Shown piece by piece: positions 1-32,572 of a stretch of 32,572 nt of DNA. Under the pieces are notes generated by a model. It was not told the origin of the DNA and made no database searches. It saw only the letters and a list, made by a program, of their open reading frames with translations. Position numbers and translations under genes: made by a program. Numbering within the stretch: position 1 is the first letter of the stretch; every line of letters starts with the position of its first letter. The DNA lies in NCBI GenBank assembly GCA_903929765.1, contig CAIYVX010000039.1, positions 1-32,572 of the forward strand. The letters are read 5' to 3'. Source of the DNA: an uncultured Planctomycetia bacterium. GTDB taxonomy: Bacteria; Planctomycetota; Phycisphaerae; FEN-1346; JAACEH01.

Positions 1-1
1 C

Positions 2-418
2 ACCCCCCTCGTATTGGCAGCGTTATTTGCGATGGCCGCGATCATGTTATGGCGGGGACACCCGAAAGGGTTAACCGCACTACTGTTCGCTTTCGCCGCC
101 TCCATCACGGCACCAACAGCCCCAGTTGTTCTAGGCATCGCCATCATGATTTTACAAGGAACGCCATTACCAAGAATACCTCTTTTCGAAGCATGCGAAC
201 TTTTCCTCGTAATTCTGGGCTCGGTACTGTTGTGGTTGTCCTTATTCTACACTCTTACCGGCAAATACCAGCTAGCCGGGAGGTTTTGCAAGGTCGCCGG
301 GTACTCATTGCTGGTGTTCTTTGGCATTGGCGTAATTATGATCATTGTCGGCGAAGACTTGGCCACTATCCCACCTTCAACACACGACTCGGTCGGGAAA
401 CCGCCCGAATTGACCTGA
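2..418 (+). CDS. Unrecognised multi-span membrane protein, 3' end only
   Basis: The reading frame is open to the left edge of the window, so the start is missing; a TTG at 14 is in frame but has no reason to be the true start. The visible 138 residues contain about four hydrophobic stretches, roughly residues 4-18, 22-52, 60-85 and 95-118, and a short polar tail ending at a TGA. No family motif was recognised. The gene is less GC-rich than its neighbours and uses third positions of all kinds (TTA, CTA, GCA, GTT), unlike the C-ending codons of the + strand genes to its right, so it may be of different origin. The function is unknown; that it is an integral membrane protein is fairly safe if the frame is real. 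Confidence 0.5.
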   Translation, partial: TPLVLAALFAMAAIMLWRGHPKGLTALLFAFAASITAPTAPVVLGIAIMILQGTPLPRIPLFEACELFLVILGSVLLWLSLFYTLTGKYQLAGRFCKVAGYSLLVFFGIGVIMIIVGEDLATIPPSTHDSVGKPPELT

Positions 419-440
419 CCTTTTCCCCAGCTGCGCTGTT

Positions 441-475
441 CCTTTAGCCTTAAGCCTTAGGCCTTAAGCCTTTTA
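441..475 (+). repeat. Short CCTTAAG-type repeat after the first gene
   Basis: Three near-copies of the heptamer AGCCTTA lie in a row just downstream of the partial membrane gene and are followed by TTTT. It resembles in style the CTGAAGTCTGAAGCCTG repeats seen elsewhere in the window, but it is a different sequence. No strong hairpin can be drawn. Confidence 0.35.
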
Positions 476-499
476 CTGCCTGCCCTTTCCGAAAAATAC

Positions 500-528
500 T
501 TGAATTTTTGACCATTCCGCCGTATCCT
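500..528 (+). promoter_or_regulatory. Candidate sigma-70-type promoter for rpsU
   Basis: TTGAAT (500-505) and TATCCT (523-528) are separated by 17 bases, which places a start site near 535 and a leader of about 70 bases before rpsU. A second TTGACC at 508-513 has no good -10 partner. The call rests on sequence alone. Confidence 0.4.
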
Positions 529-603
529 ATGGGCTTCAGTTCGGGCCTGTTGTCCCGACTGGTCACTTGTTCCCGTTGTCTTTGGAGAGGAAGCGAACCG
601 TAC

Positions 604-792
604 ATGATCAAAATTCGATCCCGCGGCGGCGAATCCGTTGAGCAGATGCTCAAGCGTTTCAAAAAACTCTGTGAGAAGGAAGGCTTGGTCCGCGACATCA
701 AGCGCAAGGCCTATTACGAAAAGCCCAGCGAACGCAATCGCCGCGACGCCCGCAAGAGCCGCAAGGTTGCCTCCACTGCGCTTCACGCGTAA
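604..792 (+). CDS. rpsU: 30S ribosomal protein bS21
   Basis: A 62-residue basic protein matching bS21 over its length, with the typical core GESVEQMLKRFKKLCEKEG followed by an Arg/Lys-rich tail containing RRDARKSRK. In the known family this protein sits on the platform of the small subunit near the 3' end of 16S rRNA and helps initiation. The ATG at 604 was chosen because the conserved N-terminus MIKIR begins there and GGAGAGG lies at 584-590; the frame stays open upstream to an ATG at 508, but that extension matches nothing in the family. The ABC ATPase gene follows closely and may be co-transcribed. Confidence 0.95.
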   Translation: MIKIRSRGGESVEQMLKRFKKLCEKEGLVRDIKRKAYYEKPSERNRRDARKSRKVASTALHA

Positions 793-826
793 GAAACCGT
801 ACCACCGCGCCCGGGGAGACACTCGC

Positions 827-1687
827 TTGGAGCCAACGCCCGCTGCCGAGACCAACCGTCTCGTCAAGGTCTACACCGATTTCTGGGGCCGACCGCGCGT
901 CCATGCCCTCACCGGCCTGGACCTCGTCATTCACACCGGCGAAATTTTCGGTCTCCTCGGGCCCAACGGCTCCGGCAAAACCACCACCATGAAGCTGCTC
1001 CTCGGCCTCCTCCACCCCACGCGCGGTACCGTCAAAGTCCTCGGCCGCCCCGCCGACGACGTCCAGAAAAATCGCGAAATCGGCTATCTCCCTGAAGAAA
1101 GCTACCTCTACCCCTTCCTCACCGGCGAAGAAACCCTCCGCTTCTACGGCCGCCTCTTCGGCCTGCGCGGCCGCGAACTCGACCGCCGCGTCTCCGACCT
1201 CCTCGACCTCGTCCGCCTCGACGTCCGCGCCCGCAAGCGCACCCTCAAGGAATATTCCAAGGGCATGAGCCGCCGCATCGGCCTGGCCCAGGCCCTCATC
1301 AACGACCCCAAGTTCGTCCTCCTCGACGAACCGACCACCGGCCTCGACCCCGTCGGCACCCGCGAAATCAAAGACCTGATTATCTCCATGAAGGCTCAAG
1401 GCCGCACGGTGCTGATGAGCTCGCACCTGCTGGCCGACGTCGAGGACGTTTGCGACCGCATCGCCATCCTCGTCCGCGGCCAGATGCGAGAACTCGGCAG
1501 CGTCAAAGAATTGCTCCTCGTCCGCGACATCATGCAACTTCGCGCCCGCAACGTCAGTCCCGAACTTACCGCCGCCGCCGGCAAGCTGCTCGCCGACTCG
1601 GGCGCCACCGACGTCGAAATTTCCCATCCCCGCATGACGCTCGAAGAACTCTTCCTCCGCGTCATCGCCGAGGATCGGTCGAACTGA
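827..1687 (+). CDS. ABC-2 type transporter ATP-binding protein
   Basis: A 286-residue ABC ATPase that would energise the membrane partner encoded next. Walker A is GPNGSGKT at about residues 45-52, the signature is the degenerate YSKGM at about 142-146, Walker B is LLDEP at about 164-168 and the switch histidine is in SSH near 200. These are standard for the drug/NatA/GldA-like branch with ABC-2 permeases. TTG at 827 is the preferred start: GGGGAG at 813-818 lies 8 bases upstream, and the frame further up overlaps rpsU with no family resemblance. The substrate cannot be told. It probably forms one operon with the permease at 1767 and the helical protein at 4033. Confidence 0.93.
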   Translation: MEPTPAAETNRLVKVYTDFWGRPRVHALTGLDLVIHTGEIFGLLGPNGSGKTTTMKLLLGLLHPTRGTVKVLGRPADDVQKNREIGYLPEESYLYPFLTGEETLRFYGRLFGLRGRELDRRVSDLLDLVRLDVRARKRTLKEYSKGMSRRIGLAQALINDPKFVLLDEPTTGLDPVGTREIKDLIISMKAQGRTVLMSSHLLADVEDVCDRIAILVRGQMRELGSVKELLLVRDIMQLRARNVSPELTAAAGKLLADSGATDVEISHPRMTLEELFLRVIAEDRSN

Positions 1688-1721
1688 TCCGTGTCGTTGT
1701 TTATTCTTGCTGTTGCCGTTC

Positions 1722-1751
1722 CTTTTAATTTTGAATTTTTAATTTTTAATT
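1722..1751 (+). repeat. AT-rich 7-bp tandem array (module L)
   Basis: Tandem TTTTTAA-like heptamers between the ABC ATPase and permease genes. Similar arrays lie at 8389, 10850, 24147, 27533 and 32324, always T-rich on the + strand. Confidence 0.6.
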
Positions 1752-1766
1752 CCCTCGGACTCGCCG

Positions 1767-3731
1767 ATGCCCACTCGCCCCAGCCCCCAACCTCCCGCCC
1801 CGCCCCGCCCCGTTCTCCTCCCCTTTCTGCGCGGCCTGGCCGACGATCTGCTCCACTTTTCCCCCGCCCGCCTCTGGACCGTCGCCCGCCTGGCCACCAG
1901 CGAAGCCCTGCGTCTGCGCGTCCTCGGCCTCGTCCTCCTCGGCCTCGTCGCCGTCATCCTCGCCGACCTCAGCACGCGCCGCTTCGACCCCGTCTTCGAC
2001 ACCATGCCCAGCCTCATCCACCTCGCCGAAATCATCATCACCGTCGCCACCCTGGCCCTGGCCATTTTCCTTTCCACCTACAGCCTGCCGCGCGAACTCA
2101 CCTCCAAAACCATTTTCGGTCTGGTCACCAAACCCGTCTCCCGCCTCGAAATCGTCGGCGGCAAAATGCTCGCCCTCGTCGTCGTCCTTTTCATCATCAC
2201 CTTCTCCCTCGGCGCCCTCTCCTGGGGCTACTTTGAAATCCGCGCCCGCCAGATTCAATCCCTTGCCGGCCGGGAATGGAAACTCCAACAGGACAACGAA
2301 AACCTGCCCGACCTGCTCCGCCGGGAACAGTCCTACCGCCTGCCCACCGACATCGGCGGTTCCGCCCTTCAGCACATCGCCGATTTCGGCCCGCTTCAGG
2401 CCGCCGTTTACCAGACCCCGTCCGACCCTCTGACCGTCGTCAGTTTCCCCTCCTCCACCTCGACCGAATGGCTCACCGGCTATCCCGGCCACCGGGCCAA
2501 CTGGGGCTTCGACGACCTCCCGGTCGACGATTTTGCCGCCGGCAAAGTCCACGTTCTCTTTCAGGTGGCCTTCCCGGAGAGGGTCCGTCAGGACGAAACA
2601 CTCAGGTTCCTCGGTCTCCCGGGCGTCACGGACACCCCGCCCGAGTCCGCCCGCCAGGTCGAAGTCCGCCTCCACGACGAACTCAGCAACTCCAATTGGT
2701 CCGACACTTTCCTTCTCGGCCCCGACGGCAAACTCGACCTCGCCATTCCGCCCCCCGGACCGAATTCCCGTTTCACTTATAGCGGCGGCCGGCTCTGGAT
2801 CACCCTTTGCGGCGCCGGCGGACCCGCCGCCACGCGCCTCGGCGTCCGCGACGACAGTTGCACCATCCGGTCCGGCGACCACACCTTCTCCTCGCCCTGC
2901 GGCCTCCGCCTGGTCGCCCCCTTCAACTTGAACAAGTATTGGGTCGGTGGCGGCGGCGAAACCTCCCTGCTCCTCGCCCGCACCAGGTTCCCCGCCCTCT
3001 CCTCCGGCCGCTTCGGACCAGCCGGCGCCGCCGTTCAGGTCGATGTCGCCTTGCCCTCGGCCACCAACATCCCCCCCGACGCCCGAGTCGGCATCACCGT
3101 CGTCAACGAATCCTCCGGCCAAACCAAAATCGCCACCTTCCGCCCTGAGCGCGGCGCCGCCGCCCTCGTCCCCCTCGACCGCGATTTCTGCTCCGGCGGT
3201 CCCCTGGCCGTCTACGTTTACTCCCGCAGCCCCGCCGTCGAAGTCGGCCTGGCCCCCGAAAGCATCCGCCTCCTCGTCGGCGACCAGCCCTTCTTCGCCA
3301 ACTGGGCCAAAGATCTGGCCATGATCTGGCTCGCCGCCTGCGCCATCGCCGCCATCGGCGTCGCCCTCAGCACCGTCGCCGGCTGGCAGGTCGCCAGCCT
3401 CATGACCGCCGTCCTCCTCCTCGTCGCCAACGTCTGGCTCCCCATCATCCATTCCGTCGAACGTTACGGCGTCCTCCAGTCCCTCCACCTCGGCTCCGCC
3501 ACCAGCCGCCAACTCTCCGAAGCCTACAAAACCCTCTTCGGCTTCCTCGGCCTGCTCCTGCCCGACATGGCCAAACTCGATTACGGCAACCTGGTCGCCT
3601 CCGGCGTCGCCGCCCCGCTCTCCGCCCTCACCGCCCTGCCCGCCGGCGCCCTCTGGCACGTCGCCCTTTATTCCCTGGCCCTGGTCCTGCTCGGCTACAT
3701 CTTCTTCCGCCTCCGGGAGGTCGCCAGATGA
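1767..3731 (+). CDS. ABC-2 type transporter permease with large extracytoplasmic insert
   Basis: A 654-residue membrane protein. A Pro-rich N-terminus is followed by hydrophobic segments near residues 51-69, 84-105 and 130-155, then about 350 residues of mostly polar sequence rich in beta-type stretches, then three more membrane segments near 516-536, 540-565 and 628-648. The sequence ELTSKTIFGLVTKPVSR (about 110-126) just before the third segment is the cytoplasmic motif typical of ABC-2 permeases of the exporter type. It follows its ATPase by about 80 bases, so the two likely make an efflux system. The long middle domain presumably lies outside the inner membrane; its role and the substrate are unknown. 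Confidence 0.85.
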   Translation: MPTRPSPQPPAPPRPVLLPFLRGLADDLLHFSPARLWTVARLATSEALRLRVLGLVLLGLVAVILADLSTRRFDPVFDTMPSLIHLAEIIITVATLALAIFLSTYSLPRELTSKTIFGLVTKPVSRLEIVGGKMLALVVVLFIITFSLGALSWGYFEIRARQIQSLAGREWKLQQDNENLPDLLRREQSYRLPTDIGGSALQHIADFGPLQAAVYQTPSDPLTVVSFPSSTSTEWLTGYPGHRANWGFDDLPVDDFAAGKVHVLFQVAFPERVRQDETLRFLGLPGVTDTPPESARQVEVRLHDELSNSNWSDTFLLGPDGKLDLAIPPPGPNSRFTYSGGRLWITLCGAGGPAATRLGVRDDSCTIRSGDHTFSSPCGLRLVAPFNLNKYWVGGGGETSLLLARTRFPALSSGRFGPAGAAVQVDVALPSATNIPPDARVGITVVNESSGQTKIATFRPERGAAALVPLDRDFCSGGPLAVYVYSRSPAVEVGLAPESIRLLVGDQPFFANWAKDLAMIWLAACAIAAIGVALSTVAGWQVASLMTAVLLLVANVWLPIIHSVERYGVLQSLHLGSATSRQLSEAYKTLFGFLGLLLPDMAKLDYGNLVASGVAAPLSALTALPAGALWHVALYSLALVLLGYIFFRLREVAR

Positions 3732-3886
3732 TCTCCACCCGCGTTGTTGCTGTTGCCTTCTCTACTCTCTCCTGTTCTACTGCTCTCCTGTTCTCGGCCG
3801 CAACGCGGTCGAGTGAGGGGTTAGCTCTCCACCGCCCAAAAAATGAAAATCGAATCAGCCTATTTTCATCAACTTGCAATCCGTCC

Positions 3887-3926
3887 TTCATGATTGGATA
3901 TTGGGTGTTGGATATTGGATATTCGC
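3887..3926 (+). repeat. Module I copy 1: TTGGATATT direct-repeat element
   Basis: A 40-bp element starting TTCATGATTGG and ending GGATATTCGC, built from imperfect direct repeats of TTGGATATT and not from a hairpin. Four copies of identical length occur in the window (also 8988, 14222, 21621), all in this orientation. Confidence 0.8.
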
Positions 3927-3940
3927 TTTTTCTGCCTCTT

Positions 3941-3993
3941 CTTCACCCCTCTCCCTTGGGAGAGGGTGGCCCTTCAGGGCCGGGTGAGGGGTT
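3941..3993 (+). repeat. Module A copy 1: three-stem palindromic repeat
   Basis: Outer arms ACCCCTC and GAGGGGT enclose two hairpins, CTCTCCC-TT-GGGAGAG and GGCCCTTCAGGGCC, so the element can fold as a three-way junction. Seven copies occur in the window. The second hairpin differs between copies by paired changes. Confidence 0.85.
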
Positions 3994-4032
3994 TAGGCCA
4001 ACAACCATCCGCCTCATGCAGGAGGCTGAAAA

Positions 4033-5184
4033 ATGAGCACCCTGCGAAGCCGCGCCGCTCTCATCCTCTCCGCCCTCGCCCTCATAATCGCCATCCATTA
4101 CCTCATTGACCGCCGCCTCGAACCCGGACGCCTCGAACTCCTCGGCCAGCGGGCCGACCTCCCGCGCGCCCTCCTTCATGCCGCCGAATATGGTTCCGCC
4201 CGCGCCGCCGGAGACCAGCCGCGCTTCGCCCCCGGAGAGCAGCACTTCGACGTCGCCGACATGCCCGCCCGTCTCGCCGCCTTCACCCTCGGCGGCCTGC
4301 GCGGCTTCTTCGCCATCTATCTCTGGAGCGAAGCCGAGAACCAGAAAAACCAACGCCTCCACGAAGACCTCATCGACAAATATTATCGCATCGTCGATCT
4401 CCAGCCCGACTACCCCTCCGTCTGGGACTTCCACGCCTGGAACATGGCCTGGAACGTCTCCGTCCAGTGGTCCACCACCGAGCGCCGCTACGAATGGGTC
4501 CGCCACGGCATCGACTTCCTCCGCGAGGGCATCCGCCGCAATCCCCGCTCCGTCACCCTTCTGGAAACCATGGGCCGCATCTACAAAGAAAAGTGCGCCC
4601 AGGCCTTCAATCCCGCCGACCGCGCCTATTTCTCCGACCACTGTCTGGCCGATGACGGCGCCCCGCCACTCCTCCTAGCCTACCAGTATTACGACCGCGC
4701 CCGCAAGGTCATGGACGAAACCGGCCAGAACGACGCCGTCTATTCCCGCCTCGTCGTCAGCCAGCAACCATGCTTCGCCCTGAACGAATACGCCAAGCTC
4801 ATCACCACCCAGGCCCTCGACCAGCTCGCAGCCGCCGCCCAGGCCCAACTCGCCGGCCGGCCCGCCGACGCCGAAAAGCTCCTCGCCGCCGGACGCCAAT
4901 CACTCCAGCACGCCCGCCGCCTCTGGAACACCACCGTCATCGAATGGAACAAGGAACACGAACGCTTCGCCGAGGACACCAACGCCGTCCGCTTCGGCGA
5001 CGGCGCCCAACTCGCCGCCACCATCATGGCCGACCCCCAATGGGACACCGCTCTCCAGCCCGCCTACCTCCGCGACCACACCAAAGACCTCGCCGCCCGC
5101 ATCCAGTCCGCCCAACTCTTCGACCTCCTCGTCGCCCCGCAACAATACCAACTCCCCCCGCCCGGCGCCCGCTACGGCCCGTGA
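4033..5184 (+). CDS. Membrane-anchored tetratricopeptide-like helical protein
   Basis: A 383-residue protein with one N-terminal hydrophobic helix (about residues 8-25) and a mostly helical remainder. Sequence such as YRIVDLQPDYPSVWDFHAWN (about 117-136) and the later Ala-rich paired helices look like tetratricopeptide-type repeats. I recall similar proteins encoded beside ABC-2 permeases in planctomycetes, without known function. The start is firm: AGGAGG at 4020-4025 precedes the ATG by 7 bases. Its position after the ATPase and permease suggests an accessory role in the exporter, for example a periplasm-facing scaffold; that is inference. Confidence 0.7.
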   Translation: MSTLRSRAALILSALALIIAIHYLIDRRLEPGRLELLGQRADLPRALLHAAEYGSARAAGDQPRFAPGEQHFDVADMPARLAAFTLGGLRGFFAIYLWSEAENQKNQRLHEDLIDKYYRIVDLQPDYPSVWDFHAWNMAWNVSVQWSTTERRYEWVRHGIDFLREGIRRNPRSVTLLETMGRIYKEKCAQAFNPADRAYFSDHCLADDGAPPLLLAYQYYDRARKVMDETGQNDAVYSRLVVSQQPCFALNEYAKLITTQALDQLAAAAQAQLAGRPADAEKLLAAGRQSLQHARRLWNTTVIEWNKEHERFAEDTNAVRFGDGAQLAATIMADPQWDTALQPAYLRDHTKDLAARIQSAQLFDLLVAPQQYQLPPPGARYGP

Positions 5185-5212
5185 GCCGTTGCTATTTCTT
5201 CTCCTTTTGAAG

Positions 5213-5231
5213 CCCCCAGCACTGCTGGGGG
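5213..5231 (+). repeat. Module B copy 1: CCCCCAGCA-N-TGCTGGGGG hairpin
   Basis: A perfect 9-bp inverted repeat around one variable base, flanked on the left by TTGAAG and on the right by GAYGC and then TTTCTT. Seven copies occur; the central base is C, T, T, A, C, T, C from left to right across the window. Confidence 0.9.
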
Positions 5232-5464
5232 ACGCCGTTTCTTTTTCTGTTTCTGCCGTTTCTTTTTCTGTTGTTGCCGCGTCAGAAATATGAGGACCGA
5301 AGATAAAGGCATTACCTTATAGGGTGCGGCTCAAGATTACCGGACTAAGACGCCGATGAGAACGTTGGGTATGCGGCTCATTTAGCAGGCTTATGCATGA
5401 TGTCGCCAAAATAACAACCTCGCCCGATGGGATGGTTTTAGTTTTTGTGCCACTTCATTAAGGA

Positions 5465-5481
5465 CTGAAGTCTGAAGCCTG
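5465..5481 (+). repeat. CTGAAGTCTGAAGCCTG element (module K)
   Basis: Tandem CTGAAG(T/C) units. Related copies are at about 11690-11719 (two in a row) and 31181-31195, all in the same orientation. Confidence 0.55.
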
Positions 5482-5500
5482 CCGTTAATAAATTTTTCGC

Positions 5501-5529
5501 TTGCCCCCCGGCCCTCAACCCTGTATTAG
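5501..5529 (+). promoter_or_regulatory. Possible hppA promoter
   Basis: TTGCCC (5501-5506) and TATTAG (5524-5529) are separated by 17 bases. Each box matches only in part, so this is tentative. Confidence 0.3.
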
Positions 5530-5587
5530 TGGTGTGCTTTTCCGGGTCGTCTCGTTCCAATCACTGTTCTAGCGGAGGATTCCTACT

Positions 5588-8248
<2,661 letters not shown>

Positions 8249-8251
<3 letters not shown>

Positions 8252-8277
8252 GGTGGCTGCTTGCCGCCACGCTGTGG
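8249..8277 (+). repeat. Module C copy 1, abutting hppA
   Basis: TAGGGTGGCTGCTTGCCGCC followed by ACGC. The opening TAG is the hppA stop codon. The hairpin pairs GTGGC with GCCAC; this copy lacks the usual CCGTTTTCCGC tail. Confidence 0.75.
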
Positions 8278-8283
8278 TATAAT
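8275..8283 (+). promoter_or_regulatory. Extended -10 promoter element upstream of rsfS
   Basis: TGGTATAAT is a perfect extended -10 (TGN-TATAAT). No good -35 is visible at 16-18 bases. It sits at the right edge of the module C copy, so the repeat may have brought or preserved it. A start near 8290 would put the hairpin at 8297-8325 in the leader. Confidence 0.4.
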
Positions 8284-8296
8284 GTCTGTGCTTTTC

Positions 8297-8325
8297 GCAG
8301 GGGCACCCCTCGTGGGGTGCCCTGC
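8297..8325 (+). terminator. Strong GC hairpin after hppA, possible terminator or leader structure
   Basis: GCAGGGGCACCCC pairs with GGGGTGCCCTGC (12 pairs, one bulged G) around a TCGT loop. It is followed by TGTTGTTACC, not by a clean T run, so intrinsic termination is uncertain. It could equally be another hairpin module. Confidence 0.4.
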
Positions 8326-8351
8326 TGTTGTTACCGTTGTTTCTTTTGAAG

Positions 8352-8370
8352 CCCCCAGCATTGCTGGGGG
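8352..8370 (+). repeat. Module B copy 2
   Basis: Central base T; flanked by TTTTGAAG on the left and GCGCTGTTTCTTC on the right. It lies between two + genes. Confidence 0.9.
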
Positions 8371-8388
8371 GCGCTGTTTCTTCTTTTT

Positions 8389-8423
8389 TCTTTTAATTTT
8401 TAATTTTTAACTTTTAATTTTTT
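8389..8423 (+). repeat. AT-rich 7-bp tandem array (module L)
   Basis: TTTTTAA heptamers directly upstream of the rsfS ribosome site. Confidence 0.6.
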
Positions 8424-8424
8424 A

Positions 8425-8439
8425 CGGAGATTCGCTATT
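8425..8439 (+). promoter_or_regulatory. Ribosome site and ATT initiation codon of rsfS
   Basis: CGGAGA, then 7 bases, then ATT. The spacing is ideal for initiation. ATT starts are rare and best known in infC, where they allow IF3 to regulate its own synthesis. Confidence 0.6.
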
Positions 8440-8847
8440 CGTAGCCGTGACCTCGCCATCGCTCTTGCCCGCATTGCCGCCGAGAACCGCTGCCGCGACA
8501 TCGTCGTCCTCAACCTGGGCGACGCCAGTCCCGTCACCGACTTTTTCGTCGTCGCCACCGGCACCAGCGCCCGCCAACTCCGCACCGTCGTCACCAAAAT
8601 GAAGGAATACGTCCGCGACGAGTTGGGCGAAAAATCTCCCAGCCTCGAAGGCCTCGCCTCTGACCGCTGGGTCCTCCTCGACCTCTTCGACGTCGTCGTC
8701 CACGTCTTCGCCCCCGACGCCCGCGACTTCTACGCCCTTGAACTCCTCTGGGGCGACGTTCCCCACCTCGATTGGCAAAAAGGCTACCACCCGACCGGGA
8801 CCGTCGAGGAACCCGAACCAGTTTGGTCCGACCCCGACGATGAGTAA
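8437..8847 (+). CDS. rsfS: Ribosomal silencing factor RsfS, apparent ATT start
   Basis: A 136-residue member of the RsfS/Iojap family, which binds uL14 on the 50S subunit and blocks subunit joining when nutrients are short. The family core is complete: IVVLNLGDASPVTDFFVVAT, then SDRWVLLDLFDVVVHVF and YALELLW. The frame has no ATG, GTG, TTG or CTG between the in-frame TAA at 8401 and the conserved helix SRDLAIALARIA. The best start is ATT at 8437, which lies 7 bases after GGAG (8426-8429) and gives a normal family length. The first internal ATG (8599) would remove half of the domain. A sequencing error at the start codon is the main alternative. Confidence 0.88.
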   Translation: MRSRDLAIALARIAAENRCRDIVVLNLGDASPVTDFFVVATGTSARQLRTVVTKMKEYVRDELGEKSPSLEGLASDRWVLLDLFDVVVHVFAPDARDFYALELLWGDVPHLDWQKGYHPTGTVEEPEPVWSDPDDE

Positions 8848-8852
8848 AACGG

Positions 8853-8890
8853 GTAGGTCGGGTCAACAGACCCGACATCCGCTTGCCGTT
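8853..8890 (+). repeat. Module D copy 1: GTCGGGTC hairpin
   Basis: Opening GTAGG, an 8-bp stem GTCGGGTC-AACA-GACCCGAC (8857-8876), then CCGCTTGCCGTT. The 3' tail is shared with module C although the hairpin is unrelated. Confidence 0.8.
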
Positions 8891-8900
8891 GTTGTTTCTT

Positions 8901-8955
8901 CTTCACCCCTCCCCCTTGGGGGAGGGTGGCCGCTTTTGCGGCCGGGTGAGGGGTT
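8901..8955 (+). repeat. Module A copy 2
   Basis: The first hairpin is CTCCCCC-TT-GGGGGAG and the second GGCCGC-TTTT-GCGGCC. Both differ from copy 1 by paired substitutions. Confidence 0.85.
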
Positions 8956-8987
8956 AACGCTGCAAACCGTCCGCACCGGAATCTGAC

Positions 8988-9027
8988 TTCATGATTAGAT
9001 ATTGAGTGTTGGATATTGGATATTCGC
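8988..9027 (+). repeat. Module I copy 2
   Basis: 40 bp with one substitution (GATTAGATATT). It is preceded by CGGAATCTGAC, as in copy 3. It contributes a false upstream start to the argS frame. Confidence 0.8.
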
Positions 9028-9055
9028 CGTTTTTCTTTCCGTTGGTGCTACTGAA

Positions 9056-10771
9056 ATGAACCTCCAACTCGAAATCTCTCTTCGCGTCCGCCGCGCCATC
9101 GCCGCCGCCTTCCCCTCCGCCGCCGACGCCGCCCCCCTCGTTGTCCAGGCCCAGAACGCTCAGTTCGGCGACTACCAGTCCAACGCCGCCATGGGCCTCG
9201 GCAAACGCCTCGGCCAGAAACCCCGCGAGGTCGCTCAAAAAATCATCGACCAACTCGATCTCGGCGATCTCCTCGCCAAGCCCGAAATTGCCGGCCCCGG
9301 TTTCATCAACCTCCGCCTCCGCCCGGAATTCCTGGCCCAGGCTCTGGCCGCCGTCGCCACCGACGATCGTCTCGGCGTACCGCTCGCCGCCGACCCGCGT
9401 ACCGTCGTCGTCGATTTCGGCGGACCCAACACCTGCAAGCCCATGCACGTCGGCCACCTGCGCAGCCCCATCATCGGCGACGCCATCTGCCGTCTGCTCC
9501 GCTTCCTCGGCCACAAAGTCGTCGGCGACAACCACCTCGGCGACTGGGGCACCCAGTTCGGCCTCCTCATTGCCGGCTTCCGCCGCTTCGGCCCCGAAGT
9601 TCCCGAATCCGCCGACCCGCTCGAACGCCTCGTCGCCATCTACAAACTCGCCACCGCCCTGGCCGACCAGGACGAATCCTTTCGCGCGGAAGCCCGCGCC
9701 GAACTCGCCAAGCTCCAGGCCGGCGACCCCGCCAACCTCGCCCAGTGGCGACAGTTCAGCGCCTGGAGCCTCTCTCACTTCAACGAAATGTACGCCCGCC
9801 TCGGCGTCCACTTCGACGAGACCCTCGGCGAAAGTTCTTACAACTCCATGCTCGCCGGCGTCGTCGAAGACCTGAAATCGCGCGGCCTCGCCCGCCCCAG
9901 CGAAGGCGCCATCTGCGTCTTCTGGGACGACGAAAAACTCCCCCCCCTGCTCATCCAGAAATCCGACGGTGCCTTCCTCTACGCCACCACCGACCTCGCC
10001 ACCCTCAAATATCGCTGCGACCGCTGGCACCCGTCCGAAATCGTCATCGTCACCGACGCCCGCCAGCAACTTCACTTCAACCAGATTTTCGACGCCGCCC
10101 GCCGTTGGGGCATCGCCGAAGACGTCGTCCTGCGCCACGTCTTCTTCGGCACCATCCTCGGCCCCGACGGCCGCCCGCTCAAAACTCGTAGCGGCGACCT
10201 CGTCGCCCTCAAGGACGTTCTCGACGAAGCCGAAAACCGCGCCCTGGCCGTCGTCCGCGACAAAAGCCCCGACCTTTCGAGCGAGGAAATGGCCGCCATC
10301 GCCCGCGTCGTCGGCATCGGCGCCATCAAATACGCCGACCTCTCCCAGAATCACCAGTCCGACTTCGTCTTCAACTGGGACAAGATGCTCGCCCTCCAGG
10401 GCAACACCGCCCCCTACCTCCAATACGCCTACGCCCGCATCCGCTCCATCCTCCGCAAAGGCAACGAACCCGGCCTCGCCGCTTCCGCCGCGCCGCTCCT
10501 TCTCACCGAACCGGCCGAAGCCGCCCTGGCCCTCAAACTTCTCCGCCTGCCCGAGGCCATCGACGCCGCCACCGACGATTTCCGCCTCAACCTCCTCTCG
10601 AATTACCTCTTCGAATTGAGCGCCGTCTTCACCACCTTCTACGAATCCTGCCCCGTCCTCAAGAGCGACCCCGCCGTCCGCGCCGTCCGCCTCCGCCTCT
10701 GCGACCTCACCGCCCGCGTCCTCAAACAAGGCCTCGACCTCCTCGGCATCGATGTCGTAGAACGAATGTAG
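9056..10771 (+). CDS. argS: Arginyl-tRNA synthetase
   Basis: A 571-residue class I aminoacyl-tRNA synthetase that charges tRNA-Arg. The N-terminal tRNA-recognition (Add-1) domain covers about residues 1-90, with the typical GDYQSNAAMGL. The catalytic HIGH-type motif is HVGH at 131-134 within KPMHVGHLRSP. The second signature is KTRSG at 376-380, where many ArgS enzymes likewise lack a canonical KMSKS. An all-helical DALR anticodon-binding domain fills about 450-571. ATG at 9056 was chosen because the family N-terminus MNLQLEIS starts there; an in-frame start at 9002 lies inside a module I repeat and is rejected. No clear ribosome site is visible. Confidence 0.97.
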   Translation: MNLQLEISLRVRRAIAAAFPSAADAAPLVVQAQNAQFGDYQSNAAMGLGKRLGQKPREVAQKIIDQLDLGDLLAKPEIAGPGFINLRLRPEFLAQALAAVATDDRLGVPLAADPRTVVVDFGGPNTCKPMHVGHLRSPIIGDAICRLLRFLGHKVVGDNHLGDWGTQFGLLIAGFRRFGPEVPESADPLERLVAIYKLATALADQDESFRAEARAELAKLQAGDPANLAQWRQFSAWSLSHFNEMYARLGVHFDETLGESSYNSMLAGVVEDLKSRGLARPSEGAICVFWDDEKLPPLLIQKSDGAFLYATTDLATLKYRCDRWHPSEIVIVTDARQQLHFNQIFDAARRWGIAEDVVLRHVFFGTILGPDGRPLKTRSGDLVALKDVLDEAENRALAVVRDKSPDLSSEEMAAIARVVGIGAIKYADLSQNHQSDFVFNWDKMLALQGNTAPYLQYAYARIRSILRKGNEPGLAASAAPLLLTEPAEAALALKLLRLPEAIDAATDDFRLNLLSNYLFELSAVFTTFYESCPVLKSDPAVRAVRLRLCDLTARVLKQGLDLLGIDVVERM

Positions 10772-10798
10772 CCCGTGGGTTTGTTGTTTCTTTTGAAG

Positions 10799-10817
10799 CC
10801 CCCAGCATTGCTGGGGG
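10799..10817 (+). repeat. Module B copy 3
   Basis: Central base T; TTTTGAAG on the left, GACGCTGTTTTTGCC on the right. Confidence 0.9.
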
Positions 10818-10849
10818 ACGCTGTTTTTGCCGCTTCTTCTCCTTCTTTG

Positions 10850-10893
10850 TTTTTTAATTTTTAATTTTTAATTTTTAATTTTTAATTTTGAAT
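10850..10893 (+). repeat. AT-rich 7-bp tandem array (module L)
   Basis: About six TTTTTAA units run up to the base before the queE start codon, leaving no recognisable Shine-Dalgarno sequence for that gene. Confidence 0.7.
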
Positions 10894-10894
10894 T

Positions 10895-11539
10895 ATGTTT
10901 CTCCGAACAGTCGAAATCTTCCGCAGCCTCCAGGGCGAATCCACCCGCGCCGGCCAGCCCTGCCTCTTCGTCCGCCTCGCCGGTTGCGACCTGGGTTGCA
11001 CCTACTGCGACACGCCCCAGGCCCACGACCCCCGTGCCGGCGCCGACCTCACCGTCGACCAGATTCTCGACGAGGCCTGCCGCCTCAACGATGGCCCGCC
11101 CCCACTCGTTGAAATCACCGGCGGCGAGCCGCTCCTCCAGCGCCCCGGCCTCGTCCAACTCGCTGCCCGGTTTCTCGATCTCGGTTCCACAGTCATGCTC
11201 GAAACCAGCGGCGCTTATTCCGTCGCCGGCCTCGACCCACGCCTCGAAATCATCATGGACGTCAAAAGTCCCGGCTCCGGCGCTGCCGACCGCCTCTGCC
11301 CCGAAAACCTCCCGCTCCTCGACGCCAACGACGAACTCAAACTCGTCCTCACCAACCGCGACGATTACGACTGGTCCCTCCGCTTCCTCGCCGCCCACGA
11401 CTTTTCTTCTCTCCGCGCCATCCACTTCAGCCCCGCCTGGTCCACCCTCACCCCCGCCACCCTCGCCGGCTGGCTACTCGCCGACCGCCCCCCTGCCCGC
11501 CTCGCCGTCCAACTCCACAAACTCCTCAACATCCCGTGA
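10895..11539 (+). CDS. queE: 7-carboxy-7-deazaguanine synthase (radical SAM)
   Basis: A 214-residue QueE, which converts 6-carboxytetrahydropterin to 7-carboxy-7-deazaguanine on the way to queuosine. The N-terminus SLQGEST and VRLAGCDLGC are diagnostic; the cluster cysteines are Cys31, Cys35 and Cys38 (CxxxCxxC). ITGGEPLLQ and LETSG, which bind SAM and substrate, follow. No other queuosine gene (queC, queD, queF) is in the window. The ATG at 10895 follows the AT-rich array directly with no ribosome site, so initiation may be unusual or helped by the unstructured A/T leader. Confidence 0.93.
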   Translation: MFLRTVEIFRSLQGESTRAGQPCLFVRLAGCDLGCTYCDTPQAHDPRAGADLTVDQILDEACRLNDGPPPLVEITGGEPLLQRPGLVQLAARFLDLGSTVMLETSGAYSVAGLDPRLEIIMDVKSPGSGAADRLCPENLPLLDANDELKLVLTNRDDYDWSLRFLAAHDFSSLRAIHFSPAWSTLTPATLAGWLLADRPPARLAVQLHKLLNIP

Positions 11540-11551
11540 GCGGTTGCCGTT

Positions 11552-11610
11552 ATGTAGGGCGGTTGGTTACAACCGCCGCAGTAACTGCCGTTTTCCATCT
11601 GGCGTTGCCG
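11552..11610 (+). repeat. Module C copy 2
   Basis: ATGTAGG, hairpin GGCGGTTG-GTTA-CAACCGCC, then TGCCGTTTTCC and GGCGTTGCC. The hairpin arms differ from copy 1 while the frame around them is kept. Confidence 0.8.
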
Positions 11611-11622
11611 TTGTTGCCGCTT

Positions 11623-11652
11623 CTCGTAGGGACAGGGCTCTGCCCTGTCCGG
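11623..11652 (+). repeat. Module E copy 1: GGACAGGGC hairpin
   Basis: CTCGTAG followed by GGACAGGGC-TCT-GCCCTGTCC, a perfect 9-bp stem. Two more copies are at 25535 and 30092. Confidence 0.9.
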
Positions 11653-11689
11653 TTGTTGTTTTTGTTGCTGTTGTTTCTGTTTCTGCGCC

Positions 11690-11720
11690 TGAAGTCTGAA
11701 GCCTGAGGTCTGAAGCCTGT
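11690..11720 (+). repeat. CTGAAGTCTGAAGCCTG element, doubled (module K)
   Basis: Two consecutive near-copies, the second starting GAGGTCTGAAGCCTG. Confidence 0.55.
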
Positions 11721-11728
11721 TTTTTCCA

Positions 11729-11756
11729 TTGACCTGCTCCCGTCCTCGCTTAGAAT
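11729..11756 (+). promoter_or_regulatory. Candidate promoter of the DUF151 gene
   Basis: TTGACC (11729-11734), 16 bases, TAGAAT (11751-11756). The predicted start near 11763 leaves a short leader carrying ACGGAG at 11768-11773, 7 bases before the ATG. This is the best-formed sigma-70 type promoter in the window. Confidence 0.55.
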
Positions 11757-11780
11757 CAAGCTATTCAACGGAGCTTCTTC

Positions 11781-12194
11781 ATGGAAATCCCGGTCGAACT
11801 CGTCCGCATCCTCATCACCGAAACCGGCGAGTCCCAGGTCATCGTCATCCAGGAACGCGACGGCGAGCGCCGTTTCCCCATCACCATCGGCTTCTTCGAG
11901 GCCGCCGCCATCGACCGCCGACTTAAAAACATTCCCATTCCGCGCCCCATGACCCACGAACTCCTCGCCGAAATCATGACCAGCCTCGGCGGCCGGCTCG
12001 ACCGCGTCGTCATCAGCGACCTCGTCGACGGCACCTTCATCGCCAAACTAATGATCGAGCACGACGGCCAGATGCTCGCCATCGACTGCCGCCCCAGCGA
12101 CGCCATCGCCCTCGCCGTCGCCGACAACACCCCCATCACCTGCGAAGACAAAGTCCTCGCCGCCGCCAAACTCCCGCCCGGCGAAGCCATGTGA
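11781..12194 (+). CDS. DUF151 / bifunctional nuclease-fold protein
   Basis: A 137-residue protein of the DUF151 (BFN) family. It starts with MEIPVELVRI, has the central QERDGERRFPITIGFFEAAAI, where the family normally has LPIxIGxxEAxAI, and closes with IDCRPSDAIALAV, the family's most conserved stretch. Plant and hyperthermophile relatives have been reported to have DNase and RNase activity; in most bacteria the role is unknown. ATG at 11781 is supported by a well-spaced ribosome site and its own promoter. It appears to be monocistronic. Confidence 0.9.
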   Translation: MEIPVELVRILITETGESQVIVIQERDGERRFPITIGFFEAAAIDRRLKNIPIPRPMTHELLAEIMTSLGGRLDRVVISDLVDGTFIAKLMIEHDGQMLAIDCRPSDAIALAVADNTPITCEDKVLAAAKLPPGEAM

Positions 12195-12215
12195 TTCTTC
12201 TTCCCGTGGCTGTTG

Positions 12216-12274
12216 TACCGTGGCACGGGCGTCCCGCCCGTGAGTGGCAGGGGCATCTTACCCCTGTGCCGTTG
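12216..12274 (+). repeat. Module G: double hairpin
   Basis: Two stems in tandem, CACGGGCG-TC-CCGCCCGTG and GGCAGGGG pairing with CCCCTGTGCC. Only this copy was found here, but the style matches the other modules. Confidence 0.65.
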
Positions 12275-12294
12275 CTTCTTCTTTTTCTTTGCTT

Positions 12295-12349
12295 CTTCAC
12301 CCCTCTCCCTTGGGAGAGGGTGGCCGCTTCAGCGGCCGGGTGAGGGGTT
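12295..12349 (+). repeat. Module A copy 3
   Basis: First hairpin CTCTCCC-TT-GGGAGAG, second GGCCGCT-TC-AGCGGCC; followed by GATGCCC, a flank also seen after copy 4. Confidence 0.85.
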
Positions 12350-12429
12350 GATGCCCTGTACTCCCAATCTTGAACACCGTTTCTTCCGTTACTAACCACT
12401 GCCCACTGGCCGTTCCCTCCCGCGCCCGC

Positions 12430-12435
12430 TATAAT
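12430..12435 (+). promoter_or_regulatory. TATAAT box upstream of the radical SAM gene
   Basis: A perfect -10 hexamer 45 bases before the start. At 17 bases upstream is TGGCCG, a poor -35. Confidence 0.4.
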
Positions 12436-12479
12436 GCCTCCGAATCATCCGCTTCTCCGGCCGCCATAAGGATCGCTTA

Positions 12480-14036
12480 ATGACTTGGAAACGTATCCTC
12501 TGCCTCTACCCCTACTCGCCCACTAAAAAGAGCGAGCAGCTTTACGGCGGCATGGCCATCATCAACCCCATCGGCCTCGAAGTCGTCGCCACCGCCGCCG
12601 CCCGCCTGGCCGAGGTTCTGCTCGTTGACCTCCGCCTCGAAAAACGCCCCCTGGCCGACCTCATCGCCGAATTCAAACCCGACCTCATCGCCGTCAGCCT
12701 CAACTGGGGCGGCGACGAATTTGTCGATAATGTGCTCCGCTCCCTCCCGCCCGACGTCACCCTCATCGTCGGCGGCATCTTCCCCACCCAACACCCCGAC
12801 GACTGCTTCGCCGCCTACCCCAACCTCGATCTGCTCGCCCTCGGCTACGGCGAGAAAACCATGACCGAACTCCTCCAGCGCGGCTCCCCCGAAGGCGTCA
12901 AAGGTCTCTGGTATCGCCGCCGCACCAAATCCTGGCCCCCTGGTTCAGGGGTGCCACACTTTGTCCCGGCGAGCCGTTCCGCCGGGCAAAGTGTGTCGAA
13001 TGCCGGCCCGCAACCAAACTCCGAAACCACCTCCGCCGAACCGGTGGCCGAAATCGTCAAAAACGATTACCGTTACGAAGTCGATGTCGCCGACTTCCAC
13101 GTCAACCGCAAGCTGCGCCGCTACACCTATCCCTTCCTCCGCCTCAAGGGCGACAACATCGCCACCAGCATCGGCTGCCCCATGGTCTGCGCCTTTTGCG
13201 GCTGGCGGACCAACATCTACGGCGAGACTCAGCCCTGGATTCCCCGCCCCGCCGCCGATGTCGTCGACGAAATCGCCGAGACCGACGCCGACGTCGTCCA
13301 CCTTGTCGACGCCAACTTCGCCCACGATCCCAAACGCGTCGAGGAAATCTGCGACCTCCTCATCGCCCGCGACATCCGCCGCCTCCTGGCCTGCGAAATC
13401 CGCGTCAACGCCCTCGTCCACAGCCCCGAACTCGTCAAAAAAATGGAGCAGGCCGGCTTCTTCATGTTCATGATCGGCATCGAAGCCGCCTCCGACCCCA
13501 TCCTCAAACGCCTCAAAAAAGGCTACACCGTCAAGATGTGCCGCCAGGCTTTCGACCACCTACGCCAGACGCACATCGTCACCCTCGGCAACTTCATCAT
13601 CGGCGTTCCCGGCCAGTCCGAAGACGACATGCTCTACATCGCCCGCTACGCCCGCGAGATCGGCCTCGATTTCCTCAGCCCCAACAAGCTCTACGCCTAT
13701 CCCAACTCCGCCTTCCGCGAATGGATCATGGAACATCCCGGCTACCACATCGAAGAGCGCCGCCAGTACGTCGTCAGCGACCAGATCGGCATGAAAAAAC
13801 TCCGCCAGATCCAACGCAAAATCTATTTCCGTTTCTTCACCGCCCCCCACGTCTGGCACTTCTACCGCAAGGCCCTCTCCCACCCCATGGTCCTCAAGCT
13901 CGGCCGCTCGCGCATCCGCAACGCCATGCTCCGCACCCTCCTCGGCCACCTCGCCGACCCGCGCTTCCGCAAACGCCTCATCAAAAAACTTTTCGGCCGC
14001 TTCAACAAAAAGCGCCGTCCCGCCGCAACCATGTAG
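12480..14036 (+). CDS. Cobalamin-binding-type radical SAM protein with a repeat-derived insert
   Basis: A 518-residue class B radical SAM protein of the BchE-like superfamily. Residues 1-150 form a B12-binding-like Rossmann domain ending in GYGEKTMTELL. The cluster motif is CPMVCAFC (Cys233, Cys237, Cys240), followed by the barrel with FMIGIEAASD and GVPGQSEDD, and a basic helical C-terminus. The substrate cannot be predicted. Residues of about 157-175, between the two domains, are encoded by a module H palindromic repeat (12948-13004) inserted in frame. The classic DxHxxG B12 ligand is not evident in the N-terminal domain, so cobalamin use is unproven. ATG at 12480 follows AAGGA at 12468-12472. 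The TAG stop is the start of module D. Confidence 0.88.
   Translation: MTWKRILCLYPYSPTKKSEQLYGGMAIINPIGLEVVATAAARLAEVLLVDLRLEKRPLADLIAEFKPDLIAVSLNWGGDEFVDNVLRSLPPDVTLIVGGIFPTQHPDDCFAAYPNLDLLALGYGEKTMTELLQRGSPEGVKGLWYRRRTKSWPPGSGVPHFVPASRSAGQSVSNAGPQPNSETTSAEPVAEIVKNDYRYEVDVADFHVNRKLRRYTYPFLRLKGDNIATSIGCPMVCAFCGWRTNIYGETQPWIPRPAADVVDEIAETDADVVHLVDANFAHDPKRVEEICDLLIARDIRRLLACEIRVNALVHSPELVKKMEQAGFFMFMIGIEAASDPILKRLKKGYTVKMCRQAFDHLRQTHIVTLGNFIIGVPGQSEDDMLYIARYAREIGLDFLSPNKLYAYPNSAFREWIMEHPGYHIEERRQYVVSDQIGMKKLRQIQRKIYFRFFTAPHVWHFYRKALSHPMVLKLGRSRIRNAMLRTLLGHLADPRFRKRLIKKLFGRFNKKRRPAATM
12948..13004 (+). repeat. Module H copy 1, in frame inside the radical SAM gene
   Basis: GGGTGCCACACTTTG, an inner hairpin CCCGGCG (12965-12971) / CGCCGGG (12980-12986), then CAAAGTGTGT. 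The outer stem is CACACTTTG (12955-12963) with CAAAGTGTG (12987-12995). It is clearly the same element as the intergenic copy at 14103, with the same outer arms and a different inner hairpin. Confidence 0.85.
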
Positions 14037-14090
14037 GTCGGGTCAACAGACCCGACCGTAATATATGGCCGTTTTCCGCTTGCCGTGACC
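14034..14090 (+). repeat. Module D copy 2, supplying a stop codon
   Basis: TAGGTCGGGTCAACAGACCC, then ATGGCCGTTTTCCGCTTGCC further on. Its first three bases are the stop codon of the radical SAM gene. Confidence 0.85.
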
Positions 14091-14102
14091 GTTTCTTTTT
14101 CC

Positions 14103-14156
14103 GGGTGCCACACTTTGAAGCCCCAGCTTCTTCGGGGCCAAAGTGTGTGCTTTGTA
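14103..14156 (+). repeat. Module H copy 2: nested double hairpin
   Basis: Outer stem CACACTTTG (14109-14117) with CAAAGTGTG (14139-14147); inner stem GCCCC (14120-14124) with GGGGC (14134-14138); 3' tail TGCTTTGT. Confidence 0.85.
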
Positions 14157-14221
14157 ACGCCTTGTTCGATAGAATGTCGATAATCCAATGAAGCCCCAGA
14201 CTCCCGAACCGGAACTCTGAC

Positions 14222-14261
14222 TTCATGATTGGACATTGAGTGTTGGATATTGGATATTCGC
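14222..14261 (+). repeat. Module I copy 3
   Basis: 40 bp with GGACATT in place of GGATATT. It reads in frame into aroDE and creates a false start at 14229. Confidence 0.8.
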
Positions 14262-14308
14262 CGTTTCTTCCGTTTTATGCGGGGTTTTCCCGTAATTACC
14301 GCCGAAAT

Positions 14309-14317
14309 TGGTAAAAT
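14309..14317 (+). promoter_or_regulatory. Possible extended -10 element before aroDE
   Basis: TGGTAAAAT fits an extended -10 with one mismatch; no -35 is visible. A start near 14324 would leave a leader of only a few bases before the ATG at 14331. Confidence 0.3.
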
Positions 14318-14330
14318 GGATCCTCCTGCT

Positions 14331-15812
14331 ATGGCCAAAATCTGCGTCCCCATCCTCTCCCCCACCACCGCCGCCGCCCTGGCCGAAATGGCCCGCCTCG
14401 CCCCTCTGGCCGACCTCTTCGAACTCCGTCTCGACCACCTGTACGAATGCGACCTCGCCCGGCTCCTCGCCGACCGTCCGCGCCCCGTCATCGTCACCAA
14501 CCGCTCCTCCGTCGAGGGCGGCTTCAAAATCCAGGACGAATCCGCCCGCCTCTCCTCTCTCGCCCAAGCCGTCCGACTCGGCGCCGATTACGTCGACGTC
14601 GAACTCACCTCCCTCCCCGCCTTCGAAAGATTCTGCCCGCGGAGCCTCCGCGGTCAGACCAAACTCATCGTCAGCTACCACAATTTCGCCTCCCTGCCCG
14701 ATTACCTGCCGGACCTCGCCCGCTCCATCGCCGAAACCAACGCCGACATCGTCAAGGTCGCCGCCATGGCCCAATGCCTCGAAGACAACCTGAAAATCTT
14801 CGCCCTCCTCCGCGCCGCCACCAAACCCACCATCGCCCTGGCCATGGGTGAATTCGGCCAGATGAGCCGCATCCTCGCCGGAAAATTCGGCGCACTCCTC
14901 ACCTTCGCCGCCGCCGAATCCGGCCTTGAAAGCGCCCCCGGCCAGATCACCGCCGACCAAATGGCCAACCTCTACCACGCCAACCGCATCAACCCCGACA
15001 CCCGCGTCTACGCCCTCATCGGCAACCCCGTCGAGCACAGCCTCGGCCCCGCCATTCACAATGCCGCCTTCGCCGCCCTCGACCTCGACGCCGTTTACCT
15101 CCGACTCAAAGTCGAAGGCGACCCCGCCGACCTCGTCCGCGCCTTTGCCGCCATCCCCATCGACGGCTTCAGCGTCACCAGCCCGCACAAGACCGCCGTC
15201 ATGGCCGCCTGCTCCAAAATCGACCCCGTCGCCCTCCGCATGAAGGCCGTCAACACCCTCGTCCGCCGCGACGACGGCTACCACGCCACCAACACCGACG
15301 TCACCGCCGCCATGCAAGCCCTCGCCGTCGTCCTGGGCACCGACGATTTCTCCGGACGCCGCGCCGTCGTCGTCGGCGCCGGCGGCGTCGGCCGAGCCTA
15401 CGTTCACGGACTCATCGCTCGCGGCGCCGTCGTCTCCGTCGCCGACCTCGACGAAGCCCGCGCCCGCGCCCTCGCCGAAGAATCCGGCGCCACACCCATC
15501 ACCCTCGCCCAGGTCGCCCAAACTCAAGCCGACATCCTCATGAACGCCACGCCCCTGGGCATGTGGCCCAAAGTTGACGCCACCCCTGTCGATCCCGCCG
15601 CCCTGCGCCCCGGCCTGGTCGTCTTCGACGCCGTCTACAATCCCCGCGAAACTCGCCTTCTCCGCGAAGCCGCCGCCCGCGGCTGCCAAACCATCAGCGG
15701 CGTCGAACAGTTCATCGGCCAGGCCATCGAGCAATTCGAACTCTGGACCGCCCGCCCCGCCCCCGCCGAACTCATGCGCCAAGTCGTCCTCGACGCTTTA
15801 GAAAACAAGTAA
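14331..15812 (+). CDS. aroDE: Fused 3-dehydroquinate dehydratase (type I) / shikimate dehydrogenase
   Basis: A 493-residue protein catalysing steps 3 and 4 of the shikimate pathway. Residues 1-220 are a type I dehydroquinase: His117 in SYHNF and the Schiff-base Lys142 in DIVKVAAMAQ are present. From about 227, YALIGNPVEHSLGPAIHN opens the shikimate dehydrogenase, with catalytic Lys287 (SPHKTAV), Asp323 (NTD) and the NADP loop GAGGVG from 349. Such fusions are known in plants, chlamydiae and some PVC bacteria; channelling of dehydroshikimate is plausible. ATG at 14331 fits the dehydroquinase N-terminus; 14316 is an alternative and 14229 lies in a repeat. No ribosome site is visible, so the message may be nearly leaderless. 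Confidence 0.95.
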   Translation: MAKICVPILSPTTAAALAEMARLAPLADLFELRLDHLYECDLARLLADRPRPVIVTNRSSVEGGFKIQDESARLSSLAQAVRLGADYVDVELTSLPAFERFCPRSLRGQTKLIVSYHNFASLPDYLPDLARSIAETNADIVKVAAMAQCLEDNLKIFALLRAATKPTIALAMGEFGQMSRILAGKFGALLTFAAAESGLESAPGQITADQMANLYHANRINPDTRVYALIGNPVEHSLGPAIHNAAFAALDLDAVYLRLKVEGDPADLVRAFAAIPIDGFSVTSPHKTAVMAACSKIDPVALRMKAVNTLVRRDDGYHATNTDVTAAMQALAVVLGTDDFSGRRAVVVGAGGVGRAYVHGLIARGAVVSVADLDEARARALAEESGATPITLAQVAQTQADILMNATPLGMWPKVDATPVDPAALRPGLVVFDAVYNPRETRLLREAAARGCQTISGVEQFIGQAIEQFELWTARPAPAELMRQVVLDALENK

Positions 15813-15815
15813 TTT

Positions 15816-15847
15816 GGGTGGCATGGTCCACGCTTGCGTGGCCATGC
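15816..15847 (+). repeat. Module F copy 1: long GGCATGG hairpin
   Basis: GCATGG(T)CCACGC-TT-GCGTGGCCATGC, 12 pairs with one bulge, preceded by GGGTG. It is followed within 25 bases by GTACCACGG, a remnant of the second hairpin seen in copy 3. Confidence 0.85.
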
Positions 15848-15923
15848 GCAGAAGTTGAACTGTACCACGGAATGTCGCTGTTTAAGATTCCGACCCTGCC
15901 GCCCGGACAGTTCTGGAATCTCC

Positions 15924-15962
15924 GCCCACTTTCTCAAAGCCCCGAAGGGGCGAAAGTGCGCC
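15924..15962 (+). repeat. Nested hairpin related in plan to module H
   Basis: Outer stem CACTTTC (15927-15933) with GAAAGTG (15952-15958) around inner GCCCC-GAA-GGGGC. The inner part recurs at 27483. Confidence 0.65.
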
Positions 15963-15990
15963 GCAAATAATCGGCAACCCTCCCCAACAA

Positions 15991-16025
15991 AAACGGCTCC
16001 TTTTCTGGAGCCGTTTCTTTTCTTC
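15991..16025. terminator. Bidirectional intrinsic terminator between aroDE and tatA
   Basis: AAACGGCTCC (15991-16000), loop TTTTCT, GGAGCCGTTT (16007-16016), then CTTTTCTTC on +; on the - strand the stem is also followed by T residues. It lies between two convergent genes. Confidence 0.8.
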
Positions 16026-16044
16026 TAAATTTACCAACTCCAAA

Positions 16045-16278
16045 CTACTGCGGCTTCACCGGCGGCGACTGACCGCTCGGAGCCGGCGGCGCTCCCGTCT
16101 GATCCAGCTTCTTCGGTTCCGTATCGGTCAACTCGTTCTCAGCTTCCCGCATCCCCTTCTTGAACTCCGAAATGCTCCGACCCAGGCTCCGCGCCACCTC
16201 CGGCACGCGCCGACCGAACAGCAAGAGCGCCACAATCAGCACGATCAGAAGATGCGGCAGACCGATGCCTTCAAACAT
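16045..16278 (-). CDS. tatA: Sec-independent protein translocase subunit TatA
   Basis: A 77-residue TatA/E-type protein: a short N-terminus, one membrane helix (LPHLLIVLIVALLLFG), the FGRRVPEVARSLG hinge and amphipathic helix, and a polar Pro-rich tail. In the Tat system TatA multimers form the passage for folded proteins across the inner membrane. ATG at 16278 was chosen because MFEGIG is the usual N-terminus and GGGAGG lies 7-8 bases upstream; a frame extension to 16338 has no family match. tatB and tatC are not in the window. The gene is read towards the terminator shared with aroDE. Confidence 0.95.
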   Translation of the reverse strand: MFEGIGLPHLLIVLIVALLLFGRRVPEVARSLGRSISEFKKGMREAENELTDTEPKKLDQTGAPPAPSGQSPPVKPQ

Positions 16279-16358
16279 ATCGCGTCCTCCCAGAGAACCA
16301 CTCCAAGCAATTATAGATAGGCCCCCGGCCTGCGGCAATGTGAAAATCGCCGCTCATC

Positions 16359-17711
16359 TCACACCTGCGGCAACTTCTTCAGCGATTCCGCCACCGCTTC
16401 CGCCGGATATTCGTAGTCCGACAACTCCCCGCTCAGGTACGCGTCGTACGCCGACATGTCGAAATGCCCGTGGCCCGACAAGAGGAACGTGATGTCCTTG
16501 GCCTGCCCTTCCTTCTTGGCCTTCAACGCCTCGTCGATCGCCGCCACTATCGCGTGCGACGATTCCGGCGCCGGCACAATCCCCTCCAACTGGGCAAACA
16601 AGAGCGCCGCCTCGAAGCACGCCAACTGCGTCCGCGCCGTCGCCTCAATGATCTTCGCCTGCAGCAGGGCCGACACCAGCGGCGACATCCCGTGATACCG
16701 CAGCCCCCCCGCATGAATCCCCGGCGGAATAAAATCGTGCCCCAGCGTGTACATCTTCATCAGCGGCGTCAGCTTCCCCGTATCGCCGAAATCGTACGCA
16801 TACACCCCCTTGGTCATGCTCGGACACGCCGCCGGCTCCACCGCCACCATCCGGATCGCCGCCCCCGCCAGCTTGTCCGGCACGAACGGAAACACCAGCC
16901 CCGCAAAGTTCGACCCGCCGCCCGCGCACGCCACCAGCACGTCCGGCTTGATCCCCGCCTTGGCCATCTGCTTCTTCGTCTCCAGCCCGATGATCGTCTG
17001 GTGCAGCATGACGTGGTTCAGCACCGAACCCAGGGCGTACCGCGCATCATCGTGGTTGAGCGCGTCCTCCACCGCCTCGCTGATCGCAATCCCCAGCGAC
17101 CCCGGCGTGTCCGGCATCGCCGCCAGAATCGCCCGCCCCGCCGCCGTCTGGTCCGACGGACTCGGGATCAGCTTCGCCCCGTACATGTTCATCATCGACT
17201 TCCGGAACGGCTTCTGCTCGTACGACCGCCGCACCATGTACACCGTGCACTCCAGCCCGAAGTGCTTCGTCGCAAACGCCAGAGCGCTGCCCCACTGCCC
17301 CGCCCCCGTCTCCGTCGTCAGCCGCTTCACCCCCGCCTGCTTGTTGTAATACGCCTGCGGAATCGCCGTGTTCGGCTTGTGCGACCCCGACGGCGAATTC
17401 GACTCGTTCTTGAAATATATTCGCGCGGGCGTCCCCAGATATTGTTCCAGCCGCCGCGCCCGCAGCAGCGGGCTCGGCCGGTAAATCAGCAGCGCGTCCA
17501 GCACCGCCTCCGGAATATCGATCCACCGCTGATCGCTGATTTCCTGTTCGATCAGGCTCTCCGGAAAGATCGCCCTCAGCTTCGCCGGGTCCATCGGCTG
17601 CCCCGTCCCCGGATCCAGCGGCGGCGTCAACAGCGGCTTGATGTCCGCCGCAATGTTGTACCATTGTCGCGGAACTTCCTGCTCCGTCAGATAAATTTTG
17701 TGTTGCTCCAT
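16359..17711 (-). CDS. trpB: TrpB-like PLP enzyme (TrpB2-type tryptophan synthase beta chain)
   Basis: A 450-residue fold-type II PLP enzyme of the TrpB2 group, which condenses indole with serine. The PLP lysine is Lys112 in SGSHKPNTA, and the phosphate loop is [10 protein letters not shown]. The N-terminal extension before the first conserved block ([14 protein letters not shown]) is typical of TrpB2 and absent from TrpB1. No trpA or other trp gene is near, again usual for TrpB2, so it may act on free indole or salvage it. The start at 17711 is certain: AAAGGAGG lies 7 bases upstream. Frame extension to 17813 runs into a module A repeat. Codons end mostly in G. Confidence 0.93.
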
Positions 17712-17727
17712 CTGAACCTCCTTTAAA

Positions 17728-17777
17728 ACCCCTCTCCCTTGGGAGAGGGTAGCCGCGCAGCGGCCGGGTGAGGGGTT
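17728..17777 (+). repeat. Module A copy 4
   Basis: Between divergent genes. First hairpin CTCTCCC-TT-GGGAGAG, second GCCGC-GCA-GCGGC. Same orientation as the copies between + genes. Confidence 0.85.
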
Positions 17778-17923
17778 GATGCCGGGACTCTCAAAGCAAT
17801 GAACTGGTAACAAAAAATAGTCCGATTCCCCCCGAAAGTCAACCCCCGTTCGCTATCGCCGATGGCGTTGTTGTTGTAAACTGTCCGCTGACCACTGTTC
17901 GCTGCTGTTCGAAAGGATCGTTC

Positions 17924-18772
17924 TTGTCCGATCTCACTCGCTCACGCCTCGTCGCCCTCTTCCTCGCCGCCGCCTTTCTCGCCCCCATCGCCTACGCCCT
18001 CTTCGTCCAGCACGGCCTCTTCGTCCGCCTCTGGGGCCTCGCCGCTCTCGTCGCCATCTGGGCCATCCAATTCGCCCGCGACCGCGCCGCCCGGCACCGC
18101 CCCGCGACCGGCGATCCCGCCCGCGGACTGATCCTCTTCGTCGAGCCGCTCTCCTGGCTCGGTCTCAAATGGGGCTACCGCCGCTTCCTCCTCGCCGCCC
18201 GTCTCGCCGCCACCCCCGCCCGCCGCGAACTCTTCTCCTGGTCCGACCCTTGGCGCGCCACTCTCCTACTCCCCGACCTCCTCGCCCGCCGCCGCCACCA
18301 GGCCCGCGCTAAACGACTCGCCGCTTATCTCTCCGCCTACCGCGCCGCCTTTCCCGATGCCCCCATCGATATCATCGCCTATTCTTCCGGCGGCTTCATC
18401 GCCCTCGAAGCCCTCCGCCAACTCAACCCCGCCGTCCGCGTGCGCCGCCTCATTCTCCTCGCCTGCTCCGTCAGCCGCGACTACGATCTCTCCGTCCCCC
18501 TCCGCTCCTGCGACCGCCTCCTCAACCTCAGTTCCCCCCTCGATTTCCTCATCAACGGTCTCGGCCCGCTCCTCCTCGGCACCAACGACCGCCGCCACGT
18601 CCTCCCCGCCGGACTCCTCGGCTTTCGCCCCGCCGCCGACCAACCGGCCTGTCACGAAATCCGTTGGCGCCCGCGCTTCACCCGTTTTGGCTGGCTCGGC
18701 GACCACTTCTCCGTCGCCGCCACGCCGCTCCTCCTGGCCCTGCTCCGCGACGATTCTGCTTTTCATCGTTGA
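17924..18772 (+). CDS. Alpha/beta hydrolase-like membrane-associated protein
   Basis: A 282-residue protein with one or two N-terminal hydrophobic helices (about residues 9-28 and 33-50) and an alpha/beta-hydrolase-like domain. The nucleophile elbow is AYSSGG near residue 153, preceded by a hydrophobic strand; a His in GDHFS near the C-terminus is the likely catalytic base. It may be a lipase or esterase acting at the membrane, but no substrate can be named. The start is TTG at 17924, 6 bases after AGGA (17914-17917). The stop codon at 18770 overlaps the -35 box of the crcB promoter. Confidence 0.7.
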   Translation: MSDLTRSRLVALFLAAAFLAPIAYALFVQHGLFVRLWGLAALVAIWAIQFARDRAARHRPATGDPARGLILFVEPLSWLGLKWGYRRFLLAARLAATPARRELFSWSDPWRATLLLPDLLARRRHQARAKRLAAYLSAYRAAFPDAPIDIIAYSSGGFIALEALRQLNPAVRVRRLILLACSVSRDYDLSVPLRSCDRLLNLSSPLDFLINGLGPLLLGTNDRRHVLPAGLLGFRPAADQPACHEIRWRPRFTRFGWLGDHFSVAATPLLLALLRDDSAFHR

Positions 18773-18797
18773 TGATCGCCTGCGATGATGTTATCTT
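18769..18797 (+). promoter_or_regulatory. Candidate crcB promoter giving a leaderless message
   Basis: TTGATG (18769-18774), 17 bases, TATCTT (18792-18797). The expected start site 7-8 bases on is 18804-18805, at the A of the crcB ATG. Confidence 0.45.
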
Positions 18798-18804
18798 TTC
18801 CCCC

Positions 18805-19194
18805 ATGCCCGCACTGCTCACCAAAATCCTCGTCCTCAGCCTCGGCGGCATCCTCGGCACCCTTGCCCGCTACGGCCTCGGCGGCTTCGTCCAGAACCGC
18901 TTCCCCAACTCCACCTTCCCCTGGGGCACCCTCGTCGTCAACGTCCTCGGCTGCCTCACCATCGGCTTCCTCTGGATTCTGGTCGAAGACAAACCGATCC
19001 TGACTCCCAACATGCGACTCTTTTCCATGATCGGTTTTCTCGGCGCCTTCACCACCTTCAGTACCTTCAGCCTCGAAACCGTCAACCTGATGGCCAAAAG
19101 CCAATGGAGCGCCGCCGCCGTCAACGTCGCCGCCAGCGTCGGCTGTTGCCTCGTCAGCACCGTCCTCGGCATGACCCTGGCCCGTTCGCTCTGA
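18805..19194 (+). CDS. crcB: Fluoride channel CrcB/Fluc
   Basis: A 129-residue protein with four membrane helices. GGILGTLARYGLGG starts helix 1, NVLGCLTIGFL is in helix 2 and GFLGAFTTFSTFS is the conserved helix 3 break with the pore phenylalanines. The family forms dual-topology dimers that export F-. ATG at 18805 fits the family N-terminus; the frame is open further upstream but overlaps the hydrolase gene. No Shine-Dalgarno is present (TTTTCCCCC precedes the ATG), in line with a leaderless transcript. No fluoride riboswitch is seen. The DUF190 gene downstream is a frequent neighbour of crcB. Confidence 0.95.
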   Translation: MPALLTKILVLSLGGILGTLARYGLGGFVQNRFPNSTFPWGTLVVNVLGCLTIGFLWILVEDKPILTPNMRLFSMIGFLGAFTTFSTFSLETVNLMAKSQWSAAAVNVAASVGCCLVSTVLGMTLARSL

Positions 19195-19243
19195 ATGTAG
19201 GGTGCGTGCTTGCACGCACCATCAATAAATTGCCGTTTTCCGC
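19195..19243 (+). repeat. Module C copy 3
   Basis: ATGTAGG, hairpin GTGCGTGC-TT-GCACGCAC, then TGCCGTTTTCCGC. Paired differences from copy 4 next to it. Confidence 0.85.
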
Positions 19244-19247
19244 AATT

Positions 19248-19298
19248 ATGTAGGGTGGCTGCTTGCAGCCACGCGGAAATAAAATACCGTTTTCCTCA
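19248..19298 (+). repeat. Module C copy 4
   Basis: ATGTAGG, hairpin GTGGCTGC-TT-GCAGCCAC, then ACGCGGAAATAAAATACCG and TTTTCC. It is in tandem with copy 3, five bases apart. Confidence 0.85.
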
Positions 19299-19315
19299 GC
19301 CCGAAAGGATCGCCT

Positions 19316-19675
19316 ATGCCCCTGCCCGAAGAAGCCGAACTCATCCGCATCTTCATCGGCGAAAGCGACCGTCACGCCGGCAAACCCCTCTACGAAGCCA
19401 TCGTCCAGGCCGCCCGCCGCCGCGGCATGGCCGGCGCTACCGTCACCAAAGGCATCATGGGCTTCGGCGCCCACTCCCGCATGCACACCGCCACCATCCT
19501 CCGCCTCAGCGAAGACCTCCCCATCATCGTCGAAATCGTCGACCGCACCGACCGCATCGAAGCCTTCCTCCCCGAACTCGACGCTATGGTCAAGGAGGGC
19601 CTCGTCACCGTCGAAAATGTCCGCGTCTTCGCCTACCGCGTCGACGGCAAATCGCTTAAGGAATCCCAAAAATGA
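19316..19675 (+). CDS. DUF190 family protein
   Basis: A 119-residue protein of the DUF190 family, which has a PII-like fold. LIRIFIGESDRHAGKPLYEA and the central GATVTKGIMGFGAHSRMHTA are the family hallmarks. DUF190 genes often accompany crcB; a regulatory or sensing role for fluoride or nucleotide has been suggested but not shown. ATG at 19316 follows AAAGGATCGCCT. The TGA stop overlaps the ATG of the next gene in ATGA (19672-19675), so the two are translationally coupled. Confidence 0.92.
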   Translation: MPLPEEAELIRIFIGESDRHAGKPLYEAIVQAARRRGMAGATVTKGIMGFGAHSRMHTATILRLSEDLPIIVEIVDRTDRIEAFLPELDAMVKEGLVTVENVRVFAYRVDGKSLKESQK

Positions 19676-20682
19676 TCCGCCCCCAAATGTCTTCCCGCGA
19701 GCGCGTCCTCGCCGCCCTGGACCGCCGGCCCACCGACCGCCCCGCCTTCGGCAGCCCCACCAGCGTCATCGTCGCCGAACTCATGGACCTCGCCGCCGCC
19801 GAATTTCCCGAGGCCCACCTCCAGGCTCCCCTCATGGCCCGCCTCGCCGCCACCGCCCACACCGAACTTCGCCACGACCTCCTCATGCCCTACTTCTCCG
19901 TCCAGCACGAAGCCGCCGCCCTCGGCTGCCGCATCGACTGGGGCCGCCGCGACCTCATGCCCGACTCCAAGGACCACCCCTGCCAGACCATCGACGACAT
20001 CCGCATCCCGTCCGACTTTCTCGACCACCCCGCCTGCCGCGTCGTCTGCGATGCCATCCGCCTCCTGCGCCGCCAGTTTCCCGACCTCGCCATTTTCGGC
20101 AAAGCCTTCGGCCCCTGGACCCTCGGCTACCACCTCTTCAGCACCCAGGAATTCCTCATCATGACCATGCTCGACCCGCCTCAGGTCGTCGCCATTCTCG
20201 ACAAACTCAAAGAAGTCACCGTCGCTTTCGCCAACGCCCAGTTCGCCGCCGGCGCCGACGCCGTCACCCTCGCCGACCACGCCACCGGCGACCTCTGCTC
20301 GCCCGAAGCCTACCGCGATTTCCTCATCCCCGTCCACGCCGAACTCGTCCGCCGCCTCGCCGGGCCAGTCGTCCTCCACATCTGCGGCAACACCGCCTCG
20401 CGCCTCGACTACATCTGCCAGACCGGCGTCGCCGCCTTTCACGTCGACACCAAAGTCCCCTGCGCCACCGCCCGAAAACTCGTCGGTGACCGCCTCGCCC
20501 TCGCCGGCGGCATCAACAATCCACAAACCCTCTGTTTCGGCAAACCCGACGACGTCCGCCGCGACCTCCAAGCCGCCCTCGACGCCCATTTTGAAATCGT
20601 CGGACCCGAGTGTGCCGTGCCCCTCAACGCGCCGCTCTCCCAGCTTCGCGCCCTCACCGAAATGTTTTTCGAAATGGTGTAA
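19672..20682 (+). CDS. Uroporphyrinogen decarboxylase-family corrinoid methyltransferase (MtaA-like)
   Basis: A 336-residue TIM-barrel protein of the UroD/MtaA superfamily. Zinc ligands typical of methylcobamide:thiol methyltransferases are present: HxC at His236-Cys238 (LHICGN) and Cys314 in GPECAVPL. True UroD lacks these and has different N-terminal arginine motifs. It probably moves a methyl group between a corrinoid protein and a thiol or similar acceptor; the partner is not in the window. It overlaps the DUF190 stop codon by four bases (ATGA), so the two are likely co-expressed, which is an odd pairing. Confidence 0.87.
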   Translation: MIRPQMSSRERVLAALDRRPTDRPAFGSPTSVIVAELMDLAAAEFPEAHLQAPLMARLAATAHTELRHDLLMPYFSVQHEAAALGCRIDWGRRDLMPDSKDHPCQTIDDIRIPSDFLDHPACRVVCDAIRLLRRQFPDLAIFGKAFGPWTLGYHLFSTQEFLIMTMLDPPQVVAILDKLKEVTVAFANAQFAAGADAVTLADHATGDLCSPEAYRDFLIPVHAELVRRLAGPVVLHICGNTASRLDYICQTGVAAFHVDTKVPCATARKLVGDRLALAGGINNPQTLCFGKPDDVRRDLQAALDAHFEIVGPECAVPLNAPLSQLRALTEMFFEMV

Positions 20683-20688
20683 GGAATT

Positions 20689-20750
20689 GGGTGGCATGGT
20701 CCACGCTTGCGTGGCCATGCTTCACGGACGTTCCACGGCGGGTCTTACCC
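20689..20750 (+). repeat. Module F copy 2
   Basis: First hairpin identical to copy 1 (20689-20720), followed by CCACGGCGGGTCTTACCC, half of the second hairpin. Confidence 0.85.
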
Positions 20751-20752
20751 TT

Positions 20753-21448
20753 TCAGGCAATCAACTTGGCAATCCCATACGCCGCTCCCGCCGCCAGACC
20801 CCCGATCAGCAGCGTCCGCAGCCCCGACCGCCATGGCTTCAGCCCCGTGAACCGTCCTTTGACATATCCGAACGCAAACAGCGCCATCAGCGTCACCGCC
20901 ACCGATGCCCGCAGACCGATCTGCACGTCCCCGGCCAGGAAATAGGGCGACAGCGGAATCATCCCGCCGATCACATAGGACAGGGCGATGGTCAGGGCGC
21001 TGCGCCGGGCCCGCGAGGCCTCCGGTTCCTCCAGCCCCAGCTCAAATCGCATCATGAAATCCACCCACTGCTTCGGCCGGGCCCGCATCGCCGTAACCAC
21101 CGGGGCCACCTGCTCGGCCGAAAGACCGTAGCCCCGAAAGATCGACGCCACCTCCTCCGCTTCTTCTTCCGGCACCGTCTCGGTTTCGCGCCACTCCCGC
21201 GCCTCCTCCGCCTTGTAATGTTCCAGATCGGTCTTGGCCGCCAGGTATCCCCCCAGGCCCATCGAAATTGCCCCCGCAGAAATCTCCGCCAGGCCCCCCG
21301 TGACGACAATCCCCGTCGCCGCCGTGATCCCGGTCAGACCCGCCGCCAGGGCGAAAGGCACCGTCAGCCCATCGGACATGCCAATGACAATGTCGCGGAC
21401 CGTCTCCGACGACCGGAAGTGCTGCTCCGCATGGTGCGCTGTCGGCAT
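20753..21448 (-). CDS. VIT1/CCC1-family metal transporter
   Basis: A 231-residue membrane protein of the VIT1/CCC1 family (Fe2+ or Mn2+ transport, by proton antiport in the studied plant member). Helix 1 carries DIVIGMSDGLTVPFALAAGL and helix 2 EISAGAISMGLGGYLAAK, both diagnostic. A charged, glutamate-rich cytoplasmic segment (about residues 77-140, with EEEAEEVASIF) matches the metal-binding domain, and three more helices follow. ATG at 21448 is preceded by GGGAG. It follows a possible porin relic on the same strand. Confidence 0.92.
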   Translation of the reverse strand: MPTAHHAEQHFRSSETVRDIVIGMSDGLTVPFALAAGLTGITAATGIVVTGGLAEISAGAISMGLGGYLAAKTDLEHYKAEEAREWRETETVPEEEAEEVASIFRGYGLSAEQVAPVVTAMRARPKQWVDFMMRFELGLEEPEASRARRSALTIALSYVIGGMIPLSPYFLAGDVQIGLRASVAVTLMALFAFGYVKGRFTGLKPWRSGLRTLLIGGLAAGAAYGIAKLIA

Positions 21449-21460
21449 GGCTCATCTCCC

Positions 21461-21625
21461 TCAGAAGTTGATCTGCACCCGGATCGTCCCAACCGTCGCC
21501 GGTGCCAAAATGTGTGCTTTGTCGAACTTGACCGACCCGGTGATTGTGCCACGGTCAGCTATGCCCGACCGGGCGAAATCCACTTGTCGCCCCCATGCGA
21601 GAACGCCGTTTCTTCTTTCCTTCAT
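21461..21625 (-). pseudogene. Possible 3' relic of an outer-membrane porin gene
   Basis: A 54-codon frame directly upstream of the VIT-type gene ends in GTIRVQINF-stop. A C-terminal strand of alternating residues closing with Phe is the signature of outer-membrane beta barrels, and the preceding GTITGSVKFDKAHIL looks like another strand. The 5' side runs into a module I repeat, so the rest of the gene is missing. A shortened module H (21501-21525) lies inside. The frame is short and the evidence is motif-level only. Confidence 0.35.
21501..21525 (+). repeat. Module H deletion derivative
   Basis: GGTGCCAAAATGTGTGCTTT followed by GTCGAA matches the left edge and the right arm plus tail of module H copy 2, with the inner hairpin and one outer arm missing. 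Confidence 0.5.
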
Positions 21626-21660
21626 GATTGGATATTGAGTGTTGGATATTCGATATTCGC
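21621..21660 (+). repeat. Module I copy 4
   Basis: 40 bp with CGATATT in place of the last GGATATT, between two - strand genes, in the same orientation as the other copies. Confidence 0.8.
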
Positions 21661-21674
21661 CGTTGCCTTTGCCG

Positions 21675-23870
21675 TTAACCCCGCGCCAGCGCTCTCCCCC
21701 GCGTCAACTCCATCAACGCCCGGTGCGTCCCCAGCCCCGCCGCTCCCGTCGCCCCCGCCGCCGGCCGCCGCAACACGTACGACCCGTCCGTCTGCATGTC
21801 CCACGCCTGAACCTGATCCTGCCGCATGATCTCCAGAATCTCCCACAGCCGCGCCTTCGCCGCCGCGTCTTCCACCGGCGTAATCACTTCCACCCGCGCC
21901 TGAAAATTCCGGTACATCCAGTCCGCCGACCCAATATAGAACTCCCCGTCCAGCGGATTCTCCGCCCCGGCCGCAAAATGAAATATCCGCGAATGTTCCA
22001 GGAATCGCCCGATCACCGACGTCACCCGGATGTTCTCGCTCACCCCCGCCAACCCCGGCCGCAGGCAGCAGAACCCTCGCACCAGCAGTTCAATCGGCAC
22101 CCCCACCGCGCTCGCCCGGTACAATTCCTGGCAGATCGCCGGATCCTCCAGCGAATTCATCTTCGCCACAATCCGCGCCGGCTTCCCCGCCTGCCGGTTG
22201 GCCGCCTCCCGCTCAATCAGCGCCTTGAACCGCTGCGCCATATTCAGCGGCGCCACCAGCAGTTTCTTGTACTCCTCCTTCAACGACCGCCCCGTCATAA
22301 AGTGATATAACTCCACCAGTTCTTCCGTCAGCTCCGGCCGGCACGTCAGCAGGCTCAGGTCCGTGTACAGCTTCGCCGTCTGCACGTGATAGTTCCCCGT
22401 CCCGATGTGGGCGTAACACCGCAGCCCCTCCGCCTCGCGCCGCACCACCAGCGTCGTCTTCGTGTGCGTCTTCAACCCCACAATGCCGTACACCACGTGT
22501 ACTCCGGCCTTTTCCAGCGCCTGGGCCTGGTAAATGTTCTGCGCCTCGTCGAACCGGGCCTTCAGCTCCACCGTCGCCACCACCTGCTTCCCCGCCTCCG
22601 CCGCCCGGATCAGCGCCGGTATGAACGGGCTGTCGTTCCCCGTCCGATACAGCGTGATCTTGATCGCCAGCACGTTCGGATCCGCCGCCGCCGTCGTCAC
22701 GAACCGCTCGATACTCGCATTGAAACTTTCGTATGGATGATGTACCAGCAAATCCCCTTGCCGGATCACCCCGAACAGGTCCGCCTCCTCGTCCGCCAGG
22801 GCCTTCGGCGTCTGCGGCGTCCACGCCTCGTACCGTAAATCCGCCACCGGCAACTCCGCCACCTCCCGCAACGTCGTGTAATCCAAGAGGCCCGGCATCT
22901 CGTACACATCGTCTTCCGTCAACTCCAGTTCCTGCATCAGGAACTCCCGCATCCACGGGTCCGGCTTCGGCCCCAACTCCAGCCGCACCACCTTCTCGAA
23001 CCGCCGCAGCCGCAACTCCTCCTCCACCAGGTCCAGCAAATCCTCCCCGTCCTCCGCGTCGCGCTCCACGTCCGCGTTCCGCGTGATCCGAAACGCCATC
23101 ACGTCCACCACCGTCATCCCCGGAAACAGCTCGTCCAGGTGATGCCGGATCAACTCCGCCAGACTCAGCAGCCGATACCGCACCCCCGCCCCCGGCGCCA
23201 GCCGCACAAACTGCGGAAACACCCGCGGTATCTTCAGCCGCGCAAACATCTTCTCCTCGCCCCGCTTCGGGTGCCGCAACGTCACTCCCAGCGACGTCGA
23301 AAGGTTTGACAGAAATGGAAACGGATGCCCCATGTCCACCGCCAGCGGCGTCAGCACCGGAAAAACGGTGCTGCGAAAATATATCTCCCCCTGCCGCCGC
23401 TCCTCCGCCGTCAACTGCTCATAGCCCACGATCTCGATGCCTCGCGCCGGCAACAGCCGCCCCGCCAGTTCCGCGTAAACTTCCGCCTGCTGTTTCAGCA
23501 TCGGTTCCAACTTCGCCCGCAGCGCCTCCAACTGCTGCCCCGCCGTCAGCCCGTCCGGCCGCCGCGCCATCACCCCCGCCTCGATCTGCCGCTTCAACAG
23601 CCCTACCCGCTTCATGAAAAACTCGTCCAGGTTCGAGCAGAAGATCGACAGAAAATTCACCCGTTCCAGCAGCGGCGTCCGCTCGTCCACCGCCTGGTGC
23701 AGCACCCGCCGGTTGAACTCCAGCCAACTCAATTCCCGGTTCAGATATTGTTCCGCCGTCAACGGCGCCGCCCCGCCCGCCGGCGACTCCGGCACCACCG
23801 CCGCCCGCTCCACCCGCACGCGCGACTCCGCCCGCCGTGCCCGCGACTCATTCCGTTCCACTTTCCCCAT
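21675..23870 (-). CDS. ppk: Polyphosphate kinase 1
   Basis: A 731-residue PPK1, which reversibly builds polyphosphate from ATP. The N-terminal domain begins YLNRELSWLEFNRRVL, as in all PPK1. The phosphorylated histidine is most likely His469 in KTHTK, and the second catalytic histidine His626 in RFLEHSRIF. YAHIGTGNYH lies between. ATG at 23870 has GGGAG 4-5 bases upstream; the first 35 residues are basic and variable. Extension to 23915 enters a module C repeat. Codons end mostly in G, the mirror of + strand genes. Confidence 0.97.
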   Translation of the reverse strand: MGKVERNESRARRAESRVRVERAAVVPESPAGGAAPLTAEQYLNRELSWLEFNRRVLHQAVDERTPLLERVNFLSIFCSNLDEFFMKRVGLLKRQIEAGVMARRPDGLTAGQQLEALRAKLEPMLKQQAEVYAELAGRLLPARGIEIVGYEQLTAEERRQGEIYFRSTVFPVLTPLAVDMGHPFPFLSNLSTSLGVTLRHPKRGEEKMFARLKIPRVFPQFVRLAPGAGVRYRLLSLAELIRHHLDELFPGMTVVDVMAFRITRNADVERDAEDGEDLLDLVEEELRLRRFEKVVRLELGPKPDPWMREFLMQELELTEDDVYEMPGLLDYTTLREVAELPVADLRYEAWTPQTPKALADEEADLFGVIRQGDLLVHHPYESFNASIERFVTTAAADPNVLAIKITLYRTGNDSPFIPALIRAAEAGKQVVATVELKARFDEAQNIYQAQALEKAGVHVVYGIVGLKTHTKTTLVVRREAEGLRCYAHIGTGNYHVQTAKLYTDLSLLTCRPELTEELVELYHFMTGRSLKEEYKKLLVAPLNMAQRFKALIEREAANRQAGKPARIVAKMNSLEDPAICQELYRASAVGVPIELLVRGFCCLRPGLAGVSENIRVTSVIGRFLEHSRIFHFAAGAENPLDGEFYIGSADWMYRNFQARVEVITPVEDAAAKARLWEILEIMRQDQVQAWDMQTDGSYVLRRPAAGATGAAGLGTHRALMELTRGRALARG

Positions 23871-23894
23871 AACTCTCCCGCTCTCTCGTTTTCC

Positions 23895-23954
23895 CGTGGG
23901 GCGGTTGCTTGACAACCGCCGCCATCAAATGCCGTCTTCCGCTTGCCGTTGCCT
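23895..23954 (+). repeat. Module C copy 5
   Basis: Hairpin GGCGGTTG-CTTGA-CAACCGCC, then TGCCGTCTTCCGCTTGCCGT. It lies between two - genes in the usual orientation. Confidence 0.8.
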
Positions 23955-23986
23955 CTTTTTTTCTTCTACTACTTCTTCTTTTGAAT

Positions 23987-24005
23987 CCCCCAGCAATGCT
24001 GGGGG
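23987..24005 (+). repeat. Module B copy 4
   Basis: Central base A; the left flank is TTTTGAAT and the right GATGCCCTTTCTTC. It lies between two - genes. Confidence 0.9.
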
Positions 24006-24032
24006 ATGCCCTTTCTTCTTCTTTTTCTGCTT

Positions 24033-24087
24033 CTTCACCCCTCTCCCTTGAGGGAGAGGGTGGCCCTTTAGGGCCGGGTGAGGGGTT
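24033..24087 (+). repeat. Module A copy 5
   Basis: First hairpin CTCTCCCT-TG-AGGGAGAG, second GGCCCT-TT-AGGGCC. It lies between two - genes. Confidence 0.85.
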
Positions 24088-24146
24088 AGTTCTTGAACAC
24101 CAAATTCGACAACCAACTTTTCATTACCGTTGCCGTTTTTTTTCTC

Positions 24147-24192
24147 TTTTCATTTTTCATTTTTCATTTTTCATTTTTAACTTTTAATTTTT
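24147..24192 (+). repeat. AT-rich 7-bp tandem array (module L)
   Basis: TTTTTCA units grading into TTTTTAA, directly downstream of the pfk stop codon (the gene is on -). Confidence 0.7.
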
Positions 24193-24198
24193 CGGACC

Positions 24199-25437
24199 TC
24201 ACCGATCCCCCAGGCACGTCCCCACCAGCCGCGCGCTCTCCACCAGCGGATGGTCCGGCGGCACAAATTTCCGCAGTCCCGCCACTTTCTCCAGCGGCAC
24301 CGGCTCACATTCCTCGCCCCGGTACCCGACCATCACGTTATACACCCCGCGCGCCAGCAACTCCGCCGCCTTCGTCCCCATCAGCGTGCACAGCATCCGG
24401 TCGAACGGCGTCGGTATCCCCCCGCGCTGCACGTGGCCCAGCGTCGTCACCCGCGCCTCCATCCCCGTCAGATCCTGCAACTGCCGCGCGATCCGGCTCG
24501 ACATCGGCTCCTGCACCACGTGATACGCCATCACCTCATCCTCGACGCGCCGCACAATCAGCGGCAAGCCCTCCCGCGTCTCGTCGTTCCACAACTCCTC
24601 CGCCAGCGCCGCCTCCTTCGTCTCCTTGCCCTTCTTTCCTTTTTTCGCCGCCTGCGCCGCCCGTTTCCCCGTCTCGCGCTCCAGCGCTTTTCGCGCCGCC
24701 TCCACTTCCGCCAGCGACCGCGCCCCTTCCGCCACCGCGATAATCGAGAACCGTTTCTCCGCCCGTCGACGTTCCAGCAGGTACTCCTTCACCACCTCCA
24801 GGTCGTACGGAATTTCCGGAATCAGCACCACGTCCGCACCGCCCGCCAGACCCGACCCCAGCGTCAGCCAACCCGTCCGATGGCCCATGATCTCGCACAC
24901 AATGATCCGGTGGTGGCTCGTCGCCGTCGTGTGCAGCCGGTCTATCGCCTCCGTCGCAATCATCATCGCCGTGTCGTACCCGAACGAAATGTCCGTCTCC
25001 ACCACGTCGTTGTCAATCGTCTTCGGCAACGTCATCACGTTCAGGCCGCCCTTTTTGTACAGCCGCCACGCATTTTTCTGCGTCCCCCCGCCGCCCAGGC
25101 ACACCAGGCAATCGATCTGCAACTTCCGCGCGTTCTCCACCGCCGCCGAAGTCATGTCCATCACCTTGTCGCCCATCGTCATCCGGTGCGGCTTGTCGCG
25201 GCTCGTTCCCAGAATCGTCCCCCCCTGCGTCAGAATCCCGCTCACCCGTTCATCGTCCAATTGTACGAACCGGTTTTCTACCAGACCCCGAAACCCGTCC
25301 AGAAACCCGACCACCCGAATCCCGTACTCGTTCATCGCCGTCTTGGCGATCGCCCGGATCGCCGAATTCAGCCCCGGACAATCACCCCCCGATGTCAGAA
25401 TCCCAATCGACCGCGTCTTGCTTTTTTTCTTGCCCAT
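24199..25437 (-). CDS. pfkA: 6-phosphofructokinase (group III type)
   Basis: A 412-residue phosphofructokinase for the committed step of glycolysis. TSGGDCPGLNSAIR binds nucleotide, PKTIDND holds the catalytic Asp142, and GHVQRGG is near the C-terminus. At the donor-selective positions it has GGGGT where PPi enzymes have GGDDT, and Lys139 where classical bacterial ATP enzymes have Gly. That mix is typical of group III, often ATP-dependent; the donor is uncertain. Residues of about 255-300 form a Lys/Ala/Glu-rich charged insert. ATG at 25437 follows GAGGG with 7-base spacing. ppk and hppA in the same window make PPi use worth testing. Confidence 0.93.
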   Translation of the reverse strand: MGKKKSKTRSIGILTSGGDCPGLNSAIRAIAKTAMNEYGIRVVGFLDGFRGLVENRFVQLDDERVSGILTQGGTILGTSRDKPHRMTMGDKVMDMTSAAVENARKLQIDCLVCLGGGGTQKNAWRLYKKGGLNVMTLPKTIDNDVVETDISFGYDTAMMIATEAIDRLHTTATSHHRIIVCEIMGHRTGWLTLGSGLAGGADVVLIPEIPYDLEVVKEYLLERRRAEKRFSIIAVAEGARSLAEVEAARKALERETGKRAAQAAKKGKKGKETKEAALAEELWNDETREGLPLIVRRVEDEVMAYHVVQEPMSSRIARQLQDLTGMEARVTTLGHVQRGGIPTPFDRMLCTLMGTKAAELLARGVYNVMVGYRGEECEPVPLEKVAGLRKFVPPDHPLVESARLVGTCLGDR

Positions 25438-25534
25438 GACCGTTCCCTCATTCCTCAAAATTCGAGTCGCTTTTTCTTTATTCACCCCGGTCCATTGTAC
25501 CCGCCGCCACGCTCGCCGCAACCTTGCCGTTTTG

Positions 25535-25564
25535 CTCGTAGGGACAGGGCTCTGCCCTGTCCGG
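25535..25564 (+). repeat. Module E copy 2
   Basis: Identical hairpin to copy 1, between two - genes, same orientation. Confidence 0.9.
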
Positions 25565-25573
25565 CTGTTTTTT

Positions 25574-25626
25574 CATCACCCCTCTCCCCGGGGAGAGGAT
25601 GGCCCGAAGTGCCGGATAAGGGGTTT
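25574..25626 (+). repeat. Module A copy 6, decayed
   Basis: First hairpin CTCTCCCCGGGGAGAG is perfect; the second (GGCCCGAAGTGCC) and the outer arm (TAAGGGGT) have unpaired changes. Confidence 0.7.
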
Positions 25627-25688
25627 CGCTAACCCCCTCCCGGCGCGCACCGCCCCAATATCAATACCCGGATTGCATTAAGAAATGA

Positions 25689-26138
25689 TTAATACGCCGC
25701 AAACACCTTCAGCACATCCCCCGGCGTCTTCGCCGCGATCAGTTTCTCTCTTACCTTCGGATTCTTCAGCACCAGCATCACCCGCGCCAAAGTCCGAATG
25801 TACAAATCCTGCTGTTCCGCACCCGCCGCAATCATCACCACGATGTGCACCGGTTTGTCGTCCAGGCTCCCGAACTGAATCCCTTTTTGCGACACGCCCA
25901 CCGCCAGCGTCACGTCGTCCACCGTCTTGATCTTCGCGTGCGGCACCGCGATCCCGAACCCGATCCCCGTGCTCATGATCAGTTCGCGCCCGCGAATCGC
26001 GTCCAGCAGTCCTGTCTCGTCGTGAATCACGTGTGAGTCCGCCAGCACGTGCACCAGCCGCGCCAGCACGCCTTCCTTATCCGTCTCTTCCAGCATCACG
26101 ACCCGCTGTTCCGTCAATAGTTTCGACAGGAATATCAT
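25689..26138 (-). CDS. PTS EIIA type-2 (fructose/nitrogen-type) protein
   Basis: A 149-residue PTS EIIA domain of the mannitol/fructose/Ntr class. The phosphorylated histidine is His67 in GIAVPHAKI. It stands alone with no EIIB/EIIC in the window, so a regulatory PtsN-like role is more likely than sugar uptake. ATG at 26138 is preceded by CGGAGAG. Some PVC members of this family also bear on stress signalling, but nothing here shows it. Confidence 0.92.
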   Translation of the reverse strand: MIFLSKLLTEQRVVMLEETDKEGVLARLVHVLADSHVIHDETGLLDAIRGRELIMSTGIGFGIAVPHAKIKTVDDVTLAVGVSQKGIQFGSLDDKPVHIVVMIAAGAEQQDLYIRTLARVMLVLKNPKVREKLIAAKTPGDVLKVFAAY

Positions 26139-26251
26139 GGCCGCTCTCCGATAGGGTTCCAGACTTGCCTCACGACACCACGCCCGACATTATACCCGCC
26201 CGCCCCGCCGCGTAAACAGTTATCCCGTTTCCTATCTCCCAACTCTTGTTG

Positions 26252-26257
26252 TACAAT
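26252..26257 (+). promoter_or_regulatory. Possible -10 box for panE
   Basis: TACAAT, with TTCCTA 17 bases upstream (26229-26234). If used, the module F repeat would form most of the panE leader. Confidence 0.3.
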
Positions 26258-26264
26258 CACAGCC

Positions 26265-26332
26265 GGGTGGCATGGTCCACGCTTGCGTGGCCAGGCCCAG
26301 GTTGTGCCACGGCGGGTCTTGCCCCGCCGTGC
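26265..26332 (+). repeat. Module F copy 3, full two-hairpin form
   Basis: First hairpin as in copies 1 and 2 (last arm changed to GGCCAGGC), second hairpin CACGGCGGG-TCTTGC-CCCGCCGTG. It sits in the leader of panE and gives that frame a false start at 26272. Confidence 0.85.
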
Positions 26333-26346
26333 GAAATGGAGAAACC

Positions 26347-27291
26347 ATGAATTCGCCTTCTCCCCCCAAAAATATCATCATCGTCGGTCCCGGCGCCCTC
26401 GGCACCCTCTTCGCCGTCCGCCTCGCCCGTTCCGGCGCCGCCGTCACCATTCTCGACCACCGACCCGACCGCGCCGCCGAAATCCGCCGCGACGGCCTCA
26501 CCCTCATCACCGCCGATGGCCCGCTCTCCGCCCCTGTCGCCGCCGAATCTTCCCCCGACCGCCTCCCCGCCGCCGATCTCATCATCCTCGCCGTCAAATC
26601 CACCGCTCTCGCCGACGCCGGCCGCGCCCTCCGCGAAATCAAATTTCCGTCCACCATCCTCACCATCCAGAACGGACTCGGCATCCTCGACGCCTTCAGC
26701 GCCGCCCTCGGCCCTGCCGCCGCCACCCACCGCCTCATCGCCGCCGTCACCTACCAGGCCGCCCACCGCGCCCCCGACGGTCTCGTCCACCAGGCCGCCA
26801 GCCTCCCCACCTTCATCGACGCCCGACCCGACCTCCGCGACGCCGCCGAATCCATCGCCGCCCTTTTCAACGCCGCCGGCCTCCCCGCCCGCCTCGAACC
26901 CGACCTCCGCCACGCCCTCTGGCGCAAACTCATCGTCAACGTCTCGATCAATGCCCTCACCGCCCTCGAATGCGTCTCCAACGGTGCCCTGCTCCAGCGC
27001 CCGCCCCTGCGCCGCCGCATGTTGGCCCTGGCCCGCGAAGCCGCCAGCGCCGCCCGTTCCGACGGCCTCGCCATCTCCGACGAAGAAGCCGAACAAGCCG
27101 CCCTCGACGCCGCCGCCGCCACCGCCCGCAACGTCTCCAGCATGCGCCAGGACCTCGACGCCGGTCGCCCCACCGAAATCGAATTCTTGAACGGCGCCGT
27201 CCTCCGCCTCGCCGACTCCCACGGCCTCGACCTCCCCGAAATGCGCACCCTCACCGACGCCGTCCGCGCCCTCGCCGACCTGAAATCATAA
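26347..27291 (+). CDS. panE: 2-dehydropantoate 2-reductase
   Basis: A 314-residue ketopantoate reductase, the NADPH step to pantoate in CoA synthesis. GPGALGTLFA at about residues 14-23 is the dinucleotide loop, LAVKS follows near 80, the catalytic Lys194 is in WRKLIVN, and the C-terminal SMRQDLDAGRPTEIEFLNG is diagnostic. ATG at 26347 has GGAGA at 26338-26342 with slightly short spacing. No other pantothenate gene is near. Confidence 0.94.
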   Translation: MNSPSPPKNIIIVGPGALGTLFAVRLARSGAAVTILDHRPDRAAEIRRDGLTLITADGPLSAPVAAESSPDRLPAADLIILAVKSTALADAGRALREIKFPSTILTIQNGLGILDAFSAALGPAAATHRLIAAVTYQAAHRAPDGLVHQAASLPTFIDARPDLRDAAESIAALFNAAGLPARLEPDLRHALWRKLIVNVSINALTALECVSNGALLQRPPLRRRMLALAREAASAARSDGLAISDEEAEQAALDAAAATARNVSSMRQDLDAGRPTEIEFLNGAVLRLADSHGLDLPEMRTLTDAVRALADLKS

Positions 27292-27313
27292 CTTGGGAAA
27301 TGTTGCTTCTTTT

Positions 27314-27375
27314 ATGTAGGGTGGCTGCTTGCCGCCACGCGGCAATAAAAAGCCGTTTTCCGCTTGGCGTTGCCG
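27314..27375 (+). repeat. Module C copy 6
   Basis: ATGTAGGGTGGCTGCTTGCC with GCCAC arm, CAATAAAAAGCCG, then TTTTCCGCTTGGCGTTGCCG. It lies between convergent genes. Confidence 0.85.
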
Positions 27376-27408
27376 TTTCTTCTTTGTTGCTGTTTCTTCT
27401 TTGTTGCT
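27375..27408 (+). repeat. 17-bp tandem repeat in a linker
   Basis: GTTTCTTCTTTGTTGCT twice in a row without mismatch, then a partial third. The linker thus grows by tandem duplication. Confidence 0.75.
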
Positions 27409-27482
27409 GTTGCTTCTTTTTTATACCGTTTCTTTTTTATTTCCTCGTCCCGGCCGCCTCCCGCCCCCCTAAACATCCCCGC

Positions 27483-27504
27483 AAAGCCCCGAAGGGGCGA
27501 AAGT
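27483..27504 (+). repeat. GCCCC-GAA-GGGGC hairpin
   Basis: AAAGCCCCGAAGGGGCGAAA, the same as the inner part of the nested element at 15924. Confidence 0.6.
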
Positions 27505-27532
27505 ACCGCATACAAATTCTTAACCGCTTCGC

Positions 27533-27575
27533 TTTTTATTTTTAATTTTTCATTTTTAATTTTTAATTTTGAATT
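27533..27575 (+). repeat. AT-rich 7-bp tandem array (module L)
   Basis: TTTTTAA/TTTTTCA units just downstream of the lptG stop codon (gene on -). Confidence 0.65.
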
Positions 27576-27581
27576 GCCGCA

Positions 27582-28817
27582 CTACGTGCGGACATTATCC
27601 AGCGTCAATATCGCCACCGGCGTAAATATGAAAACCGGCAAATACGCCGCCAGCGCCGGCGGCAAATCCCCCCGGCCCCCGAACTCCACCGCCACGTACT
27701 CCACCCCCAGCACCAGCACGAACAAGCCGATGCAGAACATCACCGACAGCAGATAGCTCTTCCCCTCCTGCCCCACGATAAACGGCAGCCCCAGCAAAAG
27801 GAGAACGATGTTCAGAATCGGCTTGGCAAAATGTTTGTGCATCGCCACTTCCACCACCGGCGCGTTCACCTGCGACGAACTCAGCAGCCTCCGCGTTTCC
27901 CCGAACGAAAGATAATTGTAGAACTCCGACCGCTTCTGCCGCTCGAGCGCCGTCGGATCAATGTCCGTCGCGTAAAAGGCCACCGCATGCCCCGTCGTCT
28001 GCTTCTCCTGCGGCGGCGTCTCGCCAGGCTGAGGATACGGTTGGTACCACCCCTTCGTCAGCCGCCAACCCCGGCGCGCCTGGTCATAAACTGCCGCATC
28101 CGCCTCGATCACGCCCAGGTTCCGCGCCGTCTTGTCCCGCAACGAAATCTGCACCGCATGCACCCGGACCTGCTCGTGCGTCGCCGGATCCTCGGTGAAT
28201 TTCCCCTTCATCATCCGCTCTTTCGGCGAAAACAGCGGCGCGTACAGCAGCGAATTCTGCCCGTCCTCCACGTACTTCACCTCGAACTCGGTCGGGCCGC
28301 CGGCCATCGTATGGTCCCCTGTCAACTGCTCCACCATGTTCGGCAGACACAGTTCCTGATCCACCACATACAAGAGCGAGATCACCACCGAACCCACGAT
28401 GATCGGCCACAGGATCCGGTACACGCTCACTCCGGAGGCCTTCAAAGCCGTCAACTCGTTGGTCTTATTGAGCCGCGCTATCGCAAACGCCCCGCCCACC
28501 AGCAGCGCCGCCCCGCTCAGCCACTCGAAATACTCAAACGACCGGTAAAAATAATAGGCCACAATGTGCCAGAATACCTGCCAGGACCCGGGTCGGGCAT
28601 GCTCGTTGGCCGGTCCCTGGCCCGCCTCCCCCGTCTTTGCTGCGGCCTGTCCTGCCGCGGCCGGGGCCTGGACCGACTGCTGACCCGGCGCCACCCGGAG
28701 CAAGTCCTCGAGGTTCATCACCATGTCCACCATGATCGTCAACGCCATCATGGCCACGAAGACCACGGCGAACGAAAACAGGAACCCCTTCAGAACATAT
28801 TTATCAACTATCTTCAT
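27582..28817 (-). CDS. lptG: LPS export permease LptF/LptG family (probable LptG)
   Basis: A 411-residue YjgP/YjgQ-family permease. In Gram-negatives LptF and LptG form the membrane part of the LptB2FG exporter, which extracts LPS from the inner membrane. It has three N-terminal helices (about residues 12-33, 90-112, 130-155), the conserved coupling stretch NELTALKASGVS after the second, a periplasmic beta-jellyroll region and three C-terminal helices. The LptG label rests on gene order: it follows the paralogue by 10 bases. Unusual is an Ala/Gln/Gly-rich insert of about 35 residues (roughly 42-77) in the first periplasmic loop. Confidence 0.88.
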   Translation of the reverse strand: MKIVDKYVLKGFLFSFAVVFVAMMALTIMVDMVMNLEDLLRVAPGQQSVQAPAAAGQAAAKTGEAGQGPANEHARPGSWQVFWHIVAYYFYRSFEYFEWLSGAALLVGGAFAIARLNKTNELTALKASGVSVYRILWPIIVGSVVISLLYVVDQELCLPNMVEQLTGDHTMAGGPTEFEVKYVEDGQNSLLYAPLFSPKERMMKGKFTEDPATHEQVRVHAVQISLRDKTARNLGVIEADAAVYDQARRGWRLTKGWYQPYPQPGETPPQEKQTTGHAVAFYATDIDPTALERQKRSEFYNYLSFGETRRLLSSSQVNAPVVEVAMHKHFAKPILNIVLLLLGLPFIVGQEGKSYLLSVMFCIGLFVLVLGVEYVAVEFGGRGDLPPALAAYLPVFIFTPVAILTLDNVRT

Positions 28818-28827
28818 AGCGCCGTTC

Positions 28828-30072
28828 CTACTGCCGCAACAACCGCCCGACCAGGATCACATCCAGCACCGCCACCACCGCGTTACCCAGCCACATCACC
28901 CAGATCAGCGAATGCGCCTGCGCCGGCGCCGCTTTCACCATGTGCACGCCCAGCAGCACCGCAAAGATCGCAAACAGCCCCGGCCCCATGCTCACCGCAA
29001 ACGCCGTCAGAATGTGCCCGTGACGGAACATCGTCCCCAGGGCCGCCCCCAGGCCCACCAGCAACACGCAGCTCGCCATCGACGCGTAACGCGATTGCAT
29101 CTCCGCCACCGTCGCCGCTCGGAGGCTCTTTTCCGTTTGATCCAGCGCCTCGGGACCCGCCCCCAGCGCCACCGCATTCTTGTATTCAAAGGTGTCCCGC
29201 GCATTACCCAGCCGCCGATTCAACTGCGACAGCGTCAACTGCTCCGGCTTGAGCACTTGCGTTTCCATCAGCACTTCCCAGATCGTCGGGCTGTCCAGCA
29301 TGCTCCGCTCGTTGCTCTCGTCCGTAGCGTAAACGTCGAAAAATTGCACCATCGCCCGGCCCCGGTTCACCACCCGAGCGTCCCAGCAGCCCGGCGCCGA
29401 GGCCACCTCTTCACGCGTCAGATGTCGCGGCGGTTTGCCCGACTCCGGTCGCGGAACCTCACGAACCTCCGTCGTCGCCTCCGCCGGAAAAAATCGCACA
29501 TAGGCCGCCGGAGCCTTCGCCTCAAACCGCTGTCCGTTCGGATTCATGTACCGCGCCACCACCCCGTACAGCATCTGGCCTTCCGTGTGCTTCGCGTAAA
29601 TGTAGAAGCCCTGCGCCTTGTACTCGAAACTCTTCTTCGTCTGCATCCGGTTAAAAAATATCCGTTCGATGTGATCCGTCCCCACCCGCGCTGCCGATTC
29701 CTTGGCCCACGGTATCACCCGGTCGAACAGCACAAAATTCGTGCACCCGATCAACAGGCCCACCGCCAGCGCCGGCCACAGCAGGCTCGACATCGAAACC
29801 CCCGACGCCCGGCACGCCGTCAACTCGTTGTCAGCCGACAACCGGCCATACACCAGCGTCGTCGTCAACAGCGCGCTGATCGGCATCGCAAACACCAGCA
29901 TCGCCGGCACGAAATACAGCACCAACTGCACCGAATCCGCCGGACCCAGCCCGCGCTCACGCAACTGGCTCAACGCATACGCGATCGCCAGAAAAAACGT
30001 CAGCGCCGCCGTCGACAGCACCAGCACCTTGATCAACTCCATGAAAATGTACCGATGCAGTATCCGTCGCAC
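28828..30072 (-). CDS. lptF: LPS export permease LptF/LptG family (probable LptF)
   Basis: A 414-residue paralogue of the next gene. It starts MRRILHRYIFMELIKVLVLS, has the coupling stretch NELTACRASGVS near residue 85, a long periplasmic region (about 125-300) and three C-terminal helices. Together with the adjacent lptG it should form the permease heterodimer of the LPS transporter; lptB, lptC, lptA and lptD are not in the window. It shows that the host has an asymmetric or LPS-like outer membrane. ATG at 30072; the ribosome site is weak. Order and 10-base spacing indicate one operon. Confidence 0.88.
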   Translation of the reverse strand: MRRILHRYIFMELIKVLVLSTAALTFFLAIAYALSQLRERGLGPADSVQLVLYFVPAMLVFAMPISALLTTTLVYGRLSADNELTACRASGVSMSSLLWPALAVGLLIGCTNFVLFDRVIPWAKESAARVGTDHIERIFFNRMQTKKSFEYKAQGFYIYAKHTEGQMLYGVVARYMNPNGQRFEAKAPAAYVRFFPAEATTEVREVPRPESGKPPRHLTREEVASAPGCWDARVVNRGRAMVQFFDVYATDESNERSMLDSPTIWEVLMETQVLKPEQLTLSQLNRRLGNARDTFEYKNAVALGAGPEALDQTEKSLRAATVAEMQSRYASMASCVLLVGLGAALGTMFRHGHILTAFAVSMGPGLFAIFAVLLGVHMVKAAPAQAHSLIWVMWLGNAVVAVLDVILVGRLLRQ

Positions 30073-30091
30073 CTGTTGCCCTTATTCTGGC

Positions 30092-30120
30092 CTCGTAGGG
30101 ACAGGGCTCTGCCCTGTCCG
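30092..30120 (+). repeat. Module E copy 3
   Basis: Same 9-bp stem as the other copies, in a divergent intergenic region. Confidence 0.9.
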
Positions 30121-30143
30121 TGCCGTTGCTTCTTCTTTTTAAG

Positions 30144-30162
30144 CCCCCAGCACTGCTGGGGG
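30144..30162 (+). repeat. Module B copy 5
   Basis: Central base C; left flank TTTTTAAG, right flank GATGCTGTTTCTTC. Confidence 0.9.
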
Positions 30163-30329
30163 ATGCTGTTTCTTCTTTTGCTGTTGTCACTAACCACTAA
30201 CCACTGCCCACGACCCACTGCCTTTCACTCTATCTCCCCCACCCCGCTCCGGCAAGTTAAAATGCCCCCTCCAAAACCCTCCCCGACCCGACCCGTCAAC
30301 TTTCCTCCTTCCATTTTTCCTTTTCCCGG

Positions 30330-30335
30330 TATAAT
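30330..30335 (+). promoter_or_regulatory. TATAAT box for the methyltransferase gene
   Basis: A perfect -10 hexamer 48 bases before the start; no recognisable -35. Confidence 0.4.
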
Positions 30336-30383
30336 AAACCATTTGCCGGTTTCCCTCTTTCCAACCGCGGAGCCGCCCTGACG

Positions 30384-31013
30384 ATGGACGTTCTCAAACT
30401 TCAATCACGCCAGGAATTCGACGCCTGGGCCGAGTCCTACGACCGCAGCATCCTCCAGCGACTCCTCTTCGCCCCCGCCCACCGCCGCATCATCCAGGAA
30501 ATCGGCGACGTCGCCCAAGCCCGCATTCTCGACATCGGCTGCGGCACCGGCCGCCTCGCCCAACGTCTCGCCGACGGCCGACCCCACACCCGTGTCTTCG
30601 CCGTCGACCTCTCCGAATCCATGATTCGCGCCGCCCACGGCCACATCGCCGCCCACGACCGCATTCACCGCGCCGTCGCCGACAGCGAGCATCTCCCCTT
30701 TCTCGACGCCGCCTTCGACTTCGTCACCTGCTCCAACTCCTTTCACCACTACCCGAACCAGCAGGCCGCCCTCCGCGAAATGCACCGCGTCCTCGCGCCC
30801 GGCGGACGACTCATCCTCGCCGACGGCTTTCGCGACCAGTGGTTCGGCCATTTGATTTACGACCTCGCCGTCCCGCGCTTCGAGGGCCGCCAGGTCCATC
30901 ACGCTTCCGCCGAAGAGTTCCGCCGACTCTGCCAAAACGCCGGCTTCCACGACCTGCACCAGAGTACCGTTTCTTTTCCCGCGCCCTTCATCGTCACCAC
31001 CGCCGTCGCCTGA
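30384..31013 (+). CDS. Class I SAM-dependent methyltransferase
   Basis: A 209-residue methyltransferase of the UbiE/type-11 kind. Motif I is LDIGCGTGRLA at about residues 48-58, the acidic ribose ligand is in AVDLSESM near 75, DSEHLPF marks the adenine pocket and HRVLAPGGRLILAD is motif IV. FDAWAESYD near the N-terminus is common in quinone and small-molecule methyltransferases. The substrate is unknown and no pathway neighbours are present. ATG at 30384; CGGAG at about 30368-30372 is a little far upstream. Confidence 0.9.
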   Translation: MDVLKLQSRQEFDAWAESYDRSILQRLLFAPAHRRIIQEIGDVAQARILDIGCGTGRLAQRLADGRPHTRVFAVDLSESMIRAAHGHIAAHDRIHRAVADSEHLPFLDAAFDFVTCSNSFHHYPNQQAALREMHRVLAPGGRLILADGFRDQWFGHLIYDLAVPRFEGRQVHHASAEEFRRLCQNAGFHDLHQSTVSFPAPFIVTTAVA

Positions 31014-31047
31014 GCCGGGGAATGCTGTTGCCGTTGTTGTCGCTGTT

Positions 31048-31110
31048 ATGCAGGGTGGCTGCTTGCAGCCACGCGGTCCAATAAAATGCCGTTTTCCGCT
31101 TGGCGTTGCT
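31048..31110 (+). repeat. Module C copy 7
   Basis: ATGCAGG, hairpin GTGGCTGC-TT-GCAGCCAC, then ATAAAATGCCGTTTTCCGC and TTGGCGTTGC. Confidence 0.85.
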
Positions 31111-31129
31111 GTTTCTTCTTCTTTTGAAG

Positions 31130-31148
31130 CCCCCAGCATTGCTGGGGG
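31130..31148 (+). repeat. Module B copy 6
   Basis: Central base T; left flank TTTTGAAG, right flank GACGCCGTTTCTTC. Confidence 0.9.
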
Positions 31149-31216
31149 ACGCCGTTTCTTCTTTTTTGCTGTTTCTACCTGAAGTCTGAAGCCTGCTTTT
31201 CCTTGAGTTCGTGACC

Positions 31217-32086
31217 ATGACCCCATTTTTCAAATTTTCCCTCCTCGCCCTCTGCCTCGCCGCCCTCTTGGCCCCCGCCCGGCTTCTCGCCGCCGACGCG
31301 CCGCCGCCCTCCTCCGCCGTCGCCCCCAAGCCCGTCGCCGCCGCTCCCGTCCCCACCCCGCCCCACCCCGGCCCCGAACTCGACGCCGCCATCGCTCGGT
31401 GGAAAAAATTCGATTGGGACGCCGCCGTCAAGGCCGACCAACTGAAATTCCTCTACCTCGTCCAGCAGAAATGTCAGGAAACCATCGTCGATTTCACCGC
31501 CCGGTTCTTCAAGCAGGAACGCATCAAAGGCGAACTCCACGACGAGGAGACCGCCGACATGAAATGGCGCGGCTCACCCTTCAGCGTCTACATGAAATAC
31601 GTCATCGGAGACGAGGGCCGCGAGGTTCTCTACGTCGCCGGACAATACGACAACAAAATCCTCGCCCATCCCGGCGGACTCCTCGGCTACCTCATCAAAG
31701 TCAAATTCGCTCCCGACGACCCCGCCGCTCTCAAGAACAACCTCCGACCCATCACCGCCACCGGCATGATCAACATGATGTCCGTCGTCGTCACCCAATG
31801 CGCCCTCGCCCGCGCCAACGGCGACCTCCAACTCCAATATGGCGGAAAGATCGAAGTCGGCGGAAGGCCCGCCTATGCCATCGTTCGCCTCCTCCCCAAC
31901 AAACCCATCTACCCCAACAAGGAACTCGTCTTTCTCGTCGACGTGGCCGACATCGTCCCCGTCGGCGGCGACTCCTACGGCTGGGACGGCCAGCTTTTCA
32001 CCAAATACCGCTTCACCGACTTCAAAATCAACCCCGGCCTTACCGACCGCGACTTCGACCGCGACAACAAAGACTACGGCTTCTGA
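31217..32086 (+). CDS. Secreted DUF1571 protein (LolA-like fold expected)
   Basis: A 289-residue exported protein. A signal peptide (about residues 1-26, cleavage near LLAADA) is followed by a Pro/Ala linker and a DUF1571 domain: IVDFTARFFKQERIKGEL, MKWRGSPFSVYMKY, VLYVAGQYDNKILAHPGG and the C-terminal LTDRDFDRDNKDYGF. The family is largely planctomycetal and resembles outer-membrane lipoprotein-sorting proteins; its function is not established. ATG at 31217 is chosen over GTG at 31211; neither has a good ribosome site. The preceding gene is separated by about 200 bases of repeats. Confidence 0.9.
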   Translation: MTPFFKFSLLALCLAALLAPARLLAADAPPPSSAVAPKPVAAAPVPTPPHPGPELDAAIARWKKFDWDAAVKADQLKFLYLVQQKCQETIVDFTARFFKQERIKGELHDEETADMKWRGSPFSVYMKYVIGDEGREVLYVAGQYDNKILAHPGGLLGYLIKVKFAPDDPAALKNNLRPITATGMINMMSVVVTQCALARANGDLQLQYGGKIEVGGRPAYAIVRLLPNKPIYPNKELVFLVDVADIVPVGGDSYGWDGQLFTKYRFTDFKINPGLTDRDFDRDNKDYGF

Positions 32087-32104
32087 TTGGGGGCTGTTGC
32101 CGTC

Positions 32105-32170
32105 ATGTAAGGGCGGTTGCGCTGTTTGCAGCCACCACAAATAAAGGCCGTTTTCCGCTTGGCGTTGCCG
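32105..32170 (+). repeat. Module C copy 8, decayed
   Basis: ATGTAAGGGCGGTTGC, an imperfect arm TTTGCAGCCACC, then AAAGGCCGTTTTCCGC and TTGGCGTTGCC. The tail is intact while the hairpin has lost pairing. Confidence 0.7.
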
Positions 32171-32185
32171 TTGTAGTTTCTGTTT

Positions 32186-32227
32186 CTTCACCCCTCTCCC
32201 TTGAGGGGAGAGGGTAGGGTGAGGGTG
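32186..32227 (+). repeat. Module A copy 7, second hairpin deleted
   Basis: CTTCACCCCTCTCCC, loop TTGA, GGGGAGAGGG, then TAGGGTGAGGG; the GGCC hairpin is missing. Confidence 0.75.
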
Positions 32228-32230
32228 CTG

Positions 32231-32269
32231 TTGTTTTTGTTGCCGTTGTTTTTGTTGCCGTTGTTTTTG
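32231..32269 (+). repeat. 15-bp tandem repeat in a linker
   Basis: TTGTTTTTGTTGCCG twice exactly plus nine bases of a third unit. Confidence 0.75.
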
Positions 32270-32272
32270 AAG

Positions 32273-32291
32273 CCCCCAGCACTGCTGGGGG
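32273..32291 (+). repeat. Module B copy 7
   Basis: Central base C; left flank TTTTTGAAG, right flank GATGCTGTTTCTTC; between convergent genes. Confidence 0.9.
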
Positions 32292-32323
32292 ATGCTGTTT
32301 CTTCTTCTTCTTGTTTCTTCTTA

Positions 32324-32377
32324 TGTTTTTTAATTTTTAATTTTTAATTTTTCATTTTTAATTTTTCATTTTTAATT
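32324..32377 (+). repeat. AT-rich 7-bp tandem array (module L)
   Basis: TTTTTAA/TTTTTCA units just downstream of the stop codon of the last gene (on -). Confidence 0.65.
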
Positions 32378-32383
32378 CGCTTC

Positions 32384-32572
32384 TCACACTTCCGCCGACT
32401 CCAACATCACCTCCCGCCCTTCCCCTTCCGCCGCCGCAATCCGCTCCATTCCGTCCACCCGACGATTCATCAGCCGCACCGGACCCTGCAGCGACATCTT
32501 CAGCGTCGTCGCCGCCCGGCCCAGTTGCACCGTCGTCCCCTCCCGAATCATCCGGCTCACCTGGATCGTCGC
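32384..32572 (-). CDS. C-terminal end of a probable FapA/DUF342-type protein
   Basis: The last 62 residues of a - strand gene that continues beyond the window. TIQVSRMIREGTTVQLG and LKMSLQGPVRLMNR resemble the repeated short strands of the DUF342/FapA beta-helix near its C-terminus. A bactofilin-like or other beta-solenoid protein is the alternative. Codons end mainly in G, as in the other - genes. The tail GEGREVMLESAEV is not diagnostic. Confidence 0.45.
   Translation of the reverse strand, partial: ATIQVSRMIREGTTVQLGRAATTLKMSLQGPVRLMNRRVDGMERIAAAEGEGREVMLESAEV

Follow-up and report, generated by a model that had tools for sequence, protein, structure and literature searches.

Few genes other than infC are known to have non-canonical start codons. 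One of them is Escherichia coli pcnB, which does not encode a ribosome factor and whose AUU start reportedly limits expression, in work by Binns and Masters from 2002. The infC gene itself starts with AUU in E. coli and AUC in Streptomyces (PMC5472188) and with AUA in Staphylococcus aureus (PMC13009471). Streptomyces sigR is repressed by IF3 via its GTC start (PMC5472188), and infC, cvfC1 and ccpN of S. aureus have conserved non-canonical starts with extended Shine-Dalgarno (SD) matches (PMC13009471). Switches to such codons were counted by Belinky et al., who found one AUG-to-AUU and two AUG-to-CUG changes among 61,358 ancestral AUG starts (PMC5622118). Furthermore, in an E. coli rimM deletion IF3 stays on the 30S subunit and RsfS on the 50S subunit, and both factors rise (PMC13246957). 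In text searches, rsfS is named nowhere in PMC13009471, and the term 'start codon' is absent from the RsfS papers PMC3400551, PMC7125091 and PMC13246957. No report of a non-canonical rsfS start was found in the open-licence PMC literature, a scope outside which most subscription papers lie.

The window, i.e. the whole stretch of 32,572 nucleotides analysed here, encodes a putative ribosome silencing factor of the RsfS/YbeB/Iojap family on its + strand (8437..8847; 136 codons plus TAA), for which uL14 binding and a block of subunit association are predicted. The gene is flanked by what we take, from the ORF translations, to be a H+-pyrophosphatase gene upstream (stop at 8249-8251) and argS on the other side. 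Scores of 91.1 bits against TIGR00090 (cut-off 56.9) and 93.6 bits against PF02410 (cut-off 21.6) place the protein in the family. With ATT (8437..8439) counted as residue 1, both profile matches begin at residue 10, the protein aligns without gaps to E. coli RsfS from residue 1, and the domain is complete and keeps the register of characterised members. Among the solved RsfS chains, several pair with it under identical residue numbers (2o5a at 13-13, 9q40 and 2id1 at 16-16, 30qz at 18-18), and others are offset relative to the window protein (e.g. 4wcw at 5-9 and 6sj5 at 8-7).

The rsfS frame is closed upstream by an in-frame TAA (8401..8403), from which the codons read TAA TTT TTA ACT TTT AAT TTT TTA CGG AGA TTC GCT ATT CGT AGC CGT GAC CTC GCC. 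Reading these codons bears out the earlier sequence-only reading, which had placed ATT 7 bases after a GGAG SD core (8426..8429), and a frame scan of 8251-8598 agrees with its claim that zero in-frame ATG, GTG, TTG or CTG codons occur between this stop and the RsfS domain. The sole canonical codon in this frame within 8251-8598 is a GTG at 8317, which is shut off by a stop at 8347, and the first in-frame ATG, at 8599, lies in mid-domain. ATT, which differs from ATG by one base, is the sole in-frame canonical or near-cognate codon at SD distance before the domain, and its proposed role as the start fits this distance, the register with E. coli RsfS and the ATC found at the aligned codon of a sister genus. 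By every test available here, the window rsfS appears to start at AUU (8437). Its SD is limited to the 4-base core, compared with 5 bases at rsfS of a related genome (G001).

The leader of rsfS contains further elements. A repeat scan identified an array of TTTTTAA-type heptamers directly before the SD core (8393..8424), possibly an A+U-rich ribosome standby stretch. Tandem arrays of this type are also present at 1725-1749, 10854-10892, 24170-24187, 27535-27573 and 32330-32375, several of the arrays stand just before gene starts, single heptamer matches number 25 versus 0.07 expected, and the window genome contains 14 arrays in 249 kb. RNA folding indicates a terminator-like hairpin after the upstream gene (8300..8323) and, in the fold of 8285-8500, a GC-rich hairpin with a T-rich stretch behind it (8351..8373). 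The leader with these two strong hairpins has a more stable predicted fold than shuffled sequence (z -2.0), and both hairpins could attenuate transcription. In addition, an out-of-frame ATG at 8282 without a clear SD opens 42 codons across the leader (8282-8410) and terminates at 8408, shortly ahead of the SD of rsfS; this ORF is possibly due to chance. Translational coupling and leader structure were examined as causes of the start pattern described below and fail to explain it.

The nearest genome compared shares its family with the window genome but represents a different genus (58% identity). Its rsfS (L002 = L157, JAAYDY010000054.1) reads TAA AGG AGA CGT ACC ATC GAG AGC, with an in-frame stop, AGGAG and then ATC exactly opposite the window ATT, and a frame scan detected no canonical start in frame before the domain. 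Because the sister genus has ATC at the same codon behind AGGAG, the window ATT is not a base-call error. In seven close pairs of loci, differences over the 60 nt that precede the proposed start are distributed among the three codon positions as 67/69/77, compared with 21/15/60 over the 60 nt that follow it. The third-position bias is found only after the proposed start, which indicates that the coding sequence begins there.

The comparison with relatives suggested by the sequence-only reading was extended across the phylum. rsfS is present in 279 of 298 genomes of the class, taken as Phycisphaerae, from which 110 loci were read (90 and 20 further), and in 142 of the 149 genomes of a phylum search, a few of them belonging to the class, with 90 loci of other classes read. 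Loci without ATG, GTG or TTG between the in-frame stop and the domain, here called forced, account for 28 of the 200 (9/90 in the class, 19/90 in the phylum set and 0/20 among the further class loci). By SD position, near-cognate starts were called in 51/200 loci (27 ATC, 8 ATT, 8 ATA, 5 ACG and 3 CTG), hand-picked from the SD-position list with unclear loci left out, as was L262, which has the genus and start region of L261. These calls fall into 22 of 69 families (families of the first 180 loci), and the other 149 loci have a canonical start or no call. One locus, L023, is forced, yet lacks an SD-supported candidate. ATG or GTG in relatives, named by the sequence-only reading as a refuting outcome, was not what this comparison gave: at this position a near-cognate codon persists in the sister genus and in many further relatives, and the pattern reaches wider than had been supposed, into many Planctomycetota relatives. 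This state is conserved in many families and is not universal. Families f2, f11, f14 and f20 mostly have ATG or TTG (TTG included in f20), while rsfS of family f68 appears to start with ACG. The 20 further class loci, from ten families, include no forced locus and, where the start should lie, no clear SD-backed near-cognate codon; three of them, from family f4, have a common ATC without SD. Outside the phylum, rsfS starts with TTG in E. coli and with ATG at the one Verrucomicrobiota locus read (L159, Prosthecobacter).

Two other genes served as controls. frr has ATG at the conserved place in all 30 loci (28 genomes) and no forced locus (0/30) in the same automatic test, and rbfA has ATG or GTG in 29/29 loci. 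An automatic count of 8/29 forced rbfA loci is an artefact, as the first position of the model already falls on the start codon; an rbfA-like locus below the cut-off (L340) was left out of the forced count. Since both genes have canonical starts, near-cognate starts are not in general use in these genomes.

The SD context was further assessed by collecting all in-frame codons, of whatever identity, that are spaced 5-7 nt from a preceding SD match of 5 or more bases. In the class, 20 of 44 SD-placed rsfS codons are ATC, ATT or ATA, compared with 89/3029 elsewhere (2.9%, p=1.5e-18), and in the phylum set 13/61 compared with 116/2917 elsewhere (4.0%, p=1.1e-6); as the loci are related, these p values overstate independence, and the family counts are the safer measure. 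SD-placed codons of frr comprise ATG in 7/13 and ATT in 1/13 cases. The arrangement is clearest in family f7, where 24 genomes had a match and 18 loci were read. At 14/18 of these rsfS loci a near-cognate codon follows an SD match of 6-8 bases. A canonical codon in the same stretch follows a match of 6 or more bases at 0/18, and the corresponding counts for the controls are 1/30 for frr and 1/29 for rbfA. The layout is nearly uniform, consisting of GGAGG, often as AGGAGGTG, a spacer of 6 nt and ATC or ATT. Start calls at 15 of the 18 loci comprise 12 ATC, two ATT and one ATA; the third base drifts and G is never found there, a pattern that selection against AUG would give.

Across the 90 phylum loci, the column nine residues ahead of the domain match holds ATG in nine, ATC in nine, ATA in eight and ATT in one, and the flanking columns contain few such codons. 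As read from these alignments, codon -9 is the homologous start position, with ATG in some lineages and near-cognate codons in others. Within single genera, start codons are swapped between ATC and ATA twice (family f48) and between ATC and ATT once (family f88), as are ATT and ATC between the window and the sister genus. In many lineages, the putative rsfS start is one that stays near-cognate over long evolutionary times, usually behind an SD.

infC, included as a positive control, has ATT, ATC, ATA or ACG starts in most genomes read. In the window genome (L035, G000:C58), whose infC start the sequence-only reading had proposed to look up, the gene reads TAG GAG GGC GAA GCT ATC and starts with ATC, which is likewise of the IF3-rejected kind; ATC is also the infC start of the related genome G001. 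The window-genome infC continues as ATC GCT ATT, with a second in-frame near-cognate codon two codons on, and ATC has the better SD distance. Apparent ACG starts of infC occur in several other Planctomycetota classes (L282, L293, L295, L299, L301), comparable to rsfS in family f68.

Hand calls for both genes in 70 genomes combine near-cognate rsfS with near-cognate infC in 37 and canonical infC in 4 cases, and canonical rsfS with near-cognate infC in 22 and canonical infC in 7 cases. The IF3 link put forward by the sequence-only reading is borne out in part: the rsfS codon and the infC start of the window genome are of the IF3-rejected kind, while the start types of the two genes show no significant association in these calls (Fisher p=0.18). 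infC pieces without an N-terminus and the second fragment of G067 (L125) were left out of the forced count. The sister family f2 has TTG starts in infC (L031, L032, L034, L036) and ATG or GTG starts in rsfS. Family f48 has infC seemingly with ATG (L302, L305, L308) and rsfS still with ATC or ATA, and family f56 combines an ATC start of rsfS with TTG in infC. The f2 combination was considered as a sign of coupling and is contradicted by f48 and f56. In f48, IF3 start-codon self-control may have been lost and the near-cognate rsfS start kept. IF3 could still repress rsfS in both f48 and f56, where infC would not answer the same signal via its start codon.

Near-cognate codons (AUU, AUC and AUA, and in some genomes ACG and CUG) would keep RsfS output low because they are disfavoured by IF3. 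If initiation takes place in vivo at the near-cognate rsfS codon and is sensitive to IF3, as we infer, RsfS synthesis should climb once 30S subunits exceed free IF3. infC, which is near-cognate in the window genome and most relatives, would climb under the same condition. A single signal, 30S subunits not covered by IF3, might in this inferred circuit raise IF3 and RsfS together, the factors that oppose association from the 30S and the 50S side, respectively. We consider it reasonably probable that IF3, by discriminating against the start codon, keeps RsfS translation low and probably also meters it. More tentatively, and with somewhat more doubt than confidence, we extend this proposal to Planctomycetota as a whole: IF3 would meter RsfS, a shortage of IF3 relative to 30S would raise IF3 and RsfS together and match the 30S guard with the 50S guard, and AUU, AUC, AUA, ACG and CUG would interchange over the depth of the phylum.

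The main rival to IF3 metering is a near-cognate start that merely limits RsfS as a protein harmful in excess, with the IF3 level being irrelevant in practice. It would accommodate the weak rsfS starts of several kinds, including TTG in f20 and E. coli, as well as the uncoupled start types of infC and rsfS, and a precedent exists in the AUU start of E. coli pcnB with its reported limiting effect on expression. A long SD before a rejected codon, as at 14/18 f7 loci, is an odd design for simply producing little protein, and the IF3-controlled sigR has the same design, with AGGAGGTG before GTC (PMC5472188). On balance, we regard such a fixed limit as unlikely, though it is the strongest competitor. 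The TTG of E. coli rsfS, a codon that PMC5472188 lists as not rejected by IF3, counts against IF3 metering, as do the 149 rsfS loci outside the near-cognate calls, the 4-base SD core of the window, the start types of infC and rsfS with their non-significant association, and the infC starts of f48 and f56. A nutrient or growth-phase signal could also change how efficiently the near-cognate codon is used, independently of the IF3 level. This would be consistent with S. aureus ccpN (AUA), which in rich medium goes from about 10% of the AUG level to as much as 30% (PMC13009471). In that study the AUU start of cvfC1 did not respond to the medium, and this explanation seems improbable.

Ribosomes arriving from an upstream gene might alternatively restart at the near-cognate codon after termination, in which case codon identity would matter little. 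At 14 of the 51 near-cognate loci (e.g. L192, L199, L242 and L041), the start lies no more than 20 nt from the end of some long open frame, whether a gene or not, but at the remaining 37 no long frame ends within this distance, and the upstream gene of the window ends 186 nt before ATT with the terminator-like hairpin in between. Reinitiation is accordingly very improbable as a general cause. Still less credible is a sequence error or a true start elsewhere, be it through an upstream frameshift or at the ATG at 8599. In its favour are the 116 contigs of the window genome assembly and the out-of-frame ATG at 8282 with its 42 codons ending at 8408; against this stand the sister genus and 26 other forced rsfS loci, the onset of the coding pattern at the near-cognate codon, and the loss of about half of the conserved domain that a start at 8599 would entail.

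IF3 metering, if correct, would make rsfS a direct test of whether other genes read out the IF3 level. The presence of near-cognate rsfS starts in 22/69 families suggests long-term selection for a poor start codon on a second translation gene. Gene annotation limited to ATG, GTG and TTG likely misplaces the starts of rsfS and infC in these genomes. Furthermore, the near-cognate start fits the physiological link between IF3 and RsfS reported for E. coli (PMC13246957).

To the known systems, rsfS adds an apparent start codon of the IF3-rejected class that much of a phylum retains on a gene for a ribosome-assembly checkpoint. The window rsfS shares its AUU start with pcnB, in which this codon reportedly limits expression. 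Like cvfC1 (AUU) and ccpN (AUA) of S. aureus, which have conserved non-canonical starts and extended SD matches, rsfS has a conserved non-canonical start, with SD matches of 6-8 bases at most f7 loci; unlike rsfS, the two S. aureus genes were found by ribosome profiling and are not ribosome-assembly genes. With sigR, rsfS shares the rejected start codon outside infC, frequent mis-annotation and, in family f7, a strong SD, whereas sigR has GTC, is known from one genus, encodes a sigma factor and has experimentally shown IF3 repression. The closest parallel is infC, which in the same genomes also has a near-cognate start behind an SD with long-range conservation and whose product likewise acts on subunit joining. 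Unlike infC, which regulates itself and for which IF3 control is established (PMC5472188), rsfS would be a putative target of IF3 in trans.

Follow-up and report, generated by a model that had tools for sequence, protein, structure and literature searches.

In the window, a stretch of 32,572 nucleotides that is contig 39 of the draft genome of an uncultured planctomycete, a REP has entered a gene at the linker that joins its B12-binding and radical SAM domains, with the reading frame kept, and a RAYT transposase has probably spread the family to which the REP belongs; we put the probability of this reading at about 0.88. The genome has well over 100 copies of the palindrome. The outer arms GGTGCCACACTTTG...CAAAGTGTG are constant across the family and enclose an inner stem that is one of two types, A and B. 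In-frame copies lie in the radical SAM gene and in at least six other conserved genes, where the inserts lengthen the protein by roughly 15-60 amino acids, for the most part at flexible joints.

The in-frame copy in the radical SAM gene

The host gene (12480..14036, plus strand) encodes a protein of 518 amino acids, in which Pfam places a B12-binding domain (PF02310) at residues 28-131 and a Radical_SAM domain (PF04055) at residues 230-390. The type-B copy occupies 12949..13008 on the same strand and consists of the head GGGTGC, the hairpin and the tail TCGAATGCCGGCC, as delimited by the consensus with other type-B copies. The hairpin itself (12954..12995, plus strand) has an outer stem CACACTTTG/CAAAGTGTG and an inner stem CCCGGCG/CGCCGGG. 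A first-pass annotation of this DNA had described an insert of about 19 residues at 12948-13004. The insert is real but its extent has to be revised: because the tail is common to other type-B copies, the repeat unit ends at about 13008 and therefore encodes about 20-21 residues, approximately GVPHFVPASRSAGQSVSNAG, in a stretch bounded by ...VPHFVPASR and SAGQSVSNAGPQPNSETTSAEPVAEIVK. The open reading frame runs through the element without a stop, as the annotation had it, and the insert falls at about residues 157-176, between the two Pfam domains, in agreement with the interdomain location it proposed. In an AlphaFold model that is weak overall (pLDDT 66.7, 8 sequences), residues 153-187 have a pLDDT below 50 and cover the insert; this stretch and residues 218-252 are the two longest of low confidence.

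An intergenic type-A copy lies nearby at 14103..14159 (plus strand), with the same outer arms, an inner stem GCCCC/GGGGC and an unpaired AA. Comparison of the two copies bears out the annotation's description of shared outer arms around different inner hairpins. The left arm GGGTGCCACACTTTG is identical at 12949-12963 and 14103-14117, and the right arms, GGGCAAAGTGTGT (12984-12996) and GGCCAAAGTGTGT (14136-14148), are 92% identical, whereas the inner hairpins are TCCCGGCGAGCCGTTCCGCCGGG in the gene and AAGCCCCAGCTTCTTCGGGGC in the intergenic copy. Folded as DNA, both hairpins are more stable than all of 200 shuffles (z = -4.6 and -3.3, respectively).

A separate, GTAG-tagged palindrome, GTAGGTCGGGTCAACAGACCCGACC, lies at 14033..14057 (plus strand), outside the GGTGC-tagged family. 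It has three identical copies in the genome (fold z = -5.9), and the radical SAM gene takes its TAG stop codon from the GTAG of this palindrome.

Comparison with orthologues

The named relatives found by searching with the radical SAM protein belong to the Planctomycetota, and the nearest is labelled Phycisphaerae. Seven orthologues were aligned, the nearest and six order-mates, with identities from 74% down to 56%. The encoded residues are absent from all seven and both flanks align (to the nearest at 71% identity), the outcome that the annotation had predicted for a mobile palindrome inserted in frame; the same residues in distant orthologues, which it had named as contrary evidence, were not found in these seven. 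The nearest orthologue (about 71-75% identical) has 493 amino acids, a net excess of 25 residues in the protein described here. Because it is just that similar, a target-site duplication or an exact empty site is unreadable, and the extreme variability of the linker in all relatives leaves the exact ends of the insertion uncertain.

Since none of the seven orthologues has the encoded residues, the evidence strongly favours an insertion over an ancestral linker in which the palindrome arose by coincidence. The length of the linker does differ widely among relatives, and in some it equals or exceeds the length found here. However, no relative carries the encoded residues, the insert DNA matches a repeat with 99 exact core copies, the same peptide is present in the unrelated SMC protein, and the long linkers of the relatives consist of other palindromic sequences. 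A coincidental palindrome is thus extremely improbable. Only slightly less so is a false join within the gene caused by the short repeat. The genome is a draft in 116 contigs, and short-read assembly can be misled by repeats of about 45 bp, but here the two flanks form one gene, match the same orthologue and are in frame, as is also the case at six other genes; neither gene nor frame would survive a chance join.

A GGTGC-tagged family of REPs

The 3.83 Mb draft was scanned by pattern searches, from which, together with the fetched loci, the copies were counted. The core GCCACACTTTG-N5-35-CAAAGTGTG has 99 exact copies against none for the reversed control pattern, far above the level of chance, and the left arm GGTGCCACACTTTG at no more than one mismatch has 181 copies genome-wide against one for the control. 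For anatomy and typing, 124 copies were fetched with their flanks. A simple sorting rule assigns 85 of them to type A (inner stem AAG-CCCCGGC..GCCGGGG-C) and 39 to type B (T/G-CCCGGCG..CGCCGGG). The tail TCGAACGCCGGCC, which the radical SAM gene copy has, is frequent in type B and specific to it. The tag GGTGC stands at the 5' foot of 122 of the 124 copies, and the stem has two parts, a fixed outer part of 9 bp and a variable inner one.

Pairing in the stem is conserved. In 60 type-A copies, 95.8% of the pair cells are standard pairs, dropping to 25-47% when the pairing is slid, and 14 cells have changed on both sides, compared to 3.1 in shuffles (0/500). The family is therefore a short, dispersed, high-copy palindrome with a conserved hairpin, as REPs in general are. 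Close copies are arranged tail-to-tail in 13 of 15 pairs, with spacers of 10-90 nt, the inverted pairs with a short spacer that characterize REPINs. The GGTGC tag of 122 of the 124 copies rules out the GTAG superfamily of REPs (tag GTAG, or GYRG/GTGG), and a conserved head without CGTC rules out the CGTC superfamily. An Rfam search of positions 12400-14600 gave no matches. Among 61 genomes (this one and 60 relatives) the family is found only in its own genome and in one family-mate; of 391 other genomes sampled from the phylum, one has a few look-alikes with a different inner sequence.

A candidate transposase and a proposed mechanism

Eight Y1_Tnp matches are present in the genome. One of them, the RAYT-like gene L036 (ORF 1273-1938 of its locus), has inverted type-B copies on both sides, at 1209 and 1915. 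Its best PDB match is the E. coli TnpA-REP structure 4er8 (E = 6e-8), and HFH and YIHNNPVRRGLV motifs can be read in its sequence. Flanking of a RAYT gene by repeat copies was thus seen at one Y1_Tnp gene of eight and for type B only; bracketing by the GGTGC-tagged repeat was not found at the seven others, and no type-A copies were seen around any RAYT. Judged by sequence, the element has the anatomy of the RAYT/REPIN system.

We propose that a RAYT-type HUH tyrosine transposase would recognize the single-stranded hairpin with its 5' tag and has probably spread the family. On this reading one type-B copy entered the linker that connects the B12-binding domain to the radical SAM domain, its frame being preserved through the unit length together with local changes, and the flexible linker accepted about 25 additional residues. 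The L036 RAYT may have been the enzyme that moved this copy. The radical SAM protein presumably remains working, and selection may have purged insertions that broke the frame.

In-frame copies in other genes

Candidate host genes were sought with a hexamer coding model as copies flanked on either side by coding sequence in a single frame. Orthologue alignments reveal seven further insertion sites where the insert is absent from relatives. They are a full inverted pair in the hinge of smc, a copy in mfd, two tandem copies in the CCA-adding enzyme gene cca, two sites in a U32 peptidase gene (one a single copy, the other a pair), and one copy each in genes for an FtsX-like permease and a WaaP-like kinase. 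When SMC and the CCA-adding enzyme are compared with solved homologues, the inserts lie between two stretches that match. There are four further likely host genes: ParB-like, KS-like, GGDEF-like and one for a membrane protein. For the last three the basis is coding score and translation, and the ParB-like insertion is not callable because orthologue linkers vary too much. Host names beyond radical SAM, SMC and CCA were assigned by reading the sequences. In the cca locus (L129:1499-1659), the unit that repeats across the two tandem copies is about 117 nt long, which suggests duplication following insertion.

The encoded peptide, which the annotation had suggested looking for in the genome's other proteins, recurs in the unrelated SMC. 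The radical SAM and SMC proteins have the peptide SGVPHFVPA..AGQSVS in common and their inserts share a reading frame (SGVPHFVPAGFIAGQSVS in SMC and SGVPHFVPASRSAGQSVS in the radical SAM protein); the other host genes read the element in other frames and orientations. Where both flanks are coding-like on one strand, the frame is kept at 18 copies and not at 3, a count by the hexamer model in which paired copies are counted separately and unconfirmed genes are included. At L019, L092 and L145, the coding-like flanks are on one strand in different frames, as at adjacent or broken genes. Among the loci fetched from the nearest relative, no in-frame copies in its own genes passed the coding filter, which was trained on the other genome.

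It is quite unlikely that the element is kept in the radical SAM gene for a selected function of its RNA or DNA hairpin or of its peptide. The pairing of the hairpin is conserved across copies, and roles in transcription termination, mRNA stabilisation and supercoiling have been suggested for REPs elsewhere (PMC3733652); on the other hand, frames and orientations of the element differ between host genes. About 5 of the 6 frames of a copy are open, more than in shuffles, but the copies are related to one another. On the two consensus sequences, the openness does not significantly exceed that of random hairpins (P = 0.22 and 0.26); that translatability is an evolved trait is left unproven.

Relation to known systems

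The annotation had drawn an analogy to the palindromic elements (RPEs) of Rickettsia. These are described as about 150 bp in size (PMC10969869) and, like the element here, lie in frame in many unrelated genes. As an assignment to a family the analogy is not supported: the anatomy is that of REPs and REPINs with a RAYT, and the CGTC tag reported for RPE-4/6 of R. conorii (PMC3733652) is absent; the comparison is with published descriptions of the RPEs. In its working it appears from sequence to resemble a RAYT-mobilised REP rather than an RPE. As in the REPIN/RAYT systems (Bertels and Rainey 2011, PMC3116915; TnpA-REP, PMC8266576), inverted pairs have short spacers and a RAYT gene has inverted copies on either side, and the unpaired AA of the type-A stem recalls the bulge of the E. 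coli REP. The differences are another tag, two types of inner stem on one set of outer arms, and a single bracketed RAYT.

In-frame REPs are known from a few other bacteria and were already reported in 2013 (PMC3733652). Di Nocera et al. defined the GTAG and CGTC REPs, found such repeats in Planctomycetes and gave a list of REPs located within ORFs. Opitutus terrae (Verrucomicrobia) had the largest number of intragenic GTAG repeats, and many of the intragenic REPs are in repair and replication genes (PMC3733652). The annotation's statement that no case is described in this lineage therefore holds narrowly, but not for REPs in Planctomycetes or for intragenic REPs in O. terrae, which belongs to the same PVC superphylum as the host here. 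Those REPs are likewise short palindromes, single or dimeric, that sit within the ORFs of conserved genes, some of which serve repair and replication, and their dimers add about 20-30 residues (PMC3733652). They differ in their tag (GTAG or CGTC rather than GGTGC) and in their host genes, and the stem here is longer and in two parts. What is new is the repeat family, the host genes and landing sites, and the signs of other palindromes in the same linkers of order-mates. In-frame REP insertion is thereby extended to an uncultured planctomycete lineage and a new tag, and orthologues support cases in core genes, smc, mfd and cca among them. The annotation's suggestion that the element creates new protein sequence is borne out at the level of predicted sequence.

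Other palindromes at the same linkers

In order-mates, the radical SAM linker contains other palindromes in frame (L041, L042, L043, L044 and L045). Other in-frame palindromes are also found in order-mates in the Mfd linker (L163, L165 and L181) and in the SMC hinge loop (L179). Several of these repeats are dispersed: many further copies exist in genome G003 of its L041 and L181 inserts and in genome G004 of its L045 insert; for the L043 insert there was no further copy among the matches listed. The recurrence at the same sites suggests either preferred landing or preferred tolerance. We lean slightly towards the view that such permissive sites have been colonised repeatedly, independently and in frame by different palindromic families across genera of the order, so that REP populations may keep supplying linker sequence there. 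Different repeats in orthologous linkers would constitute a natural experiment on where proteins accept inserts, and on whether the inserted peptides remain neutral or acquire a use.

A second, GTAG-tagged REP family, CGTAGGGGCAGAG...CTCTGCCC, has 38 copies, and in-frame inserts within mfd and the ParB-like gene of the same genome (L014 and L095) are related to it. Upstream of the radical SAM gene, at 12300-12348, lies yet another palindromic repeat, CCCCTCTCCCTTGGGAGAGGG...GGGTGAGGGG, and a repeat similar to it is found in frame in the linker of the L045 orthologue.
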